DNA of 64,000 nt from an uncultured Dehalococcoidia bacterium (GTDB lineage Bacteria > Chloroflexota > Dehalococcoidia > Lucifugimonadales > UBA3495): contig OX638345.1 in the NCBI GenBank assembly GCA_951813535.1, forward strand, positions 4,270,608 to 4,334,607, given 5' to 3'. The notes under the pieces were generated by a model that was not told the origin of the DNA, ran no database searches, and was given only the letters and a program-made list of their open reading frames with translations. Shown in pieces: positions 1-64,000 of the stretch (position 1 is its first letter; each line of letters starts with the position of its first letter). A program made the translations under genes and the position numbers.

Positions 1-441
1 CGCCAGGAACGCGGCAAAACCCAGGATATCGACGATCCCCGAAACAAACCGTGTGTCGGTGACCACCGGCAGCAACTCGAACCGGAATACCAGCCCCAGC
101 ACGAACGCCAGCACGAAGTTCGAAAGTGGGCCGGCCAGCGCCACCATTGACATCCCAAACCGTCCGTGCCGCAGGTTGTAAGGGTCCACCTGCACCGGCT
201 TGGCCCAGCCGAATCCCACCACCAGCAGCAGGATGAACCCCAGCAGGTCGATATGCTTGATGGGATTGAAGGTCAGTCGCCCCATGCGCCGGGCGGTGTC
301 ATCCCCTTCGATATGGGACGTCAGCGCGTGGCTGAACTCGTGGACGGTGAAGCCAATGATCAGGCCAACCAGCCCGATGCCGATCACCAGGACGAACGCG
401 GCCGGGTTCTCCCGGAGCAGATCGAGGCTCTGGAGGATCAC
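1..441 (-). CDS. Site-2 protease family (M50) membrane metalloprotease, partial
   Basis: Zinc metalloprotease that would cut substrates inside the membrane. I translated it from the sequence: 147 residues are visible and the C-terminus lies beyond position 1. A hydrophobic segment (about residues 16-33) runs into the zinc motif H34-E35-F-S-H38. It is followed by NPIKHID (59-65), a second hydrophobic stretch with a GWAKPVQV loop, and ALAGPLSNF, all typical of the short bacterial S2P-like group. The start is GTG at 441, which overlaps the stop of the upstream gene (GTGA), so the two are probably translationally coupled. The substrate cannot be told from sequence. Confidence 0.88.
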   Translation of the reverse strand, partial: MILQSLDLLRENPAAFVLVIGIGLVGLIIGFTVHEFSHALTSHIEGDDTARRMGRLTFNPIKHIDLLGFILLLVVGFGWAKPVQVDPYNLRHGRFGMSMVALAGPLSNFVLAFVLGLVFRFELLPVVTDTRFVSGIVDILGFAAFLA

Positions 442-1160
442 GTTGTAGCGCTTTCCAGCCCGGTCCGACCCCCGCGACGCCCCGCCGGCTGCGCGCGGGG
501 CATGGCCATCAGGTCCGCCTTGATGGCAGCCAGACCCTCAGCCCCATGGTCGTTGGCCTCAGCGACGACGGCCACCGCGCCGGCCTGACGCAGCCCGAGC
601 AGTTCGTTGGCGCTGGGCCGCGGCCCCACGCGTACGATCAGAAACTTCTCGGCGCGCCGGGCCGCGTCGGCAACCTGTCCAAGGTCAGGCAGCGTCCACG
701 GCCCGGTCATGGCGGACTTGTCCAGCACCAGGAAGTCCAGCGGCGTACCGGCCAGGATGCGCCACATGTGGTCGTCCACGTCGTCCGGGATGCGCGCGCC
801 GTGGGTCATCTGCGGATCGGCCAGGTCGACGGCGTCCACCAGTGCGCTGGCAAAGGGAGAAACCGTGAAGTCCGCGCCGGCGTCGTGCCAGGTCTTCACG
901 ACTTCCGGTTGCATCTGCGCCCCGCCGGCGCCCCAGATGCGGTCTCCTATCTCCGGCAGCGCGTCGGGTGTGATCCCGGGAGCGAATATGACCACCGCGT
1001 CGGCGGCCCCCGCCGCCGCGCCCAGCGCCGCCTCGATGTCGCCCGAGCAGCGGGCGATGAGCGCCATGCCCGGCAGTCGACCGGATTGTGTGGAGCCGAA
1101 TCCCAATGATGGGCCGCTACCCGCTTCAATCCGTTCCAACAGGCTGCGCAACTGCGTCAT
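438..1160 (-). CDS. Conserved hypothetical protein, TIM-barrel-like
   Basis: 240 residues with alternating hydrophobic strands and helices: ADAVVIFAP near residue 53, LDFLVLDKS near 145, KFLIVRVG near 175 and AVAVVAEAND near 197. This spacing resembles a (beta/alpha)8 barrel, but I recognise no family and see no clear catalytic motif. It overlaps the downstream M50 protease by 4 bp, so the two are probably one operon. The last 15 residues are Arg/Gly-rich and look disordered. A function is not assigned; the fold is inferred from the pattern only. Confidence 0.7.
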   Translation of the reverse strand: MTQLRSLLERIEAGSGPSLGFGSTQSGRLPGMALIARCSGDIEAALGAAAGAADAVVIFAPGITPDALPEIGDRIWGAGGAQMQPEVVKTWHDAGADFTVSPFASALVDAVDLADPQMTHGARIPDDVDDHMWRILAGTPLDFLVLDKSAMTGPWTLPDLGQVADAARRAEKFLIVRVGPRPSANELLGLRQAGAVAVVAEANDHGAEGLAAIKADLMAMPRAQPAGRRGGRTGLESATT

Positions 1161-1183
1161 TCCCGGACCTCCCTGACGTGAAA

Positions 1184-1209
1184 TAGGGGCGAATGATCAT
1201 TCGCCCCTA
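1184..1209. repeat. 26-bp perfect palindrome (AGGGGCGAATGATC family)
   Basis: Perfect palindrome whose left half is TAGGGGCGAATGA. It sits between the start of the TIM-barrel-like gene and the end of the MBL hydrolase gene. Related copies lie at 14963-14979 (half site), 20268-20289, 43462-43489 and 53459-53481. It could form a hairpin, but it has no T-run on either strand, so calling it a terminator is unproven. Confidence 0.85.
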
Positions 1210-1229
1210 CCGTGCCCACTATTGCGATC

Positions 1230-2102
1230 CTAAAGCGGTTGCCAGACCCGTTTGCTGTCCACGCGGGCGATCTTGCCGATCTGCTTGCCCGGCGGGAAGT
1301 GACCGGCGCAAATCACCCAGTCGCCTTCCTCGGCGGCGTCCAGCAATCGAGCGCGCGACGCGGCCGACTGCTCCTTGTCGGTGTCGACGCCGGCGCACCA
1401 GCTCGGCTCGGATACCTGGGCGATGGTGTGCAGCACGTCCCCCATGACCACGCCGCGCTGGCCGTTGGAGTTGATCAGCACCACCTGGTGACCCGGCGTG
1501 TGACCGGGCGCCAGCGCGATGGAGATTTCGTCGCTGATGGTGTGTTCCGGCTCCTCCAGAATCTGCTGCAGGCGCAGACGGCGCAGCGGCATCACCTGGC
1601 GGTCGATGTAGGGATACATCTGTCGGCCCTCTGCCGAGGTGAAGTAGTCATGGTCCGGCCGCGACATGACGTAGCGCGCCCGGCGGAAGTTCGGCGCCGG
1701 CATTCCGCCGGAGTAGCGCAGGTTCCAGCCCACGTGGTCGCCGTGCAGGTGGGTGTGGATGATGTAGTTCACCGAGTCGCTGGGGCCGACGTTGGTGTTG
1801 TTCACGCCCACGTTGGATTCCAGGTGTGGCCGAAGCTCTTCGTACAGGTTCCCGGTGACGTTGCCCCGGTCGGGGTGCGGGCCCGGGCCCATGCCCGTGT
1901 CCACCAGGATCACGTGCTCCGAGGTCTTGAGGAGGAACACGCCGTAATAAAGCTGGAGTTGGCCGTCTTCCAAGGTGTCCTGGTAATCCGCCCAGGCGGA
2001 ATCGGGGACGTCCGGGAACATCGCCGAGGGCTCGCGCGGCGGCGGCACCATGTCGATGACGGCGGTAACTTCAACGTTGCCGATGGTTGCTTGTTCTGCC
2101 AT
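1230..2102 (-). CDS. MBL-fold metallo-hydrolase
   Basis: Predicted two-metal hydrolase of the metallo-beta-lactamase fold, 290 residues and apparently complete. The metal motif HxHxDH is present as H118-L-H120-G-D122-H123. It is followed by APGHTPGH near residue 197, a GD motif in VVMGDVLH near 219, and AGHFPP near 265. The layout suits lactonase or general hydrolase members; the substrate is unknown. The start ATG at 2102 has a purine-rich stretch just upstream. apt lies upstream on the same strand with a 42-bp gap, so cotranscription is possible. Confidence 0.88.
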   Translation of the reverse strand: MAEQATIGNVEVTAVIDMVPPPREPSAMFPDVPDSAWADYQDTLEDGQLQLYYGVFLLKTSEHVILVDTGMGPGPHPDRGNVTGNLYEELRPHLESNVGVNNTNVGPSDSVNYIIHTHLHGDHVGWNLRYSGGMPAPNFRRARYVMSRPDHDYFTSAEGRQMYPYIDRQVMPLRRLRLQQILEEPEHTISDEISIALAPGHTPGHQVVLINSNGQRGVVMGDVLHTIAQVSEPSWCAGVDTDKEQSAASRARLLDAAEEGDWVICAGHFPPGKQIGKIARVDSKRVWQPL

Positions 2103-2144
2103 TGGGATATTCCTCCTGAGTACGCGGCAAATGGCCCCGGCGGC

Positions 2145-2675
2145 CTATTCGTCGACTTCAAATGTGACCAATGAAAAAAGGTCATAGTCGGCCAGCGCTT
2201 CCCGGCCTCCCAGACCAATCAGTTCAATTACAACGCCTATGCCGGCGGTCGTGCCACCGGCCTTTTCAATCAACTTTGCCGCCGCTTCGAGACTGCCCCC
2301 GGTCGCAACCAGGTCGTCTATGATCAGCACCCGGCCCCCCTGTGGCACGTCTTCAGCGTGTACTTCCAAGGATGCCTGCCCGTATTCCAGGCTGTACTCA
2401 TAGGACAACGTCGCACCGGGAAGCTTGCCCGCTTTGCGCAGCAATACCAGCGGCAACCCCATCCGAGCAGCCATCGGCGCGGCGAAGATGAACCCACGGG
2501 AATCGACGGCTGCGAGACAATCCACATCCGTCGGGCCCGCCAACTTCACCATCTGGTCGATGGTCTCGTTGAATGCCTCCGGCGACAGCAGCAGCGAGGT
2601 GATGTCCTTGAACTGCACCCCATGGATGGGGAAGTCGGGCACGTTTCGGATATGTTCGGCAAGATCGATAGGCAT
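2145..2675 (-). CDS. apt: Adenine phosphoribosyltransferase
   Basis: Salvages adenine to AMP using PRPP, in the cytoplasm. At 176 residues it has the usual length. The opening matches APT (DLAEHIRNVPDFPIHGVQFKDI), SRGFIFAAP lies near residue 60, and the PRPP-binding motif VLIIDDLVATGGS lies near 118-130. The start ATG at 2675 follows a good minus-strand promoter (-35 TTGACT, 17-bp spacer, -10 TAGACT at 2733-2761). The MBL hydrolase gene follows 42 bp downstream. Confidence 0.95.
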   Translation of the reverse strand: MPIDLAEHIRNVPDFPIHGVQFKDITSLLLSPEAFNETIDQMVKLAGPTDVDCLAAVDSRGFIFAAPMAARMGLPLVLLRKAGKLPGATLSYEYSLEYGQASLEVHAEDVPQGGRVLIIDDLVATGGSLEAAAKLIEKAGGTTAGIGVVIELIGLGGREALADYDLFSLVTFEVDE

Positions 2676-2732
2676 AGAGTTGACGCCAGCACCCGCCGCT
2701 CCGTCTATGCGATCCGCAGCGAGGCGGAAATT

Positions 2733-2761
2733 AGTCTATTAGCAGCCGATGGTACAGTCAA
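2733..2761 (-). promoter_or_regulatory. Sigma-70-like promoter of apt
   Basis: On the minus strand a -35 TTGACT (2756-2761) and a -10 TAGACT (2733-2738) are separated by 17 bp. The -10 ends 57 bp before the apt start. The right edge is close to the MITE-like element that begins at 2775. Confidence 0.55.
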
Positions 2762-2774
2762 CCGCCGACGCGCC

Positions 2775-2919
2775 CAGGGCCTTTCCAAAGTCCCGGATGG
2801 CGGCCTTTCACCCCGAACCGTCATACCGGCGAAAGCCGGTATCCAGAACATTCCGAACGCAACGACTTCCTGGATTCCCGCTTCCGTGAGAATGACGTAT
2901 TAACTTTGGCAATGCCCTG
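2775..2919. mobile_element. MITE-like element A (145 bp) with 9-bp target duplication
   Basis: Left end CAGGGCCTTTCCAAAGT (2775-2791) and right end, read inverted, CAGGGCATTGCCAAAGT (2903-2919) match at 15 of 17 positions. The flanks CGACGCGCC (2766-2774) and CGACGTGCC (2920-2928) match at 8 of 9, as expected for an aged target duplication. Inside is a GTCATACC/GGTATCCAG...GGATTCCC/GAATGACG inverted repeat (2820-2897). There is no coding capacity. Elements B (41296) and C (58028) share the ends, length and flank duplication. Confidence 0.8.
2820..2897. repeat. REP-like inverted repeat (GTCATxCC / GGxATCCAG type)
   Basis: CGTCATACCGGCGAAAGCCG followed by GTATCCAG, then an inverted GGATTCCCGCTTCCGTGAGA ending in ATGACG. 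The same module lies in element B (about 41320-41396), and half copies lie at 48439-48470 and 50703-50757. It is nested inside MITE-like element A. Confidence 0.75.
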
Positions 2920-2932
2920 CGACGTGCCGGGC

Positions 2933-3658
2933 CTACTCTCCCGACTGCCGCCGGGCCAGTTCCTCTTCCAGTTGGCGTACCCGTTCCACTACAGCGTCAC
3001 GCTGGGCGATCGCGGCGTCCCGCTGAGCTTTCACCTCGGTCAATTCCGGCAGATACTCGCCCGTGTCCGGATCCCAGAAGCGCAACCTCTCATCGTCCCA
3101 GTGAAGTTCCAGGCCCAGAGCAGCGCTGTATCCGCGGATCACACCATCCGTCCCGCTGGTGACCTCAATCGGTTCGTAAGCATCACCAACCAGCCGGTCG
3201 CCAGCCAGCGCCGCGTCATGATAGCGCCCGCCCGTGTGGTCAAACCGCCAGGACTCCGCCACACCGTAGCCGGCGTAGATGTCCCGCTTGTCGGTGTAGT
3301 CGCGCCGGCCGGTGCTCTTGGACGCCACTTCCAACACAAAGTCAGGCGGCTTTCCAATTTCGCTTATGGCGTATCCGTTGCTTTCCGTGATTTCCGCCGG
3401 GGGGATCTCCAGCCCGGTCGCCACCATGCAGTCCGGCTTGGGGGCGTTGGGGATCTCGCTGGGGGAATAGCAGAGATAGCCCTCACCTCCGACAAATACG
3501 TCCGGACGGGAGCTGAAATGGTCCTCCAGGATCACATAGGCACGGCTGATGTACGGGAACTGCTCGATCATATCGGGCGACACCGGCGGGTCGGGCAGCC
3601 AGGTCAGGCGGGGAGGCTGACCTTCGGCACCTATCTGCGAAGCGGGTTTGGTTGTCAT
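2933..3658 (-). CDS. Uma2 family (DUF820) nuclease-like protein
   Basis: 241 residues, PD-(D/E)XK-type fold predicted from family knowledge; the biological role is unknown. The probable active site is D76 (PKPDC), E110 (FVLEVAS) and K124 (DKRDIYAGYGV), followed by ESWRFDHTGGRY. The C-terminal 35 residues form a charged coiled coil (AQRDAAIAQRDAVVERVRQL). I chose ATG 3658 because paralogues at 31183 and 36402 begin alike; the frame runs open further upstream without homology. It belongs to the long subfamily also seen at 17841, 31183 and 36402. Lies 65 bp after yraN. Confidence 0.88.
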   Translation of the reverse strand: MTTKPASQIGAEGQPPRLTWLPDPPVSPDMIEQFPYISRAYVILEDHFSSRPDVFVGGEGYLCYSPSEIPNAPKPDCMVATGLEIPPAEITESNGYAISEIGKPPDFVLEVASKSTGRRDYTDKRDIYAGYGVAESWRFDHTGGRYHDAALAGDRLVGDAYEPIEVTSGTDGVIRGYSAALGLELHWDDERLRFWDPDTGEYLPELTEVKAQRDAAIAQRDAVVERVRQLEEELARRQSGE

Positions 3659-3723
3659 GATGGGCCTCTTGGCGCGACAAATCACACGGTGGAGACTGGC
3701 AGGATTGTAGCACTGGCCGCCAG

Positions 3724-4128
3724 CTATTCCGAAACCACGCTTGTCATGTGTTCTATGCCCAGCACCCGTCGTCCCGCTCCCAACCGGATGGCCACCAGGT
3801 CGATGCGCCAGTCGGGGTCTGCGCCGGCTTCTGAACACTGGGCCAGGAAGTCCTGCGCCGCCAGGATGAGATGCCGCGCCTTGGCCTCGGTCAACGACTC
3901 TTCCGGCCCGCCGTAGGCGCCGCTCCGGCGGGTGCGCACCTCCACGAAAACCCACTCCCGCCCGTCGCGGGCGACCAGGTCGATCTCTCCCCACCGGCAG
4001 CGATAGTTGGTCGCAACGACCCGGTACCCCTGGGCCTCAAGGTGATGGCGCGCCAACTCCTCGCCAATCGCTCCGATCCGGTGCGAGGAGAGATCAGAAT
4101 GCTTCCGACGATCATCGGGTGTCGGCAT
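3724..4128 (-). CDS. YraN family (UPF0102) endonuclease-like protein
   Basis: 134 residues, about the family length. Shows the conserved pattern GEELARHHLEAQGYRVVATN then WGEIDLVARDG (E48, D50) and FVEVRTRRS (E63). The usual lysine of the EVK motif is arginine here. The family has a Holliday-junction-resolvase/PD-(D/E)XK fold and unknown cellular role. ATG 4128 lies inside the last 17 bp of rnhB, giving coupled translation. The rnhB-yraN pair is a common bacterial neighbourhood, which supports both calls. Confidence 0.9.
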   Translation of the reverse strand: MPTPDDRRKHSDLSSHRIGAIGEELARHHLEAQGYRVVATNYRCRWGEIDLVARDGREWVFVEVRTRRSGAYGGPEESLTEAKARHLILAAQDFLAQCSEAGADPDWRIDLVAIRLGAGRRVLGIEHMTSVVSE

Positions 4129-4753
4129 CGGAGAGCAGCCGTCCCTGTCGCAGCGGGCTGAAGGAGCGTCTATGCATGGGGCATGGGCCCAGTTCCGACA
4201 AGCAACGCAGGTGCGCGCGCGTCGCATAGCCCTTGTGCCTGGCAAACCCGTATCCCGGGTAGCAACCCTCTGCCCGAACCATCAGATCATCGCGGGCAAC
4301 CTTCGCCAGGATGCTGGCTGCGGCTATGGACAACGATCTCCCGTCGCCCTTGACCACGGTCTGGTGCGGCAGCGGACTCTCCTTGATCGGCACCCAGTCC
4401 ATGAGCAGCGCGTCGGGAGCCGGCTTCAACCGCTCCACGGCGGTCAGCATCGCCTGTATCACCGCGTTCCCGATTCCAATGCGGTCGATGCCCTCGGAGT
4501 CGATTAACTCCACCGCGCAGGCCAGGGCGTTCTCGCGTACCAGTTTTGCGGCTTCCGTCCGCCGTCGCTCCGACAGCCGCTTGCTGTCGTCGATTGCCGC
4601 CAGCCACGGCTCATCACCCGTCAGGTCCGGAGGCAGAATCACCGCGGCCGCCGCCACCGGCCCGGCCAGCGGCCCGCGTCCGGCCTCGTCCACGCCGGCG
4701 ATCAGGTGATAGCCCTGGAGACGGAATTCCGCTTCCAGGGACAGGTCAGGCAT
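4112..4753 (-). CDS. rnhB: Ribonuclease HII
   Basis: Removes RNA from RNA-DNA hybrids and misincorporated ribonucleotides. 213 residues, usual length. Diagnostic motifs are IAGVDEAGRGPLAGP (D22, E23), DDSKRLS near residue 56, VVKGDGRSLSIAAASILAKV near 134-153, and YGFARHKGYATRAHL near the C-terminus. ATG 4753 overlaps the end of mnmA by 8 bp, and the stop overlaps yraN. The frame is open upstream but shares no homology there. Confidence 0.95.
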   Translation of the reverse strand: MPDLSLEAEFRLQGYHLIAGVDEAGRGPLAGPVAAAAVILPPDLTGDEPWLAAIDDSKRLSERRRTEAAKLVRENALACAVELIDSEGIDRIGIGNAVIQAMLTAVERLKPAPDALLMDWVPIKESPLPHQTVVKGDGRSLSIAAASILAKVARDDLMVRAEGCYPGYGFARHKGYATRAHLRCLSELGPCPMHRRSFSPLRQGRLLSDADTR

Positions 4754-5888
4754 TGACCAGCGCGGTGTCCGCGATTTCGGCAGGCGTCGCCGGCTCGTGG
4801 CCGGCGATGGCTCCTCCACCCAGCACGGTATCGCCCTGGTAGAACACCGCCGCCTGCCCCGGGGTGATCGCCCGTTGCGGTTCCCGGAACCGCACCAGCG
4901 CGCCGCCACCGACGGCAGTCACCGTCGCCGGAGCCTCCGCGAACTTGTAGCGTATCTTGACCGTCACATCCACTGGCCCGACCGGAGGAACGCCGGACAC
5001 CCACGAGACCGGATCGGCGTACAGCGTGTCATGGTACAGGTCCGTTTCGGACCCGATCACCACGTTGCGCGTGTCCGGTTCCAGCCGGATCACAAACCGC
5101 GGCGGCCCGCCGGAAAGCCCGAGGCCGCGCCGCTGCCCCACGGTGAAATACTGGATGCCCTCATGCTGGCCCAGCACGTTGCCCTCGGCGTCCACGATGT
5201 CGCCAGGTCGCTCGTCGGTGCGCTCGCGCAGGAATTCGCGGTAGTCGCCAGTGGGAATGAAGCAGATGTCCTGGCTGTCCGGCTTGTCCGCGTTGGGGAA
5301 GCCGGCCTCCTCCGCCAGCCGCCGTATCTCCGCCTTCGGATAATGACCCACGGGCATCAGCGTCGCCGCCAACTGCTCCTGCCGCATCCCGAACAGCACG
5401 TAGGACTGGTCCTTGTCGGCGTCCGCGCCGCGGCGCAAAGCCCACTGACCCAGTCCGTCCGGTTCGATGCGGGCGTAGTGCCCGGTGGCGACATGGGACG
5501 CCTGCAGCATCCGGGCCCGCTGCGCCAGGAAGCTGAACTTGATCTTGTCGTTGCAGGCGATGCACGGGTGCGGCGTCCGACCGTTCTCGTACTCCCGCCG
5601 GAAATAGTCGATGACGAAGGCGCGGAACTCCCGCTGCACGTTCAGCACGTAGTGGGGCACACCCAGGATGCGGCAAACCGCCCGCGCATCCTCCACGTCG
5701 TCAAGGGTGCAGCAGCCCCGGTAATACTCGGGCAGGTCGGCCTGATCGATGTCGTACAACTTCATCGTCACGCCGATGACGTCGTAGCCCTCCCGGTGCA
5801 GCAGCAAGGCAGCCACCGAAGAGTCCACGCCGCCGCTCATGGCGACGACGACGCGATTGGGTATCGTGGGGTTGGAAACAGCACTCAT
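4746..5888 (-). CDS. mnmA: tRNA 2-thiouridine(34) synthase MnmA
   Basis: Thiolates the wobble uridine of Glu, Gln and Lys tRNAs. 380 residues, full length. The PP-loop ATP motif SGGVDSS is at 18-24, the catalytic cysteines are expected at C112 (CIACND) and C209 (SQDICF), and GQRRGLG lies near 250. The stop overlaps rnhB by 8 bp, which starts the compact run mnmA-rnhB-yraN. The start ATG 5888 precedes the first conserved strand by about 10 residues. Confidence 0.96.
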   Translation of the reverse strand: MSAVSNPTIPNRVVVAMSGGVDSSVAALLLHREGYDVIGVTMKLYDIDQADLPEYYRGCCTLDDVEDARAVCRILGVPHYVLNVQREFRAFVIDYFRREYENGRTPHPCIACNDKIKFSFLAQRARMLQASHVATGHYARIEPDGLGQWALRRGADADKDQSYVLFGMRQEQLAATLMPVGHYPKAEIRRLAEEAGFPNADKPDSQDICFIPTGDYREFLRERTDERPGDIVDAEGNVLGQHEGIQYFTVGQRRGLGLSGGPPRFVIRLEPDTRNVVIGSETDLYHDTLYADPVSWVSGVPPVGPVDVTVKIRYKFAEAPATVTAVGGGALVRFREPQRAITPGQAAVFYQGDTVLGGGAIAGHEPATPAEIADTALVNA

Positions 5889-5968
5889 ACTTCAATTGTC
5901 GTCTGAAGCAACCCAGTCGTCAAACCCCGGTTTGGCTCCGAAAGAGGCTCTGGCCAGGCCGGCGGCGC

Positions 5969-6373
5969 CTAGCCACGCTGCCGCGCGGGAACCCCGGTCA
6001 TGGCGTCAATCACCGGCGCCAGATGCTTGGACGCATTGCGCAGGGCAACAGCCGTCAATGCCAACTCGTTGGACGAATAGCCGTCCGGCAGCCAATAAGC
6101 AATCAGGTCGTCCTTCTCCATGACCAAAATCGCATCTGTCAGGGCCCTTCCAAACGTGAGCGTATCGGTCTTGGCGCAATATCCGTCGTTGGTTTCCAGC
6201 GGCAAGTACGCGCTGATCCCCAGGACTTCAAGCTCGACGGGGTCGTATGCGTCCTCCAAATGGCGAACGATGACGCCGCAATCATCAGGCAGGTCCGCGC
6301 CAAAGTGGCTGCGAACTTGAGAGGACAAGAAAACCGCATCATCCTCCGGCGTGTAGAACAATTCCAGGCTCAT
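5969..6373 (-). CDS. DUF2283-like small protein, possible antitoxin partner
   Basis: 134 residues. The first half reads LELFYTPEDDAVFLSS, then GVIVRHLEDAYDPVELEVLG, which resembles the DUF2283 pattern (YDPEADALYI ... GVIVDxD ... GIEIL). The second half is acidic and helical. ATG 6373 overlaps the stop of the upstream DUF4258-like gene by 4 bp, so the two are made together. DUF2283 proteins often sit beside DUF4258 proteins in toxin-antitoxin-like pairs; that role is inferred. It ends 80 bp before mnmA on the same strand. Confidence 0.65.
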   Translation of the reverse strand: MSLELFYTPEDDAVFLSSQVRSHFGADLPDDCGVIVRHLEDAYDPVELEVLGISAYLPLETNDGYCAKTDTLTFGRALTDAILVMEKDDLIAYWLPDGYSSNELALTAVALRNASKHLAPVIDAMTGVPARQRG

Positions 6374-6609
6374 AGCCGCTCCTCCACGTCGCCCAGACAT
6401 TTGTCGCGAAACCATGACAGGTCGCCGGCTAGCCATTTTCTCGTTGCCATGCTGTCGATGTAAGCGGTCGCTATTATTTCGTCATCCATTGAGACCCCCA
6501 CCCTCATGAGGTAGGACTTGCCTCCGTGTCGAATAGATCCCCAATATGTTCGGCTTTCCCTGCCGCCCTGTTGTCGTGCTACACACCTGAAAATCCATTG
6601 ATCCAGCAC
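6370..6609 (-). CDS. DUF4258-like protein, possible toxin partner
   Basis: Conserved-looking core HVLDQWIFRC, then YWGSIRHGGKSYLMRVGVS, EIIATAYIDS and RKWLAGDLSWF. This looks like a small RelE/DUF4258-type protein in which a histidine-containing helix is followed by a strand-rich core; the assignment is tentative. The start is unresolved. GTG 6609 gives 79 residues, but the frame stays open to 6825 and in-frame homology may reach about 6640. A TACAAT -10-like box lies upstream at about 6705 on the minus strand. The stop overlaps the DUF2283-like start (ATGA). Confidence 0.5.
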   Translation of the reverse strand: MLDQWIFRCVARQQGGRESRTYWGSIRHGGKSYLMRVGVSMDDEIIATAYIDSMATRKWLAGDLSWFRDKCLGDVEERL

Positions 6610-6950
6610 ATGCGCTATGTTTACTGCCGTAGCGTATGGACGTTCCTGTGCTCTTTCACGTCTCAGGTGATTGCTAACCGTCCGCGTACTGTCCCCTGCG
6701 GTAATTGTAGCTGGCAACCGCCCTTCGACGGGCGCGGGATCGGGCGGAAAATCGTCCTCAGCGCGTGGCAATTCTTGTCGTCCCAAATCTCCAACGCATC
6801 GGCGCCTGCCAGTGCCCCGACGCACTGGACCAACCGTCGTCGCGAAAAGCGACGTCCTTGGGCTGCTTGCTACCAGTATTTCAGTAGTATAGCATCGGCC
6901 CCGTTCAGCCAGCCGAACCCATTCCTGCGTACCACCACGGAGGCAACCCC

Positions 6951-7904
6951 ATGCCCGTCACCTTTGGATGCTCGCTGCCCAGCCGGGGAGCCATGGCCTC
7001 TCCCGACAACCTGCGCAGCCTCGCCCAGCGCGCCGAGGACCTGTCCTTCGACCACGTCTGGGTCAGCGACCACATCATCATCCCCCACGAGGTCTCGTCC
7101 TTCTATCCCTACGCCGCCGACGGCGTGGCGCCCTTCCAGCGGGACAACACCTACTTCGAGCCCCTGGCCGCGTTGAACTTCCTCGCCGGCTGCACCACCC
7201 GCGTCCGGCTGGGCACCCACGTGCTCATCCTGCCTTACCGCAACCCCGTGCTCACCGCCAAGATCCTCGCCACCCTCGACGTGCTCAGCGGCGGCCGCCT
7301 GATCCTGGGCGCCGGCGTCGGCTGGATGGAGGAGGAGTTCCAGGCCATGGGCCTCGACACCTACGCCCAGCGCGGCCAGGTAACCGACGAGTACATTCAG
7401 ATCTTCAAGGAACTCTGGACCTCCGACAACCCCGAGTTCCACGGCGAGCACTACGACATCAGCGGCGCCGGTTTCCTCCCCAAGCCCGTGCAGAAGCCGC
7501 ACCCACCCATCTGGATCGGCGGCCACACCAACCCGGCCATCCGCCGCGCCGCCACCCTGGGCGACGGCTGGATGCCCATCGGCCTGCGCCCGCCGGCCAT
7601 CCTCGAGCCCGAGGAACTGGCGGAGAAGATCGCCCGCCTGCGCCGGGTCAGCGCCCGCGCCGGCCGCGACGAAAACGCCGTGGACCTGGTCTTCAGCACC
7701 GACTGCGTGTTCCACGACGCGCCGCAGTCCGACCGCCGCCTGGTATCCGGCATCCCCGAGCAGATCGCCGCCGACCTCCGCCAGTACCAGGACCTGGGCG
7801 TGCAGCACTTCATCTTCAGCTTTCCCGCCGAAACCGCCGCCCAGCAGCAGGAAGCCATGGAGCGCTTCTCTCGCGAGGTCATGCCGCTCATCCCCAACGA
7901 TTAA
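6951..7904 (+). CDS. LLM class flavin-dependent oxidoreductase (F420-type)
   Basis: Luciferase-like monooxygenase fold, 317 residues. Motifs: FDHVWVSDHIIIP near residue 32, RVRLGTHVLILPYRNPV near 83-98, LSGGRLILGAGVGWMEEEF near 110-128, and the flavin or F420 loop PHPPIWIGGHTNPAIRRAA near 183-200. It most resembles the TIGR03619 F420-dependent group; the substrate is unknown. A strong RBS GGAGG lies 10 bp before ATG 6951. Convergent with the APH-fold gene, with a hairpin at 7944-7973 between them. One of five LLM genes in the window. Confidence 0.92.
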   Translation: MPVTFGCSLPSRGAMASPDNLRSLAQRAEDLSFDHVWVSDHIIIPHEVSSFYPYAADGVAPFQRDNTYFEPLAALNFLAGCTTRVRLGTHVLILPYRNPVLTAKILATLDVLSGGRLILGAGVGWMEEEFQAMGLDTYAQRGQVTDEYIQIFKELWTSDNPEFHGEHYDISGAGFLPKPVQKPHPPIWIGGHTNPAIRRAATLGDGWMPIGLRPPAILEPEELAEKIARLRRVSARAGRDENAVDLVFSTDCVFHDAPQSDRRLVSGIPEQIAADLRQYQDLGVQHFIFSFPAETAAQQQEAMERFSREVMPLIPND

Positions 7905-7943
7905 CGCTGGCCGTGTTCGACCGCTTCCCGGTTTGATCAAGTC

Positions 7944-7973
7944 GCCCTCGCCGGCTGTTGCGTCGGCGAGGGC
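7944..7973. terminator. Hairpin between convergent genes
   Basis: Arms GCCCTCGCCG (7944-7953) and CGGCGAGGGC (7964-7973) form a perfect 10-bp stem with a 10-bp loop. It lies 39 bp after the LLM stop and 4 bp from the stop of the convergent APH-fold gene. No T-run follows, so it may work with Rho or as a simple end-protecting hairpin. Confidence 0.55.
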
Positions 7974-7977
7974 TCAG

Positions 7978-9198
7978 TTATGCCAGGGTCTCGTTTACCA
8001 GTGACAGGCCGCGTTCCAGTTTTGCGAGCCAATCCGGATCTGGCCGCATCACCGGAAACACGCACATCCGGAACAGGCAAACCGCTTCGCGCCGGGCGAG
8101 TTCATGCTCATCCCAGCCGAAGCGTTCGAGCGCGGCGTCCCTGAACGTCTTGCGATATGCCTCTTTGGCGGCGGCCCGCTCCGCGCTGACGGTTGTGGAA
8201 CTCCACCCGAGGTGGGCGAGGAAATTGCCTATATCCAGCAGCGGATCCCCGGGACCCGTTTCCTCGAAGTCCACCAGCACCATGTGCCCGTCTGGCAAAA
8301 CCAATAGCTGATCATCGTAGAAGTCGTTGTGCGCCAGGCTGGTCGGCTTCCACGAATCGACGAACGGATCCAGAGCCTTGATCGCGCTGCGGTAGGCTCG
8401 ACGCGCATCGCCGTGCTCCAGAACCGCGGGTTTGATCTCCCGCTTCGCGCCGCGATAGCGCCCTGCCAGGCCGAAGGGCTGTCGGGTGCGGGTCTCGACC
8501 GGTATGGCCCAGAGGCTTTGCAGCCCGTCCATCAGCGTCCCGGGATCCGGTTGCTTGCCTGCCCTTATGTTCTGCCGGAGATTCTCACCCGGGATCTCTG
8601 AAGTCCATACCACCGCACCTTCGCGCCAGTACCCTGCAATCCTGGGCACGCCAAATTGCGACCGCGCCACCAACTCGGCGGCTTCCAACAGCACGGGCAT
8701 CGCCGCCGGCTTCATTGCCCGCGCGTAAAACCTCGCCTTCCCCAGTCTATGTCGCAGCACGGCGTGGCTGCCCGGCCGGTATCGGATCACTTCAGCCCGT
8801 ATGCGCCGAGGCGGAATGGTCATCACGTGCTTTTTGATCAACCCCATTGCCGCTTCGGGATCACACACCTGGGAGAGACCCGGCAGTTCCGGATCGTCAG
8901 GAAAACGGAAAACCTGCGCGTGCTGCCCTTCGTCCCGCTGTACGGTGAACTGCTGGTTGGGGATGTAGACCTCTTCCGGCCATTCGATCTCGTAGGTTGC
9001 TCTGGCGCGCCGGCCCGGGACCTGAGTGGCCTCCAGGACCCGCACGTTCAGCGGTTCCAGTTCCTGACGGCCAAACACACCGCAATATGCATCCCAGGCC
9101 CAGTCTACGTCGAACAAATCGTGCCTAGCTGATGACTCCTCATCGCCCGAGACAACCGCCTTTGCATCGGGGTCATGTGCTGCAAGGAACGTGGCCAT
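7978..9198 (-). CDS. APH-fold phosphotransferase family protein with N-terminal extension
   Basis: 406 residues. The C-terminal half has a small-molecule kinase (aminoglycoside phosphotransferase/choline kinase-like) active site: H290-N291-D292 (LAHNDFYDDQ) as catalytic loop and D310 in VLVDFEETG as metal ligand, then DPLLDIGNFLAHLG. The N-terminal 120 residues (EEVYIPNQQF, HAQVFRFPDD) are unlike the usual N-lobe, though GSHAVLRHRL near 145 may be the remains of its ATP-binding strands. Substrate unknown; resistance is not implied. Start ATG 9198. Confidence 0.75.
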   Translation of the reverse strand: MATFLAAHDPDAKAVVSGDEESSARHDLFDVDWAWDAYCGVFGRQELEPLNVRVLEATQVPGRRARATYEIEWPEEVYIPNQQFTVQRDEGQHAQVFRFPDDPELPGLSQVCDPEAAMGLIKKHVMTIPPRRIRAEVIRYRPGSHAVLRHRLGKARFYARAMKPAAMPVLLEAAELVARSQFGVPRIAGYWREGAVVWTSEIPGENLRQNIRAGKQPDPGTLMDGLQSLWAIPVETRTRQPFGLAGRYRGAKREIKPAVLEHGDARRAYRSAIKALDPFVDSWKPTSLAHNDFYDDQLLVLPDGHMVLVDFEETGPGDPLLDIGNFLAHLGWSSTTVSAERAAAKEAYRKTFRDAALERFGWDEHELARREAVCLFRMCVFPVMRPDPDWLAKLERGLSLVNETLA

Positions 9199-9247
9199 TG
9201 AGATTCAATCAGCTGTTGTCGCTGTCCTCGCCTGAATCATCAGACTG

Positions 9248-10228
9248 CTACGCGGACGTGTCCGGGCTGGGCGTGTCCGGGCTGGGTGTGTCCGGGCTGG
9301 GCGTGTCCGGGCTGGGTGTGTCCGGGCTGGGCGTGTCCGGGCTGGGTGTGTCCGGGCTGGGCGTGTCCGGGCTGGGTGTGTCCGGGCTGGGCGTGTCCGG
9401 GCTGGGTGTGTCCGGGCTGGGCGTGTCCGGGCTGGGCGTCGCCGGGCTGGGCGTCGCCGGGCTGGGCGTCGCCGGGCTGGGCGTGGCCGGACTGGGCGTG
9501 GCCGGACTGGGCGTGGCCGGACTGGGCGTGGCCGGACTGGGCGTGGCCGGACTGGGCGTGGCCGGACTGGGCGTGGCCGGACTGGGCGTGGCCGGACTGG
9601 GCGTGGCCGGACTGGGCGTGGCCGGACTGGGCGTGGCCGGACTGGGCGTGGCCGGACTGGGCGTGGCCGGACTGGGCGTGGCCGGACTGGGCGTGGCCGG
9701 ACTGGGCGTGGCCGGACTGGGCGTGGCCGGACTGGGCGTGGCCGGCTCAGGAGTTTGCACTCCATCTGTTTGAGGCGACGCTTCGACCCGCTGCGTTACT
9801 TGTCCAACGGTCTGGGTCTGCGGGGTGGCTTGAGTAGCGGTATCGTCAGAATCATCGCTCACGGGTGTGATCTGAGTCACAGGAGTATCCACCCCGTCGT
9901 TGTCCGTGGTGGGGGTATCGATGCCGTCATTGTCCGTGGTCGGAGTATCGATGCCGTCATTGTCCGTGGTGGGGGTATCGATGCCGTCATTGTCCGTGGT
10001 CGGGGTATCGATGCCGTCATTGTCCGTGGTCGGGGTGTCCACACCGTCGTTGTCCGTTTCTGGATCATCGTCGTCCCCGTCATTTTCGTTCATCAACGCG
10101 GAGCCTCGGGTCAGAGACGCCATCGCAGCGGGGACCTCGCTGTCCGGGACGAAAATGGCGCCGCCCCAAACCAGGGAGAAACATAGCAGCAGCGACAAAC
10201 AGGCACTGGCGACTGATTTTGTCATCAT
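9248..10228 (-). CDS. Secreted low-complexity repeat protein
   Basis: 326 residues. A signal peptide ([19 protein letters not shown]) is followed by an acidic linker, six DNDG(I/V)DTPTT decapeptides, a short [12 protein letters not shown] spacer, and about 33 pentapeptides of PSPAT then PSPDT to the C-terminus. It probably lies outside the membrane as a rigid Pro/Thr/Ser-rich, possibly glycosylated stalk. No anchor, sortase signal or catalytic domain is visible. The repeat array will be prone to length change. It is divergent from the DUF1015 gene. Start ATG 10228, possibly ATG 10225. Confidence 0.75.
9258..9737. repeat. 15-bp tandem repeat, 32 full units, in three sequence blocks
   Basis: 32 head-to-tail 15-bp units plus one degenerate unit at 9738-9752. 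Twelve units of GTGTCCGGGCTGGGY (9258-9437) alternate in the last base, so the local period is 30 bp. Three units of GTCGCCGGGCTGGGC follow (9438-9482), then seventeen nearly identical GTGGCCGGACTGGGC units (9483-9737). The frame is kept, encoding PSPDT or PSPAT on the minus strand. There are no spacers, so it is not a CRISPR array. Confidence 0.95.
9879..10060. repeat. 30-bp tandem repeat, six units
   Basis: Six 30-bp units built on TGTCCGTGGTCGGGGTATCG followed by ATGCCGTCAT, encoding [10 protein letters not shown] (outer units DNDGVDTP) in the secreted repeat protein. Inner units differ at only one or two positions. Confidence 0.85.
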
Positions 10229-10551
10229 TCACCTCGCTCCGCGACTTATAGCGATCCTCGCTGACGGTATCTACGGCGATATGCCGCAAATTGTCGCACC
10301 AAACAATCGCAACCCACTGCCATCTTACGAGATTTGCGCCGAAGGTGCATATCCATCTGACTGCTTTGTTCGTGCCGGGACTGCGCCGAGTGCCCACATC
10401 TCGTTGAACTTCCCGGCCCAACGCTTTGGGATGCCCAGGGTGGCCCATTGATTGCGGCACAGGTTTCCGGCGGTGGTATCCGGCCGTCCTGCCGGCCAAC
10501 ACCCGCTATCGTATAATGCACCCCAACCAAACTGCCGGAGCCCATAAAGCC
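10229..10551. promoter_or_regulatory. Divergent intergenic region with a TATAAT box
   Basis: 323 bp between the divergent repeat-protein and DUF1015 genes. A TATAAT at 10512-10517 lies 34 bp before the DUF1015 ATG and could be its -10; no good -35 is seen. A small GCCGG/CCGGC hairpin lies near 10480-10496. Nothing coding is visible. Confidence 0.4.
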
Positions 10552-11835
10552 ATGGCCACCATCAGACCCTTCCGCGGTTGCCGCTACGATCCTGCTGCCG
10601 TGGGCAACCTTTCCTCTGTAATCTGCCCGCCCTACGACATGATCGGGCCGGATCTCAAAGCCGAGTTGCAGCAGCGCAGCCCCTACAACGCGGTCCACCT
10701 CGAGGGCGGCGAACAGCCCGATCCGGTGGACCCCCAGGCCGGCTACCAGCAGGCGGCGACGCTGTTCCAGGAATGGCTCGCCCAGGGCAAGATCAGCCGC
10801 GAGGATTCTCCCGCGTTCTACGTCATGCGCCACGCCTACGACTTCGGCGGACGGCGTTACCAGCACCTTGGCCTTTTCGCCGACGTCCTGGTGGAGGACT
10901 ACGATGCCGGGTCCGTCCTGCCCCACGAGTTCACCCGCGAGCCGTCCGTGCTGGATCGTGTGGCGTTGCTGGACGCCTGCCAGGCCCAGTTCAGCCCCAT
11001 CATGTCCCTGTACCGCGATTCCGAAGGCGACCTCCGCCGCATCCTCGACAACACCATCGCGGCGTCACCGGACGCCTCCGCCACGACTCCGGCCGGAGGC
11101 AACGCCGAGTTCTGGTGCATCACCGACGTGGACGCCCAGGAGACCATCGTCGATGCCTTCGCCGGCCGCCCCGTGTTCCTCGCCGACGGCCACCATCGTT
11201 ACGAGGCCGCGCTCCGCTATCGCCGCAGCCGGCCGGAAGCGGAACAGTCCGACGACCTCGCGGCCAGCAACTACGTGATGATGGCCCTCATCGAATTCGA
11301 CGACCCCGGCCTGCTCCTGCTGCCCTATCACCGCGTCGCCGGCGGCATGTCGCCCGACCTGCTTGATGCCGTGCGCGCCAAAATGGGCGAGTATTTCGAG
11401 TCGCGACCCCTGAACCCCAACATTACGCCGCAGGCAGCCGTCGCCGATGTTGCCCGCATCGGCGAAAACTCCCACTGCTTCGCCGTCTTCTGGGCGGACG
11501 CTCCGCCCACCATCCATACTCTCCGCTCCGACGTGGACTCGGCCTCCTGGGGCCAGTTGGCGGTCTCCGAGGCGTGGGTTTTGCAGGAACGGGTGCTCTC
11601 GCCGGTGCTGGGAGATTCCCTGGCCCAGCATATTGATTACAGCCCCGACCACGAGGCCATCGTCCAGCAGGTCAACGTCGGCGAGCAGCAGGCCGCCATC
11701 CTGCTCAAGCCCTTCCCGCTGGAACCCTTCCGCCAGATCGTCAGCGCCGGCAACCGCCTCCCGCCCAAGTCGACCTTCTTCTACCCCAAGCTCCCCACCG
11801 GGCTGGTGATCAATCAACTCTCCGGCAGCATCTAG
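10552..11835 (+). CDS. DUF1015 family protein
   Basis: 427 residues. The family signature is clear: IRPFRGCRYDP, ICPPYDMI near residue 26, SPYNAVHLE near 45, DVLVEDY near 107, VLPHEFT near 117, and the hallmark FLADGHHRYEAALRY near 208. DUF1015 proteins are widespread and of unknown biochemical function; the DGHHRYE motif suggests a metal- or phosphate-binding site. ATG 10552 was chosen because the family starts with the IRPFRG strand; an in-frame start at 10516 has no homology. Uma2 genes follow on the same strand after 16 bp. Confidence 0.9.
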   Translation: MATIRPFRGCRYDPAAVGNLSSVICPPYDMIGPDLKAELQQRSPYNAVHLEGGEQPDPVDPQAGYQQAATLFQEWLAQGKISREDSPAFYVMRHAYDFGGRRYQHLGLFADVLVEDYDAGSVLPHEFTREPSVLDRVALLDACQAQFSPIMSLYRDSEGDLRRILDNTIAASPDASATTPAGGNAEFWCITDVDAQETIVDAFAGRPVFLADGHHRYEAALRYRRSRPEAEQSDDLAASNYVMMALIEFDDPGLLLLPYHRVAGGMSPDLLDAVRAKMGEYFESRPLNPNITPQAAVADVARIGENSHCFAVFWADAPPTIHTLRSDVDSASWGQLAVSEAWVLQERVLSPVLGDSLAQHIDYSPDHEAIVQQVNVGEQQAAILLKPFPLEPFRQIVSAGNRLPPKSTFFYPKLPTGLVINQLSGSI

Positions 11836-11851
11836 TCCGCGAGGTGACGCC

Positions 11852-12436
11852 ATGACCACCACCGTCCTGCCCGCACAAACCTCCACGCCAACCCGGCGCC
11901 GCTTCACCGTGGAAGAATACTGCGCCATGGCCGAAGCCGGCATCTTGGCGGAAGAAGAGCGCGTCGAGTTGCTGGACGGAGAAATATTCGTAATGCCTCC
12001 CATTGGACCTCCCCACGAAGACGGAACCACTCGGTTGAGCAGAGATCTGATCCTCCGACTCGGCGACCGCGCCTGGGTGCGTGTTCAGAACTCAGTACGG
12101 CTCAACGATTACGGCCTTCCTGAGCCAGACATTGCGATCGTACGCCTTCGCGACGATTACCACCGGGAGCGACCCACCCCGGCCGACGTGCTGCTGGTAA
12201 TCGAGATCGCGGACAGTTCTCTACGTTATGACCGCCAGCTGAAACTCCCGCGCTACGCCGCCGCCGGCATCCCCGAAGTGTGGATCGCCAACGTTCCCGC
12301 CCGCCAGGTGGAAGCCTTCCACGACCCCGTCGACGGCGTATACCAGAGCAGCCGCATCGTACCCGCCGCCGGCCGGATCAGCCCCCGGGCCTTCCCCGAC
12401 GTGGTGCTGACCGTGGGCGACTTCCTGCTCGCCTGA
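11852..12436 (+). CDS. Uma2 family protein, first of a tandem triplet
   Basis: 194 residues. Active-site pattern D93 (EPDIAIV), E118 (VLLVIEIADSS) and K131 (DRQLKLPRYAAAGIPEVW). RBS GAGGTGA just before ATG 11852 is repeated before the next two genes. First and third copies of this triplet agree over their whole length, while the second copy differs in the middle. The last 65 codons are almost the same in all three, which suggests gene conversion. Cellular role unknown. Confidence 0.9.
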   Translation: MTTTVLPAQTSTPTRRRFTVEEYCAMAEAGILAEEERVELLDGEIFVMPPIGPPHEDGTTRLSRDLILRLGDRAWVRVQNSVRLNDYGLPEPDIAIVRLRDDYHRERPTPADVLLVIEIADSSLRYDRQLKLPRYAAAGIPEVWIANVPARQVEAFHDPVDGVYQSSRIVPAAGRISPRAFPDVVLTVGDFLLA

Positions 12437-12463
12437 CACCCGCCCCGCCCGCGAGGTGACGCC

Positions 12464-13048
12464 ATGACCACAACTGCCCTGCCCGCGCAAACCGCCACGC
12501 CAACCCGGCGCCGGTTCACCGTGGAAGAGTTCTACACCATGGCCGAGGCCGGCATTCTGGCTGCGGATGAACGCCTGGAACTGCTAAGTGGAGAAGTATT
12601 TGTAATGGCGCCTATTGGAGCGGCTCACGCGGACATCACAGACCTCTTCGATGACTTTTTCAAGTCCTCGTTGCGGGGTCGCGCTCGCGTGCGGGTACAG
12701 GGGCCGTTGAGAATCGACGACACCACATTACTGTATCCGGACCTCGCGGTGCTCCATCTGCGGTCGGACTACCGTCACCGTCTGCCCGGACCGGAGGATG
12801 TACTCTTGGTCATCGAGGTATCCGACAGCTCGATACGGCGCGACCGTGAGGCCAAATTGTCTCGCTACGCCGCGGCTGGCATCCCCGAGGTGTGGATCGC
12901 CAACGTGCCCGACTGCCAGGTGGAAGCCTTCCACGACCCCGTCGACGGCGTCTACCAGAGCAGCCGCATCGTCCCGGCCGACGGCCGGATCAGTCCCCGC
13001 ACCTTTCCCGACGTGGTGCTCGCTGTGGGCGACTTTCTGCTCGAATGA
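12464..13048 (+). CDS. Uma2 family protein, second of a tandem triplet
   Basis: 194 residues with D93 (YPDLAVL), E118 (VLLVIEVSDSS) and K131 (DREAKLSRYAAAGIPEVW). Residues 52-130 are clearly different from copies one and three (GAAHADITDLFDDFFKSSL against GPPHE-type sequence), while the first 50 and last 60 residues are shared. The divergent block covers the expected DNA-facing and active-site part. Spacing to the next gene is 9 bp, so the three genes are one operon. Confidence 0.9.
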   Translation: MTTTALPAQTATPTRRRFTVEEFYTMAEAGILAADERLELLSGEVFVMAPIGAAHADITDLFDDFFKSSLRGRARVRVQGPLRIDDTTLLYPDLAVLHLRSDYRHRLPGPEDVLLVIEVSDSSIRRDREAKLSRYAAAGIPEVWIANVPDCQVEAFHDPVDGVYQSSRIVPADGRISPRTFPDVVLAVGDFLLE

Positions 13049-13057
13049 GGTGACGCC

Positions 13058-13642
13058 ATGACTACAACTGCCCTGCCCGAACAAACCGCGGCGCCGGCCC
13101 GGCGCCGCTTCACCGTGGACGAGTACTGCGCCATGGCCGATGCCGGTATCTTTGCGGAAGAAGAGCGGATCGAACTGCTGGACGGAGAGATATTCGTAAT
13201 GCCCCCTATTGGACCTCCCCACGAATTCGGCACTGACCTGCTTAACCGTGAGCTGGCACATCTTCTTTACGACCGAGCTCTCGTGAGGGTTCAGAACTCG
13301 CTCCGACTGGACGACTATGGACTGCCCGAGCCGGACATCGCCGTCGTCAGGTTCCGGGACGACTACCACCGGAACCGACCCACCCCGGCCGACGTGCTGC
13401 TGGTGATCGAGATCGCGGACAGCTCACTGCGTTACGACCGCAACGTAAAACTACCGCGCTACGCCGCCGCCGGCATCCCCGAGGTGTGGATCGCCAACGT
13501 GCCCGCCCGCCAGGTGGAAGCCTTCCACGACCCCGTCGACGGCGTCTACCAGAGCAGCCGCATCGTCCCGGCCGACGGCCGGATCAGTCCCCGCACCTTC
13601 CCCGACGTGGTGCTCACTGTGGGCGACTTCCTGCTCGCCTAA
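13058..13642 (+). CDS. Uma2 family protein, third of a tandem triplet
   Basis: 194 residues with D93 (EPDIAVV), E118 (VLLVIEIADSS) and K131 (DRNVKLPRYAAAGIPEVW). It follows the second copy by 9 bp and is closest to the first. After its stop there is a 185-bp gap holding the promoter of the aminotransferase gene. Confidence 0.9.
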   Translation: MTTTALPEQTAAPARRRFTVDEYCAMADAGIFAEEERIELLDGEIFVMPPIGPPHEFGTDLLNRELAHLLYDRALVRVQNSLRLDDYGLPEPDIAVVRFRDDYHRNRPTPADVLLVIEIADSSLRYDRNVKLPRYAAAGIPEVWIANVPARQVEAFHDPVDGVYQSSRIVPADGRISPRTFPDVVLTVGDFLLA

Positions 13643-13696
13643 ATGTGAGGACCACCGTGTCCATTCGGACCCGCACGGAACGAATTCGTAAATCCT

Positions 13697-13705
13697 TGCT
13701 ATAAT
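13697..13705 (+). promoter_or_regulatory. Extended -10 element upstream of class V aminotransferase
   Basis: TGC followed by TATAAT (13700-13705) is a textbook extended -10 box. No -35 is recognisable at the right distance. It lies 122 bp before ATG 13828, so a leader of over 100 nt would be made. Confidence 0.5.
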
Positions 13706-13827
13706 ATTCGCCGCGTGTCACCAATCCCACGCTGTAATCCGCCGCCGCACGACGCGGCGATCCGACGACGAAAGTCACCCATCCACCAACATTCGCCACC
13801 TTCGCGTGACTCCCAGGAGCTTTCCCG

Positions 13828-14943
13828 ATGACCTTGACCAAGATTGCCCCCCAGAACCTGCGCACCCCCGGTCCCACTCCCATCCCCGACGACATCGTCG
13901 ACGAGATGTCCCTGCCCATGATCAACCACCGGGGGCCCGAGTTCAAGGAGCTGATCGAGGCCACCACCGACGGCCTGAAGCAGGTCTTCATGACCACCAA
14001 TGACCTGTATATCCTCACCTCCAGCGGCACCGGCGCGCTGGAGGCCGCCGTGGTCAACACCCTGTCCCCCGGCGACAAGGTCATCGCCGCCACCGCCGGC
14101 TCCTTCGGCGACCGCTTCGTCCAGATCGCCGAGGGCTACGGCGCCGACGTGACCCGCATGGACTTCGAGTGGGGCGACGCCATCGACCCCGAGGCCATCC
14201 GCGCCGAGCTCCAGAAAGACCCCGAAATCAAGGCCGTGCTCGTCACCCACAACGAGACCTCCACCGGCGTGACCCACGACCTCGAATCTATCGCCCGCGT
14301 GGTCAAGGGCGAGTTCGACAAGCTGCTGCTGGTTGACGCCGTCAGCAGTCTGGGTTGCATCCCCCTCCCCGTGGACGGGTGGAACTGCGACCTCGTGGCC
14401 ACCGGCTCCCAGAAGGGCTTCATGATCCCGCCCGGTCTGGCCTTCATCAGCATCAGCGCCCGCGGTTGGGAAGCCTACGAAAACGCCAAAATGCCCCGGT
14501 TCTACTTCGACCTGATGGCCGCCGAGCGCTCGCTCGTTCGGGGCCAGACGCCCTGGACGCCCAACGTCGCGCTGCTTTACGGCCTGCGGCTGGGCCTCGA
14601 CCACATCCTTGGCGAAGGCCTGGAGAACGTGTACGAGCGTCACGCTGAGGTCGCCGACTACTGCCGCGCCGGCGTCAAGGCCCTGGGCCTGGAACTCCTC
14701 GCCAACGACGAATCCCGCGCCTCCAACACCGTCACCGGCATCAAGATGCCCGAGGACATCGATGGCGGCCGGCTCATGTCCATGATGCGCGAGGACGAAG
14801 GCGTCGTCCTGGCCGGCGGCCAGGGCAAGCTCACCGGACACTGCTTCCGCATCGGCCACCTGGGCTGGGTGACCAAAGACGACATCACCGAGGTCCTGGA
14901 AGCCCTGGAGCGCGTGCTCCCCAAGGTCGGTTTCAAGAGTTAG
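13828..14943 (+). CDS. Class V aminotransferase (alanine-glyoxylate/serine-pyruvate type)
   Basis: 371 residues, PLP-dependent. The opening LRTPGPTPIPDDI is typical of alanine-glyoxylate and serine-glyoxylate aminotransferases. SSGTGALEAAVVN lies at 65-77, HNETSTG near 141, LLVDAVSSLG near 168, and the PLP lysine is K196 in ATGSQKGF. It could act in glyoxylate or serine metabolism, or in ureidoglycine transamination (PucG-type); the sequence does not decide. RBS AGGAG lies before ATG 13828. Confidence 0.9.
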   Translation: MTLTKIAPQNLRTPGPTPIPDDIVDEMSLPMINHRGPEFKELIEATTDGLKQVFMTTNDLYILTSSGTGALEAAVVNTLSPGDKVIAATAGSFGDRFVQIAEGYGADVTRMDFEWGDAIDPEAIRAELQKDPEIKAVLVTHNETSTGVTHDLESIARVVKGEFDKLLLVDAVSSLGCIPLPVDGWNCDLVATGSQKGFMIPPGLAFISISARGWEAYENAKMPRFYFDLMAAERSLVRGQTPWTPNVALLYGLRLGLDHILGEGLENVYERHAEVADYCRAGVKALGLELLANDESRASNTVTGIKMPEDIDGGRLMSMMREDEGVVLAGGQGKLTGHCFRIGHLGWVTKDDITEVLEALERVLPKVGFKS

Positions 14944-14962
14944 TCGCCCACGAAAATAGTCA

Positions 14963-14979
14963 GGGGCGAATGATCATTC
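14963..14979. repeat. Decayed copy of the AGGGGCGAATGATC palindrome
   Basis: AGGGGCGAATGATCATTC is intact, but the expected GCCCCT arm is lost or displaced (ATTCGCCT about 13 bp further on). It lies between the aminotransferase stop and the coiled-coil gene. Confidence 0.6.
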
Positions 14980-15018
14980 TGTGGTATTAAACATTCGCCT
15001 CAGCGTTTATCTACTGTC

Positions 15019-15480
15019 ATGTCTTCAGTCTCTCAACTGCAACAGGCAATGGCGGCCCTGCGTCTGTCCCTGGCGGAGATGCGCCATAAGGAAGAACAGC
15101 TGGACGCCAGCATCGCCCAGTTCCGCACCCAGTTGCGCCGTCTGCCCCGGCAGACCATCTACGGCCGCGCCCCGCTGGACATGGCCCTCTCGGCAATGGG
15201 CGAGGTCGAAGAACGGCTGCGGGACGCCGAGGAGAACCACCGGCGCCTGCTCACCATCAAGAAGGCGGCTTTGGACGAACTCGCCGCCCTGGAATCGGTC
15301 CAGCAGGTCGACACGGCTCGCAAGGAACTGGCCCAGCTGAAACAGCGGGCCGGCCGCCACGATCCTTCGCCCGACACCGCGGCGGAAATCCGTCGCCTCG
15401 AACAGTTCATCGCCGAACACAGCAAGCGCGCCGAGCAGGCGATCACCGCCAGCTTCGAGGAGCGACGCAACCAGCGTTAG
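15019..15480 (+). CDS. Coiled-coil hypothetical protein
   Basis: 153 residues, almost all helical: long runs of Glu, Arg, Gln and Ala with heptad-like spacing (residues 5-40, 60-105 and 115-150), broken by RLPRQTIYGRAPLDM near 41-55. No signal peptide, membrane segment or catalytic motif. No family recognised. It stands alone between the aminotransferase and an LLM gene. The low-complexity helical make-up means weak database hits to other coiled coils would be uninformative. Confidence 0.6.
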   Translation: MSSVSQLQQAMAALRLSLAEMRHKEEQLDASIAQFRTQLRRLPRQTIYGRAPLDMALSAMGEVEERLRDAEENHRRLLTIKKAALDELAALESVQQVDTARKELAQLKQRAGRHDPSPDTAAEIRRLEQFIAEHSKRAEQAITASFEERRNQR

Positions 15481-15624
15481 CATCGGACCCGCTGCTCATC
15501 TGGCAACTCCATGATGGACCGCCCCATGTGGTCCGATCCCGCTATACTGTCAACCCGTAACCACGACGCGCCGCACGACAAGTTTTGGCGGCAACGCCAG
15601 AAAGGATCGCAGGAGCATCACAGC

Positions 15625-16728
15625 ATGAAAGCATCCTATCTCGGCGCCATGGGATACGCTCACCGGCGGGATTTCCCGCCCACCTGGCCCACCCCGCCGT
15701 CCTACAGCGACCCTGCGACCTCGGTGCAGAGCTACCAGGACGGCATCGAGGAGTGCGAGTTCGCCGAGGAAATGGGCTTCGAGTGGGTCAGCTTCTCCGA
15801 GCACCACTACTCCGGCCGCATCGCCACCGGCACGCCGGCCGTGATGGCCGCCGCGGTGGCGGAGCGGTGCAAGTCGGTCAAGATCGCCATGCTGGGGCCG
15901 TTGCTCCCCCTCAACAACCCGGTCCGCGCGGCCGAAGAGCTCACCCTGCTGGATAACATCACCAACGGTCGCCTCGTTATGGGCTTCCTGCGCGGCACTC
16001 CCAACGAGGACCAGGTGTACGGCGTCCACCCCTCCGAAGGCCGGGAGCGTCTGCTCGAAGGCATGGACCTGATCCTCAAAGCCATGACCGAACCCGAGCC
16101 CTTCTCCTGGGAAGGCCGCTACTACCAGTACCGCACCGTGGCCGTGTGGCCCCGGCCGGTGCAGCAACCCTTCCCGTCCGCCCTGGTGGCCACCCGCAGC
16201 GATGACGCGGTGCAATACGCCGCAGAGCACGGATTGGGCCTCGGCGTATCCTTCGTGCCCTGGGAACAGGTTGCGGGCATCACCGAGAGATACCTCCGCT
16301 GGTGCGACGAGGCCGGCTGGCAGCCGGAACCGGACCAGTTGGTGTTTCGCGGCAGCATCTACCTGGCCGAAACCGACCAACAGGCGCAGGATTGGTTCCG
16401 TCAGCAGACCGACCAGGGTCGCGCCCCCGGCATGGCTCTGCGCTCCTCCGTATCCCAGGTGATCCAGGCCTCCCGGGCCGGCCAGGACGTTGACTACCGG
16501 AACGTGTTCGCCGGCAGCGCCAGCGGAGACATCGTGGGCGGCGCTCCCGGCCTCACCTTCGTCGGCGGTCCCGACACCGTCTTCGAGCAGATCAAGGCCT
16601 ATCACGACCAGTGCGGCACCGGCGTCATTGACCTCTTCTTCCAGCAGCCCAGCCTGACTCACCGCGACGTGATGACCGAAATCGACCTGTTCGGCCGCGA
16701 GGTCCTGCCTCGCCTCAAGGAGTTGTAG
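15625..16728 (+). CDS. LLM class flavin-dependent monooxygenase
   Basis: 367 residues of the bacterial luciferase-like fold: FEWVSFSEHHYS near residue 52, KIAMLGPLLPLNNPV near 87, TNGRLVMGFLRGTPNEDQVYG near 113, and RPVQQPFPSALVATRSDDA near 178. ATG 15625 has AGGAG at 15611-15615 and fits the family N-terminus; the frame is open further upstream without homology. A TATACT -10-like box lies at 15543-15548. The alpha/beta hydrolase begins 4 bp after the stop, suggesting a two-gene catabolic unit. Substrate unknown. Confidence 0.9.
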   Translation: MKASYLGAMGYAHRRDFPPTWPTPPSYSDPATSVQSYQDGIEECEFAEEMGFEWVSFSEHHYSGRIATGTPAVMAAAVAERCKSVKIAMLGPLLPLNNPVRAAEELTLLDNITNGRLVMGFLRGTPNEDQVYGVHPSEGRERLLEGMDLILKAMTEPEPFSWEGRYYQYRTVAVWPRPVQQPFPSALVATRSDDAVQYAAEHGLGLGVSFVPWEQVAGITERYLRWCDEAGWQPEPDQLVFRGSIYLAETDQQAQDWFRQQTDQGRAPGMALRSSVSQVIQASRAGQDVDYRNVFAGSASGDIVGGAPGLTFVGGPDTVFEQIKAYHDQCGTGVIDLFFQQPSLTHRDVMTEIDLFGREVLPRLKEL

Positions 16729-16731
16729 CGG

Positions 16732-17307
16732 GTGGCCTCCGAACCGGTGCGCGAGACCGTCGTCATCGTCGACGGATCCGAACGGCGTTCTGCCAACCTG
16801 CGGGACGGCCTCGCCCAACGGTGGCTGGTGCTGGAACCGGAGCCGGGTGATTCGGGCAGCGATGCCTCGGACCGGTTGGCCGCCACCCTGGACGCCCTGG
16901 TGTCCGAGCAATACGGGTTGATTGGCGTGTCCGCTGGCGCGTCTGCCGCGCTGGACCAGGCGCTGCGATCCCCCGAGCGGGTAACCGCCCTGATCCTGGT
17001 GGCGCCGTTGGCGGTGCGCCCGGCGGGAACCGGTCACACCGGCGGTTCCACGGATCTGGAACACCGTCTCAGCGAAGTCCAATGCCCCACCCTGGTGGTG
17101 TTTGGTCAAGAGGACGCCCGGGTGGCTCCCGAGGCCGCCAGCATTTACCGCAACCGCATCCCCAACTGCAACATCGCCTTCGTCTACGGCGCCGGTCACG
17201 ACATCGCCGCCGACCGTCCCCAGGCCCTTTTGAACCTCGTCGCCGACTACCTCGAAAGGCGCGAGACCTTCATAGTGCAGAGCCGCAGCGGCGCGATCAA
17301 CCCCTGA
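16732..17307 (+). CDS. Alpha/beta hydrolase fold protein
   Basis: 191 residues, shorter than most of the fold. Nucleophile elbow G-V-S67-A-G (YGLIGVSAGAS), acid candidate in VVFGQEDARV near residue 125, and histidine in YGAGHDIAADRP near 164. The lid region is very short. The start is GTG 16732, 4 bp after the LLM stop, so translation is probably coupled. It may hydrolyse a product of the LLM enzyme; this is inference from the context. Confidence 0.8.
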   Translation: MASEPVRETVVIVDGSERRSANLRDGLAQRWLVLEPEPGDSGSDASDRLAATLDALVSEQYGLIGVSAGASAALDQALRSPERVTALILVAPLAVRPAGTGHTGGSTDLEHRLSEVQCPTLVVFGQEDARVAPEAASIYRNRIPNCNIAFVYGAGHDIAADRPQALLNLVADYLERRETFIVQSRSGAINP

Positions 17308-17316
17308 TCGCAGTCG

Positions 17317-17847
17317 CTATTCGCCCGGCGCTCCCGCCCGCTGCCCTTCCTGCAGGTCATCAATCTGTTCACGGGTGCGTCCGTAGATCTGCGGCACGTC
17401 CCAGCCCTGCAGTCCGGCGTAGGTGTCGATCTGCGAGCGGTGGTGCACCTCGTGTTCCACCAGCATCATCAGGATCCGCCAACCGCTGAGCATTCCGTCG
17501 GTGTCGATCATCTTGATCCGACGCGTCAGCCACTCGGCGGGCGTTCCATCCAGCCGGCTGCGAAACTCTGCCGCCGAAGCCTCCAGCGCCGGCGCCCAGT
17601 CCTCGATCGTCGCGGTGCTGGGAACCTCCCAGTCGTACAGCCATCCCTCGTTGCGGTAGGCCCGGGCGAAGTACATCCGCGACTCGCAGATGTGATGCAC
17701 GATCTGCGCGATGCTCCACGCGTTTTCGCCCTCGCCCGCCGGCGGCGCCCACGACTCGGCGGGAGCCGGCAGGGCCTGGATGTCCCGCAGGGTGCGGCGG
17801 TGTATCCCGTCGAAATAACGCAAGAAATCCTGTGGGTCGCTCAGCAT
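17317..17847 (-). CDS. DinB family protein
   Basis: 176 residues, four-helix-bundle DinB/YfiT-like protein. The metal histidines are expected in AWSIAQIVHHICESR near residue 47 and LVEHEVHHRSQIDTY near 130. Such proteins are putative metal-dependent enzymes, some being thiol transferases; no specific function is given. ATG 17847 overlaps the end of the upstream Uma2 gene by 7 bp. It is convergent with the alpha/beta hydrolase. Confidence 0.88.
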   Translation of the reverse strand: MLSDPQDFLRYFDGIHRRTLRDIQALPAPAESWAPPAGEGENAWSIAQIVHHICESRMYFARAYRNEGWLYDWEVPSTATIEDWAPALEASAAEFRSRLDGTPAEWLTRRIKMIDTDGMLSGWRILMMLVEHEVHHRSQIDTYAGLQGWDVPQIYGRTREQIDDLQEGQRAGAPGE

Positions 17848-18629
17848 GGATTGGCATCTCCTTCGGTTTGATTTTCTTCGCCGTTTCTCCGGCGGAGCAG
17901 TTCCCGCAGCCGTTCGATTTCTTCCCAAGCTGCGTCCCGCTGATCCCGGACCGCAATTGCATACGCCTGTTCCGCCCGCCAATTCCGGTCGTACGTTTGG
18001 GTGGCCGGGTCATACACCCGAGGCCAGCCGTCATCCCAGCTCAGGCTGATGCCCAGCAACGGGCTGTACACCTTCAGGATGCCGTCGGGTTCGCGGGTTT
18101 GCGGCAACTCCCGGTAGCTTCCCTCAACCAGCTCGCCGCCCCATATCGGCTGCCCGTGATACCGCCCGCCGGTTGGGTCGAAGCGCCAGAACTCCGGTAT
18201 GCCGATGGCGGCGTAGATGGCTGGTTTACGGTTGACGTCCACGCTGGCGGTGCTCTCGGATGCGATTTCCAGAGCCCAGTCGGGCGGCTTCCCCACCTCC
18301 CAGGGCAGGTAGATTTTGCGGGGTCGAATCGCCTCGGCGTCCACGCCAAAGGCCAGATAGATGTCGGGCGCCGCCCGCACGTTCAGGTTAGTCGGGTCGT
18401 AGCAGATAAAGGTTTCATTATCCAGAAATACGTCGGGGCGCTGGTTGAAATCGGTGAAACGGGCGCGGAAGAGGCCAAGGATTTCCGCCAGTTCGAGGTT
18501 CTGTTCCATGGCGTCGGGAGTCACGTTCTTCTCGTTGGGGTCGAACTCCAGGCTGGCATAGTCAATCTCGCCCTGCCGCCGGTAGGGCAGCATCTTTGCG
18601 CCGCGCGGTGTCTTGGGGGCCGTCATCAT
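17841..18629 (-). CDS. Uma2 family protein, long subfamily
   Basis: 262 residues from ATG 18629 (ATG 18626 is also possible). Active-site pattern D89 (AAPDIYLAF), E121 (WALEIASES) and K135 (NRKPAIYAAIGIPEFW), then DPTGGRYHG. The C-terminal 40 residues are a charged helix ending in LRRRNGEE. It shares the GKPPD(F/W)xLE motif with the Uma2 genes at 2933, 31183 and 36402. It is divergent from the GMC oxidoreductase, 67 bp apart. Confidence 0.87.
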   Translation of the reverse strand: MMTAPKTPRGAKMLPYRRQGEIDYASLEFDPNEKNVTPDAMEQNLELAEILGLFRARFTDFNQRPDVFLDNETFICYDPTNLNVRAAPDIYLAFGVDAEAIRPRKIYLPWEVGKPPDWALEIASESTASVDVNRKPAIYAAIGIPEFWRFDPTGGRYHGQPIWGGELVEGSYRELPQTREPDGILKVYSPLLGISLSWDDGWPRVYDPATQTYDRNWRAEQAYAIAVRDQRDAAWEEIERLRELLRRRNGEENQTEGDANPC

Positions 18630-18696
18630 CGAACTCCCGGCCAGGCCGTTTGTGCCGATAGTGTAGAATCGGCCATCAGAAACCGCAAGCGAGGGT

Positions 18697-20238
18697 ATGG
18701 ACATGAAGTATGACGTGATTGTCGTGGGCTCCGGTTCCGCCGGGTCCGTGGTTGCCAGCCGATTGTCAGAGGACCCCAACCGCTCCGTGCTGCTCCTGGA
18801 AGCCGGCCAGGACTATCCCAACGCCGACCATCTTCCCGACGTCGTCCGCGACGGCTACTCCAACGAGGGCGAGCAGCCCGGATCCCCCGTCTCCTGGAAC
18901 CTGCACGGCACCATCAACGACCAGCAGGGCGAGATCAACATTGCCCAGGGCAAGGTCGTCGGCGGTTCCGGCTCCATCAACGGCCAGGTCTACCTGCGCG
19001 GCCTGCCCGAAGACTTCGAGCGTTGGGCATCCTTCGGCAACGAGGAGTGGAGCTACCTGAAGGTCCTCCCCTTCTTCCGCAAGGCCGAGACCGACCTGGA
19101 CATCCAGGATGACTTCCACGGCAGCGACGGCCCCATCCCCATCATTCGCCGCGAGAACCAGCCGTGGCCCGACGTGCAGAAGGCGTTCCACGCCGCCGCC
19201 ATGGAGCGCGGCTACGCGTACAACCCCGATCTCAACGGCCCAGACTCCCCTGGCATCGGCGCCATCCCCATGAACAACCAGGCCGGCGTCCGCATGAGCA
19301 CCGCCATCACGCACCTCAATCCGGTGCGCCACCGCCTCAACCTGACCGTCAAGGGCAACGTCTTCGTTCGCCGTGTGCTGTTCGACGGCAACGACGTCGC
19401 CGGCGTCGAGGTCGAGAGCGGCGGCGAGATCTTCACCGTGGAAGCCGACCAGATCGTGCTCAGCGCCGGCGCGCTGAAGTCCCCTCACATCCTCATGCTC
19501 TCGGGCGTCGGCCCCCGGGACCAGCTGACTGCCTTTGGCGTCCCCGTCATCCACGAACTGCCCGGCGTGGGTCAGAACCTCTTCAACCACCCCATGGGCA
19601 ACGTCTCCTTCCAGGTGAAGGACCACGTCGAGCTTCACGCCAACGCCGGCGCCCTGCGCTTCGGACTGCGCGTTACCTCAGAGGAACCCTCGTATCCCAG
19701 CGATGTGATGCTGCACACCCTGGGCGTGTTCAACGTCATGACCGGGGAGCATCTGCCCGACCGCATCGCCCGCATCGCCTGCGCCCTGGAACTGCCCGAC
19801 GGCTCCGGCTGGGTGCGTCTCGCATCGTCCGACCCGACACAGCAGCCCGACATCAACTACCGCTACCTGCACAACGAAAACGACATGCGCCGCATGCGCG
19901 ACGCCGTGCGCCTGGCCGCCAACATCCTCGAGTCTGAAGCGTATCGCGATGTCATCGATCATCGCACCGCACCCAACGACGACGTGCTGGCCGACGACGA
20001 CGCCCTGGACGCCTGGATCCGCCAGACCGTGGGCACCTCGCGCCACGTCTCGGGAACCTGCCGGATCGGCCCCGACGGAGACCCAATGGCCGTAACCGAT
20101 CAGCAGTGCCGAGTTCGCGGAGTGCAGGGCCTGTGGGTCGCCGACTCGTCCATCATGCCCCAAGTCACCCGCGCCAACACCAACGCCACCGCCATCATGA
20201 TCGGCGAGCGCGTCGCCGACTGGATCGCCACACAATAG
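18697..20238 (+). CDS. GMC family FAD-dependent oxidoreductase
   Basis: 513 residues, choline dehydrogenase-like. FAD-binding VVGSGSAGSVVASRLSED at 9-26, LLLEAG near 32, the GMC signature VVGGSGSINGQVYLRG near 87, LSAGALKSPHILMLSGVG near 255, and the catalytic region SRHVSGTCRIG near 448 with NTNATAIMIGE at the C-terminus. It would oxidise an alcohol to an aldehyde; the substrate is unknown. A TAGAAT box (18664-18669) lies 27 bp upstream. ATG 18703 is an alternative start. Confidence 0.94.
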   Translation: MDMKYDVIVVGSGSAGSVVASRLSEDPNRSVLLLEAGQDYPNADHLPDVVRDGYSNEGEQPGSPVSWNLHGTINDQQGEINIAQGKVVGGSGSINGQVYLRGLPEDFERWASFGNEEWSYLKVLPFFRKAETDLDIQDDFHGSDGPIPIIRRENQPWPDVQKAFHAAAMERGYAYNPDLNGPDSPGIGAIPMNNQAGVRMSTAITHLNPVRHRLNLTVKGNVFVRRVLFDGNDVAGVEVESGGEIFTVEADQIVLSAGALKSPHILMLSGVGPRDQLTAFGVPVIHELPGVGQNLFNHPMGNVSFQVKDHVELHANAGALRFGLRVTSEEPSYPSDVMLHTLGVFNVMTGEHLPDRIARIACALELPDGSGWVRLASSDPTQQPDINYRYLHNENDMRRMRDAVRLAANILESEAYRDVIDHRTAPNDDVLADDDALDAWIRQTVGTSRHVSGTCRIGPDGDPMAVTDQQCRVRGVQGLWVADSSIMPQVTRANTNATAIMIGERVADWIATQ

Positions 20239-20267
20239 GCCCAACGGAAGTCTCACAGCAAAACATC

Positions 20268-20289
20268 GGGGCGAATGATCATTCGCCCC
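20268..20289. repeat. 22-bp perfect palindrome (AGGGGCGAATGATC family)
   Basis: Left half GGGGCGAATGA, perfectly palindromic. It lies 29 bp after the GMC stop and 40 bp before the amidase fragment. The central 18 bp are identical to the copy at 1184-1209. Confidence 0.85.
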
Positions 20290-20329
20290 TACCGATTTGT
20301 GGGAGAACGGCCTTGGCGCCGGCCAAACC

Positions 20330-20481
20330 TTATACCGGCGGCCGCAGGTTGTGCTCCGTCGCCCGCTCGTAGGCGTCGCCGACCTGCACCAGCAGCGGTT
20401 CGGCCAGATGCTTGCCGATGAACTGGATGCTCAGCGGCAGACCCTCGCCGTTAAAGCCAACAGGCAGCAACGTTACACGCG
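20330..20481 (-). pseudogene. 3' fragment of a second amidase gene
   Basis: The last 50 codons of an amidase remain in frame (LPVGFNGEGLP, then FIGKHLAEPLLVQVGDAY and ATEHNLRPPV, stop at 20330). It matches the 3' end of the intact amidase at 21642 with only scattered base differences over about 140 bp. Homology ends at about 20481, exactly where the HNH-HIT gene stops. The 5' nine-tenths are missing. Confidence 0.85.
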
Positions 20482-21462
20482 TCAGCACGGAATCACATTC
20501 CTCAACCCGTTTCCATTCCCGCTGGCGCCATCGCCACCGCGTCTGGGGATCAGTTGCAGAAAACAGTGCGACAAAACTTGACCCGCACTCTCACTAACAT
20601 CGAATCCGACATTGAACCCTGTAACTGTCTCGTCCGATAACTCTATCGCCGTTTTTCTTTCCTGCAGGATTCGACGAATAGCGTTCAATTCAGGCTGATG
20701 CAGATCGAAATAGTTTCCAATATGCCTCTTGGGCGCAATGACGGTGTGGTCCTCGGTGATTGGGCTGTCATCAGGCATTGCGTATGCTAGTCTGTCATCC
20801 GCGACTACGACTCGATCATTCGGGGCGCACAGTCTACAGTCACTAACTCTATTCTCGTAACCATTTGACACACTACGAAAATCAGTGTTGTCTCTGTTAC
20901 CCTTGTTGCTATTGCATCTATAGCACAGGGCTTGAAGGTTTGATATGTCGTTCGCGCCGCCCTTACTTCTGGGATCGATGTGGTCGACCTCGAGCGCTCG
21001 CACGTTTTTTGATATGCCGCAAAGCTCGCAAAGGCCTTTTGCCCTAGTTAGGACCTCGTATCTCGCGGACCCTGAAATCACCCGGGATGAGAGGCGGCGG
21101 TGAGCCCACGGATCCTGGATTCGGGCAGCCAAAAACGCTTCCACTTTTGCGTCGCACAGCTCGATCAGCCTGTCTACCTCGGCACGCGATAGCGTCTCGA
21201 AACCGATTAGCCTGTACCCATCATCAATCTTTTGCGTGATGTGCCGATTTTGAGTAAGTACACGGCCAGGCATTCTTCTTGTGATTTCCGCGTAATATTG
21301 TATCTGCGAGGGATCTCGCATTAAGAAAGCTTTTGCAATATCGATTACGGAAGCATGTCCTCCTGAGCCTAATAGTTCCATAAGCATGATTGGCTGGTAG
21401 ATATGCGACATCCTCATTTGAGTGTTCAAAAATTCCTCAAGTTTATTGCATGTCTCTGACAA
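20482..21462 (-). CDS. HNH endonuclease fused to a degenerate HIT domain
   Basis: 326 residues. The N-terminal 120 residues are helical and unrecognised (QYYAEITRRMPGRVL). An HNH nuclease domain follows at 145-190: C145, C148, D160-H161, N175, C180 and C183-N184. A HIT-like domain lies at about 207-312 (TVIAPKRHIGNYFDL, GQVLSHCFLQLIPRR). The HIT triad HxHxH is reduced to H299-C-F-L-Q, so nucleotide hydrolase activity is doubtful. Start TTG 21462 with GGAGG 9 bp upstream. Visibly AT-richer than its neighbours and placed between two amidase copies, so probably acquired. Likely defence or mobile-element related. Confidence 0.8.
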   Translation of the reverse strand: MSETCNKLEEFLNTQMRMSHIYQPIMLMELLGSGGHASVIDIAKAFLMRDPSQIQYYAEITRRMPGRVLTQNRHITQKIDDGYRLIGFETLSRAEVDRLIELCDAKVEAFLAARIQDPWAHRRLSSRVISGSARYEVLTRAKGLCELCGISKNVRALEVDHIDPRSKGGANDISNLQALCYRCNSNKGNRDNTDFRSVSNGYENRVSDCRLCAPNDRVVVADDRLAYAMPDDSPITEDHTVIAPKRHIGNYFDLHQPELNAIRRILQERKTAIELSDETVTGFNVGFDVSESAGQVLSHCFLQLIPRRGGDGASGNGNGLRNVIPC

Positions 21463-21641
21463 AGGGATGCCTCCATCTATATCACATTTTTGCGATGGGA
21501 AAGTTCATTTGGCACGCACAATTGGGGAGATCGACTCGCACAAGGACGTTCGCTCATTTATTGAGACGTCTAGGGTCAATGCCACCGGCGGAGTTTTAGC
21601 CTGAACGTGAGCACACTAACCAATTGGCCCGACAATAGACA

Positions 21642-23039
21642 TTACACTGGCGGCCGCAGGTTGTGCCCCGTCGCCCGCTCGTAGGCGTCGCCGATCTGAA
21701 CCAGCACCGGTTCGGCCAGATGCTTGCCGATGAACTGGATGCTCAGCGGCAGACCCTCGCCGTTCAGCCCCGCCGGCAGTGAGATGGTCGGCGCGCCGTT
21801 GAAATCGTAGGGTATGGTGAACCTGCCCCACGTCCACTCGTCCTCGCCCATCGGCCCGTACAGTTCTTCCGGCGTGACCCGGCCAGGCGGAGTCGTCATG
21901 GACGGGCAAACCAGCACGTCGATGTCCTCAAACACGCCGGCCAGCGTACCGTTGCACGCCAGCCGCACCTGGTTGGCGGCGGCGAACTCGGCCCCGCTGT
22001 AACCGCTGCCCTTCTCCAGCCAGCCCCGGAACCACGGGCCATACTCGTCAGCCCGCGACGGGAAGGTTTCCCGGTGTGCGGCCGCCGCCTCCGCCGAACA
22101 CAGTACACCCCAGGCCCGGGAAAACGGCAGCGTGTCGGGCATCTGCACCGTCACCAGCCGCGCTCCCATACTCTCGAGCAAACGCGCGCCGGCCAACGCT
22201 GCCTCGGCCACTTCGCCATCAACATCGTCTCCGATATAGCGCTCGTCCAAGCCGATGCGGATGCCCTCAACGCCTCTGCCAAGGCCCGACAGCATCGCGG
22301 GGACCGGAGCGCGTAAAGACGTCGGGTCACTGGGATCATGGCCGGCAAGGGCTTGCAGCATGATCCCGGCGTCCGCCGCGCTGCGGGTCATGGGACCCAC
22401 GTGATCCAGCGACTCCGCCAGCGCCAGCACCCCGTACCGGCTGACCCTTCCCCACGTCGGCTTGATGCCCACCGTGCCGCAGGCCGCCGCCGGAAACCGG
22501 ATCGACCCGCCGGTGTCGCTGCCCAGCGACCCGTAGCACAAACCCGCCGCCGTGGCCACGCCGGAACCGCTCGACGACGCGCCAGCCCAGCGGTCCGCGC
22601 CCCACGGGTTGATCGGGATGTCGAACGCCGGGTTGTAACCCGCCATCGCCCCTTCGGTGAGGTTCAGCTTGCCCAGGATCACCGCGCCGGCATCGTTGAG
22701 CCGGCGCACCACCGTGCTGTCAAAATCGGGAACCAGGTCCCGCAGCACCTGCGTACCGCCCATGGTGGCAACACCCGTGGTGAAGCACAGGTCTTTTACA
22801 GCAATTGGAATGCCATGCAGCGTGCCGCGGTAGCGCCGCGAAGCGATTTCGGCCTCCGCTGCCCGCGCCGCCGCCATTGCCGGCTCGGCCATGACGGTCG
22901 CGTAACTCTTCAGTTCACCATCCAGCGCAGCGATCCGTTCCAGGATGGCCCGGGTCAATTCCACCGGCGAGATGTCCCGCGAACGGATCCGCTCCGCCAC
23001 CTCGGTGATGGTCTGGTAGTGCAGCGGCGTGTCCGTCAT
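21642..23039 (-). CDS. Amidase signature family protein
   Basis: 465 residues, GatA-like amidase with the full Ser-cisSer-Lys triad: K82 (PIAVKDLC), S157 (GASSSGSG) and S179 (SDTGGSIRFP). C-terminal FIGKHLAEPVLVQIGDAYE is conserved. No gatB or gatC neighbour, so more likely a free amidase (nitrile or amide catabolism) than tRNA amidotransferase. It is followed on the same strand by the HNH-HIT gene and a fragment of a second amidase. The VOC gene lies 17 bp upstream and may be cotranscribed. Confidence 0.93.
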   Translation of the reverse strand: MTDTPLHYQTITEVAERIRSRDISPVELTRAILERIAALDGELKSYATVMAEPAMAAARAAEAEIASRRYRGTLHGIPIAVKDLCFTTGVATMGGTQVLRDLVPDFDSTVVRRLNDAGAVILGKLNLTEGAMAGYNPAFDIPINPWGADRWAGASSSGSGVATAAGLCYGSLGSDTGGSIRFPAAACGTVGIKPTWGRVSRYGVLALAESLDHVGPMTRSAADAGIMLQALAGHDPSDPTSLRAPVPAMLSGLGRGVEGIRIGLDERYIGDDVDGEVAEAALAGARLLESMGARLVTVQMPDTLPFSRAWGVLCSAEAAAAHRETFPSRADEYGPWFRGWLEKGSGYSGAEFAAANQVRLACNGTLAGVFEDIDVLVCPSMTTPPGRVTPEELYGPMGEDEWTWGRFTIPYDFNGAPTISLPAGLNGEGLPLSIQFIGKHLAEPVLVQIGDAYERATGHNLRPPV

Positions 23040-23056
23040 GGCATGGCTCCTTCAGG

Positions 23057-23452
23057 CTAGGCAGCCGGCTGCACCAGCTCAATCAGCACGTCGTCCGGGC
23101 CCTCGATGTACGAAAGCTTCGAGCCCGTGGGCGTCTCGGTGATGGGCAGCACCGTGCGGATACCAGCAGCGGTCAGCCGCTCCATCTCCGCCTCGATGTC
23201 CTCTACGTCGAACCCGAAGTGCTCCAGCCCCAGCCGGTTCAACTCGGCGACGGGCCGCTCGTCGGACGATCCCGGCGGCTTCGAAGAAACGTTGAGCCGG
23301 CACGCTCCGCCCATCTCCATGCCGATGGTGATGGTGCGCGGCATCACCTCCCGCTCGGATACGATACGCGCGTTGAAATGCTTCTCGTACCACGCCGCCG
23401 TGGCGTGAGGGTCCGCAGCGCGGATATGCACATGGTTAATGCGGTATTCCAT
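23057..23452 (-). CDS. VOC family protein (glyoxalase/dioxygenase fold)
   Basis: 131 residues, a single vicinal-oxygen-chelate unit pair: INHVHIRAADPHATAAWYEKHF at the start and LEHFGFDVEDIEAEMERL in the middle, ending GPDDVLIELVQ. Metal ligands are probably H8 (NHVHI), H77 (LEHFGF) and E126 (LIELV). Likely an isomerase, hydrolase or dioxygenase acting on small molecules. 17 bp upstream of the amidase gene, so probably in one operon. Confidence 0.88.
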   Translation of the reverse strand: MEYRINHVHIRAADPHATAAWYEKHFNARIVSEREVMPRTITIGMEMGGACRLNVSSKPPGSSDERPVAELNRLGLEHFGFDVEDIEAEMERLTAAGIRTVLPITETPTGSKLSYIEGPDDVLIELVQPAA

Positions 23453-23483
23453 GATTGCTCTCCTGAGTTGTGTACGGAGCCAA

Positions 23484-24041
23484 TTAATACGCGAAGATAT
23501 CGCTCATCGGGCAGGCGAACCCCGGCAGCACCGGCTCGCAAGTCAACGTATCGTTGACGCCAAAGCGCCGGATTGAACCATCATCGCCATGAACGACTAT
23601 CTCTTGCGTGGCTATGTAAGCCGTCAGCACCAACCGCACTCCCGCCTCCAACCACATCAAGGCCCGGGCTTCCGCCTCAGCCTCGCCGTACCCAGGCGAA
23701 ATTACCTCCGCCACCAAATCGGGAATCAGGCCGGCGACGTAGCCGCGCTCCGGCAGCGGTTCTGTAATGCGCTCCCGTGCGATGATCGCAAAGTCGGCGG
23801 CGCGCACGGTGTCCGGGTCCTGCTCAACGTAGATGCCCGTTTCGGACGTTCTCACGAAGTCGAGGTTGTTTTGTCTGATGAACGCGCCTATGGGCCAGCC
23901 GATGTTGTCAACGACGATCCCGTGTGCAATTCCCGGCGGCGGCATTTCAATTAACTCTCCCCGAACCAACTCGTAGCGCTTGCCGTCATCGGGTATTGCC
24001 AGCAAGTCGTCGGCGGTGAGCAATTTCGGAGCAGTAGTCAT
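23484..24041 (-). CDS. Uma2 family protein with altered active-site lysine
   Basis: 185 residues, classical short Uma2 form: LLTADDLLAIPDDGKRYELVRGEL at the start, D83 (RAADFAII) and E112 (PDLVAEVISPG). The position that is usually lysine in this subfamily (EKVREYLxAG) reads ARALMWLEAG, so it appears to be arginine here. ATG 24041 fits the family start. It ends 32 bp before the VOC gene. The altered residue could reduce or abolish activity. Confidence 0.85.
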   Translation of the reverse strand: MTTAPKLLTADDLLAIPDDGKRYELVRGELIEMPPPGIAHGIVVDNIGWPIGAFIRQNNLDFVRTSETGIYVEQDPDTVRAADFAIIARERITEPLPERGYVAGLIPDLVAEVISPGYGEAEAEARALMWLEAGVRLVLTAYIATQEIVVHGDDGSIRRFGVNDTLTCEPVLPGFACPMSDIFAY

Positions 24042-24141
24042 CGCAGCCTCCAATGCCATCGTTCCCGATTGCGCCGGGACGCGCATAGTATAGCGCACCC
24101 GGTCGGCTGCCCCTGTTCCGGTTGCCCGCGTTCGGCGCCGT

Positions 24142-24150
24142 TGCTACACT
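24142..24150 (+). promoter_or_regulatory. Extended -10 element upstream of NIPSNAP gene
   Basis: TGC followed by TACACT (24145-24150). The start codon is 57 bp downstream. No clear -35. Confidence 0.4.
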
Positions 24151-24206
24151 GCCCCGGTAGTGATGCCGAACCACAACACGCCAAGCATCACCTCGAGGAG
24201 AGAACC

Positions 24207-24824
24207 ATGATTTACGAAGTCCGCACCTACGACCTCAAGCCCGGCGCCGTCCCCCAGGCCGAAGAAGCCTTCGCCGAGGCCCTGCCCCACCGCGAGAAGT
24301 ACTCCCCCATCGCCGCCTTCTGGCACACCGAGATCGGCCCGCTGAACCAGATCATCCACGTCTGGGGCTACGAAAGCGTCGAGGAGCGCAACCAGATCCG
24401 CGCCGAGGCCGGCAAGGACCCCAACTGGCCGCCGAAGATCACCCCCGGCAACATTCTCAACATGAACGCCGAGATCTGGAACCCCGCGCCCTTCATGCGA
24501 CCCATGGGCGGCGACCAGGCCCTGGGCAACATCTACGAGATGCGCGTCTACACCTACGAGAACGGTTCCATGCCGGAACTGCTGCGCCGCTGGGAGGAAT
24601 CCCTGCCCTACCGCGAGGAGTTCTCCCCGCTGGCCGCCGGCATGTTCACCGAGTTCGGCGACCTGAATAAGTGGATGCACGTCTGGCCCTACCAGGACCT
24701 CAACCACCGCGCCGAGGTCCGCGCCGAGGCCAGCAAGATTCCCCAGTGGCCCTCCGGCGCCCCCGGCCGCGTCAAGCAGGAGACCAAGATCATGGTTCCC
24801 GCGAGCTTCTCGCCGATGCACTGA
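24207..24824 (+). CDS. NIPSNAP family protein, two tandem domains
   Basis: 205 residues built of two ferredoxin-like NIPSNAP repeats: MIYEVRTYDLKPGAVPQ (1-100) and IYEMRVYTYENGSMPELL (about 110-200), each with a HxW motif (IIHVWGYES, WMHVWPYQD). Function unknown; such proteins often sit by catabolic genes. ATG 24207 has GAGGAGA directly upstream. The GIY-YIG-like gene follows after 28 bp, but that gene looks unrelated in composition. Confidence 0.9.
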   Translation: MIYEVRTYDLKPGAVPQAEEAFAEALPHREKYSPIAAFWHTEIGPLNQIIHVWGYESVEERNQIRAEAGKDPNWPPKITPGNILNMNAEIWNPAPFMRPMGGDQALGNIYEMRVYTYENGSMPELLRRWEESLPYREEFSPLAAGMFTEFGDLNKWMHVWPYQDLNHRAEVRAEASKIPQWPSGAPGRVKQETKIMVPASFSPMH

Positions 24825-24852
24825 CCCACTCAGAAAGGGAAAGACGCCCCTT

Positions 24853-25533
24853 ATGAGTGACCAGCGCGCATATCATCTGACGCAGTTTTACGAACTGCTA
24901 GCCCAATTGGAGCGTAATCTCGGTGACGCGCGCAGGCTGTCGAACTGTTCCGGGCAAATGGCCTGGCCGCAACGTGGCGTCTATTTCTTTCGGGAAACAG
25001 GGGAAATCCGTACCGATACTGGAAACGGCCTCCGCATCGTGCTGGTGGGAACCCACGCGCTCAAAGCCGGCGCCAAAGCCACGCTTTGGAACCGGCTTTC
25101 GCAGCATCAAGGCAATGCCGGTGGCAGCGGAGGCAGTCATCGAGGATCCATATTCCGGTTGATTGTCGGGGCGGCTCTCATTCAGCGAGATGGCTGGGTT
25201 TTCCCATGCTGGGGGCAACTCAATAATGCTTCCAGCGTCGTTAGGGAAAGTGAGCGGCCTATGGAGAGGGCAGTATGCGCCGCCATCTGCAATATGCCCT
25301 TCTTGTGGCTGCCAGTTGAGGACGAACCGGGTCCAAACAGCCTGCGGGGGTACATCGAACGCAACTCCATCGGGCTGCTCAGCAACTATCGAAAAACTCC
25401 GATTGACTCGCCATCTCCAGGTTGGCTGGGGAAATACAGTGACCGGGACCGCGTCAGGCTGTCCGGACTTTGGAACTCTAACCACGTTGATGACGACTAT
25501 GCCCGGTATTTCTGGATGCTATGCAGCGATTGA
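24853..25533 (+). CDS. GIY-YIG-like nuclease domain protein
   Basis: 226 residues. RGVYFFRETGE (GVY at 42-44) and RIVLVGTHALKAGAKATLWNRL (VG at 65-66, conserved-type R81) follow the spacing of GIY-YIG nucleases (GIY ... YIG ... R). The second half is not recognised, though ERNSIGLLSN could carry the domain's late polar residue. Predicted DNA-cutting; substrate unknown. The YaaA-like gene starts 24 bp downstream and the HEPN-like gene follows, giving a possible three-gene module. Confidence 0.65.
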   Translation: MSDQRAYHLTQFYELLAQLERNLGDARRLSNCSGQMAWPQRGVYFFRETGEIRTDTGNGLRIVLVGTHALKAGAKATLWNRLSQHQGNAGGSGGSHRGSIFRLIVGAALIQRDGWVFPCWGQLNNASSVVRESERPMERAVCAAICNMPFLWLPVEDEPGPNSLRGYIERNSIGLLSNYRKTPIDSPSPGWLGKYSDRDRVRLSGLWNSNHVDDDYARYFWMLCSD

Positions 25534-25557
25534 TCGAACGAATGAGAGCCGCCAACC

Positions 25558-26229
25558 ATGGCTGATAACATAGTCGTCATCCAATGCGCTGGCCGCAAAC
25601 AACCGAACGCCGGCCATCTCCGAAACAGCGACGGGCGCAATGTAATGTTCGTGGCCAAGCCTGACTTGGCCCCGGCTACTCTCGGCTACGTCTATACTCA
25701 CCCTGACGATCGGGCGGACACCGGCCTTTCATGGCGGGAAGAGCTGCAGCGGTACAACCAGGAACAGGCGACGGACAATCCGTTGGGATTGTTGCCGGCC
25801 TGGCGACTCTACCAAAACCCGACCTACGAGCTGCTTTACCGGAAGTACGGGCCAGATGACCTTTACGTCCTTTCGGCGGGCTGGGGCTTGCTGCGGGCGG
25901 ATTTTTTGACTCCAGCCTATGACATTACGTTCAGCACTGCCAAAAATATTGACAAGTACAAGCGCCGCGGCAAGCAAGACTCCTATGATGATCTTCATAT
26001 GCTGCCGTCCGACACCACCCAGCCGGTGGTGTTCTTCGGCGGCAAGGACTACGTGAGCCTGTTCTGCGCACTGACCCATCAGGTGAAAAGCCCTCGGCAC
26101 GTGATCTACAATGCAATCAAGCCGCCCAATGCGCCAGGTTGCCAGATCCGCAAGTTTGAGACCACGACCAAAACCAACTGGCACTACAGAGCCGCCCGCG
26201 TGTTCGCAAAAGGGCGCATGGATCAGTAA
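25558..26229 (+). CDS. YaaA/DUF6884-like protein
   Basis: 223 residues. VVIQCAGRKQPNAG at the N-terminus and DDLYVLSAGWGLLRADFLTPAYDITFS near 100-125 resemble the core of the YaaA/DUF6884 superfamily (ALSAxHGLL...PYD). VVFFGGKDYVSLFCAL near 160 looks like the following Rossmann-like strand. YaaA relatives bind DNA or are linked to nucleobase chemistry, but nothing specific can be said. Placed between GIY-YIG-like and HEPN-like genes on one strand. Start ATG 25558. Confidence 0.6.
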   Translation: MADNIVVIQCAGRKQPNAGHLRNSDGRNVMFVAKPDLAPATLGYVYTHPDDRADTGLSWREELQRYNQEQATDNPLGLLPAWRLYQNPTYELLYRKYGPDDLYVLSAGWGLLRADFLTPAYDITFSTAKNIDKYKRRGKQDSYDDLHMLPSDTTQPVVFFGGKDYVSLFCALTHQVKSPRHVIYNAIKPPNAPGCQIRKFETTTKTNWHYRAARVFAKGRMDQ

Positions 26230-26235
26230 AACTAT

Positions 26236-26631
26236 ATGGTAGCCACCGATCGCGTAACCGCCATCTTCGCCGACGCCCGCACCGTCCACGCCGACGCGCT
26301 GCGGCTGCTGGAGGCCGGCGACATCCGCGATGCCGCGGAGAAGGCATGGTGCGCCACCAAGCGGGCCACCGATGCACTGATCCTGGCCCGTACGGACGAA
26401 GCGCCTCAGTTTTCCTCGGATACTTCTCGAGGACTGCTCAGGCTGGCTGAAGCCGACGCCGCGGTCAATCCTTTGATTGGACGCTACTATTCAAGACAGG
26501 GCCACCTGCACGGCGAATGCTTCTACCATGGCATCTGCGAGCCCGTTGCTGAAGTGGAGCGCCGCATCCGCCAAACCGCCGACTACATCACCGACGCCGA
26601 GAGACTCTCAGGACATACCACCGCAACCTGA
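26236..26631 (+). CDS. HEPN/PaREP1-like helical protein
   Basis: 131 residues, all helical. ALRLLEAGDIRDAAEKAWCATKRATDALIL (20-50) matches the first helices of PaREP1/HEPN-type proteins. No canonical RX4-6H RNase motif is obvious; the candidate is R-Q-G-H-L-H near 92-96. 6 bp after the YaaA-like gene, so they are probably cotranscribed. It may be a regulator or RNA-binding partner. FAH follows 19 bp later with its own strong RBS. Confidence 0.6.
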   Translation: MVATDRVTAIFADARTVHADALRLLEAGDIRDAAEKAWCATKRATDALILARTDEAPQFSSDTSRGLLRLAEADAAVNPLIGRYYSRQGHLHGECFYHGICEPVAEVERRIRQTADYITDAERLSGHTTAT

Positions 26632-26650
26632 CTAAGGAGGGTGAACCAAC

Positions 26651-27667
26651 ATGAAACTCCTGACCTACGACAACGGCAACGGGCCCCGCTGCGGCGTCCT
26701 CCAGGGTGACGCCGTGGTGGATGTGGCCGCCCTCATCGGCTCTGACCGCCCGCTGGCCGACGTCCGCGCCCTGCTGGACACCGGCGACGGCGCAGTCGAC
26801 CGCGTGGGCGACGCCCTGGCCGGGAGCGTGGCCGCGCCCACCGTGGCCCTGGCCGACGTCCGCCTCCGCGCGCCGATCCTCCAGCCGCCCACGGTGCGCG
26901 ACTACATCGTCTACGAGGAGCACGCCACGTCCCAGGGCACCCGCCAGATCGATCCGGTCTGGTACCGCATGCCCGTGTTCTACTTCTCCAACCCGCTGGT
27001 CATCTACGGGCCCGACGAGGACGTGCCCTATCCCGCGGCCTCTGAACAGTTGGACTACGAACTGGAGATCGGCTGCATCGTCGGTCGGTCGGGAACCAAC
27101 GTCGCCGCTTCCGAGGCCCTGCAGCACATCGCAGGTTTCTGCATCTTCAACGACTGGAGCGCCCGCGACCTGCAGTTCGACGAGATGACCTTCGGACTCG
27201 GCCCCGCCAAGGGCAAGGACTCCGCGTCATCCATCGGCCCGTGGATCGTGACCACCGACGAGATGATGCCCCACATCAAGGACGGCCGGCTGGACCTGAA
27301 GGCCCACGTCAAGGTCAACGGCGACGACTGGCTCCGCGACGGCGAGACCGTCAACGCCTGGTACAGCTGGGGCGAGATCATCGAGCGCGCCGCCAAGGAC
27401 AGCCGCATCGCTCCCGGCGACGTCATCGGCAGCGGCACCGTCGGCGGCGGCTCCGTCCGCGAGTCCATCCGCAAGGGCTACGAGACCTCCCGCTGGCTCG
27501 AGCCGGGCGACACCGTGGAACTGGAGGTCGAGAACATCGGTGTCCTCCGCAACACCCTCGCTCCCAAGGTCGGCGTCGACCCCAACTACCCCTACCTACC
27601 CAACAACCCGACGGCCACACCAGAGCGTGGCACCGCCAGCGACTACCGCTACGAACGCACGCGATAG
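26651..27667 (+). CDS. Fumarylacetoacetate hydrolase family protein
   Basis: 338 residues. An N-terminal domain of about 85 residues is followed by the FAH core: YIVYEEHA near 96, metal ligands expected in LDYELEIGCIVG (near 135-145) and FNDWSARDLQ near 168, GPAKGKDSASSIGPW near 186, and the C-terminal GDVIGSGTVGGGS. It may cleave or hydrate or decarboxylate an aromatic-breakdown product. RBS AAGGAGG lies 9 bp before ATG 26651. Confidence 0.92.
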   Translation: MKLLTYDNGNGPRCGVLQGDAVVDVAALIGSDRPLADVRALLDTGDGAVDRVGDALAGSVAAPTVALADVRLRAPILQPPTVRDYIVYEEHATSQGTRQIDPVWYRMPVFYFSNPLVIYGPDEDVPYPAASEQLDYELEIGCIVGRSGTNVAASEALQHIAGFCIFNDWSARDLQFDEMTFGLGPAKGKDSASSIGPWIVTTDEMMPHIKDGRLDLKAHVKVNGDDWLRDGETVNAWYSWGEIIERAAKDSRIAPGDVIGSGTVGGGSVRESIRKGYETSRWLEPGDTVELEVENIGVLRNTLAPKVGVDPNYPYLPNNPTATPERGTASDYRYERTR

Positions 27668-27669
27668 AT

Positions 27670-27685
27670 CGGCTACAATGGTTGT
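27670..27685 (+). promoter_or_regulatory. -10-like box immediately before a start codon (possible leaderless promoter)
   Basis: GGC then TACAAT (27673-27678), followed by only 7 bp before ATG 27686. If used, transcription would begin at or next to the start codon. No Shine-Dalgarno sequence is present. Confidence 0.35.
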
Positions 27686-28450
27686 ATGACGACAATCAGG
27701 GACATTGCCGACTTCGTTCGCATCATTAACGAGCAACCCGAATGGAACGACACCATTCGGGGAATCCTGCTCGGGCGCGAACTGCTGGAACTACCCCAGC
27801 GGTTCGCCGAATTCGTGCGTGTGACGGAGGAGAACAACCGCTTGGTTGCCGAACGACTGGGCAGGTTGGAATCTGACGTAGCTGAACTCAAAACCGGGGT
27901 CGCCGAACTCACAACCGGGGTCGCCGGACTCCAGACCGATATGTCAGAAATGAAGACCTGGCGGTCGGAAACGACCCTCCGCTTGGACCGAATCGAGGGC
28001 CGGTTGGGAAACCTGGAAGGGGCGGAGGCCGAACGGCAAGTACACAGCGACATTGTGAATATCGCCAGTCGACGCTTGGGGCTTACCCGCGCCCGTATCA
28101 TTCAGAGCCGGATTGTCGCCCGGACACCGGAATTTCAGGACCTCATTAACGACGCCGAAGATCAAAACGTCATTACCGAGGAACAGGGAGACCACCTGGA
28201 ACGGGCCGACGTTATCCTCGTAGCTCGCCGCCGTAACGACCGGCAGGCGGTTCATGCAGTGGCCGAAGTGTCGATAAACGTCGCCGACTACGACATCACG
28301 CGTGCCCGGGAACGGGCGGATACGCTGTCCGCCATCATGGATACGCCGGCTCTTGCCTTAACGGTCGGCGGTAACATCGGGCCGGCGCAACAGGAGCTTG
28401 CTGCCAGCCTCGGCGTAACGACCATCATTGTGCCGAGGCTGGCGATTTAA
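27686..28450 (+). CDS. Coiled-coil protein with nuclease-like C-terminal domain
   Basis: 254 residues. N-terminal helix (LLGRELLELPQRFAEFVRVTEENN), a coiled coil with VAELKTGVAELTTGVAGL repeats (58-80), then a C-terminal alpha/beta domain: DVILVARRRNDRQAVHAVAEVSINV near 170-193 recalls a PD-(D/E)XK core (D, then AEVS in place of ExK). Homologous to the 52152 gene in its C-terminal 150 residues. Function unknown. Its stop shares bases with the stop of the convergent nitroreductase (TTAA). Confidence 0.6.
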   Translation: MTTIRDIADFVRIINEQPEWNDTIRGILLGRELLELPQRFAEFVRVTEENNRLVAERLGRLESDVAELKTGVAELTTGVAGLQTDMSEMKTWRSETTLRLDRIEGRLGNLEGAEAERQVHSDIVNIASRRLGLTRARIIQSRIVARTPEFQDLINDAEDQNVITEEQGDHLERADVILVARRRNDRQAVHAVAEVSINVADYDITRARERADTLSAIMDTPALALTVGGNIGPAQQELAASLGVTTIIVPRLAI

Positions 28451-29073
28451 TCCGGCGGCGCGCCCCACCGGTCGTAGCTGCACACCTCGTTCAGCGGCAG
28501 CCGCGTCACCGGCCCGAAGTTGCCCCGCGGGTAGCCGAAGGGCATGCAGTACACCACCTGCGCGGTGTCCGGTATGCCGAACAACTCGTGGACCCGCTCC
28601 TCCACCACCGAATGCAGCGTGGCGATGGTGCCGCCGATGCCAAATGCCCGCGCCGCCAGCAGCATGTTCTGCGCCGCCGGTATTACGGAGCCGGCCGCCT
28701 GCGCCCCCTTGGACGTCGCGCACACCAGCACCATCACCGGCGCGTCGCCGATCTCATTGGCCAGCCGCATCGCCGAGCGCATCGAGTTGCGCCCCGGCGG
28801 GATGTCCTGCGGCCCCATGATGCCAGCGTCCGCCCGCTTGGCCCACCATGCCTCGTGATACAGGTCGCCCAGCTTGCGCCGCGTTTCCTCTTCCTGAACC
28901 ACGATGAAGTGCCACTGCTGGTTGTTGCCCCCGTTGGGCGCGCGGATGGCGGCCTCCATGATGTCCTGCATCACGTCGGCGGGTATGGGGTCCTTCCTGA
29001 ACCGGCGAATGGCCCGCTGGGAGAACATCGCTTCGCCCAGGGGAATGACATTCAATCGATCGGCGGTGGTCAC
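28447..29073 (-). CDS. Nitroreductase family protein
   Basis: 208 residues, FMN-dependent nitroreductase fold. SQRAIRRFRKDPIPADVMQDI at 18-38 holds the FMN-phosphate arginines, APNGGNNQQWHFIVVQ at 44-59 is the conserved second motif, and MPFGYPRG near 176 is the C-terminal FMN loop. Substrate unknown. Stop codons of this gene and the convergent coiled-coil gene overlap. Confidence 0.92.
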   Translation of the reverse strand: MTTADRLNVIPLGEAMFSQRAIRRFRKDPIPADVMQDIMEAAIRAPNGGNNQQWHFIVVQEEETRRKLGDLYHEAWWAKRADAGIMGPQDIPPGRNSMRSAMRLANEIGDAPVMVLVCATSKGAQAAGSVIPAAQNMLLAARAFGIGGTIATLHSVVEERVHELFGIPDTAQVVYCMPFGYPRGNFGPVTRLPLNEVCSYDRWGAPPD

Positions 29074-29131
29074 GTTGCTACCTCCAGATTTTTACAGTGC
29101 GCCGATGTTACCACAACCGTCGTCGGCGCCT

Positions 29132-29140
29132 TGCTATAAT
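29132..29140 (+). promoter_or_regulatory. Extended -10 element upstream of MNT-HEPN gene
   Basis: TGC followed by TATAAT (29135-29140), 48 bp before ATG 29188. No clear -35. Same TGC-TAnnnT form as at 13697, 24142 and 36360. Confidence 0.5.
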
Positions 29141-29187
29141 AACCGAACACTGCGGGTGGACCATCGAACCGGACGCCAGGAGCAGCA

Positions 29188-29997
29188 ATGACCGCGAACA
29201 ATTGCGATCCGCGTGCCGTCAAGGTGGCCCGAGCGTTGCACGAACGGGAGAAACCCCAGGCCACCATCCTGTTCGGCTCCCGCGCTCGTGGAGACTATGA
29301 AGAAGGCCGCTCGGACATTGACATCATTCAGGTCAAACCGCGCGTGCCGAACCAGAAGTACAAGGACGGAGCCACCGAATGGGCCGAGGGCATTGCCCAA
29401 GCCATCTACGGCCGGCCTGTACCCGTGCAACTGGTCTGGTTCTCCCACGACGATTTTCATGAAAATACCCGGTACATCAACCACATAACGACCCGGGCAT
29501 TACTGGACGGCGTGGTAATGTCTCCCCATCCTGAAAACTACCGCAGCCGCTACTCGGACGACCTCCCCGAATCGGAGTACGAATATATGTGGGAGGACTA
29601 CGAAAACCGACTGTCTCACGCCGAGCAGCACCTCCGAGTATTCCAGACTCTGGACGACTTGAGGGAAAGCGACCTGATGATAGCTCAACACGCTCACTCG
29701 GCCCTGGAACACGCTATGAAAGCGGTAATCGCCGCTCGCGGCGCAACCTATCCTTCTACGCACAACCTGGCCCACCTCGTCGGAACCATACGCCGCCTAC
29801 CGGACCCCGAACTCCAGGATTTCGCCCTCAGCATACCGCCCGACGTCTATTCCGAATACGCCGGTCATCAGGAATACTTGGCCGGGCGCGTTAATCCTAC
29901 GCTAACTCAACTGCCTGACTACCGAGAACGGACCGTCTCCGACGCGCAGCGCCTGATCGACCGCGCTCGGGCAGTCCGCCAAACCCACGACAGGTAA
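29188..29997 (+). CDS. Nucleotidyltransferase-HEPN fusion protein
   Basis: 269 residues. N-terminal minimal nucleotidyltransferase: G30-S31-RARGDYEEGRSD43-I-D45, the metal motif of the pol-beta fold. C-terminal HEPN domain from about residue 140: AQHAHSALEHAMKAVIAARG and STHNLAHLVGTIRRL. MNT and HEPN are usually two proteins (MntA-HepT antitoxin-toxin); here they are one chain. The TTG-started PLP gene follows after 15 bp but is metabolic. Preceded by a clear extended -10. Confidence 0.85.
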   Translation: MTANNCDPRAVKVARALHEREKPQATILFGSRARGDYEEGRSDIDIIQVKPRVPNQKYKDGATEWAEGIAQAIYGRPVPVQLVWFSHDDFHENTRYINHITTRALLDGVVMSPHPENYRSRYSDDLPESEYEYMWEDYENRLSHAEQHLRVFQTLDDLRESDLMIAQHAHSALEHAMKAVIAARGATYPSTHNLAHLVGTIRRLPDPELQDFALSIPPDVYSEYAGHQEYLAGRVNPTLTQLPDYRERTVSDAQRLIDRARAVRQTHDR

Positions 29998-30012
29998 ACC
30001 AGGGAGGACACC

Positions 30013-31158
30013 TTGAACCAGCAGAACATCTCGGACGCGGAACAGGCCTACCGCAACCTCGGCGTCACTCCCATCATCAACGCCAGCGGCTCCGTCACTC
30101 GCCTCGGCGGCTCGCGCACCCGGCCCGAGGTCCTGGATCAGATGGCCGGCGCCGCCCGCGTCATGGTCAACATCGACGAGCTGAACCGCAAGGCCGGCGC
30201 GGAGATCGCGCGCCTGGTCGGGTCCGAGGCCGCCATGGTCAGCAGCGGCGCCGCCGGCGGCCTGCTGCTCCAGGCGGCCGCCTGCATCGCCGGCAACGAC
30301 CCGGTCAAAATGCAGCGTCTGCCCGAAACCGAGGGCATGAAGAACGAGATCATCATGCAGACGACGCACCGCTTCCCCTATGACCACGCCTACCGCGCCG
30401 CCGGCGCAAAGATCGTCGAGATCGGCAACTACCTGTTCAACCATCCCTGGGAGTTGGAAGGCGCCATCAACGAGCGCACCGCCGCCGTGGCCTACCTGTG
30501 CGCTCCCTTCACCAGCAAACGCGTGATGACCCTGGCCCAGGTCTGCGAGATCGCCCACACCCACGACGTGCCCGTCATCGTGGACGCCGCGTCCATGCTG
30601 CCGCCTCGGGCCAATCTCCAGCGCTACCTCCGCGACGGCGCCGACATGGTGATCTTCAGCGGCGGCAAGGGCGTGCGCGGCCCCCAGGGCACCGGCATCC
30701 TCTGCGGCCGCGCCGACCTGATCGACGCCGCACTGGCCAACGCCAGCCCGGCCCAGTTCATCGGCCGCTCGGCCAAGGTCGCCAAGGAGGAGATCGTCGG
30801 CCTGGTCACCGCCCTGTCCATGTTCGTGGAGGAAGACGAAGCAGCCGAGATGGCCTGGTACCGCAGCATGGCCCAGCGCGTGGTGGACAGCCTCATCGAG
30901 GTGCCTGGACTCAACATCTCCCTGGAGCACGACGGCATCGACTACCTGCTGCCCAACGCCGTGCTCCGCCTGGGCGGCGACTGGTCCGGCCCGTCGGCGC
31001 AGCAGGTTGCCGCCACCCTGCAACAGGGCGACCCACCCATCTACCTCCAGCAACTCCGCGCTCCCGACGAGCTGATGGTCGACCCCCTCAACGTCACCGA
31101 GGACGAAATCGACATCATCATCCGACGCCTGCGGGAGGCTCTGACCGGGGGAAGGTGA
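30013..31158 (+). CDS. SelA-like PLP-dependent aminotransferase-fold protein
   Basis: 381 residues. Opens with YRNLGVTPIINASGSVTRLGGS, like L-seryl-tRNA(Sec) selenium transferase relatives and D-glucosaminate-6-phosphate ammonia-lyase. VIVDAAS (D191) and FSGGKGVRGPQGTG (PLP lysine K219) are intact. No selenium genes nearby, so a metabolic lyase or aminotransferase is more likely than SelA. Start is TTG 30013 with a strong AGGGAGG at 30001-30007. Confidence 0.88.
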   Translation: MNQQNISDAEQAYRNLGVTPIINASGSVTRLGGSRTRPEVLDQMAGAARVMVNIDELNRKAGAEIARLVGSEAAMVSSGAAGGLLLQAAACIAGNDPVKMQRLPETEGMKNEIIMQTTHRFPYDHAYRAAGAKIVEIGNYLFNHPWELEGAINERTAAVAYLCAPFTSKRVMTLAQVCEIAHTHDVPVIVDAASMLPPRANLQRYLRDGADMVIFSGGKGVRGPQGTGILCGRADLIDAALANASPAQFIGRSAKVAKEEIVGLVTALSMFVEEDEAAEMAWYRSMAQRVVDSLIEVPGLNISLEHDGIDYLLPNAVLRLGGDWSGPSAQQVAATLQQGDPPIYLQQLRAPDELMVDPLNVTEDEIDIIIRRLREALTGGR

Positions 31159-31182
31159 TCCCTGCGGGTTTGCTCCGGCTGA

Positions 31183-31941
31183 TTATTCTCGCCCCTGGCG
31201 GAGTTGGCGCACCAGTTCCCGATACTCTTCCAACTCCCGTTCCGCGGCCAACCGCGCCTGCCTTTCCGCCTCCATCGCGGTCTCCATAGCCAGGCGCACT
31301 CCGCGCCGGTCCAGCAGGATCTCTCCGGTATCCGGATCCTGCAGCTCAATCTCGCCATCATTCCAGCGCATGTTGAGCCGCAATAGAGGGCTGTAGCTCC
31401 ATATCACGCCGTCAGCGGTGGTGTGCACCGGGAACTCCCGATACTCTCCCTGCTCCAGGTACTCGCCCACCAACGGCGCTCCGTACATCTCGCCGCCGCT
31501 GGCGTCAAACCGCCAGTACTCGGCAACGCCCATTCGCGCGTATAACCCGCGCTTGTCGCCCGTGTCGTTGGACGCCGTTGTCTCCGATGCCACCTCCAGC
31601 ACGAAATCCGGCGGCTTGCCCACTTCCCAGATCAGGTACCCGTTGCGTCGCCGGATGGCGCGGGCATCCACGTCGAAGGCCGCGTACACGTCCGGTTGCA
31701 GCCGGCGGTTGCGGCCCGTCGGGTCGTAGTAGACGATGGTGTTGGTATCGGCGAAGGTATCCAGGCGGTCGGTGAGCAGGTCGGCCAGGATCTGCATCAC
31801 GTAGAGGATGTGCGGGTTCTGCTGCATGGCGTCCGGCATCGGTTCCGGATCGGGCAGCGGCGGCGCGTCCGGCCCGAAAAACGGGTCAAGGTTGGGAATT
31901 GTGACGCCGTCGGACGGCGCGTAGGGCGTCTTGATGGTCAT
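31183..31941 (-). CDS. Uma2 family protein, long subfamily
   Basis: 252 residues. LQPDVYAAFDV, GKPPDFVLEVASETT and DKRGLYARMGVAEYWRFD give the Asp, Glu and Lys of the expected PD-(D/E)XK site. C-terminal 50 residues are a charged coiled coil (AMEAERQARLAAERELEEY). ATG 31941 has the shared start MTIKTPYAPSDG and fits paralogues at 2933 and 36402. Stop lies 25 bp from the convergent PLP enzyme. Confidence 0.88.
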   Translation of the reverse strand: MTIKTPYAPSDGVTIPNLDPFFGPDAPPLPDPEPMPDAMQQNPHILYVMQILADLLTDRLDTFADTNTIVYYDPTGRNRRLQPDVYAAFDVDARAIRRRNGYLIWEVGKPPDFVLEVASETTASNDTGDKRGLYARMGVAEYWRFDASGGEMYGAPLVGEYLEQGEYREFPVHTTADGVIWSYSPLLRLNMRWNDGEIELQDPDTGEILLDRRGVRLAMETAMEAERQARLAAERELEEYRELVRQLRQGRE

Positions 31942-32045
31942 GGCAATTAACCAATAGCACAACGCACGGGGATCGGCCAGTCCGAGTGCGACATGGCGAT
32001 CCCCGTCCGAAAACTGCCAACGAGTTGAGCTTGCGCGGCCGGACC

Positions 32046-33131
32046 TCAGGCCACCGCCGCCTCCTGGAAGTGCGGCATCACCTCAGTGGTGAACAACTCG
32101 ATGGAGCGCATCACCTTGTGGTGCGGCAGGCCGGCGAACCCGAAGTTGCCGAAGACGTGGTTGATCCCCGCCTCCTGCACCTGCTTCAACCGCTCGGCGA
32201 CCACCTCCGGCGTCCCCCGCAGCGGCGGCAGGCCGGCGTGGCCCACGTCATCCCGGCGGTCCCGGTCCGACTGGCGGTTGGCCCAGTGCTCGTAGCCCTT
32301 GGCGATGTTGCCGTTCTTGTCCATGGGCATCCCGATGGGCGCGCCGTTGCTGCCGATGGAGCGCAACACCCGTGAGGAGAAGTCCTCCAGCCCGACGGGA
32401 TCACGCTCCGCCTCTTCCATCGTTGGCGCCACGTAGATCGACTTGGACATCGGCGGGTTCAGGTGCGCGTGGGGATGGCCGTACTCGTCCATCTTCTCCC
32501 GCCAGAGCTGGATCACCTGCGGGGCCTGCCCCAGGATGTCGGTCGGCCCGCCCGTGATTACCTGGATGTTCCGGCTGGCGGCGAAGTCGATGCTGGCCGG
32601 ACTGGTGCTCACCGCCTGGAACAGCGGCGGATACGGCTTCTGCACCGGCTTGGGCAGCACCCACACGTCGTCGACGTTGGTGTACTTCCCGTGGAAGGTC
32701 AGCGTCTCCTCGGTCCAGGCCTTGATCATCACGTCGACGGCTTCCTGGAACCGCTCCCGGCTGGTATCGATGTCCACGCCGACGCCGTCGAACTCCTGCT
32801 GCTGGTAGCCGGCGCCGATGCCGAAGTTGATCCGGCCTCCGCTGATCACGTCCAGCATCGCCACTTCCTCGGCCACCAGCACCGGATTGTGCAGCGGCAG
32901 CACGATCACCGCCGTGCCGATGCGGATCTGCTTCGTGCTCCCGGCCACCACGCCCAGGAACGACCAGATACCCGACAGCAGCCCGTGGCGCGAGAAGCGG
33001 TGCTCGCCCAGCCACGCCTCATCCAGTCCCGCCTCATCGGCGAACCGGATCTGCTCCAGGGCATCGTTCAACGCTTGCGGCGGCGTGAAGTCCTGGTGAT
33101 AGGGAACAATGGTGAAAATTCCGAACTGCAT
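32046..33131 (-). CDS. LLM class flavin-dependent oxidoreductase
   Basis: 361 residues. MQFGIFTIVPYHQDF at the start, LDEAWLGEHRFSRHG near 36, IRIGTAVIVLPLHNPVLVAEE near 70, ISGGRINFGIGAGYQQQEFDG near 95, and PVQKPYPPLFQAVSTSPASI near 162. Conserved H43 (GEHRF) lies in the expected active-site region. Substrate unknown. RBS GGAGG lies upstream of ATG 33131. Confidence 0.92.
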   Translation of the reverse strand: MQFGIFTIVPYHQDFTPPQALNDALEQIRFADEAGLDEAWLGEHRFSRHGLLSGIWSFLGVVAGSTKQIRIGTAVIVLPLHNPVLVAEEVAMLDVISGGRINFGIGAGYQQQEFDGVGVDIDTSRERFQEAVDVMIKAWTEETLTFHGKYTNVDDVWVLPKPVQKPYPPLFQAVSTSPASIDFAASRNIQVITGGPTDILGQAPQVIQLWREKMDEYGHPHAHLNPPMSKSIYVAPTMEEAERDPVGLEDFSSRVLRSIGSNGAPIGMPMDKNGNIAKGYEHWANRQSDRDRRDDVGHAGLPPLRGTPEVVAERLKQVQEAGINHVFGNFGFAGLPHHKVMRSIELFTTEVMPHFQEAAVA

Positions 33132-33225
33132 AACGCACCTCCTCGTTCACTTGATTTTGCTTCGACCTCGTCACTTCATTTGTGGTGGGTGATCGATGCT
33201 ACAGTCCACTGACTGGAGCTCTTTG

Positions 33226-34131
33226 TTACTTACCCAAGTCGCCGACCAGGCCGGACAACCAATCCATAGTCTCTGGGTAGCGGGTCAGGTCCAGAACAAA
33301 CTCCTGGCCGCGGCCGGCACTGCGAATATAGGCATGATTGCTGTCGCGCCGCCAGTTTTCGCGCTTGGTGTGGTAGGTCAACGGCGGTTTGCCGGCATCA
33401 GGATAGAACCACCGGGGCAGGCGCCAGTCCGATACGCCGGCGCCATTCGGGTCGGTCAGCGCCAACCGTGAGGCAAGTTTGGGAAACACGCCCCATCCGG
33501 GCAGCGGAGTCTGCGGCTCGGCACTGCCCAAATTCAGCGCTTCCGTCGCCATGTACACGGTATTGTTGCCGCCGTACAAGCGATAAAGGTGCGGGTGGTA
33601 CAGTGCCCACGCCAATTCCTCGGGCAAATCGCCATCCCCGAGGTCTATGGTGCGGTATTTCTCCTCAATCTGTAGCCAGCCCCAGAGGATGTGCTGCCCT
33701 GGAGCGGATGAAACGAAACGCCAGCCGCGAGCGAATCGCTCAACGCGGCGGTATAAGCCGAAAAACAGGAACAAATCGCCGCGACCCACGCCCTGATTTG
33801 CAAGATGAGATTCAGCAGCACCAGCCTGTCCAAGCATCCCACGCCAGTCTCCCCACAAGGGGCGTGCGCGGCGATTCCGGTACGCCTCAAAGTTCAAATC
33901 AGGGTCGAAATGGGCAGTATCATCCGCCCCGTAGCGCCCCTTGGTCAGATCAGCGACTACAGATCCGATGTCAATATCACCGTGCCGAAGCTCTCCAAAC
34001 TTCACGTCGTCATCTGATGGAATGGGCAGCGAGAATAAGGTGCCATCCGGGAAAATCGGGCTAGGACAGCCGCCGGCGGCGCTGTCGAATCCTTTGCGGC
34101 TGAGGATGAGACGCTTCGGCTGCATGTTCAT
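33226..34131 (-). CDS. Nmad3-like protein (nucleotide modification associated domain 3)
   Basis: 301 residues. LILSRKGFDSAAGGCPSPIFP and GTLFSLPIPSDD near the start, HFDPDLNFEA near 71, GQAGAAESHLANQGVGRGDLFLFFGLYR near 102-128, and HILWGWLQIEEKY near 147. From memory this matches Nmad3, a domain proposed to take part in DNA or nucleotide hypermodification systems. No other modification gene is close; the neighbours are a small acidic protein upstream (45 bp) and an LLM gene downstream. Recognition is by motif only. Confidence 0.7.
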   Translation of the reverse strand: MNMQPKRLILSRKGFDSAAGGCPSPIFPDGTLFSLPIPSDDDVKFGELRHGDIDIGSVVADLTKGRYGADDTAHFDPDLNFEAYRNRRARPLWGDWRGMLGQAGAAESHLANQGVGRGDLFLFFGLYRRVERFARGWRFVSSAPGQHILWGWLQIEEKYRTIDLGDGDLPEELAWALYHPHLYRLYGGNNTVYMATEALNLGSAEPQTPLPGWGVFPKLASRLALTDPNGAGVSDWRLPRWFYPDAGKPPLTYHTKRENWRRDSNHAYIRSAGRGQEFVLDLTRYPETMDWLSGLVGDLGK

Positions 34132-34176
34132 ACTCTTGGATTGCGAACGCTTGGCCGTGCTAACAGGGTTGCCGCA

Positions 34177-34512
34177 TCATAGATCATATCTCTGCCACGG
34201 CAGCATCCGATTGAGTTCCAGCCACTCTGCGTACTCGGCCTTGTCGATGTACGACTCCATCGGAATATTGTGGAAGTCCAGTTTCAGCAAGATCATCCCC
34301 AACTTGGCCGCTATCGTGTTGAGATTGTGCGGGTCGAGCAACTGCCCGGAGTTCTCGTAGACCACGACAGTTTCCAGGTTGTCTTCACCATAGTGATCGA
34401 GCGTCGCTTCGACCGTTATGGGGCCGAAGGATACTCCACCTTTGAAGGCCTCCTCGAGCAGCGACTTCAGGTTTTCCTCGGCTGCTCGAACCGTGGATTC
34501 CGGTATTGCCAT
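34177..34512 (-). CDS. Small hypothetical protein upstream of the Nmad3-like gene
   Basis: 111 residues, acidic. Helical N-terminus (TVRAAEENLKSLLEEAF) then a strand-rich part (VSFGPITVEATLDHYGEDNLETVVVYEN) and MILLKLDFHNIPMESYIDKAEYAEWL. The layout suggests an antitoxin-like or adaptor protein, but no family is recognised. Same strand as the Nmad3-like gene with a 45-bp gap. Base use is somewhat AT-richer than nearby metabolic genes. Confidence 0.6.
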   Translation of the reverse strand: MAIPESTVRAAEENLKSLLEEAFKGGVSFGPITVEATLDHYGEDNLETVVVYENSGQLLDPHNLNTIAAKLGMILLKLDFHNIPMESYIDKAEYAEWLELNRMLPWQRYDL

Positions 34513-34604
34513 GTGGGGTCACCTCACATCTCACGGGCGACTGCCATCGGCTGACGTGTCAAAAACCGACGCGCTCGCACGCTCTTGCGCACGCTGCATA
34601 GACT

Positions 34605-36272
34605 CTACCCTCCCGTCCGTCGCGCGATCATCGCATCCGCCAGCGGGCTGGCTCCCGACTTCACCGTTATGTTCACCAGCGACGGCCGGCCCGAGTTGAT
34701 GGCCCGCTCCACCGCCGGCGCAACCTCGTCCGGCTGCTCCACCAGCTCCGCGTACCCGCCGATGCCTTCAACCACCTGGTCGTAGCGGACGCCCGGCCGC
34801 AGCGCGGTGCCCACGTCCCGCCCGAAGTAGGCCAGCTGGAAGGTGCGGTCGATGCCCCAGTTCCCGTCGTTCCCCATGATGCCGGTGATGTTCAGGTTGT
34901 GCCGGATGCAGGTGTCATACTCCATCGAGTAGAACCCGAAGGAGCCGTCGCCCATGAACGCCAGCACCTTGCTGTCGGGGTAGGCCAGCTTGGCCGCCAT
35001 GGCGTAGGGGATCGCTCCGCCCAGGTGACTCAACGGCCCGAGCCGCATGAAGTGACCCGGCGACCGCGCCGGCAGGTAGCAGCGTCCCCACTGCACGTAG
35101 TCGCCGCCGTCCAGGATGATGAACGTGTCCTCGTCCACCAGGTGCTCGATGCGCGTGTACACGTCCAACGGGTGCATCGGCGCCTCATTCGTGGCGTTGC
35201 TGCGCAGGCTGTCGAGCCACGCCTCCTGCTCCTGCTTCAGCTCGTTGATCCACGGCCCCAGGCTCCCGTTGTGCTTTGCCGCCCCCGTCAGTTGGTCGAC
35301 GATGGCTCCCAAATCCCCCAGCAGACCCACGGCGACGCCGCGGTTGCGCCCGATCTCCGCCTCGGACGGATCGGCCTGGATCAGCTTGGCGTCGGCGTCG
35401 AAGATGCCGCCATAGCGATACCGATGATCCAGCCGCTTCCCCAGCAGCAGGACCACGTCGGCCTCGCGGAACTTGCGGGCGGTGCGGTTCAGCGCGCCAT
35501 CGGCGTAGCCGAAGCACAGCGGATGCAGGTCGTCAATGAGACCCCGCGCCTGCTCCACGGTGAAGATGGGCGCGCCCGTGGCCTCTGCCAACGCTTCCAA
35601 CTGCGCCGGTTCAACGGAGTAGCGCGCCGGATTGCCCACGATGATGACCGGACGCTGCGCGTTGGCCATCAGGTTCGCCGCCTGCTCGATCAGCTTGGGA
35701 TCGCCCTGGGACCGGCCCATGTTGCGGTACTCCTGGGGCAGGAACGGAGGCAGGTCCTCCTCGCTGATGGGCGCCTCCTGCAGGTCGATGGGCAGGGTCA
35801 GGTGCACCGGGCCGGGCCGCCCGCTCATCGCCGTGCGGAAGGCGGTGGCCACGAACTCGGGAATGCGGTTCTTATCGTGGATCATCCAAGCGCCTTTCGA
35901 AACGGGCGCGGCCATCGCAACCTGGTCGATCTCCTGGAACGTCGCCTGGCCCTTCTCCGGCAACTCGGCGCAGCCAGCCACGAAGATCACCGGGCTTTCG
36001 GACGTGTAGATGGCGGGCAGTCCCGAGATGGCGTTGGCGAAGCCGGGACCGCCGGTGAACAGGGCCACCGCCGGCTGGCCGGTGATGCGCGCGTAGCCGT
36101 CAGCCATGTGCATCGCCGCGCCCTCGTGCCGCGTGTCGATGAACTCGATGCCCTCATCCGCCGCCGCGTCCACCAGGGGCAATATCGTGTCCCCGACAAT
36201 CGTAAAGACCTTCTGCACCCCTTCCTGCTTCAGGCAGCGAATGAACAGATGCCCACCATTCAACTCCGGCAT
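34605..36272 (-). CDS. Thiamine-pyrophosphate-dependent enzyme (acetolactate synthase-like)
   Basis: 555 residues, three-domain TPP decarboxylase/acyl-transferring type. Catalytic glutamate E50 in DTRHEGAAMHMADGYAR, TPP-magnesium motif G441-D-G443 to N468-D469 (GDGSFGFYSME ... GNDGNWG). Middle domain near 200-330. No small ilvN-type subunit is adjacent, so it may be a related enzyme (benzoylformate decarboxylase-, oxalyl-CoA decarboxylase- or sulphoacetaldehyde-type) and not the biosynthetic synthase. Start ATG 36272. Confidence 0.9.
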   Translation of the reverse strand: MPELNGGHLFIRCLKQEGVQKVFTIVGDTILPLVDAAADEGIEFIDTRHEGAAMHMADGYARITGQPAVALFTGGPGFANAISGLPAIYTSESPVIFVAGCAELPEKGQATFQEIDQVAMAAPVSKGAWMIHDKNRIPEFVATAFRTAMSGRPGPVHLTLPIDLQEAPISEEDLPPFLPQEYRNMGRSQGDPKLIEQAANLMANAQRPVIIVGNPARYSVEPAQLEALAEATGAPIFTVEQARGLIDDLHPLCFGYADGALNRTARKFREADVVLLLGKRLDHRYRYGGIFDADAKLIQADPSEAEIGRNRGVAVGLLGDLGAIVDQLTGAAKHNGSLGPWINELKQEQEAWLDSLRSNATNEAPMHPLDVYTRIEHLVDEDTFIILDGGDYVQWGRCYLPARSPGHFMRLGPLSHLGGAIPYAMAAKLAYPDSKVLAFMGDGSFGFYSMEYDTCIRHNLNITGIMGNDGNWGIDRTFQLAYFGRDVGTALRPGVRYDQVVEGIGGYAELVEQPDEVAPAVERAINSGRPSLVNITVKSGASPLADAMIARRTGG

Positions 36273-36359
36273 AAAACGAAACTCCTAAGCATGTCATGAC
36301 CCGTTCCAAACGGGCCCGGCCATCTTACCATAGCGACTGCTCGACCCCCGAAATCGCCA

Positions 36360-36368
36360 TGCTACAAT
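36360..36368 (+). promoter_or_regulatory. Extended -10 element upstream of a Uma2 gene
   Basis: TGC followed by TACAAT (36363-36368), 34 bp before ATG 36402. A weak TCGACC lies at a suitable -35 distance. Confidence 0.45.
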
Positions 36369-36401
36369 CGCTCCACCAACCGCCTTTCGGCGAGGTCCAT
36401 C

Positions 36402-37109
36402 ATGACCACCAAACCTACGCCAAAATCTCGTCCGCACAGCGATAGCTACGGGCTCACCATGCTGCCCGACCCGCCCAAGCCGCCCGATGCCATGAAACAG
36501 CGTCCCCATATCGCCCGCATGGACCAGGTTCTGCGCGCCCACTTCGCCCACCGCCCCGACGTCCTGGTTTCCGGCGAAGGCTACTTGTGCGACGTTGCGG
36601 GAAACGCCCGCCGCTCGCCGAACCCCGACCTGCTCATATCCTTCGGACTCGACATTCCTCCCGATGTGATCGAAGACGTGGCCAACGGTTACACCATCTC
36701 CGAAGTCGGCAAGCCCCCCGAGTTCGTGCTGGAGGTGGCGTCGGAAACCACGGCCCGCCGCGATGAAACCGTCAAGCGGGACATTTACGCCGGCTTCGGC
36801 ATATCGGAATACTGGCGCTTCGATCGCACCGGCGGCCGCTATTACGTCGCCGCGTTGGCCGGCGACCTGCTGGTCGACGGCGCCTACCAGCCGATCCCGC
36901 TGGAGACCGGCGACGACGGCATCATCCGGGGATACAGCCCCGCCCTGGACCTGGAGCTCCACTGGCACGACCGCCGCCTCCGCTTCTGGGACCCGGCAAC
37001 ACAGGCCTACCTGCCCGATTTGATCGAAGCGTTGGCAGCGCTGGCCGCAGCGCAGGAAGAGATAACCCAACTACGCGCCGAACTGGAACGGCAGCGGGAC
37101 CAGAACTGA
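36402..37109 (+). CDS. Uma2 family protein, long subfamily
   Basis: 235 residues. PNPDLLISFGLDIPP, GKPPEFVLEVASETT and VKRDIYAGFGISEYWRFDRTGGRYY carry the expected Asp, Glu and Lys. Ends with a helix (LAALAAAQEEITQLRAELERQ). It is the closest relative, by eye, of the gene at 2933. GAGG lies before ATG 36402. Convergent with the aspartic protease gene, 18 bp apart. Confidence 0.9.
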   Translation: MTTKPTPKSRPHSDSYGLTMLPDPPKPPDAMKQRPHIARMDQVLRAHFAHRPDVLVSGEGYLCDVAGNARRSPNPDLLISFGLDIPPDVIEDVANGYTISEVGKPPEFVLEVASETTARRDETVKRDIYAGFGISEYWRFDRTGGRYYVAALAGDLLVDGAYQPIPLETGDDGIIRGYSPALDLELHWHDRRLRFWDPATQAYLPDLIEALAALAAAQEEITQLRAELERQRDQN

Positions 37110-37127
37110 ACTGGGCCAGCGTTTCGG

Positions 37128-37508
37128 TCAGGCTTCCTGGATCATTACATCGCCGCCGTCCCAGGCGTCCACGGCAACCCGGCTGCCTTCCAACAATTCC
37201 ATGCCCAGCAGGGGCTGATCTATAGACTGGAAGACCTCAATTTCACGCAGCCGGCCGTGCCACGATACTTGAGTTTCGTAGTATTCAAACTCTTCCGCGT
37301 TGCCGCTGGCCAGGACGCCACGATGCCGGCCTTCGCTAGCCAGCCCAAGCCCGTTGATGTCCACTTCCGGCAGCATCAACCATCCGGTGAACCCGGTGTC
37401 CAGAACGACCTCGAACTGCTGCAACTCTCCACCAGCGTCCAGTACTGAGACGGCTAACCGCGGCTCCAGCCCGCCCAACTCGTTCCGAGTTACACTGCCG
37501 CTAATCAC
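37128..37508 (-). CDS. Clan AA (retropepsin-like) aspartic protease
   Basis: 126 residues, half the size of a pepsin, as expected for a dimeric retropepsin-like enzyme. Active-site motif FEVVLDTGFTGWLMLP (D37-T-G), and a late hydrophobic LLGMELLEGSRV matching the flap-following ILG-type motif. ATG 37508 overlaps the upstream small gene by 8 bp. Such protease-small protein pairs are frequent in Chloroflexi and cyanobacteria and may work as toxin-antitoxin-like units; this is inference. Confidence 0.82.
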   Translation of the reverse strand: MISGSVTRNELGGLEPRLAVSVLDAGGELQQFEVVLDTGFTGWLMLPEVDINGLGLASEGRHRGVLASGNAEEFEYYETQVSWHGRLREIEVFQSIDQPLLGMELLEGSRVAVDAWDGGDVMIQEA

Positions 37509-37764
37509 GTTTCACCAGCTTGATGCTGGTGTGTATTTTGTAAGTCACCGGCACGTCCACCCATTCCTCCCAGGTGAAAGCGTCCGGGCGTCGCTTCCGC
37601 AGCTTCCTGGCGGCAGTGATGTGCCGGTCGGCAATCTCATAGTCGCCGCTCTTCACGTCGATGACCACCACCTTGCCCTTGTGCTCCGGCCCCAAAGTAG
37701 GGTGTATCTTCTCGCGGTAGATGGCACGGCCAATGGCCGGAGTATCTGCTTCGTTGAATTCCAT
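37501..37764 (-). CDS. Small protein paired with the aspartic protease
   Basis: 87 residues from ATG 37764: MEFNEADTPAIGRAIYREKI, KGKVVVIDVKSGDYEIADR, and DAFTWEEWVDVPVTYKIHTS. A compact alpha/beta protein, no known family seen. An upstream in-frame start at 37824 is possible but lacks conserved character. Overlap of 8 bp with the protease gene indicates coupled translation; it may be the protease's substrate, inhibitor or targeting partner. Confidence 0.65.
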   Translation of the reverse strand: MEFNEADTPAIGRAIYREKIHPTLGPEHKGKVVVIDVKSGDYEIADRHITAARKLRKRRPDAFTWEEWVDVPVTYKIHTSIKLVKRD

Positions 37765-37894
37765 GATGCTCACCCTGTACCGCCATTCTAGCATGGGCCC
37801 ATCCGCATCATGGTTCCTTGACACCGACCGGGGAGCCGACTAGCCTTGATGATGCCGCCGGCCGGAACGATACCGCGCCTGGGAGTCAAATGTG

Positions 37895-38158
37895 ATGAGC
37901 GCCGAGGAAAATAACCAACCGAAGGGATCAATGCCAGACGACAAGGGCGCCGAAGGAGAAAAGAAGAAACGACCAGAAACGATAGCCGATTTCATGGCGC
38001 TTGATACCGTTGTCGGCGCTGTGAGCAGCAAAGAGGACGGCTACGTCGGACCGCCTGTGTCGGTGGACACCGGGAAACAGTTCACCGAAATACTGTGGCG
38101 AAAGTACCAACGCGAACAGGAAGCGGCCAAGCGCCGTAAAGATCAAAGCCAGCGATGA
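37895..38158 (+). CDS. Small antitoxin-like protein upstream of the PIN pseudogene
   Basis: 87 residues, charged and probably disordered (PDDKGAEGEKKKRPETIAD), with a C-terminal helix (FTEILWRKYQREQEAAKRRKD). Its stop TGA overlaps the PIN gene start as ATGA (38155-38158), the standard antitoxin-toxin layout. GTG 37892 is an alternative start. It appears intact although its partner is frameshifted. Confidence 0.6.
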   Translation: MSAEENNQPKGSMPDDKGAEGEKKKRPETIADFMALDTVVGAVSSKEDGYVGPPVSVDTGKQFTEILWRKYQREQEAAKRRKDQSQR

Positions 38159-38567
38159 CGCTGACTGACACTGGGCCGCTGGTTGCCTGATTAATCGTGA
38201 CGACCAGCACTATGCAGCCTGCGCGGCCGCCTTGGAAGCCAATGCAGTTGCGTTCCCGCTGCTTACAACCTGGCCCTGTCTTGCCGAAGCGATGCACTTG
38301 CTGGAACGCGAGGGCGGCTACCGTTACCAAGCTGCCCTCTGGAGTATGTATTTCAGGGAAGAGCTCGTCCTCCACCAGCTAACGCCAGCGGAAACCGCCC
38401 GCATAGCGTCGTTAATGGAGCAATATCAAGATACGCCCATGGACCTGGCCGACGCCTCCTTGGTGGCCACCGCCGAGAGCCTGACCCAGCGACAGGTGTT
38501 CACAATTGACCGGCAGTTTTATGTGTACCGTCTGGGAGATGGCGCAGCGCTGGAGGTGGTGCCATAG
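38155..38567 (+). pseudogene. PIN-domain toxin (VapC-like) with a -1 frameshift
   Basis: Frame 1 reads MTLTDTGPLVA then TGA at 38188. Frame 2 takes over at 38187 (CTG) with LINRDDQHYAACAAALEA and continues to 38567. Joined, it is a complete PIN RNase of about 137 residues with all acids: D5 (DTGPL), E in TWPCLAEAMHLL, D in DLADASLVATAE and D in FTIDRQF. One base is missing around 38185-38188. This is a real inactivating deletion, an assembly error, or recoding. Confidence 0.82.
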
Positions 38568-38616
38568 AAGGCTTGTTGTTCAATGTGATATTGGGGTTTT
38601 GCTGTAACTTCAATAT

Positions 38617-38928
38617 ATGGATAGGCTGTCAATAGGAAGCGCCACTATTAAACGCGATATGGACTTGGTAAGGATGGTCCGTTGCGAAATTGAAGAACAC
38701 GACATGGTTCGGAATCAATTCCTGGAACAAAATAAATCCACATGCCCTACCGACTTAGTCTTGGGTCATTTGGGTCTTATCTGCGAAGCCAATCTGGCGG
38801 CAAACATCATCCCGACGTCCCATGGCAGGGTGTTCTCGAATTTCCCAATCGCGTTGACTTAGGAAGGCCACGATTTTCTCGGTCTGTCCAGAAATGACGC
38901 TGTATGGAACCAAGCGAAAATACTGTGA
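38617..38928 (+). pseudogene. DUF2513-like gene with an in-frame TAG
   Basis: IKRDMDLVRMVRCEIEE, LGHLGLICEANLAANI and FPIALT are followed by TAG (38860-38862) and then, in the same frame, EGHDFLGLSRNDAVWNQAKIL before a second stop (38926-38928). DUF2513 proteins have LTWxGHDFL here, so TGG has become TAG. The remaining product would be 81 residues. AT-richer than neighbours, in an islet of other broken small genes. Recoding of TAG is unlikely in this genome. Confidence 0.75.
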
Positions 38929-39105
38929 TGGAGCGGGCGGGCGGACTGAGCATAGATTTGTTGAAGGGTGTACTGTCCAGTCCACTCAAACAACAACTGG
39001 GTATCTGACCGCATTTGGGATGGCGCTCTCCAGTTGTGCGCCAAGACTACCCAGTTTTGACGTGTCCCACAACCGCATTCCCTCCCACGAGCCTCGACTG
39101 GCGTT

Positions 39106-39969
39106 TTGGCCACCCTCTACGTAATCGGCACCCCCATCGGCAACTTGGAGGACCTCACCCTCCGCGCCAGCCGCATCCTGTCCTCGGTGCCCCTGGTCGC
39201 CGCCGAGGACACCCGCGTCACCCGCCGCCTGCTCGCCCATCTCGACGCCCACCCGCGTCTGCTCAGCTGCCACGAGCACAACTGGAAACGCCAACTGCCC
39301 CGCCTGCTGGAAGCCCTCGCCGAGGGCGACGTCGCCCTTGCCACCGACGCCGGTTCACCTGCCATCAGCGACCCGGGCGCCGGCCTGGTCGCCGCAATAG
39401 CCGAGGCGGGTCATTCCGTGGTCACCATCCCCGGCGTCTCAGCCGTGACCGCCGCGCTATCCGTGGCCGGCTTCCCCGCCGACCGTTTCGTCTTCTTGGG
39501 TTTCCTGCCCCGCCGGCGTTCCGACCGCTCGGCAAGGCTCGTCGAAGCCGCTCGCTCGAAGCAGACCATCGTGCTGTTCGAATCGCCTCACCGCCTGCGC
39601 GCAACCCTGACCGACATCGCCGATTCGATGCACGACCCGCCCGTCGCGGTCTGCCGGGAACTCACCAAGTTCCACGAGGAGGTCTGGCGGGGAACAGCCT
39701 CAGACGCCCTCGACCACTTCACCGAGCCCCGGGGCGAGTTCACCATCGTCATCGGCCCCGTCAGTCTCGACGGCCACGAAGACTCGTCGAGCGAGGAAGA
39801 ACGAATGGAGGCGGCCCGCCTCGCCCTCATGGACCACCGCGCCGTCGGAAAACGCGGACGCGACGCGGTGGCCGAGGTCGTCGCCTCCACCGGCCTCCCG
39901 CGCCGCGCCGTCTATGCCCTGTGGGTCGAGACCGGCGCCTCAACCCTTGCCGAAGGCGAACAACCCTAG
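39106..39969 (+). CDS. rsmI: 16S rRNA (cytidine(1402)-2'-O)-methyltransferase
   Basis: 287 residues. Tetrapyrrole-methylase fold with RsmI marks: LYVIGTPIGNLEDLTLRA (4-21), AAEDTR near 32, SCHEHN near 54, ATDAGSPAISDPG near 78, and VFLGFLPRR near 128, SPHRLRATL near 159, then CRELTKFHEEVWRGT near 183. Uses SAM; modifies C1402 in the decoding centre. Start is TTG 39106. The stop overlaps by 4 bp the stop region of the convergent hydratase. Confidence 0.95.
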   Translation: MATLYVIGTPIGNLEDLTLRASRILSSVPLVAAEDTRVTRRLLAHLDAHPRLLSCHEHNWKRQLPRLLEALAEGDVALATDAGSPAISDPGAGLVAAIAEAGHSVVTIPGVSAVTAALSVAGFPADRFVFLGFLPRRRSDRSARLVEAARSKQTIVLFESPHRLRATLTDIADSMHDPPVAVCRELTKFHEEVWRGTASDALDHFTEPRGEFTIVIGPVSLDGHEDSSSEEERMEAARLALMDHRAVGKRGRDAVAEVVASTGLPRRAVYALWVETGASTLAEGEQP

Positions 39970-40766
39970 GCGCAGACCACCACCGCCTCGCCCAGGCCCT
40001 CAATCGAGATCCGGCCCTCCGAGGCGAACCCCAGCTCCGTGGGCGGGATCAGGCTGCCCGTGATCACCGTGTCGCCGGCCTTCAGCGGATGGTTCCGTCT
40101 CGACAATTCGTTCGCCAGCCACACCAACGGCTCAAAGGGATGGCCCATCACGTCCCGGCCGTAGCCCTCGCCAACCTGCTCGTGGTTGATGCTCATCACG
40201 CCCTTGCAGCCCACCAGGTCCAGGTCCCGCCAGTTGGTCACCGGATCGCCCAGCACCACGCCCGAGTTCAGGATGTTGACCGCCACGCTCATCAGCGTGC
40301 GCTCCTCGGTGGTCAGGTCGGCCGGCGTCCTCATGTCCACGATCTCAAAGGCCGTCGCCACCTCGGCAACCGCATCCTCCACCGCGTCCCGCGTGTACGG
40401 CGCCCCGGATGCCGGCAGGTCCTTGCCCAGCGTCACGCCCACCTCGAGCTCGATACCCAGGTTCACGTACTCGGTGAAGTTCAGCACCACCGGCGACCGC
40501 AGGATGGTCTTTTCGAAAACCCCGCCCAGTACCGGATGATTGAGGCCAGCCCGCTCCTGCATCACCGGCGTGGTGTACGCCAGCTTGTAGCCGGCCAGCG
40601 GCCCCCACAGGCTCGACAGCATGCAATGTAGCTCAAGCTGTATGGCGTAGGCCTCGTCCAGCGTCTTGGGGAACAGGTCGGCCGGCAGGCGCTCGAAGGG
40701 CTGCACCTTGCGGTAGCTCTCGAAAATGAACTCGGCGGCCGCGCGGGCCGGTGTCGTGGTTACCAT
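39966..40766 (-). CDS. 2-keto-4-pentenoate hydratase (MhpD-like)
   Basis: 266 residues. AYAIQLELHCML near 38, GYKLAYTTPVMQERAG near 58, metal ligands in YVNLGIELEVGVTLG near 100-114, FEIVDMR near 140, and GHPFEPLVWLANELSRR near 208 with GDTVITGSLIPPTEL near 228. Adds water to a 2-hydroxypentadienoate-type product in aromatic ring breakdown. No other meta-cleavage genes adjacent. Start ATG 40766 with GGAGG upstream. Confidence 0.9.
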   Translation of the reverse strand: MVTTTPARAAAEFIFESYRKVQPFERLPADLFPKTLDEAYAIQLELHCMLSSLWGPLAGYKLAYTTPVMQERAGLNHPVLGGVFEKTILRSPVVLNFTEYVNLGIELEVGVTLGKDLPASGAPYTRDAVEDAVAEVATAFEIVDMRTPADLTTEERTLMSVAVNILNSGVVLGDPVTNWRDLDLVGCKGVMSINHEQVGEGYGRDVMGHPFEPLVWLANELSRRNHPLKAGDTVITGSLIPPTELGFASEGRISIEGLGEAVVVCA

Positions 40767-40879
40767 GGTGCGCCTCCTGGAGCGTTAGCCTCGGGTTGGT
40801 GTCAAGATGAGAGTCTCTGGGACCGTTGGGCGTGGTCGCCGCGTCGTTCAGACCGGCAAGTTGGCGCCCCATGATAGCA

Positions 40880-40919
40880 AAAGCCGCCAGCCGCCGGAGT
40901 ATGAAACCGGCGGCTGGCG
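40880..40919 (-). terminator. Rho-independent-type terminator of the CDGSH gene
   Basis: On the minus strand CGCCAGCCGCCGG (40919-40907), a 9-bp loop, and CCGGCGGCTGGCG (40897-40885) form a perfect 13-bp GC stem followed by GCTTTTGC. It begins 32 bp after the CDGSH stop at 40951. Confidence 0.75.
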
Positions 40920-40950
40920 ACGATGGGATCTTGCGTGAACGGCGAGCGGG

Positions 40951-41157
40951 CTACCGGGCCTCGCTGCCAGCCTCAAATCCGCAGTCGCGGTGCGTGCCGT
41001 CACAGAAGGGCTTGTTGTCCGACTGTCCGCAGCGGCAGAACGATACCCACTGCCCCTCGGGGATGGTGTAGTTGTTGCCGCTCTGGTCAACAATCTCGAT
41101 CTCGCCGATGATCCGCAGCGGGCCGTTGCCCCGAATTTCTACCTTGACATCCGCCAT
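40951..41157 (-). CDS. CDGSH-type iron-sulphur protein
   Basis: 68 residues. One CDGSH motif: C41-R-C43-GQSDNKP-F-C52-DG-T-H56, giving the 3Cys-1His ligands of a [2Fe-2S] cluster as in mitoNEET-like small bacterial proteins. Preceded by a strand-rich PLRIIGEIEIVD and followed by a hairpin terminator. Role is probably redox or iron-sulphur handling. RBS GAGGA before ATG 41157. Confidence 0.92.
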   Translation of the reverse strand: MADVKVEIRGNGPLRIIGEIEIVDQSGNNYTIPEGQWVSFCRCGQSDNKPFCDGTHRDCGFEAGSEAR

Positions 41158-41295
41158 TGTGATTCCTCCTCACGGTGGTTGACGATTTAGCGACCGGCTA
41201 TCGGTCCGCCGTGTGCCCAAGTTAGCGGCAAGGACAGTCGGCGGCATGATTATTCACCAAATCGCAACCACGGTCAAATGCGCCGCCGCTCTAAC

Positions 41296-41439
41296 CAGGG
41301 CCTTTTCAAAGTTAATCCGTCATTCCTGCGCAAGCAGGAATCCAGAGACCTCCGCTATTGGAAACGTTCTGGATTCCCGCTTTCGCGGGAATGACGAACC
41401 GGGTTGTAGGCCACCGTCAGAGACGTTGAAAAGGCCCTG
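41296..41439. mobile_element. MITE-like element B (144 bp) with 9-bp target duplication
   Basis: Left end CAGGGCCTTTTCAAAGT and inverted right end CAGGGCCTTTTCAACGT match at 16 of 17 positions (first 14 perfect). Flanks CGCTCTAAC (41287-41295) and CGCTCTCAC (41440-41448) match at 8 of 9. Inside is a GTCATTCC...GGAATCCAG / GGATTCCC...GGAATGACG repeat like that of element A. No coding capacity. Confidence 0.82.
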
Positions 41440-41482
41440 CGCTCTCACGCGTGCCCGCTTGTGCCCGCTTTGCCGCGCGGGA

Positions 41483-41595
41483 ACGTCAGAAGCAGGATTT
41501 TCAAGATTGGGGGATTATCAGGATCGCCACCGTTCGGTGATGGATCTCGCCCAATCCTGCCCAATCATAAAATCCCGCAAATCCTGATCCTGACG
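41483..41595. repeat. 113-bp inverted element with CGTCAGxAxCAGGATTT ends
   Basis: Left end CGTCAGAAGCAGGATTT (41483-41499) and inverted right end CGTCAGGATCAGGATTT (41579-41595) agree at 14 or 15 of 17 positions. The interior has TCAAGATTGGGGGATTATCA. The same motif style (GTCAGAATCAGAATTT ... ATTCTGAC) fills the centre of MITE-like element C, and a short piece (AAAATCCTGTCCATCCTGTG) lies at 50772. Confidence 0.65.
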
Positions 41596-41627
41596 ATTTA
41601 CGAGTGGGTACGCATGCGCGCCACCCG

Positions 41628-42023
41628 TTACAGGTTCACCACCAGGTTGTCCGGCGCCCGGCAGAGGATCCCTTCCTGCACTTCGTCGTACGGGTTCTCC
41701 TCGATGTGCGGCGTGTTGGCCGGCACGAAGATGAAGTCGCCAGGCCCCGCCTCGATCCACTCCTCGAAATTCTCGCCGAAATAGACCCGCACGTGTCCCT
41801 TGATCACGTAGGCGGCGGTCTCGGCCTCCAGATGCGTGTGCGGCGGCCCCTTTTCGCGGGGCGCGGCGGTAACCTTGCCCATCCAGATCTTGGTGGTGTC
41901 GCCCTTGCCCGGCACGATGGCCGGCTGCCGCACCATCCCCGGCGTCTGGATCGTCTCGGAGGCGTCGCCCACGGTGTGCACCACGTAGGGCTTCATGTCC
42001 GTCTGCTGTTCAGTTGTCGTCAT
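41628..42023 (-). CDS. Cupin domain protein
   Basis: 131 residues, single small cupin. First motif GPPHTHLEAETAAYVIKGHVRVYFG (H-x-H ... E ... G) near 62-86 and second motif GPGDFIFVPANTPHIEEN near 97-114, giving a likely 3His-1Glu metal site. ATG 42023 (MTTTEQQTD) matches the usual start; the frame is open for 11 more codons upstream. Substrate unknown. 22 bp after the small gene at 42046. Confidence 0.88.
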   Translation of the reverse strand: MTTTEQQTDMKPYVVHTVGDASETIQTPGMVRQPAIVPGKGDTTKIWMGKVTAAPREKGPPHTHLEAETAAYVIKGHVRVYFGENFEEWIEAGPGDFIFVPANTPHIEENPYDEVQEGILCRAPDNLVVNL

Positions 42024-42045
42024 CGTGTTCGCTCCTTGGTTCGTG

Positions 42046-42438
42046 TCACGGGACATCCCGCGTATGCGGCGGGTCGACCGGATAGTCCTCCCGCCGCCCG
42101 GTATCGCCTTCCTGAATGATAAAGTCGCGACGGTCCCGATACAAGCGCGCCCGATTCAGCACCACCTCTTGCTCATCGTCCCCGTCGTCCAGCACGGACT
42201 TGATCGTGTCACCGTCCGCCATGAACCAGTATTTGTAATCGCCTACGAACAGATAAACATTGTCCATGACGAAGAACCGGGCCGGCACGCCCTCCCCGTT
42301 GCGAAAGCGCTCGCACACCGCCTCCAGCAACTCCCGCTGCCCATCCTTCTGCAACAGCACATACTCATGCGGCCAAGTCTCCCGGTAGGTGACGGCCTCC
42401 CGCCAAGGCGCGGAAGCGATCAGATCAGTGAGTTTCAT
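42046..42438 (-). CDS. Hypothetical protein coupled to a DUF4268 gene
   Basis: 130 residues. LTDLIASAPWREAVTYRETWPHEYVLL, RFRNGEGVPARFFVMDNVYLFVGDYKYWFMAD and NRARLYRDRRDFIIQEGD. The ordered alpha/beta make-up and aromatic core suggest a real, widespread protein, but I cannot name a family. ATG 42438 overlaps the DUF4268 stop by 4 bp (ATGA), so the two are made together. Confidence 0.7.
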   Translation of the reverse strand: MKLTDLIASAPWREAVTYRETWPHEYVLLQKDGQRELLEAVCERFRNGEGVPARFFVMDNVYLFVGDYKYWFMADGDTIKSVLDDGDDEQEVVLNRARLYRDRRDFIIQEGDTGRREDYPVDPPHTRDVP

Positions 42439-43442
42439 GAGCCTCCTTCCATCGCGGTTGGACAGAACTCTTCCATCACTTTCTCAAGCCGTGGCTGCAT
42501 AATATTCTTTAGCTCCACAATATTATTGCACATCCAGTCTCTTATCTCGTCCAGAGACTGGTCAGGATCCCCGAGATAACCATCTCGAGTCATCCCGACG
42601 CTGGACCGACGCCAGCCGCCGTGTTGCCCTATTACATCAAACTGGAGGTCTGGCAATTCGCGCTCCAACTCTAATCTATACTCGCTTAGCGCATCGAAAA
42701 TACGACCGCTTTCGGCGCGGCTGCCGACGGAAATTGAGAGGAACACAAAAGGCCTGCTCCATTCAAAACCGGCATTGTACGCAACGCCGGGGAAGCCGGA
42801 CGGAAACGATTGACTTCGTCCTGCCAGCGGAGCCATCCTGTCCGTAAACCCTTTGTTGCGCAGGTCTCGTAAAAGCCGCTGGAAAAATGCCTGCCGCTTT
42901 TGTGGTAAGTTTGCCTGCTCCTCTGGTGTGAGAACCGGCGCCTTGGGCCAGTTGTTGTGTAGGTCTATCGAAGAGAAGACCGCGTGAAATCCCGGAGCGT
43001 CTGGATGGCTATTGATGGGCCTCAAATTGCCGTCAGGGACGAGGCTTGCAACAACCGCGTAGAATTCTTTCTTGCCGTCCATGGCCTCTTTTAGCCATCC
43101 GAGTTGTCGTTGGTGATATTCCGAGAAAAATGGCGTCACCCAGACCAGAATGTCCGCATCACAATCGGCGGCGTAGCCGATAAGCCTGGCGAAATGGTCA
43201 TTATCAGAGGGCTCGATTTGGTTCTCGATAGCAACTTTGCCCTTGCCTGTAACCTCCGCCAGTATGTCCAGATACCCGGACCAGCCGGACGCTTCTGTCT
43301 GAATCAGCGACAGCTCCATACCAATCGCTTTGCCCAGCAGGTGCAGATTGCTCGCGAGCCAAGGTGTGAAGTCAAGCGTTTCGTTGGGCCAAATATCCCG
43401 CAGACTCACCGGTTCCGGCTCGCCAGGATTTCCGCTCTGCAT
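42435..43442 (-). CDS. DUF4268 domain protein, PD-(D/E)XK nuclease-like
   Basis: 335 residues. SGYLDILAEVTGKGKVAIENQIEPSD near 53-80 is the DUF4268-type site (D, then E-N-Q), followed by HFARLIGYAADCDADILVWVTPFF near 82-105. The C-terminal 200 residues include FEWSRPFVFLSISVGSRA and are the DUF4268 domain proper. Likely a DNA-acting enzyme in defence or restriction context, catalytic lysine not obvious. AT-richer than the flanking metabolic genes. Start ATG 43442. Confidence 0.82.
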   Translation of the reverse strand: MQSGNPGEPEPVSLRDIWPNETLDFTPWLASNLHLLGKAIGMELSLIQTEASGWSGYLDILAEVTGKGKVAIENQIEPSDNDHFARLIGYAADCDADILVWVTPFFSEYHQRQLGWLKEAMDGKKEFYAVVASLVPDGNLRPINSHPDAPGFHAVFSSIDLHNNWPKAPVLTPEEQANLPQKRQAFFQRLLRDLRNKGFTDRMAPLAGRSQSFPSGFPGVAYNAGFEWSRPFVFLSISVGSRAESGRIFDALSEYRLELERELPDLQFDVIGQHGGWRRSSVGMTRDGYLGDPDQSLDEIRDWMCNNIVELKNIMQPRLEKVMEEFCPTAMEGGS

Positions 43443-43461
43443 CGTGCGTTCCCCCTATAGC

Positions 43462-43489
43462 GTAGGGGCGAACAACCGTCCGCCCCTAC
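43462..43489. repeat. Inverted repeat GTAGGGGCG / CGCCCCTAC
   Basis: Arms GTAGGGGCG (43462-43470) and CGCCCCTAC (43481-43489) around AACAACCGTC. It is the outer part of the 1184 palindrome with a different centre. Lies between the DUF4268 start and the xanthine dehydrogenase stop. Confidence 0.75.
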
Positions 43490-43513
43490 GAATTCCTGCT
43501 ATGTCACGACAGC

Positions 43514-45847
43514 CTATCCGCCGTTCTGGTCCCACAGCGCTTCCAGCACCGCGCCCGGGTTCATGGGCAGGTTGGTCATCCGCACGCCCGTCGCGTCGTG
43601 GATGGCGTTGGCGATGGCCGCCATCGGCGGCACGATGGGAACCTCGCCCACGCCGCGCACGCCGTAGGGATGCCCGGGGTTGGGCACCTCCACCACCACG
43701 GTGTCGATCATCGGCAGGTCCAGCGCCGTCGGCATCCGGTAGTCCAGGAAGCTGGAGTTCTGCATCTGCGCGTCGTCGTTGAAGAAGTACTCCTCGTTCA
43801 GCGCCCAGCCGATGCCCTGCACCGCGCCGCCCTGGATCTGCCCTTCCACGTAGGACGGGTGGATGGCCGTGCCCGCGTCCTGGATCGCCGTGTAGCGCAG
43901 GATGTCCACCTTGCCGGTGTCCACGTCCACCGCCACGTCGGCGATGTGCAGCGCGTAGGCGCCGCCCACGCCGGTGGGCGACACGTTGGCGCGCCCCACG
44001 ATGGGACCGCCGGTGCCGTTCAGCCGCGACGCCAGTTCACGGAAGGTGAAGCGCAGTTCCGGCTCCGACTTGTGCTGGATCACGCCGTTGTCGTATTCCA
44101 CGTTCTCGGGGTCGATGTCCCAGATGCGAGCGGCGCGGTTGATCATCTGCTGCTTGACGTCCTGCGCCGCCTCATAGGAGGCCCAGCCCGTCTTGAACGC
44201 GACGCCGCTGCCGCCGGTCATGGAAGTCCACCCGATGGAGTTGGTGTCGCCCACCGCTGGCGCAACGTCCTCGGCCGAGAGGCCCAGCACTTCGGCCACG
44301 TGCATCGCCGCCACCGCGCGGGAGCCGCCGATGTCCGGTGAACCCTCGACGAGGCTCACCGTGCCGTCGGTCAGCACACTCACGATGGCGCTGGCCGGGC
44401 CGCTGCCGTTGAACCAGAACCCGCCGGCCATCCCGCGTCCCACCTTCTTGCCCTCGGCTTCCGGTGACCGGTCGATGGGCGCGTTCCAGTGGTCGTGCTC
44501 CCGGGCCGCCTGAACGGTCTCCATCCAGCCGATGCTCCCGAACTGCGGTCCGGTGACCCGGCGGTCGCCCTGCTTGGCGCCGTTCTGGGTGCGGAAGTCC
44601 AGCTTGTCCATGCCGATCTTTTCGCAGATCTCGTCGACCACCGTCTCCACGGCGAAAGCCGCCGCCGGCGAGCCGGGGGCGCGGTACGCCGCCGTCTTCG
44701 GGTGGTTCAGCACCACGTCGGCAGCCTCGATCCGCCCGTTGGCGATGTTGTAGCAGGACAGGGCGCACTGCGCGCCCGGGTTCACGGGCGAGCCGGGATA
44801 CGCGCCGGCCTCGTAGAACAGCGTCACGTCGGCGGCGGTGATTTTGCCGTCGTTGGTGACGCCCATCTTGACGCGCATGTAGCCGCCCGACGTGGGGCCC
44901 GTGCCCTCAAACACCTCGGTCCGCGACATCTGTATCTTCACCGGCCGGCCCGTCTTGCGCGATAGCGCCGCCGCCACCGGCTCCAGGTACACCAGCGTCT
45001 TGCCGCCGAACCCGCCGCCGATCTCCAGCTGCGTCACCAGCACCTTCGAGACGGGGAGCCCCATGATCGTCGCCGTCTGGTCGCGCACGTTGAAGTGCCC
45101 CTGGCTGCTGCACCAGATGTGCAGCGAGTCGTCGGCATTCCACAGCGCCGTGGCCGCGTGGGGCTCGATGTAGCCCTGGTGCACCGCCTTGGTGCGGAAT
45201 TCCCGCTCCACCACCAGGTCGGCGGCCGCGAAGCCGGCTTCAATGTCGCCCAACTCGTAGAAGTACCGGTTGGGCACGTTGCCCACCTTGCCGGCATCGC
45301 CCTCGCCCAGCAAGCCGCCGGGCCGGACGTTGGGGTCGTTCAGGTTGGCCAGACGCTCGTGGACCAGCGGCGCGTCGTCGCGCATCGCCTCCAGCACGTC
45401 GGTCACCGGCTCCAGCACCTCGTAATCGACCTCGATGAGGGCCAGCGCCAGCTCAGCCTCGTGGGCGCTGTCGGCGGCCACCGCGGCGATGGCATGCCCC
45501 TTGTACAGGGCCTTCTCCGCGGCCAGGCAGTTGTTGCTCAGGAACTTGGGGTTGATCATCGCCCCCTCGCCCAGGTCCAGCACGCGCCCTCCAGCCTGGG
45601 GCAGGTCGGCGGCCGTCACCACCGCCTGGACGCCGGGCATGGCCTCCGCTTTGCTGGTGTCGATACTCTTGATCCGAGCATGGGCGTGCGGGCTTCGCAG
45701 CACCTTGCCGAAGAGCATCCCCGGCAGGGACAGGTCCGCGCCGTATTGCGCCCGGCCGGTGACCTTGTCGGTCCCGTCGTGCCGGATGGGTCGGCTCCCG
45801 ATTACGCTGTAGCCGTTGGTAGCGGCCGATTGCTGAGTGGTCGTCAT
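43514..45847 (-). CDS. Xanthine dehydrogenase family, molybdopterin-binding large subunit
   Basis: 777 residues. Opens SVIGSRPIRHDGTDKVTGRAQYGADL, the standard start of XdhA/CoxL-type subunits. GGGFGGKTLVYLEP near 275, RAPGSPAAAFAVETVVDEI near 390 and QGIGWALNEEY near 690 are molybdopterin-binding stretches. It would hydroxylate a purine, aldehyde or N-heterocycle. The FAD and 2Fe-2S subunits usually beside it are not in this window. Start ATG 45847 with GAGGT upstream. Confidence 0.92.
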   Translation of the reverse strand: MTTTQQSAATNGYSVIGSRPIRHDGTDKVTGRAQYGADLSLPGMLFGKVLRSPHAHARIKSIDTSKAEAMPGVQAVVTAADLPQAGGRVLDLGEGAMINPKFLSNNCLAAEKALYKGHAIAAVAADSAHEAELALALIEVDYEVLEPVTDVLEAMRDDAPLVHERLANLNDPNVRPGGLLGEGDAGKVGNVPNRYFYELGDIEAGFAAADLVVEREFRTKAVHQGYIEPHAATALWNADDSLHIWCSSQGHFNVRDQTATIMGLPVSKVLVTQLEIGGGFGGKTLVYLEPVAAALSRKTGRPVKIQMSRTEVFEGTGPTSGGYMRVKMGVTNDGKITAADVTLFYEAGAYPGSPVNPGAQCALSCYNIANGRIEAADVVLNHPKTAAYRAPGSPAAAFAVETVVDEICEKIGMDKLDFRTQNGAKQGDRRVTGPQFGSIGWMETVQAAREHDHWNAPIDRSPEAEGKKVGRGMAGGFWFNGSGPASAIVSVLTDGTVSLVEGSPDIGGSRAVAAMHVAEVLGLSAEDVAPAVGDTNSIGWTSMTGGSGVAFKTGWASYEAAQDVKQQMINRAARIWDIDPENVEYDNGVIQHKSEPELRFTFRELASRLNGTGGPIVGRANVSPTGVGGAYALHIADVAVDVDTGKVDILRYTAIQDAGTAIHPSYVEGQIQGGAVQGIGWALNEEYFFNDDAQMQNSSFLDYRMPTALDLPMIDTVVVEVPNPGHPYGVRGVGEVPIVPPMAAIANAIHDATGVRMTNLPMNPGAVLEALWDQNGG

Positions 45848-46301
45848 GGTTCACCTCGCAATGTCGAACGGTGGCGTTTGAGAAGGTGGATTACGTGTTG
45901 CCGCCATCTTACCATACGGGCCTGCCGTTGCTGGAAATTTGTCCCGGTTTGCCAGTTGTGCAGCGTTTGTTGTGTTAGAATCTGAAAAACTGATGCTTGA
46001 GCCGCACGCGCTGAACCGCTGACGTTCTGCCACCTTCCCCCACTCGAAGTCCGAACGCAGCCCGCGCAGGAATTTCATAAAACCCGTCGCCCCATGACAC
46101 GACCGCGCGCTGCGGACCATGGCACGACCCAACGCCTTCCGCACCCGTCGTTGCACGCCAACTGCACGAATGACATGAAATTTGTGCTTGCTTTATTAGA
46201 ATTTGACGATGTGTGCGCTATAATTGCCGAACTCAGAACCCGACGATTGCGGTGAACGCCCGGCTCACGCCCGGCCGATCGCCCTGGAGGAATAGCGGCA
46301 C
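45848..46301. promoter_or_regulatory. 454-bp divergent intergenic region with a TATAAT box
   Basis: Between the divergent xanthine-dehydrogenase and CoA-transferase genes. TATAAT at 46219-46224 is a candidate -10 for the CoA-transferase (78 bp from its ATG); TTAGAA at 46196-46201 is a weak -35 at 17 bp. GGAGG at 46289-46293 is its RBS. The rest (45900-46190) holds no convincing gene. Confidence 0.45.
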
Positions 46302-47498
46302 ATGAAACCCCTGGACGGCATCAAGGTACTGGACCTTACCCGCGCCCTCGCCGGCCCTTTCTGCGCCACCATGCTCGGCGACTACGGAGCCGACGTCATC
46401 AAGATTGAACGTCCCGGCGCCGGCGACGATACCCGTGGGTGGGGACCACCGTTCATCGGCGAGGAATCCGCCTACTTCCTCTCGGTCAATCGCAGCAAGC
46501 GCAGCCTCACCCTCAACCTCCGCGACGAGAAAGCCCAGCAGATCTTCCTCAAGCTGGCTGCCGACGCCGACGTGATCGTTGAAAACTTCACGCCCGACGT
46601 GATGAGCAACTTCAACCTCGGCTACGAGGAAGTGAAGAAGATCAATCCCGCCATCGTCTATTGCTCCATCTCCGGTTTCGGCGCCAGCGGGCCCTACCGC
46701 GACCGCCCGGCCTACGACCAGATCATGCAGGGCGTCAGCGGCCTGATGAGCATCACCGGCGACCTCGGCGGCGACCCTCAGAAGGTTGGCATCGCCGTAT
46801 CCGACATCGGCGCCGGAATGTGGGCCGCCTTCGCCATCATGGCCGCCCTGTTCCATCGCAACTCTCCCGTCGGCAAGGGCGCCGGCCAGTACATCGACCT
46901 CTCCATGCTCGACGCCCAGGTCGCCTGGATGACCTACCAGGCCGGCTACTACTTCGCCACCGGCGACGCCCCCCAGCGGCTGGGCGCGGCCCATCCCACC
47001 CTCGTCCCCTACCAGGGCTTCAAGGGCGGTGATGGCAAGTTCTTCAACGTCGCGGTCGGCTCCGAGCGCCTTTGGGATCGGTTCTGCCAAGGCATCAACC
47101 GCACCGACTTGAAGGACCACCCCGACTACGCCACCAACGGCGACCGCGTGAACCACCGCTCCGAGCTGGTCTCGCTTCTGGTGGAACACTTCCGGGGCAA
47201 GGACGCCGACGACTGGGTCGCCGACCTGCAGGCCGTCAGCGTCCCCGCCGGCCCCATCAACGACCTGAAGGACGTGTTCAACGACCCACAGGTGCAACAC
47301 CGGGAGATGCTCCTGGAAATGCCCCATCCGACCCTGGGCACAATCCAGCAAACCGGCCTGCCCATAAAATTCTCCGAGACCCCCGGCGAACTGGACAAGC
47401 ATCCCCCCTTGCTGGGCGAACACAACCACCAGATACTCAACGACCTGGGATATTCCGATTCCGACATCGACCAGCTGGCCACCTCCGGCGTCATATAG
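46302..47498 (+). CDS. CaiB/BaiF (family III) CoA-transferase
   Basis: 398 residues. LDGIKVLDLTRALAGPFCATMLGDYGADVIKIE (4-36) is the family start; the acyl-carrying aspartate is D168 (GIAVSDIGAG). RLGAAHPTLVPYQGF near 227 and PLLGEHNHQIL near the end are also typical. Moves CoA between carboxylic acids such as formyl-, succinyl- or carnityl-CoA donors; substrate unknown. A degenerate SDR follows after 35 bp and may be cotranscribed. Confidence 0.94.
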   Translation: MKPLDGIKVLDLTRALAGPFCATMLGDYGADVIKIERPGAGDDTRGWGPPFIGEESAYFLSVNRSKRSLTLNLRDEKAQQIFLKLAADADVIVENFTPDVMSNFNLGYEEVKKINPAIVYCSISGFGASGPYRDRPAYDQIMQGVSGLMSITGDLGGDPQKVGIAVSDIGAGMWAAFAIMAALFHRNSPVGKGAGQYIDLSMLDAQVAWMTYQAGYYFATGDAPQRLGAAHPTLVPYQGFKGGDGKFFNVAVGSERLWDRFCQGINRTDLKDHPDYATNGDRVNHRSELVSLLVEHFRGKDADDWVADLQAVSVPAGPINDLKDVFNDPQVQHREMLLEMPHPTLGTIQQTGLPIKFSETPGELDKHPPLLGEHNHQILNDLGYSDSDIDQLATSGVI

Positions 47499-47533
47499 AC
47501 CCCGTCGAATTGTGAGGTCAGGGAGGTAGTCAC

Positions 47534-48361
47534 ATGGACTTCGGACTCCAGGATACGGTTGCCCTGGTGGTGGACTCGCATCTTGCCATCGCCACCGCCA
47601 CCGCCACCGCATTGGCGAAAGAGGGGGCGATCCTTTCGCTCACCGCGCCCGACAACTACCGCATGCGGCACGTCGAGATGGAAATCGCCCGCAAGCACGT
47701 CCCGCAGGATCGGTTCCGCGCCGTCATCGCCGACCTCGACCGGGAACAGGATATCCACCGCCTGGTCCGCGAGACTCTGCACCGCCAGGGCAACATCAGC
47801 GTCATGGTCACCACCGTACAGGACCAGGGCAACTCACCGGCCAGCGAACTCGAAGACGAGCAGATCGAGCCGGCCCTGGCTCGCAACTTCATGTCCGCCG
47901 TTCACCTGACCCGCGAGGTCCTGCCTCACATGAGGCGCTACGGCATGGGCCGCATCATCAACCTCGTCCCGTTCTCCGCCATGGAAGTGTCCCCGCACAA
48001 CACTCTCTCGTCGCTCAGCCTGGCGCCGGTGCTGGCGTATTTCAAGGGTCTTGCGTCCGAGCTGGCCCCGAACAATATCACGGTCAACAACGTGATCTAC
48101 GCCGGCGTCCATTCCGAGGAGATCGACGATCCCCAGCATCCCCCAGGATCCGACGAGCCCGACGCCTCGGACGGTGCGGAGCAGGCGCAGACCTGCACGC
48201 AGTCCACCCTCGAGAAAATCGTCGCGGAAGCCCCCATGAAACGCATGGGCACGCCCAAGGAAATCGGCGACATCGTCTGCATGATCGCGTCGTCCCAGGC
48301 ATCCTATCTCACCGGCGCCAACATCATCGTCGACGGCGGCATCCACCACAACTACGCCTGA
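47534..48361 (+). CDS. SDR-fold protein with degenerate cofactor and catalytic motifs
   Basis: 275 residues with clear SDR shape: final IGDIVCMIASSQASYLTGANIIVDGG, and GLASELAPNNITVNNV after the catalytic helix. However, the TGxxxGIG cofactor loop reads VVDSHLAIATATATALA and the YxxxK motif aligns to SLSLA, so both catalytic residues appear lost. RIINLVPFSAME keeps the strand before it. It may be a structural or regulatory relative. 35 bp after the CoA-transferase gene. RBS GGGAGG before ATG 47534. Confidence 0.8.
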   Translation: MDFGLQDTVALVVDSHLAIATATATALAKEGAILSLTAPDNYRMRHVEMEIARKHVPQDRFRAVIADLDREQDIHRLVRETLHRQGNISVMVTTVQDQGNSPASELEDEQIEPALARNFMSAVHLTREVLPHMRRYGMGRIINLVPFSAMEVSPHNTLSSLSLAPVLAYFKGLASELAPNNITVNNVIYAGVHSEEIDDPQHPPGSDEPDASDGAEQAQTCTQSTLEKIVAEAPMKRMGTPKEIGDIVCMIASSQASYLTGANIIVDGGIHHNYA

Positions 48362-48438
48362 TCCGCCCGGACGTTTCACCCCCGCATCCCCCCGGCCCCA
48401 TCCGTCGTCCCAACCTCAACCCGTCGGTCCCAGCGCCG

Positions 48439-48470
48439 ACCCGTCATTCTGGCTTTGAGCCGGAATCCAG
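48439..48470. repeat. Half copy of the GTCATTCC/GGAATCCAG repeat
   Basis: CGTCATTCTGGCTTTGAGCC then GGAATCCAGG lies between the SDR and M24 genes. Arms pair imperfectly. Same family as the centres of MITE-like elements A and B, but without their ends. Confidence 0.6.
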
Positions 48471-48592
48471 GCGCCCCTCCAGGCCGGCAGCGTCGCCCCT
48501 CTGCCATTCCTCGGATTGGTGACAACCGCCCCAAGACGGGTTAGGATCAGGCAACGCCCAACTCCCAGCGGCTGCGCACCAAGGAGACCCTC

Positions 48593-49783
48593 ATGGCCAA
48601 CGCCCGGATGCTTGACGACGCCCGAGAGTACCTGCAAGCGGAAGACCTCCCCGGCTGGCTGATCTACGACTACCTCGGCTGCAACCCGGTACTGGCCCAG
48701 GTCGCCCAGCCGTCGGGCCACGTCACCCGCCCCGTCTTCCTGTTCGTGCCCGCAACCGGCGCACCCCGCCTGCTCACCCACCATGTGGACGCCGGCAAGT
48801 TCGCGGACTCCGGAGAAGGAACCGACCTGGAGCAGGTGGTGTACAGCAGCCGGGTCACCCTGGAGAGCGCCCTGCAAAACACGCTTTCCGGCTGCGGCCG
48901 CGTCGCCATGGAATACTCCCCTCGCAACGGCCTCCCCCGCGTCTCGCGGGTCGACGCCGGAACCGTCGAGCTGGTCCAGAGCATGGGCGCCCATGTGGTC
49001 TCCTCCGCCGACCTGATGCAGTACGCCACCCAGCGTTGGTCAGCGGACCAGTTGGCGGGACACCAGCGGACCGCCGAGAAGTTGGGCCGCATCGTCAACG
49101 AGGCCTTTGCGCGCATCGGCCACCGCCTCGCCGACGGCCCCACCGAGTTCGAGATCGCCGAATTCATCCGCGCCCGCTTCCGTGAGGAGGGCCTGGTCGC
49201 AGCCGACGGCCCCATCGTTTCCACCAACGCCCACTGCTCCGACCCCCACTACGAGCCCGCGGCTGAGGGCAGCAGCGTCATCGCCCCCGGCGATTGGGTC
49301 CTCATCGACCTCTGGGCCCGTGAGGACACGCCCGGCAGCGTCTACGCCGACATCACCTGGACCGCCTACGTCGGCGACAACCCGTCCGACCGTCACCGCC
49401 AGGTCTTCGACATCGTCCTCGGCGCGCGCGACGCCGCCCTGGCCTTCCTACAGGACTCCTTCTCTCGCGGCGAGCCCATCCAGGGCTGGCAGGCCGACGA
49501 CGTGGCCCGCTCCTACATCTCCGACCACGGCTTAGGCGACTACTTCACCCACCGCCTGGGCCACAGCATCTACCACACCGTCCACGGCGAGGGCGTCAAC
49601 CTGGACAACTTCGAGACCCACGACACCCGCCGGATCATCCCCGGCATCGGCTTCTCGATTGAGCCGGGCATCTACCTGCCCGAGTTCGGCGTACGCTCCG
49701 AGATCGACGCCTACATGAGCGAGGAGGGCCCCTACGCCTCGTCCCCCGTGCAGCGGGACATCGTGCTGATTACGGCCCCGTGA
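48593..49783 (+). CDS. M24 family metallopeptidase (Xaa-Pro aminopeptidase-like)
   Basis: 396 residues. N-terminal creatinase-like domain (1-150) and pita-bread catalytic domain. Metal ligands: WVLIDLWAR (Asp), VYADITWT (Asp), HRLGHSIYHTVHGEG (His), FSIEPGIYLPEFGVRSEID (two Glu). Cleaves Xaa-Pro or acts on a C-N bond of a small molecule. ATG 48593 has AAGGAGA upstream. The stop overlaps by 14 bp with the convergent YceI gene. Confidence 0.92.
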   Translation: MANARMLDDAREYLQAEDLPGWLIYDYLGCNPVLAQVAQPSGHVTRPVFLFVPATGAPRLLTHHVDAGKFADSGEGTDLEQVVYSSRVTLESALQNTLSGCGRVAMEYSPRNGLPRVSRVDAGTVELVQSMGAHVVSSADLMQYATQRWSADQLAGHQRTAEKLGRIVNEAFARIGHRLADGPTEFEIAEFIRARFREEGLVAADGPIVSTNAHCSDPHYEPAAEGSSVIAPGDWVLIDLWAREDTPGSVYADITWTAYVGDNPSDRHRQVFDIVLGARDAALAFLQDSFSRGEPIQGWQADDVARSYISDHGLGDYFTHRLGHSIYHTVHGEGVNLDNFETHDTRRIIPGIGFSIEPGIYLPEFGVRSEIDAYMSEEGPYASSPVQRDIVLITAP

Positions 49784-50624
49784 TCGTCCCCGCGAACTCC
49801 AGCTCCAGCAGGATTTCGTCCTCCACGCTCACCACTATCGCCACTCGGGGCTTGTCCATCCCGAAGTCCTCGAAGGTGAACATCACGCTGGCGAAGCCGG
49901 CGACCGTCCCATCCCCAGGAAACTCGGCCATGGCGTCCCACGTCACCTCCCGCGTCTGATCCTTGACGGTGAGATCACCGGTGATGGTGAACTCCACCGG
50001 CCCGCTGGCATCGGCAATCGACGCCGGCAAACCGTCCACCGACGTGGGCTGGAACACCACCTCCGGATAGGTGTCCGTGACCAGGGTGCGGTTGCGCACG
50101 TAGCCGTCCCGCCGGTTGCTGTCCGTCCGCAGCGTCGCCGCCTGCACCACTATGCGGCTGCCGTCCGCCGCCACGTTGCCGTCCGCATCAAAGGCGATGC
50201 GGCCCGCCACGTCCGACGTTTCGCCGATGGCGATCTTGAAGCCCGTGTTGGCCAGCACTTCCTCCACCTTGTAACGGGCGATGGTGCTTTCGCTCAACGT
50301 GAAAACGGTGGCGCCGGACGGCGCCGCCGGTTCCTGCGCCGGAGCTTCCGTCGGCGCCACCGTGGCAGCCATGGCCTCTGTGGGCGCAATCGTCGGTGCA
50401 GCCGCGGGCGCGTTCGTCGGCCCGGCGGTGGGGGCCGCAACGGTCGGCGCGGCAGTTGCGGCGGGAGGAGCCTGCGTAGCTGCCGCCGGCGCCGAGGTGG
50501 CGGGCGCGGCCGGAGCAGCCGGAGCGGCGGACGGTTCCGCAGCCGGGCCGCCACACGCGACCGTCAGCAGCGCCGACACGAGCATCAGCGCGAGAAATGA
50601 GGCAAACGAGGGGAAAAAGCGCAT
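49770..50624 (-). CDS. YceI family lipoprotein
   Basis: 284 residues. Signal peptide with lipobox LLTVAC (lipidated C24), then about 75 residues of Ala/Pro/Thr-rich linker (APTIAPTEAMAATVAPTEAP), then a YceI lipocalin-like domain from about 105: GDLTVKDQTREVTWDAMAEF and FASVMFTFEDFGMDKP. YceI domains bind isoprenoid-like lipids in a barrel. It would sit on the outer face of the membrane. Start ATG 50624 with AGGAG upstream. Confidence 0.9.
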   Translation of the reverse strand: MRFFPSFASFLALMLVSALLTVACGGPAAEPSAAPAAPAAPATSAPAAATQAPPAATAAPTVAAPTAGPTNAPAAAPTIAPTEAMAATVAPTEAPAQEPAAPSGATVFTLSESTIARYKVEEVLANTGFKIAIGETSDVAGRIAFDADGNVAADGSRIVVQAATLRTDSNRRDGYVRNRTLVTDTYPEVVFQPTSVDGLPASIADASGPVEFTITGDLTVKDQTREVTWDAMAEFPGDGTVAGFASVMFTFEDFGMDKPRVAIVVSVEDEILLELEFAGTITGP

Positions 50625-50702
50625 CAGTACAAATCTCCTGAAGTTATTGGTGTCGGGGCATTTCAGTGATCGTAGCGTTGCAATTTAGATGGTTTAGTTT
50701 CC

Positions 50703-50800
50703 CATCATTCCGGTGCAAGAACAGTCTGCCCGTACTGATACGGGGCCGGAATCCAGTAACCCCTCATATGTAAAAATCCTGTCCATCCTGTGCATCCATG
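50703..50800. repeat. Remnant repeats between YceI and LLM genes
   Basis: CATCATTCCGGTGCA (50703) and GGCCGGAATCCAGTAA (50744-50759) form a distant inverted pair of the GTCATTCC family. AAAATCCTGTCCATCCTGTG follows at 50772-50791, a piece of the CAGGATTTxCAGGAT family. The remaining intergenic bases hold a TACAAT box at 50867-50872, 38 bp before the LLM gene. Confidence 0.5.
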
Positions 50801-50910
50801 CAAATGAACCACCTGAAACGGAACGCTACCTTCAGTGAGTCTAACATTGCCCGCCTCAGGGGGCGGGGGTACAATCTCGCCAACATCCGCCAAGAAGGGA
50901 GCAACCCATC

Positions 50911-52071
50911 ATGAAATTCGGCCTGGCCTACGAAATGCAGCGTCCCGAACTGGACGATCACGCCGTCATCGAGGAAACCATCGAGCAGGTCTGCCTGGCC
51001 GACGAGATGGGCTTCGATTATGTCTGGTTCGTGGAGCATCACTTCCTCACCACCTTCAGCATGTCGCCCTGCCCCGAGGTCATCTTCGGCGCCCTCAGCC
51101 GCCTCACCAAGCGCATCCGCCTGGGCTTCGGCGTGGTCATCCTGCCCTATCATCATCCCGTCCGCGTCGCCGAGCGCGTCGCCATGGTCGACCACCTCAC
51201 CAACGGCCGCGTCGACATGGGCACCGGCCGCAGCGCCGCCTACGAGCAGACCGGCATGGGCATCGACCCTCGCGACACCCGCGAGATGTGGGAGGAATCC
51301 CTCAGGATGATCCCCCAGATCTGGGATTCCGACTACTTCGAGTGGGAGGGCAAGTACTGGAACGTCCCGCCGCGCCAGGTCCTACCCAAGCCCTACCAGC
51401 AGCCCCATCCGCCCATCTGGGTCGCTGCCCTCCAGCCGGCAACCTACGAGCTGGCCGCCCAGCGCGGCATCGGCGTCATGGCCCTGGGCGTCAGCGCCCC
51501 CTCGGTGCTGGAGCCCCACATCGCCACCTACCGCGAGAACATCAAGAAGGCCCAGCCCGTGGGCCGGTTCGTCAACAACCAATGGCTCAGCTCGGTGTTT
51601 GGCCTTTGCGGACCCGACAACAGCGCCACCCGACAGCTCTGCACCGACTCCCTCAAGACCTTCTTCGGCCCCGGTCGTCCCTACGTCCAGGACCAGAAGG
51701 ACGTCTACGCCCGCCTGCTTGACCAGTGGGGCGGCATCCCCGAGCATCTGGAGCAGAACTTCTCCCGCTACGTCGACGTGCCCCCGGACTCCGCTGACAG
51801 CAATGGCGAGGCGGCGGACGGCGGTGTCGACCTGTCCGGCGGAACCGCCCTGGCCCAGAAGATCTGGGAGGAGTTCGACGCCGACACCCTAGCCGAGCGC
51901 GGCGTCATCGTCGCCGGCGACCCCGACAGCTGCATCAAGGCCGCCAAGATGCACGAGGCCACCGGCGTCGACCAGCTCCAATTCCTCATGGCCACCGAGA
52001 CCGTCGCTCACGACAAGGTCATGGAATCCATCGAAATGTTCGGCAAGCACGTCTTCCCGGCATTCAAGTAA
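50911..52071 (+). CDS. LLM class flavin-dependent oxidoreductase
   Basis: 386 residues. FDYVWFVEHHFLTTF near 35, IRLGFGVVILPYHHPVRVAER near 69, TNGRVDMGTGRSAAYEQTGMG near 95, and QQPHPPIWVAALQPATYELAA near 167. It carries an insertion near 280-320 (EHLEQNFSRYVDVPPDS ... DGGVDLSGG) not seen in the other four LLM proteins here. Substrate unknown. RBS AAGGGAG lies 11 bp before ATG 50911. Confidence 0.92.
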   Translation: MKFGLAYEMQRPELDDHAVIEETIEQVCLADEMGFDYVWFVEHHFLTTFSMSPCPEVIFGALSRLTKRIRLGFGVVILPYHHPVRVAERVAMVDHLTNGRVDMGTGRSAAYEQTGMGIDPRDTREMWEESLRMIPQIWDSDYFEWEGKYWNVPPRQVLPKPYQQPHPPIWVAALQPATYELAAQRGIGVMALGVSAPSVLEPHIATYRENIKKAQPVGRFVNNQWLSSVFGLCGPDNSATRQLCTDSLKTFFGPGRPYVQDQKDVYARLLDQWGGIPEHLEQNFSRYVDVPPDSADSNGEAADGGVDLSGGTALAQKIWEEFDADTLAERGVIVAGDPDSCIKAAKMHEATGVDQLQFLMATETVAHDKVMESIEMFGKHVFPAFK

Positions 52072-52151
52072 TGCCGTCCAGAGACGCCGGAAGGTGTGCT
52101 ACGCTGTAATAACCGGCGGCGTCCGCCGGTCATCATCAGAGACAGTACAGA

Positions 52152-53102
52152 ATGACTACTATTGCCCCTGAACTCAACCTGCCCCCGGATCACCCGCTGC
52201 GGCAGATCCTCGATACCATCGCCGCGCATCCTGAGGTGCGCGAGCCGGTGCTGCGCGTCCTGCTTACCGAGGACTTCCTGGCTCTGCCGGCGCGGGCGGA
52301 TGCGCTAACGGAGCAGGTGCAGGGGTTGCGAGAAGAATTTGGCGGCTTTCGCGAGGAAACCCGCCAGCAGTTCCTCGCTGTCCACGAGCGCATTGACGAA
52401 ACCAATCACTCTCTGGGTGAGCGCATTGACGACACCAATCGTTCCCTGGGTGAGCGCATCGACGAAACCAATCGCTCTCTGGGTGAGCGCATCGACGAAA
52501 CCAATCGCTCTCTGGGTGAGCGCATCGACGAAACCAATCGCTCTCTGGGTGAGCGCATCGACGAAACCAATCGCTCTCTGGGTGAGCGCATCGACGAAAC
52601 CAATCGCTCTCTGGGCGAGCGCATCGACGAAAGCCGCCGAGACGTCATCAGTCAAATAAACGGTTCCATCGGGCGGTTGCGCGGCGAGACCTACGAAAGG
52701 AAGTGCGCCGAGAAGCTTGACACCATCCTGGTTGACCACTTCCGCTATGCCGTAGAGTATGATCGGACCGCGATTATCGACCGGCTGGTTCAGGCGCGCC
52801 ATGACCGCCTGATCAGCCGCGCGGAATACCTTGACGCACGCAGCGTTGACATCGTCGCTCAGGAAAAAGCTGGCTACGACGAGGACCAGCACCTGGCCGC
52901 CGTCGAGGTATCGATCACCTTCAATCGGGACGATTTGGAAACGGCTGCCCGACGGGCCGCGATAGTCGGCCGGGTTTTTGGTCTCAGAACAGACGCCTTT
53001 GTCGCAACCAACGGCGCCTGGCCTGATGAAGTAAACGAAGTAGCTCGACAGTTGGGCGTCACTATCGTCCGGCATTTCCTGCCGGAATTCGCCGCGGAAT
53101 AG
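52152..53102 (+). CDS. Coiled-coil protein with hendecad repeats and nuclease-like C-terminus
   Basis: 316 residues. Helical N-terminus, then eight ERID(E/D)(T/S) starts of an 11-residue repeat (ERIDETNRSLG) from about 79 to 160, and a C-terminal alpha/beta domain: VEYDRTAIIDRLVQARHDRL, HLAAVEVSITFNRDDLETAARRAA, and NEVARQLGVTIVRHFLPEF. The C-terminal half is related to the gene at 27686. The D...AVEVS pattern might be a PD-(D/E)XK remnant. The repeat should form a right-handed-tending coiled coil whose length can vary by slippage. Confidence 0.65.
   Translation: MTTIAPELNLPPDHPLRQILDTIAAHPEVREPVLRVLLTEDFLALPARADALTEQVQGLREEFGGFREETRQQFLAVHERIDETNHSLGERIDDTNRSLGERIDETNRSLGERIDETNRSLGERIDETNRSLGERIDETNRSLGERIDETNRSLGERIDESRRDVISQINGSIGRLRGETYERKCAEKLDTILVDHFRYAVEYDRTAIIDRLVQARHDRLISRAEYLDARSVDIVAQEKAGYDEDQHLAAVEVSITFNRDDLETAARRAAIVGRVFGLRTDAFVATNGAWPDEVNEVARQLGVTIVRHFLPEFAAE
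52385..52640. repeat. 33-bp tandem repeat, about 7.5 units
   Basis: GAGCGCATCGACGAAACCAA followed by TCGCTCTCTGGGT, 33 bp, repeated in frame. The first two units and the last partial unit have diverged; the middle five are almost identical, so expansion is recent. There are no spacers, so this is not CRISPR. Confidence 0.92.
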
Positions 53103-53300
53103 TCCAACTGCTCAAGGCTTCGATAGTGCCCGATGGTTGTTCCGATGACTTCTGCCACACCCGAACACGGTCGTCGTCCGTTTAAAAATTAGACGATCTT
53201 TATTTTCAATTGATTTGCGCCGACGAGCTCTATCGGGTTACCTACGATTGGTTTGACTGCGCGATAGTCGTCAGCAGTAAGGAAACCGTTGCGCTGTTAC

Positions 53301-53459
53301 GCGGCGCGCCGCGCAGAGGTAATAAGTCGGGTGATGGGCTGCCGGACCGACGCTTTCGTAGTCACTCATCACGAGTGGCCAGTTGATGCAAATGAAGTCG
53401 CCCGGCAACTGGGCGTGACCATCGTCAAGCACGAGGCTCCCGAGTTTGAAACTGCGTAG
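53301..53459 (+). pseudogene. 3' remnant of a third coiled-coil/nuclease-like paralogue
   Basis: 53 codons ending in TAG at 53457 read AARRAEVISRV, RTDAFVVTHHEWPVDANEVA, RQLGVTIVKHEAPEF. They line up with residues about 258-316 of the intact neighbour (AARRAAIVGRV, RTDAFVATN, NEVARQLGVTIVRH). No start or upstream domain survives. It is a decayed tandem copy. Confidence 0.75.
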
Positions 53460-53481
53460 GGGCGACCGTTCCGGTCGCCCC
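53459..53481. repeat. Inverted repeat GGGGCGACCG / CGGTCGCCCC
   Basis: Perfect 10-bp arms (53459-53468 and 53472-53481) with a TTC loop. Related to the 1184 palindrome in its AGGGGCGA edge only. It lies at the end of the remnant gene and 41 bp from the convergent LLM stop. Confidence 0.7.
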
Positions 53482-53522
53482 CATCCTATGCCATCGGTTG
53501 CCAATCAGCCCGTCACGCCGGC

Positions 53523-54608
53523 TCACCCCGTCAAATCGCTCACCCGCGGCGCCACCTCCTCGGCGATCAGCCGCAGGCAGTCCATCTCCCACTGGTGGTC
53601 GTCCGGATCCTGCGTGATGCACAGCAGGTGCCCGAACCCGCCGACGCCATCGTAAAGCTGCCGGATCCGCTGGGCGCACTCGTCCGGATCGCCCACGATC
53701 CAGATGTTCTCCATCATGTAGTCGACGGTCAGGTCGTCGTCGCTCATATTCGGGTCGATCTTGGTGGCTTGGATCAGCCCCGACCCCAACCGGTTGGGCA
53801 GCTGATGCTGCAGGTAGTTGCGTCCCAACACTGCGTAGGCCCGTTCCCTCGCCTCCTCGCTGGTCTCCGCCACGAACACGTCCCGTCCGATGCGCCAGTC
53901 GGAGCGGCTGGCCTCCCGGCCGGCCTCGGCGGCGGCATCTTCCACCGTGGTCCAGTGGTCCGCCAGGTACTGCGGCGCCAGGTTGCTGCTGCTCATGGGA
54001 ATGTAGCCCTCGCGTCCGGCGACCCGGATGCTGCTGCTTCCGATGGACGTGGCGGCCACGCCGATGGGCGGGTGCGGCTGTTGCAGCGGCTTCATGTGCA
54101 GCCCCCGCTCCAGCACCGGGTCCAGCTCCGGCGCCTCGATGTCGAAGAACTCCCCGTGATACGAGAACTGCCCCTCCGACGCCCACAGGCTCAACACGAC
54201 GTCCAGCACTTCGGCGGCCCGCCGTCGCACGTCGTCGCCCTGGCTCGGGTCCATTCCGAAAAGCTGCAGGTCGGTGGGTATCGCCCGGTGCCCGATGCCC
54301 CAGTACAGCCGGCCCCGCGTCAGATGGTCCAGCATGGCGATCCGGTGCGCCAGCTCGATGGGGTTGTGGATGGGCAGCAGCGTCACCCCCGTGGCCAGCC
54401 GGATGTTCTCCGTCATGGCCGAAGCCTTGGCGATCAGCAGGTCCGGGAACGGCGCATTCTCCCAGCGCTCGGTGAGGTGCTCGCCGATCCACGCCTCGTG
54501 GAACCCCAGCCGGTCGGCCTCCTGCAGCAGGTCAAGGTCCCGGTCGTAGGAATCGGCGTAGGAACGGTGCGGCGGATGCAGCGGCATCATGAACAGGCCG
54601 AATTGCAT
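53523..54608 (-). CDS. LLM class flavin-dependent oxidoreductase
   Basis: 361 residues. MQFGLFMMPLHPPHRSY at the start, FHEAWIGEHLTERWE near 35, IRLATGVTLLPIHNPIELAHR near 69, TRGRLYWGIGHRAIPTDLQLFG near 95, and QQPHPPIGVAATSIGSSSIR near 175, WIVGDPDECAQRIRQLY near 305. Substrate unknown. RBS AAGGAGT lies before ATG 54608. Upstream lies the ATPase-nuclease pair on the same strand, 66 bp away. Confidence 0.92.
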   Translation of the reverse strand: MQFGLFMMPLHPPHRSYADSYDRDLDLLQEADRLGFHEAWIGEHLTERWENAPFPDLLIAKASAMTENIRLATGVTLLPIHNPIELAHRIAMLDHLTRGRLYWGIGHRAIPTDLQLFGMDPSQGDDVRRRAAEVLDVVLSLWASEGQFSYHGEFFDIEAPELDPVLERGLHMKPLQQPHPPIGVAATSIGSSSIRVAGREGYIPMSSSNLAPQYLADHWTTVEDAAAEAGREASRSDWRIGRDVFVAETSEEARERAYAVLGRNYLQHQLPNRLGSGLIQATKIDPNMSDDDLTVDYMMENIWIVGDPDECAQRIRQLYDGVGGFGHLLCITQDPDDHQWEMDCLRLIAEEVAPRVSDLTG

Positions 54609-54674
54609 GTCTGACTCCTTGTCTCGGTTGGTTCCGCCAGAATAACCCAGCGCGCCATCTGCGGCAAACGGACG

Positions 54675-55178
54675 CTACAGCAGCCGCCGTACCGGGTAAT
54701 CGGGAAAGTTCCGGTTCCAAGCGTCGATGTTGAACACGCCGCAGCCGCTGACAAGCGGTCTGGTCCAAGTCACCGAACTCGGCAACTGCAACGGCAGAAT
54801 GCGCTCCAGAGCATTAGTCCGGCGCAGCATATCCCCGGAGCTCAAATCGTGCTGAGCAATCAGTACCAGATAGTAAATCGCTTTGTCTGCCCAGCCAGAC
54901 GCCCATTCGTACAGAAACGAATCACGGTACTTGTACTTTAACTCTTCGTCACGCTGGCCCTCTTCAAAGCTTCTCAAAAACTCGGCGCGAGCTTGCCGCG
55001 GTATATCGGGAGCATCTGGGTCTTTGAACTCGATGAACAAATAGTGATCAGGAAATTCGAGGATGAAATCCACCGCTTTCATACAATGACTGAGCCCGTG
55101 GCCGTCATCGTCGAACTTGCGAGCGTTCACCGCGCCCTGAATCGAAATTTGTAGATTGCCCTCCGTAAGCGCGATCAT
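54675..55178 (-). CDS. PD-(D/E)XK nuclease-like protein paired with an AAA ATPase
   Basis: 167 residues. E6 (TEGNLQISIQGA), then A-V-D37-FILEFPDHYLFI-E50-F-K52, the D-x(n)-E-x-K signature of the PD-(D/E)XK fold. A helical second half follows (AEFLRSFEEGQRDEELKYKYRD). ATG 55178 overlaps the ATPase stop by 4 bp (ATGA). With its ATPase partner it forms a compact two-gene unit of the kind often found in phage defence; that role is inferred. No family name recognised. AT-richer than its neighbours. Confidence 0.75.
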   Translation of the reverse strand: MIALTEGNLQISIQGAVNARKFDDDGHGLSHCMKAVDFILEFPDHYLFIEFKDPDAPDIPRQARAEFLRSFEEGQRDEELKYKYRDSFLYEWASGWADKAIYYLVLIAQHDLSSGDMLRRTNALERILPLQLPSSVTWTRPLVSGCGVFNIDAWNRNFPDYPVRRLL

Positions 55179-56182
55179 CGCTTCAATCCGCCCAGGCTCC
55201 GCTGGATCTGACGGTCGTAAAGGTCGTCAAAAGCCTCGTCAATCGCGTTGGGGTGTATGTCCAGGTAACTTCCAGTACTGCGGCACCCTATCTCGCCGTC
55301 CTCATCCCGGTACAGCGAATGGAACGCCACCACGTCCTCCTCCGTCATCTGCAGGTCCAGCTCCTTGAGGATCACGTAGTCATGCGTCGCAAAGAATACC
55401 TGCACCCCCGCCCGCTGCAACTCCAGCAGCACCTCGATCACCACGCGAAACATCTTGGGGTTCAGGTTGGCCTCCGGCTCATCCCAGAAAAGCACCGACC
55501 CTTTCTGCAAAGTCCCATTCCGTATCAACAGCCACAGTAACCCCAGCTTCCGCCACCCCTCCGCCAGCAGGGTGAACTCGAGGTTGCCCTGCTCATTGCT
55601 CAGGAAGAACTCCTCGCCGCTGACCGTAACCTTGCCACCGATCACGTACTCTAGATTTTCAAGCAATTGTTGGTGGGCGTCATCGGTCAGTTCACGCAGA
55701 GCAGGGAGGTTTGCCCGAAGCAAAATATCCCGATAAACCTCTTCAAAATGAACTTCGCGCGCTTCGTAAAGCGACAAAAACCCTGGCGCGTTTGCCAGCA
55801 TGTTTTTCGCTGGGATGTAAACGCTTTTCATATCCGGTCTTTGCGGGTCCGTCGGTGTGGTTGCGTATCTCGTGTCACGTCCAGTCAAAGAGCAACGAAC
55901 GTGCCACACGCCTACGTGGACTTCGACAGATCCTCCAACTGCCTCATACCCCTGCCGGACCAATCGCCCACTCGCGCGACCCGAGGGAAGGAACACCCCA
56001 ACCAACTTTTGGGCGAGGGACCTGTCTTCTGTGCCGTAGTTACACGCCGCATAGCACGCCTTCATCAAGTGAGTCTTCCCCGTCCCGTTCGCACCAACCA
56101 GCGCATTGATGCCGGGCGAAAACTCCACCTCCAAGTCCTTGAAGGCGGTGAAATTCTTCAACTTTATCTTCGTAACAGGCAT
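55175..56182 (-). CDS. AAA family (AAA15/SMC-like) ATPase
   Basis: 335 residues. KIKLKNFTAFKDLEVEFSPGINALVGANGTGKTH: Walker A G30-x4-G35-K36-T37. LLAEGWRKLGLLWLL near 206 takes the ABC-signature place. Walker B VLFWDEPEANLNP with D234-E235, and the H-loop FFATHDY with H267. Residues 60-200 form the insertion expected for OLD-like ATPases, but no TOPRIM domain follows. ATG 56182 matches the family start; an upstream in-frame extension has none. Coupled by ATGA overlap to the nuclease gene. Confidence 0.88.
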   Translation of the reverse strand: MPVTKIKLKNFTAFKDLEVEFSPGINALVGANGTGKTHLMKACYAACNYGTEDRSLAQKLVGVFLPSGRASGRLVRQGYEAVGGSVEVHVGVWHVRCSLTGRDTRYATTPTDPQRPDMKSVYIPAKNMLANAPGFLSLYEAREVHFEEVYRDILLRANLPALRELTDDAHQQLLENLEYVIGGKVTVSGEEFFLSNEQGNLEFTLLAEGWRKLGLLWLLIRNGTLQKGSVLFWDEPEANLNPKMFRVVIEVLLELQRAGVQVFFATHDYVILKELDLQMTEEDVVAFHSLYRDEDGEIGCRSTGSYLDIHPNAIDEAFDDLYDRQIQRSLGGLKR

Positions 56183-56318
56183 GGTGCTTCCTCGTAGTAT
56201 CGGGCCCTTTTCGATGCTAGTCCTGCCCTCCGCCAACTGTCAAACCGGCCCATGCCGCCCTCAAGACCCCCGTGTATAATCGATTCATCTCCCGAATAAA
56301 CACCGCAGGTTCACACCC

Positions 56319-57152
56319 ATGCCCTTCTTCAAACGCCGCCCCGGCATCGCCGTCGTCGAAATGCACGGCGTCATCGGCGCCGCCATCAAGGAACCCGACT
56401 ACTCGCGCATCCTCGAGCGCGTCGCCAACAACCGCAAGATCGGCGCCCTGGTGCTGGACATCGACTCCCCAGGCGGCTCGGCCACCGCCAGCGACCTGAT
56501 CTACGAGAACGTCCGCCGCGTCGCGCAGCGCAAACCCGTGGTCGCCTACATTCGCGGCCTGGGCGCATCCGGCGGATACTACATCGCCTGCGGAGCCGGA
56601 ACCATCATGGCCTCCCGCGCCGCCCTGGTGGGCTCCATCGGCGTGATCTACATGCGCCCCATTGTCGAGCAGTTGCTGAGCAAGGTCGGCGTGGAGATCT
56701 CCATCTTCAAGGGCGGACGCCTCAAGGATATGTCCGGCTTCTGGCGCCATCCCACCGACGAGGAAGCGGACAAGTTCCAGGACCTCATCGGCCAGATCTA
56801 TTCCCTGTTCGTGTCCGTCGTCTCCGACAGCCGCAATATGACCACGGAAGAGGCGACCGACCTCGCCACTGGCGAACTCTTCACCGCCCCTTCCGCGCGC
56901 GAGCGCCGCCTCATCGACCGCACAGGCAATTTCGACGACGCCGTCGCCGAGGCCATGCGCCTCAGCGGCGCCCGTCGCAGGATACGCAGATTCCGACCCA
57001 AGCGCCCGTTTATGGAACGGCTCAGCCCCTTCCGTGGGTCCACCGCTCAGTGGCGCGCCCTGTCCGGCCTAGCCGCGATGGCCTCCGGCGGCATCTACAT
57101 GCTGGAACCCGGGTTCTTGGGATACGGCCTGACCCACACCGGCGACGACTGA
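56319..57152 (+). CDS. S49 family signal peptide peptidase (SppA-like)
   Basis: 277 residues. IAVVEMHGVIGA at 10-21, VLDIDSPGGSATAS at 45-58, nucleophile S84 in RGLGASGGYYIACGA, and the general-base lysine K136 in KGGRLKDMS. Digests leftover signal peptides or membrane fragments. No N-terminal membrane segment, but a hydrophobic C-terminal stretch (AMASGGIYMLEPGFLGYGL) near 250-270. Divergent from the ATPase-nuclease pair. Convergent with mazG, 9 bp apart. Confidence 0.92.
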   Translation: MPFFKRRPGIAVVEMHGVIGAAIKEPDYSRILERVANNRKIGALVLDIDSPGGSATASDLIYENVRRVAQRKPVVAYIRGLGASGGYYIACGAGTIMASRAALVGSIGVIYMRPIVEQLLSKVGVEISIFKGGRLKDMSGFWRHPTDEEADKFQDLIGQIYSLFVSVVSDSRNMTTEEATDLATGELFTAPSARERRLIDRTGNFDDAVAEAMRLSGARRRIRRFRPKRPFMERLSPFRGSTAQWRALSGLAAMASGGIYMLEPGFLGYGLTHTGDD

Positions 57153-57161
57153 GCCGCGCCC

Positions 57162-57986
57162 CTACCCTTCGGCCGCCTTGGCCTCCTGCCACAGCGCTTC
57201 CTTGTCGTCCAGCGGCAGCGCGGTAAAGTCCTGCTCTCGTTCCGACGCCAGCCGTTCCATAGCCTGGTAGCGGTTCCGGAACTTGCCGTTGGCCTGCCGC
57301 AGTGCATCCTCCGCATGGATGCCCGACCAGCGCGCCAGGTTCACCAGCGCGAACAGCACGTCGCCGAACTCGTCCAGCCGTTCCTCCGGCGTCCCGGCTG
57401 CCCGGAACTCTCCGATCTCTTCCACCAGTTTGTCCAGAACGCCATCCACCTCGTCCCAGTCGAACCCAAAGCGCGCCGCCCGGTCCTGCATGAGCTGAGC
57501 GGCGGTGAGCGCCGGCAACGCCGCCGGCACGCTGTCCATCGCCGACGGCTCCGGTTTGCCCGCCTCCCGCCTCTCCTCCGCCTTCAGCTGCTCCCAGTTG
57601 CGCTCCACCTGCCGCGCATCGGACGCGCTGCCGTCGGCGAACACGTGAGGATGCCGCCGGATCAGCTTGCGGTTGATCGCGGTCAGCACATCAGCGATGT
57701 CGAACTCTCCGGCCTGCCTGGCGATATCGGCGTGAAACGCCACCTGCACCAGGATATCCCCCAGCTCCTCGGCCAACTCCAGCGGTTCCCCGGCGTCGAT
57801 GGCCTCCAGGGTTTCGTAGCATTCTTCCAGCAGGTTGCGCTTCAGCGACTCGTGGGTCTGCTCGGCGTCCCACGGGCAACCGCCCGGCGCCCGGAGCCGC
57901 GCCACCACGTCGATCAGGGACTGGAACTCCCCAATGCGCTCTTCCGGTATCGGTGAGTTTGTCGGAGACGTAACATCGTTCTGCAT
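57162..57986 (-). CDS. mazG: Nucleoside triphosphate pyrophosphohydrolase MazG
   Basis: 274 residues, two MazG domains. APGGCPWDAEQTHESLKRNLLEECYE near 34-58 is the diagnostic start, LAEELGDILVQVAFH near 68 and a second LVEEIGEFRAAG then LDEFGDVLFALVNLARW near 190-225 hold the EExxE-type metal sites. Hydrolyses NTPs to NMP and PPi; house-cleaning. ATG 57986 agrees with the family start. Confidence 0.94.
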   Translation of the reverse strand: MQNDVTSPTNSPIPEERIGEFQSLIDVVARLRAPGGCPWDAEQTHESLKRNLLEECYETLEAIDAGEPLELAEELGDILVQVAFHADIARQAGEFDIADVLTAINRKLIRRHPHVFADGSASDARQVERNWEQLKAEERREAGKPEPSAMDSVPAALPALTAAQLMQDRAARFGFDWDEVDGVLDKLVEEIGEFRAAGTPEERLDEFGDVLFALVNLARWSGIHAEDALRQANGKFRNRYQAMERLASEREQDFTALPLDDKEALWQEAKAAEG

Positions 57987-58027
57987 AGTGACGCCAGTAT
58001 ATCCCACCCTCCATTCCCGCGCGTTCG

Positions 58028-58170
58028 CAGGGCCTGTGCAAAGTCGATTCCGGCGGCAAATGTCAGAATCAGAATTTACCGGATTTTGACATTTTCAGGA
58101 TGTTCATAAATCCCGAAAATCTTCTAATCCTGGCAATCCTGATTCTGACAATGACTTTGCACCAGCCCTG
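58028..58170. mobile_element. MITE-like element C (143 bp) with perfect 9-bp target duplication
   Basis: Left end CAGGGCCTGTGCAAAGTC (58028-58045) and inverted right end CAGGGCTGGTGCAAAGTC (58153-58170) match at 16 of 18 positions. Both flanks are GCGCGTTCG (58019-58027 and 58171-58179), an intact 9-bp duplication. The interior is AT-rich with GTCAGAATCAGAATTT and an inverted ATTCTGAC, unlike elements A and B. No coding capacity. Probably the youngest of the three. Confidence 0.85.
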
Positions 58171-58251
58171 GCGCGTTCGCCTCACGTTTGATAAGCCAAC
58201 TATCCTTCGGGTAATCTGTAATCGGTCGCAGCCCACCACCGGAGCCTCGTC

Positions 58252-58848
58252 ATGGCAACGAAACCCATCGTCACCGGCGCCCGCATATCCATCGCCGAGT
58301 TCCTGGACCTTCCCGACACGGAAGAACGGAACAAAATGGAACTGGACGACGGAGAGCTTTACATCATGCCCAGACCGCGACGTGAACACCAGTCGACGCT
58401 ATTCTGGTTGATCCGGCACATCGCGGATTACATTAGGAGATTCGCGGAGCCGCCTGCCGAAGCCTATCCCGACCTGGTGGTTGTGCTGTCCCGTAACCCG
58501 CGCCGGGTCTTGGTGCCGGACCTGACCATCATATTATCTGATCGCTCCGACATCTTTGTCGACGGTTGCGCCGAGGGGGCGCCCGACATCGTCGTGGAAA
58601 TCCTCTCCACCGACCGCAGCCGGGACCTTGATCGCAAGCGGCTACTCTATGCTGAGGCCGGCGTTTCCGAGTACTGGATCTTCGACCCTGAAAACGACAC
58701 GGCCCTTCTACTGGAATTCCGCGACGGCGATTACGTCTCCCGAGACCTCCTGAGCGCTTCCGACACCTTGACCACGCCCCGGCTGCCCGGCCTCGCCATT
58801 CCCTTGGCCGACGTGTTCCAACATCCCCAGCGCCCCGCCGATGCCTAA
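58252..58848 (+). CDS. Uma2 family protein, first of a tandem pair
   Basis: 198 residues. D90 (VLVPDLTIIL), E116 (PDIVVEILSTD) and K129 (DLDRKRLLYAEAGVSEYWIFDP). About 150 bp at the 5' end, including 20 bp before the ATG, are almost identical to the next gene (58873-59023); the middle differs and the 3' third converges again. GGAGCC before ATG 58252 is the likely RBS. Confidence 0.9.
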   Translation: MATKPIVTGARISIAEFLDLPDTEERNKMELDDGELYIMPRPRREHQSTLFWLIRHIADYIRRFAEPPAEAYPDLVVVLSRNPRRVLVPDLTIILSDRSDIFVDGCAEGAPDIVVEILSTDRSRDLDRKRLLYAEAGVSEYWIFDPENDTALLLEFRDGDYVSRDLLSASDTLTTPRLPGLAIPLADVFQHPQRPADA

Positions 58849-58894
58849 CCAACTCAGACACGAATCCCAGGAAGCCCACCACCGGAGCCTCGTC

Positions 58895-59491
58895 ATGGCA
58901 ACGAAACCCATCGTCACCGGCGCCCGCATGTCCATCGCCGAGTTCCTGGACCTTCCCGACACGGAAGAACGGAACAAAATGGAACTGGACGACGGAGAGC
59001 TTTACATCATGCCAAGACCGCGATTTGTCCACCAATTTCTGGTCATGCGGATTGCCATGTACATTTCGAACTATCTGGACAGCTTCGCTGAGCCGCCGGC
59101 TTCAGTCCATATCGACCCCGTCACCATCTTCTCGCGGGAGCCGGGCTATGTCCTGGTACCCGACCTCACGGTTATCCTGTCCGACGGTCCCGGTCAAATA
59201 GTGGGCGGCTATTTTGAGGGCGTCCCCGACATCACGGTGGAAGTGCTCTCGACCGACCGCAACCGCGATCTCGTTCGCAAGCGCCAGATTTACAGCGAGG
59301 CGGGCGTTTCCGAGTACTGGATTTTCGACCCTGAAAACGACACCGCCTTGCTCCTCGAGCTGCGCGATGGCGATTACGTCTCCCGCGCCCTCCTGACCGC
59401 TGACGACACCTTGACCACCCCTCTGCTGCCCGGTCTGGCCATTCCGCTGTCCGAATTATTCCACCATCGCCAGCGCCCCACCGATGCCTAG
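58895..59491 (+). CDS. Uma2 family protein, second of a tandem pair
   Basis: 198 residues. D90 (VLVPDLTVIL), E116 (PDITVEVLSTD) and K129 (DLVRKRQIYSEAGVSEYWIFDP). ATG 58895 is fixed by identity with the first copy's start; the frame opens at 58841, inside the first gene. Its stop overlaps the DUF1461 gene by 8 bp. Confidence 0.9.
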   Translation: MATKPIVTGARMSIAEFLDLPDTEERNKMELDDGELYIMPRPRFVHQFLVMRIAMYISNYLDSFAEPPASVHIDPVTIFSREPGYVLVPDLTVILSDGPGQIVGGYFEGVPDITVEVLSTDRNRDLVRKRQIYSEAGVSEYWIFDPENDTALLLELRDGDYVSRALLTADDTLTTPLLPGLAIPLSELFHHRQRPTDA

Positions 59492-60245
59492 CCGCCGGCC
59501 CGTCGCCATCACCCTGACCGCCGCACGGGTCCTCGCCATTCCCGCCGTCCTCCTCTTCCTCGTCGCCGGCTCCGTGACCTGGGCGGTCAACGACCCGGGC
59601 CTCTATCGCAACGGCTTCCAGCGCTATCACACCGCCCAGAGGTCCGGCATCTCCGACCCCGACCTGATAGCCATCGGCGCCGACCTCCGCCGCTACTTCA
59701 ACACCTCGATCGAACCCCTTGCGGTGCGCGCGCCCATCTACGGCGCCGAGCGGGAGGTCTTCAACCAGCGCGAAGTGGCCCACATGTACGACGTCAAGCG
59801 CCTGGTCCGCGGCACCTACTGGGTCGCCCTGGGCTCAGCGCTGTGGATACTGTCCACCCTGGCCATCGTAGTCGCCACTGATCGCGCGGCATGGCCCGAC
59901 CGAGCGGCGCGGCTGGCCATCTGGGGCGGCTCCATAACCCTGATCGCGGTCTTCCTGGTCGGTCTGGCGGCGCTCGCCAGCTTCGAGCAACTCTTCCTGC
60001 TCTTCCACCGCCTCAGCTTCGCCAACGACCTCTGGATGCTGGACCCGCGCACCGACTACCTGCTCATCCTCTTTCCCGCCGGCTTCTGGTTCGACGCCAC
60101 CATGCGCGTCGCCCTCACCTCGGTGCTGGGCGCGGTGCTACTCCTGTCCGCCGGCATTGCGAGCCTCGGCTATCGCAAATGGAACGCAAATCGGCGAAAC
60201 GAACCGGGTTCGCCGCCCGATCAACCGGCTAGCGTTTCAGAGTGA
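59484..60245 (+). CDS. DUF1461 (TIGR01906) integral membrane protein
   Basis: 253 residues with four membrane segments: about 14-34 (ARVLAIPAVLLFLVAG), 109-131 (YWVALGSALWILSTLAIVV), 143-165 (GGSITLIAVFLVGLAALASF) and 207-229 (VALTSVLGAVLLLSAGIASLG). Between the first two is an outside loop with EVFNQREVAHMYDVKRL; FHRLSFANDLWMLDP near 173 is the DUF1461 hallmark. Function unknown. ATG 59484 lies within the end of the Uma2 gene. Confidence 0.88.
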   Translation: MPSRRPVAITLTAARVLAIPAVLLFLVAGSVTWAVNDPGLYRNGFQRYHTAQRSGISDPDLIAIGADLRRYFNTSIEPLAVRAPIYGAEREVFNQREVAHMYDVKRLVRGTYWVALGSALWILSTLAIVVATDRAAWPDRAARLAIWGGSITLIAVFLVGLAALASFEQLFLLFHRLSFANDLWMLDPRTDYLLILFPAGFWFDATMRVALTSVLGAVLLLSAGIASLGYRKWNANRRNEPGSPPDQPASVSE

Positions 60246-61127
60246 CTGCTCCGGCGCCTCCGGCAACCGGGCCAGCAGCGACTCCAACCCCAGCGACCCG
60301 CACAGCTCTTCCAGATCCGGCCGGCGCACTCCGGTCCATCGCACCTGTTCCGGTTCGGTTTCGTCCAGCGGCACATCCAGCCTGAGGGTGGCCAGGTCGC
60401 GGTAGAGCAACGCGTCGTCCCATTGCTCCGTGAGCGCCGCCATCAGGTTCCCAGCGCCGCGCACCTTGACGTCCCAGTCCGCCATGTCAACGGGAATATC
60501 CTCGATGTGTCCGTATCGGGTCAGCACCGTGGCGGTGGACCGCGCACCCCAGCGGGGTATGCCGGGTATCCCGTCCGCCGAATCGCCTACCAGCGCCAGG
60601 TAGTCCGCGATGGCGGATGGCGGCACTCCAAACTTGTCCACCACGCCGGCCTCGTCGATGACCTCACCCTTGCGCCGGTCCAGCATCACCACCCGCTGGC
60701 CCGACACCACCTGCGACATATCCTTGTCCGGCGAGCACATCACCACCTGCTCCACCTCGGGGATTGCCGCAAAGCGCACCGCGGCGGCGGCGATGGCATC
60801 GTCCGCCTCAAACTCTTTCATGGGCCAGACGGTGATGCCCAAGGCGGCGGTGATCCGCTCGGCCAGCGGAAATTGCGCCAGCAGGTCCGGCTCCACCCCG
60901 TCGCCGGTCTTGTAGCCGTCGAACATATCGTTGCGGAAGGACCGGATCACGCTGTCAAACGCCACCGCGATGTGCGTGACATCGGACTGGCCCAGCAGTG
61001 CAATCAGCGACTGCGCCAACCCGTGCGTCGCCTTGATATCCCGCCCATCCGGAGTGGTGCGCCCCGGGCGCGGCGAATAGTGCGCCCGAAACAGCTCGAA
61101 AGTGCCGTCAACCAGGTGGATCTTCAT
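60237..61127 (-). CDS. 5'-3' exonuclease (DNA polymerase I N-terminal-like)
   Basis: 296 residues, stand-alone FEN-type nuclease. IHLVDGTFELFRAH at 3-16 (D7), VAFDSVIRSFRNDMFDGYK near 55-73, EFEADDAIAAAA near 106 and MCSPDKDMSQ near 128 hold the metal acids, and LVGDSADGIPGIPRWGARSTATVL near 177 is the helix-hairpin-helix DNA-binding part. Removes flaps or RNA primers. Convergent with the DUF1461 gene (9-bp overlap). Confidence 0.92.
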   Translation of the reverse strand: MKIHLVDGTFELFRAHYSPRPGRTTPDGRDIKATHGLAQSLIALLGQSDVTHIAVAFDSVIRSFRNDMFDGYKTGDGVEPDLLAQFPLAERITAALGITVWPMKEFEADDAIAAAAVRFAAIPEVEQVVMCSPDKDMSQVVSGQRVVMLDRRKGEVIDEAGVVDKFGVPPSAIADYLALVGDSADGIPGIPRWGARSTATVLTRYGHIEDIPVDMADWDVKVRGAGNLMAALTEQWDDALLYRDLATLRLDVPLDETEPEQVRWTGVRRPDLEELCGSLGLESLLARLPEAPEQSL

Positions 61128-61141
61128 CTTCGCCGGCGCCG

Positions 61142-61843
61142 CTATTCTGCGGCCGTTTCATGCAGCGCAAAGATCCGCTGCCTCACCTCGAATACAAACC
61201 CCGCCATCACCGGATCACCGCTGACGGTCTCAGGGTCTTCCAGCACCTCAACCGCGATTCCCGGACGATACACGTAAACCCGCCTGCGATACGGATCGAT
61301 CAGCCACCCCAGCAGCGCGCCGTTGGCCATATACCGCTCCATCTTGCGCTGCAGCGGCGGCAGCCGGTCGGTGCCGGACATGATCTCGACAACCAACGCC
61401 GGACAAACCGTGATCGCCCTGGATGAAATGGGACCCAGCAAATCCATCTGCTCTGGAGACAGCCATGATGCGTCCGGTTCGGCACGGGTTCCGTCCGGCA
61501 AACGGACTATGGTACGAGAACTTGGAGCGCGCCCGCCATTCTCTCTGGACCAGATGGTCACATCTGCGATGGTTTCCCCTTCCGCCAATCCACTATCCAG
61601 GTTAACCATCGGATTTATTCTCAACTCTCCTTCGGCAGTCAGTTCCAGGTAGAACCCACGCCCCTCGTTGGCCCTGGCGAAACCGATAAACCACTGATCG
61701 ATCTCATCGTCCGTAAGCTTTCCAGCAACCGATTCCAGGATCGGCTTGATATTGACCGATACTGGATGCGGCAGGTCTATGTAGTAGGACTCGTCACCAT
61801 CCGTGACGGCTGCAATATTTTTGAGGGCGGCATCGGTAACCAT
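61142..61843 (-). CDS. Uma2 family protein, third of a tandem triplet
   Basis: 233 residues from ATG 61843, which follows a GGGGGA RBS in the end of the gene before it; the frame stays open to 61876. AEPDASWLSPEQ, CPALVVEIMSGTD and RKMERYMANGALLGWLIDP carry the Asp, Glu and Lys. N-terminal part (VAGKLTDDEIDQWF) is particular to this triplet. The C-terminal 60 codons are almost identical in all three copies. Confidence 0.88.
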   Translation of the reverse strand: MVTDAALKNIAAVTDGDESYYIDLPHPVSVNIKPILESVAGKLTDDEIDQWFIGFARANEGRGFYLELTAEGELRINPMVNLDSGLAEGETIADVTIWSRENGGRAPSSRTIVRLPDGTRAEPDASWLSPEQMDLLGPISSRAITVCPALVVEIMSGTDRLPPLQRKMERYMANGALLGWLIDPYRRRVYVYRPGIAVEVLEDPETVSGDPVMAGFVFEVRQRIFALHETAAE

Positions 61844-61847
61844 GCGT

Positions 61848-62552
61848 CTATCCCCCAGGGGCGTCGTGCAGCGCAAAGATCCGCTGCCTCACCTCGAACA
61901 CGAACCCCGCCATCACCGGATCACCGCTGACGGTCTCAGGGTCTTCCAGCACCTCAACCGCGATTCCCGGACGATACACGTAAACCCGCCTGCGATACGG
62001 ATCGATCAGCCAGCCCAGCAGCGCCCCGTTGGCCATGTACCGCTCCATCTTGCGCTGCAGCGGCGGTAGGGTATCCGTGCCCGACCTGATCTCCGCAACG
62101 AACGCCGGACAGACGGTGATGGCCCGGTCCTCCGCGACGGGGGGCAGCGTCGCAACCTGCTCAGGGGAAAGCCACAAAGCATCAGGGCGTATCCGGGAGC
62201 CGTCGGGCAACCGCATATTGGCGTCCGAGCCGTAGGCTTCGCCCCCGTGTTCCTCTTCCCAATTGTGCAACGCCCCGATTAATCGAAATTCGGCTCTACC
62301 ACCGCCTCGGTTTACCATCGGACTAATCACCAACTCCCCTTCCGCAGTCAATTCCAGGGTGAACCCCCGACCTTCGTTGAGCTCGTGGAACCCCACAAAC
62401 CACTGGTCAATCTCGTCCTCAGTAAGCTTGCCGGCCACTGATTCTAGGATGGGCCGGATGTTGACCCACACCGGATGGGGCAGGTCGATGTAGTAGGACT
62501 CGTCACCATCCGTAACGGCGGCGATGTCTTTGAGCGCGACGTCGGTAACCAT
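61848..62552 (-). CDS. Uma2 family protein, second of a tandem triplet
   Basis: 234 residues from ATG 62552. RIRPDALWLSPEQ, CPAFVAEIRSGTD and RKMERYMANGALLGWLIDP. The gap to the next gene start is 4 bp, exactly as between copies one and two, so the duplication unit includes the intergenic piece. The middle (FRLIGALHNWEEEHGGEAYG) differs from both neighbours. Confidence 0.88.
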   Translation of the reverse strand: MVTDVALKDIAAVTDGDESYYIDLPHPVWVNIRPILESVAGKLTEDEIDQWFVGFHELNEGRGFTLELTAEGELVISPMVNRGGGRAEFRLIGALHNWEEEHGGEAYGSDANMRLPDGSRIRPDALWLSPEQVATLPPVAEDRAITVCPAFVAEIRSGTDTLPPLQRKMERYMANGALLGWLIDPYRRRVYVYRPGIAVEVLEDPETVSGDPVMAGFVFEVRQRIFALHDAPGG

Positions 62553-62556
62553 GCGT

Positions 62557-63249
62557 CTATCCCCCAGGGGCGTCGTGCAGCGCAAAGATCCGCTGCCTCA
62601 CCTCGAACACGAACCCCGCCATCACCGGATCACCGCTGACGGTCTCCGGGTCTTCCAACGTCTCAACGGCGACCTCGGGACGATACACGTAAACCCGCCT
62701 GCGATACGGATCGATCAGCCAACCCAGCAGCGCGCCGTTGGCCATGTACCGCTCCATCTTGCGCTGCAGCGGCGGCAGACGGTCGGACTCGGACATTATC
62801 TCGCCTACGAATGCCGGGCAAACGGTTACGGTCCGAGGCAACACGGGGCCGAGCTCCGCCACTTGTTCCGGCGACAGCCAGGACAGGGCCGGCTCGGCTC
62901 GCGCCCCGTCAAGCAGTCGGACAATCGTGCGTGAACTCAGGGTGAGTCCGCCGCGTTCACGCGACCATATCAGCAGGCTTCCAATCCCTTCCGCTTCAGC
63001 AGCGCCGCCGTGCAAGTTCACCATCGGACTGATCACCAACTCCCCTTCCGCAGTCAATTCCAGGGTGAACCCACGCCCCTCGTTCGCCTTTTCGAACCCA
63101 ACGAACCATCGGTCGATCTCATCGTCCGTAAGCTTGCCAGCCACCGACTCCAGGATCGGCTTGATGTTGACCGACAGCGGCCCGGCCAACTCAAACTCCT
63201 CCGCACTGGAGGAATCTACGGATTGGGTGGTTGTGGCAGCAGTTGCCAT
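62557..63249 (-). CDS. Uma2 family protein, first of a tandem triplet
   Basis: 230 residues. AEPALSWLSPEQ replaces the usual PD with PA, so the first active-site acid may be missing in this copy; CPAFVGEIMSESD and RKMERYMANGALLGWLIDP keep the Glu and Lys. N-terminus (MATAATTTQSVDSSSAEEFE) differs from the other two. The malate synthase gene lies 15 bp upstream, so the triplet may be read from it. Confidence 0.87.
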   Translation of the reverse strand: MATAATTTQSVDSSSAEEFELAGPLSVNIKPILESVAGKLTDDEIDRWFVGFEKANEGRGFTLELTAEGELVISPMVNLHGGAAEAEGIGSLLIWSRERGGLTLSSRTIVRLLDGARAEPALSWLSPEQVAELGPVLPRTVTVCPAFVGEIMSESDRLPPLQRKMERYMANGALLGWLIDPYRRRVYVYRPEVAVETLEDPETVSGDPVMAGFVFEVRQRIFALHDAPGG

Positions 63250-63264
63250 TTTCCAACCGCCGGC

Positions 63265-64000
63265 CTAGTCCAGATAGCGGTAGCCGGGCAGCGTCAGGAA
63301 CTCAATGAAATCGTCCGACAGCACGATTTCGTCCAAAAGCTCCACCGCCTTGTCCAGCGCGCCAGGATTGTCCTGACCCCGCTGCTCCACCAGCGCGGCC
63401 GCTTCCTGGGCCCGCACCTGGCGATACAGCTCGGCGGTGATGGGACGGCCATCGTCCAGCGCCGAGCCGTGGTTCAGCCATTGCCAAAGTTGCGACCGTG
63501 AAATCTCCGCGGTCGCGGCATCCTCCATCAGCCCGTAGATGGCCACCGCGCCGTTGCCCCGCGTCCAGGCGTCGATGTACTGCAGGGCCACGCTGACGTT
63601 GTTCCGCAGGCCGGCCTCGGTGATCTGTCCTTCCGGCACCGCCAGCAGATCGTCCGGCGCGATCCGCACTTCAGGGATCATCGACAGCTGGTTCTCCGTC
63701 GTAAAGGCCGCCTGGAATACATCCAGCACCGGCTCCACCAACCCGGGATGCGCGATCCAGGCCCCGTCAAAGCCCTGGTCAGCCTCCCGCTGCTTGTCCG
63801 ATCGCACCTGCGCGAAGGCCGCCTCGTTGGCCGCCGCATCATCACGACGCGGAATGAACGCCGACATGCCGCCCAGCGCGTGCGCGCCACGGCGGTGGCA
63901 GGTGTTGACCAGCAACTGCGCCGCCGACGTGAGGAAGTGCGTCGCCATCGTCACCTGCGCCCGGTCCGGAAAAACCATGTCCGATCGCTTGTTGAACACC
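63265..64000 (-). CDS. aceB: Malate synthase A, C-terminal part
   Basis: Condenses glyoxylate and acetyl-CoA to malate in the glyoxylate shunt. About 245 residues are visible; the N-terminus lies beyond the window end. FPDRAQVTMATHFLTSAAQLLV, NTCHRRGAHALGGMSAFIPRRDD, QGFDGAWIAHPGLVEPV and LRNNVSVALQYIDAWTRGNGAVAIYGLMEDAATAEISRSQ (given here in pieces of the conserved run) fit the A form. No isocitrate lyase in the window. It ends 15 bp before the Uma2 triplet on the same strand. Confidence 0.93.
   Translation of the reverse strand, partial: VFNKRSDMVFPDRAQVTMATHFLTSAAQLLVNTCHRRGAHALGGMSAFIPRRDDAAANEAAFAQVRSDKQREADQGFDGAWIAHPGLVEPVLDVFQAAFTTENQLSMIPEVRIAPDDLLAVPEGQITEAGLRNNVSVALQYIDAWTRGNGAVAIYGLMEDAATAEISRSQLWQWLNHGSALDDGRPITAELYRQVRAQEAAALVEQRGQDNPGALDKAVELLDEIVLSDDFIEFLTLPGYRYLD

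Follow-up and report, generated by a model that had tools for sequence, protein, structure and literature searches.

The window analyzed here, i.e., a 64,000-nucleotide stretch of contig OX638345.1 from an uncultured Dehalococcoidia bacterium, carries two overlapping genes on its minus strand. The upstream gene (55175–56182, ATG at 56182, stop at 55175) encodes protein A, a 335-aa SMC/Rad50/PtuA-like ABC ATPase of the HEC-02A type, and the downstream gene (54675–55178, ATG at 55178, stop at 54675) encodes protein B, a 167-aa predicted stand-alone PD-(D/E)XK-type nuclease of the HEC-02B type. The stop codon of A and the start codon of B share an ATGA (55175–55178, minus strand) consistent with translational coupling, and this −4 overlap was also the commonest A–B spacing elsewhere (66 of 92 A–B records, a few of which were fetched twice). 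Protein A displays a Walker A motif (GANGTGK36T), a Walker B motif (LFWD234E235), and an H-loop (H267), while protein B contains a candidate catalytic motif, D37 ... E50-F-K52. Both reading frames, their motifs, and the overlap had been described in an earlier note on this DNA and were recovered unchanged at these minus-strand coordinates. A candidate promoter upstream of A (TTGACA-18-TAGCAT, 56214–56243, minus strand) was suggestive, being a single consensus match for a chance expectation of 0.8. The pair is also AT-richer than its surroundings, as had been proposed, with a GC content of 0.56 for A and 0.54 for B compared to 0.67 and 0.66 for the adjoining genes and 0.63 for the window. Two further features named in the earlier note did not bear on the pair. 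The repeated, MITE-like hairpin is real (58061–58150), but lies ~1.9 kb away and exists in dozens of genomic copies (66 matches, both strands counted), so that it is uninformative here and was rejected as a mobility signal. Meanwhile, the presumed nuclease-like paralogues are Uma2-family proteins without kinship to B, and were discarded as paralogues given that B is single-copy in this genome.

Next, we evaluated the conservation and predicted structure of both proteins, using homologues gathered from 84,980 genomes. Across 71 A homologues, G30, D234, E235, and H267 were invariant and K36 was conserved in 70. For B, E50 was found in 76 of 76 homologues and K52 in 75 (R once); D37 was also present in all 76, a count biased by the fact that D37 falls within one of the search patterns used to gather homologues, and an independently found B homologue (L083) has N at this position. 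As judged from these alignments, the conservation of the putative catalytic residues of A and B is not due to chance. The AlphaFold2 model of A (pLDDT 87) was nearest to PtuA, Rad50, and SMC heads, with SMC heads scoring on par with PtuA (VIA-align Z 20.8 over 272 residues for an SMC head; Z 18–19 over ~300 residues for retron/Septu PtuA, best Z 19.1 over 302), and A shows sequence similarity to solved AriA chains. In the AlphaFold2 model of B (pLDDT 92.5, pTM 0.89), D37 opens strand 38–41 while E50 and K52 end strand 45–52, i.e., the model and the homologue alignment together display the alpha/beta core and D...(D/E)xK motif of PD-(D/E)XK enzymes. The top structural neighbor of B was the N.BspD6I nickase (Z 6.7, rmsd 3.7, 120 aligned), and others included the R.BspD6I small subunit, Can2, BsmI, FokI, EcoO109I, and McrC, mostly PD-(D/E)XK nucleases. 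Each of these matches is weak individually (Z < 7; Foldseek E no better than 0.006), and a search of the B sequence against solved structures returned nothing useful. Since the neighbors are uniform and the motif is conserved while each match is weak, we regard the assignment of B as a PD-(D/E)XK-type nuclease, resting on fold and motif, as good but not proven.

Overall, the two genes are strictly linked. In 78 of the 79 B-containing loci, B directly follows A on the same strand; these loci are distributed across Chloroflexota, Pseudomonadota, Planctomycetota, Acidobacteriota, Thermodesulfobacteriota, archaea, and other groups, and wherever B lacked an intact A, the locus was truncated or decayed (L123, L076). 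Outside the genus of the window, BREX operons often contain the pair. Among the 216 genes no more than two positions away from one of the 70-odd pairs, PADLOC identified 12 PglZ, along with PglX, BrxC, BrxA, BrxHI, and HEC-01, while some of the DrmD/HmaA/DpdE matches were cross-matches of the BrxHI helicase. Representative layouts include PglXI-A-B-BrxHI-PglZ (L045), BrxC-A-B-PglX (L068), and the Methylomonas plasmid pLM6, for which the record's own annotation reads brxC, A, B, then pglX, pglZ, and brxL; a conjugative Sphingobium plasmid shows the same layout with largely unnamed genes. Consistent with this setting, a 2026 BREX survey lists OLD-ABC ATPases paired with PD-(D/E)XK nucleases among BREX back-up effectors (PMC12839542). 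The phage records searched for homologues of the pair yielded no match, and occurrences on mobile elements comprised one viral contig and two plasmids. A viral-labelled IMG/VR contig (L133) encodes a homologue of B at 54% identity; a 344-aa open reading frame takes the place of A directly upstream, with an ATGA-type overlap, and large genes lie on either side, an arrangement resembling the BREX-embedded layout. Taken together, the pairing of an ATPase with a stand-alone PD-(D/E)XK-type nuclease that was proposed in the earlier note is supported, and the pair proves to be strictly linked and associated with defense operons elsewhere. Homologues occurring singly next to housekeeping genes, which would have spoken against it, were not the pattern observed, even though within this genus the pair itself does adjoin housekeeping-type genes.

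Both proteins match, over their full length, the profiles of a single catalogued candidate system in PADLOC-DB 2.0.0. Residues 1–331 of A align to positions 1–335 of 337 in the HEC-02A profile PDLC04213 (E = 6.8e-123, 408.5 bits), and residues 2–166 of B to positions 2–168 of 171 in the HEC-02B profile PDLC04229 (E = 3.6e-55). For A, the next non-HEC-02 model was AriA, with 72.9 bits (E = 1e-20) compared to 408.5 bits, PtuA profiles reached only ~42 bits, and Pfam matches were to AAA_21/AAA_15. For B, the only PADLOC matches were HEC-02B profiles; we found no match in Pfam, NCBIfam, or PHROG, and no PtuB/HNH profile match in PADLOC or Pfam. A Pfam scan of the 76 B homologues likewise returned stray weak matches only, four of the homologues matching the Shedu SduA C-terminal domain (best E = 0.01). 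A and B adjoin on the same strand as HEC-02 genes do, with the ATGA overlap and near-universal pairing described above. The pair is not embedded in another defense system in the window, its relatives being embedded in BREX, and we did not count embedding as a requirement for membership. Embedding is reportedly how the HEC-02 family came to light. The system is attributed to a 2024 preprint from Payne, Hughes, Fineran, and coworkers (10.1101/2024.01.29.577857). At the level of sequence, profile match and strict pairing place the pair within HEC-02, a candidate antiphage system that is already catalogued. The acronym denotes Hma-embedded candidate, and antiphage activity is stated for several HECs, with HEC-06 alone named, in a paper that cites this preprint (PMC12988326); no mechanism for HEC-02 was found in the literature searched. 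The system had been put forward as possibly undescribed, with a PADLOC search as the proposed check. Because both proteins match one named candidate system, an outcome that the note itself had listed as refuting, and because PD-(D/E)XK nucleases with OLD-ABC ATPases in BREX are already in print (PMC12839542), the undescribed status is struck off and the pair is tied to HEC-02 instead.

We then considered the setting of the pair within its own genus. On the left, it is bordered by a luciferase-like oxidoreductase gene (53523–54608, minus strand; 94–98% amino acid identity in 13 congeners), and on the right by a gene named from its sequence as an SppA-like S49 peptidase (56319–57152, plus strand), both outside of the system. 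The oxidoreductase gene adjoins the slot in each of the 13 congeners, and B is present in 9 of these 13 other genomes searched, including one remnant, while a tenth B match came from another genus of the same family. Two genomes (G308 and G303) display an empty slot, with the oxidoreductase and SppA-like genes ~0.2 kb apart and A–B absent, another (G311) has a different gene in the slot, and in G307 the oxidoreductase is present and A–B absent. The remnant (G306, L123:4748-5250) is a decayed pair in which the first ~77–79 residues of A are joined to the last ~87 of B (79–166). All 14 genomes of the genus lack PglZ, so that the pglZ/brxC linkage expected of a BREX component was not found there. 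Within this genus, the pair is thus free-standing in one fixed position on the chromosome, outside any defense island.

Several congeners also encode a ~235-aa protein in divergent orientation within the slot, with the SppA-like gene on one side and A, or else the oxidoreductase gene, on the other (L125:4997-5704, L117 ~6936-7697, L119:7653-8354; also L136 and L137). This protein has no Pfam or PADLOC match, contains an RxxxxH-like motif (RNQLLH or RSQLIH) recalling HEPN RNases, and is the one found in G311 without A–B. Among the 66 other genes of the window, PADLOC identified no described defense system, only single-gene or partial candidates. These include a protein matching the candidate PDC-S11 (42438–43442, minus strand, E = 1.4e-47), a gene matching PDC-M57B (6e-76), and two adjoining genes (24853–26226, plus strand), the second of which (25558–26226) weakly matches PDC-M57A and Pfam DUF6884; the genes at 24853–26226 are possibly a PDC-M57 candidate pair. 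Finally, a coiled-coil protein (52152–53102, plus strand) carries several near-identical 11-residue repeats (RIDETNRSLGE), is 46–56% identical or missing in congeners, and has a very weak PDDEXK_10 match (Pfam, E = 0.11).

The alleles found in this slot are far more divergent than its borders. Genes flanking the slot are 90–98% identical among congeners, with dS values of 0.3–0.5 to the window's copies in the closest congeners. In comparison, B is saturated (dS > 1.8 or not computable), dS for A ranges from 0.75 upward, and dS for A residues 201–300, including Walker B and the H-loop, is 0.4–1.1, with the caveat that single dS values are noisy because the segments are short. Residues 61–130 of A (55793–56002, minus strand) are hypervariable among congeners, with a mean pS of 0.73 and a mean dN of 0.55 compared to 0.40 and 0.02 for the oxidoreductase, and both this segment and B (mean dN 0.33) are mostly saturated at synonymous sites. 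The closest relatives of the two genes also conflict: the A of the window groups with that of G312 (98% SH-aLRT in a quick tree), while its B groups with that of G309 (100/99) and the B of G312 with that of G302 (100/98). Protein-level diversifying selection as the sole cause of this divergence is unlikely, since synonymous sites are saturated too. From these saturated synonymous sites and conflicting relatives, we infer that divergent alleles were brought in by recombination or replacement, which suggests repeated allele or segment replacement at the slot. Less probably, different copies were re-inserted independently at the same site. No significant correlation was detected between A-segment and B identity across congeners, and co-variation of A and B is therefore unsupported.

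To us, the element that looks new is this genus-level fixed slot with a hypervariable, sometimes lost pair. One tentative reading, which we hold to be somewhat short of an even chance, is that the genus keeps a swappable defense cassette, in which the ATPase core would diverge at approximately the level of the flanks while divergent B and A segments would be exchanged independently by recombination. If so, the A segments swapped would be residues 61–130 and the C-terminus, and sensor and effector parts would reassort between species. A series of diverged natural alleles at one slot, with flanks 90–98% identical and some slots empty or decayed, would be useful for finding the infection-sensing segment of the ATPase, and for asking whether A and B must match.

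As to function, the reading we find reasonably probable is that of a HEC-02 member acting as a Septu-like, ATP-gated nuclease effector, kept at a fixed slot where alleles are replaced by recombination. Specifically, A, as a compact SMC/Rad50-like ABC ATPase, would dimerize on ATP, bind B, and keep this PD-(D/E)XK nuclease inactive before infection. The ATP/DNA state of A would then shift in response to DNA arising from infection, to nucleotide depletion, or to a phage protein, upon which B would cut nucleic acid, most likely DNA, although DNA, RNA, and tRNA are all possible substrates. This logic would be that of Septu (PtuA–PtuB) with the effector position taken by an unrelated nuclease fold, and allele replacement is what a conflict with changing viruses would lead one to expect. 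That A gates B through ATP, that nucleic acid is cleaved on infection, and that the logic is Septu-like are what we infer, and the defense reading itself draws on the full-length HEC-02 matches, strict A–B order, conserved motifs, predicted folds, BREX embedding, patchiness, and saturated divergence. Counting against it are the location of the genus pair outside a defense island, the absence of PglZ from the 14 genomes, and the weak structural matches of B.

Several of these observations could be accommodated by other functions. The invariant Walker A, Walker B, and H-loop residues, which imply a working ATPase cycle, and the persistent location in BREX operons make it quite unlikely that the pair is a toxin-antitoxin-like unit, with B as a toxic nuclease that A would hold back in an ATP-dependent manner, and retained chiefly because the unit secures its own persistence. 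The obligate A-before-B order with overlap and the restriction of B without intact A to truncated or decayed loci would nonetheless fit such a unit, and this reading is compatible with the defense model. A restriction-like or DNA-repair nuclease that joined BREX loci as an accessory, i.e., a Rad50/SbcC-like DNA-end processor, would agree with a fold of A equally near SMC/Rad50 heads and PtuA, and with housekeeping-type neighbors in the genus. However, a housekeeping repair pair would not be expected in defense operons across phyla, nor to be AT-rich, saturated in divergence, and patchy within the genus, with some species lacking it or keeping a decayed copy, and we consider this function very unlikely. 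The PD-(D/E)XK superfamily mostly cuts DNA, which weighs against a PARIS-like mechanism whereby A would sense a phage protein (e.g., a BREX or restriction inhibitor) and free B for host RNA/tRNA cleavage and abortive infection. This mechanism is also at odds with the predicted PD-(D/E)XK-type rather than TOPRIM fold of B and with a genus that has no PglZ or BREX to guard, and is in our view unlikely, even though AriA ranks well among the PADLOC models outside HEC that A matches, solved AriA chains resemble A in sequence, and the frequent BREX embedding fits a BREX back-up guard, as argued for PARIS in the BREX survey (PMC12839542).

Compared to known systems, the pair shares with Lamassu, OLD, and Gabija an ABC-type ATPase coupled to a nuclease, with LmuA among the weak structural neighbors of B (Z 4.9), but has no long coiled-coil ATPase, third gene, fused TOPRIM, or helicase. 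PARIS (AriA–AriB) similarly comprises two genes and a related ATPase domain (AriA, E = 1e-20), whereas its AriB partner is a TOPRIM protein and B is not. The likeness to Septu lies in the two-gene combination of ATPase and nuclease and in the structural proximity of A to PtuA (best Z 19.1, with 302 residues aligned), although SMC heads score equally; yet B is of the PD-(D/E)XK type and not an HNH protein like PtuB, and A is shorter, with 335 aa compared to 465 aa for the 8ee4 PtuA. The OLD-ABC ATPase and PD-(D/E)XK-REase dyads of BREX (PMC12839542) resemble the BREX-embedded relatives of the pair in both composition and setting. Finally, HEC-02 is matched full-length by both proteins and is likewise a two-gene unit, embedded in defense operons, while the pair in this genus is free-standing between housekeeping-type genes.
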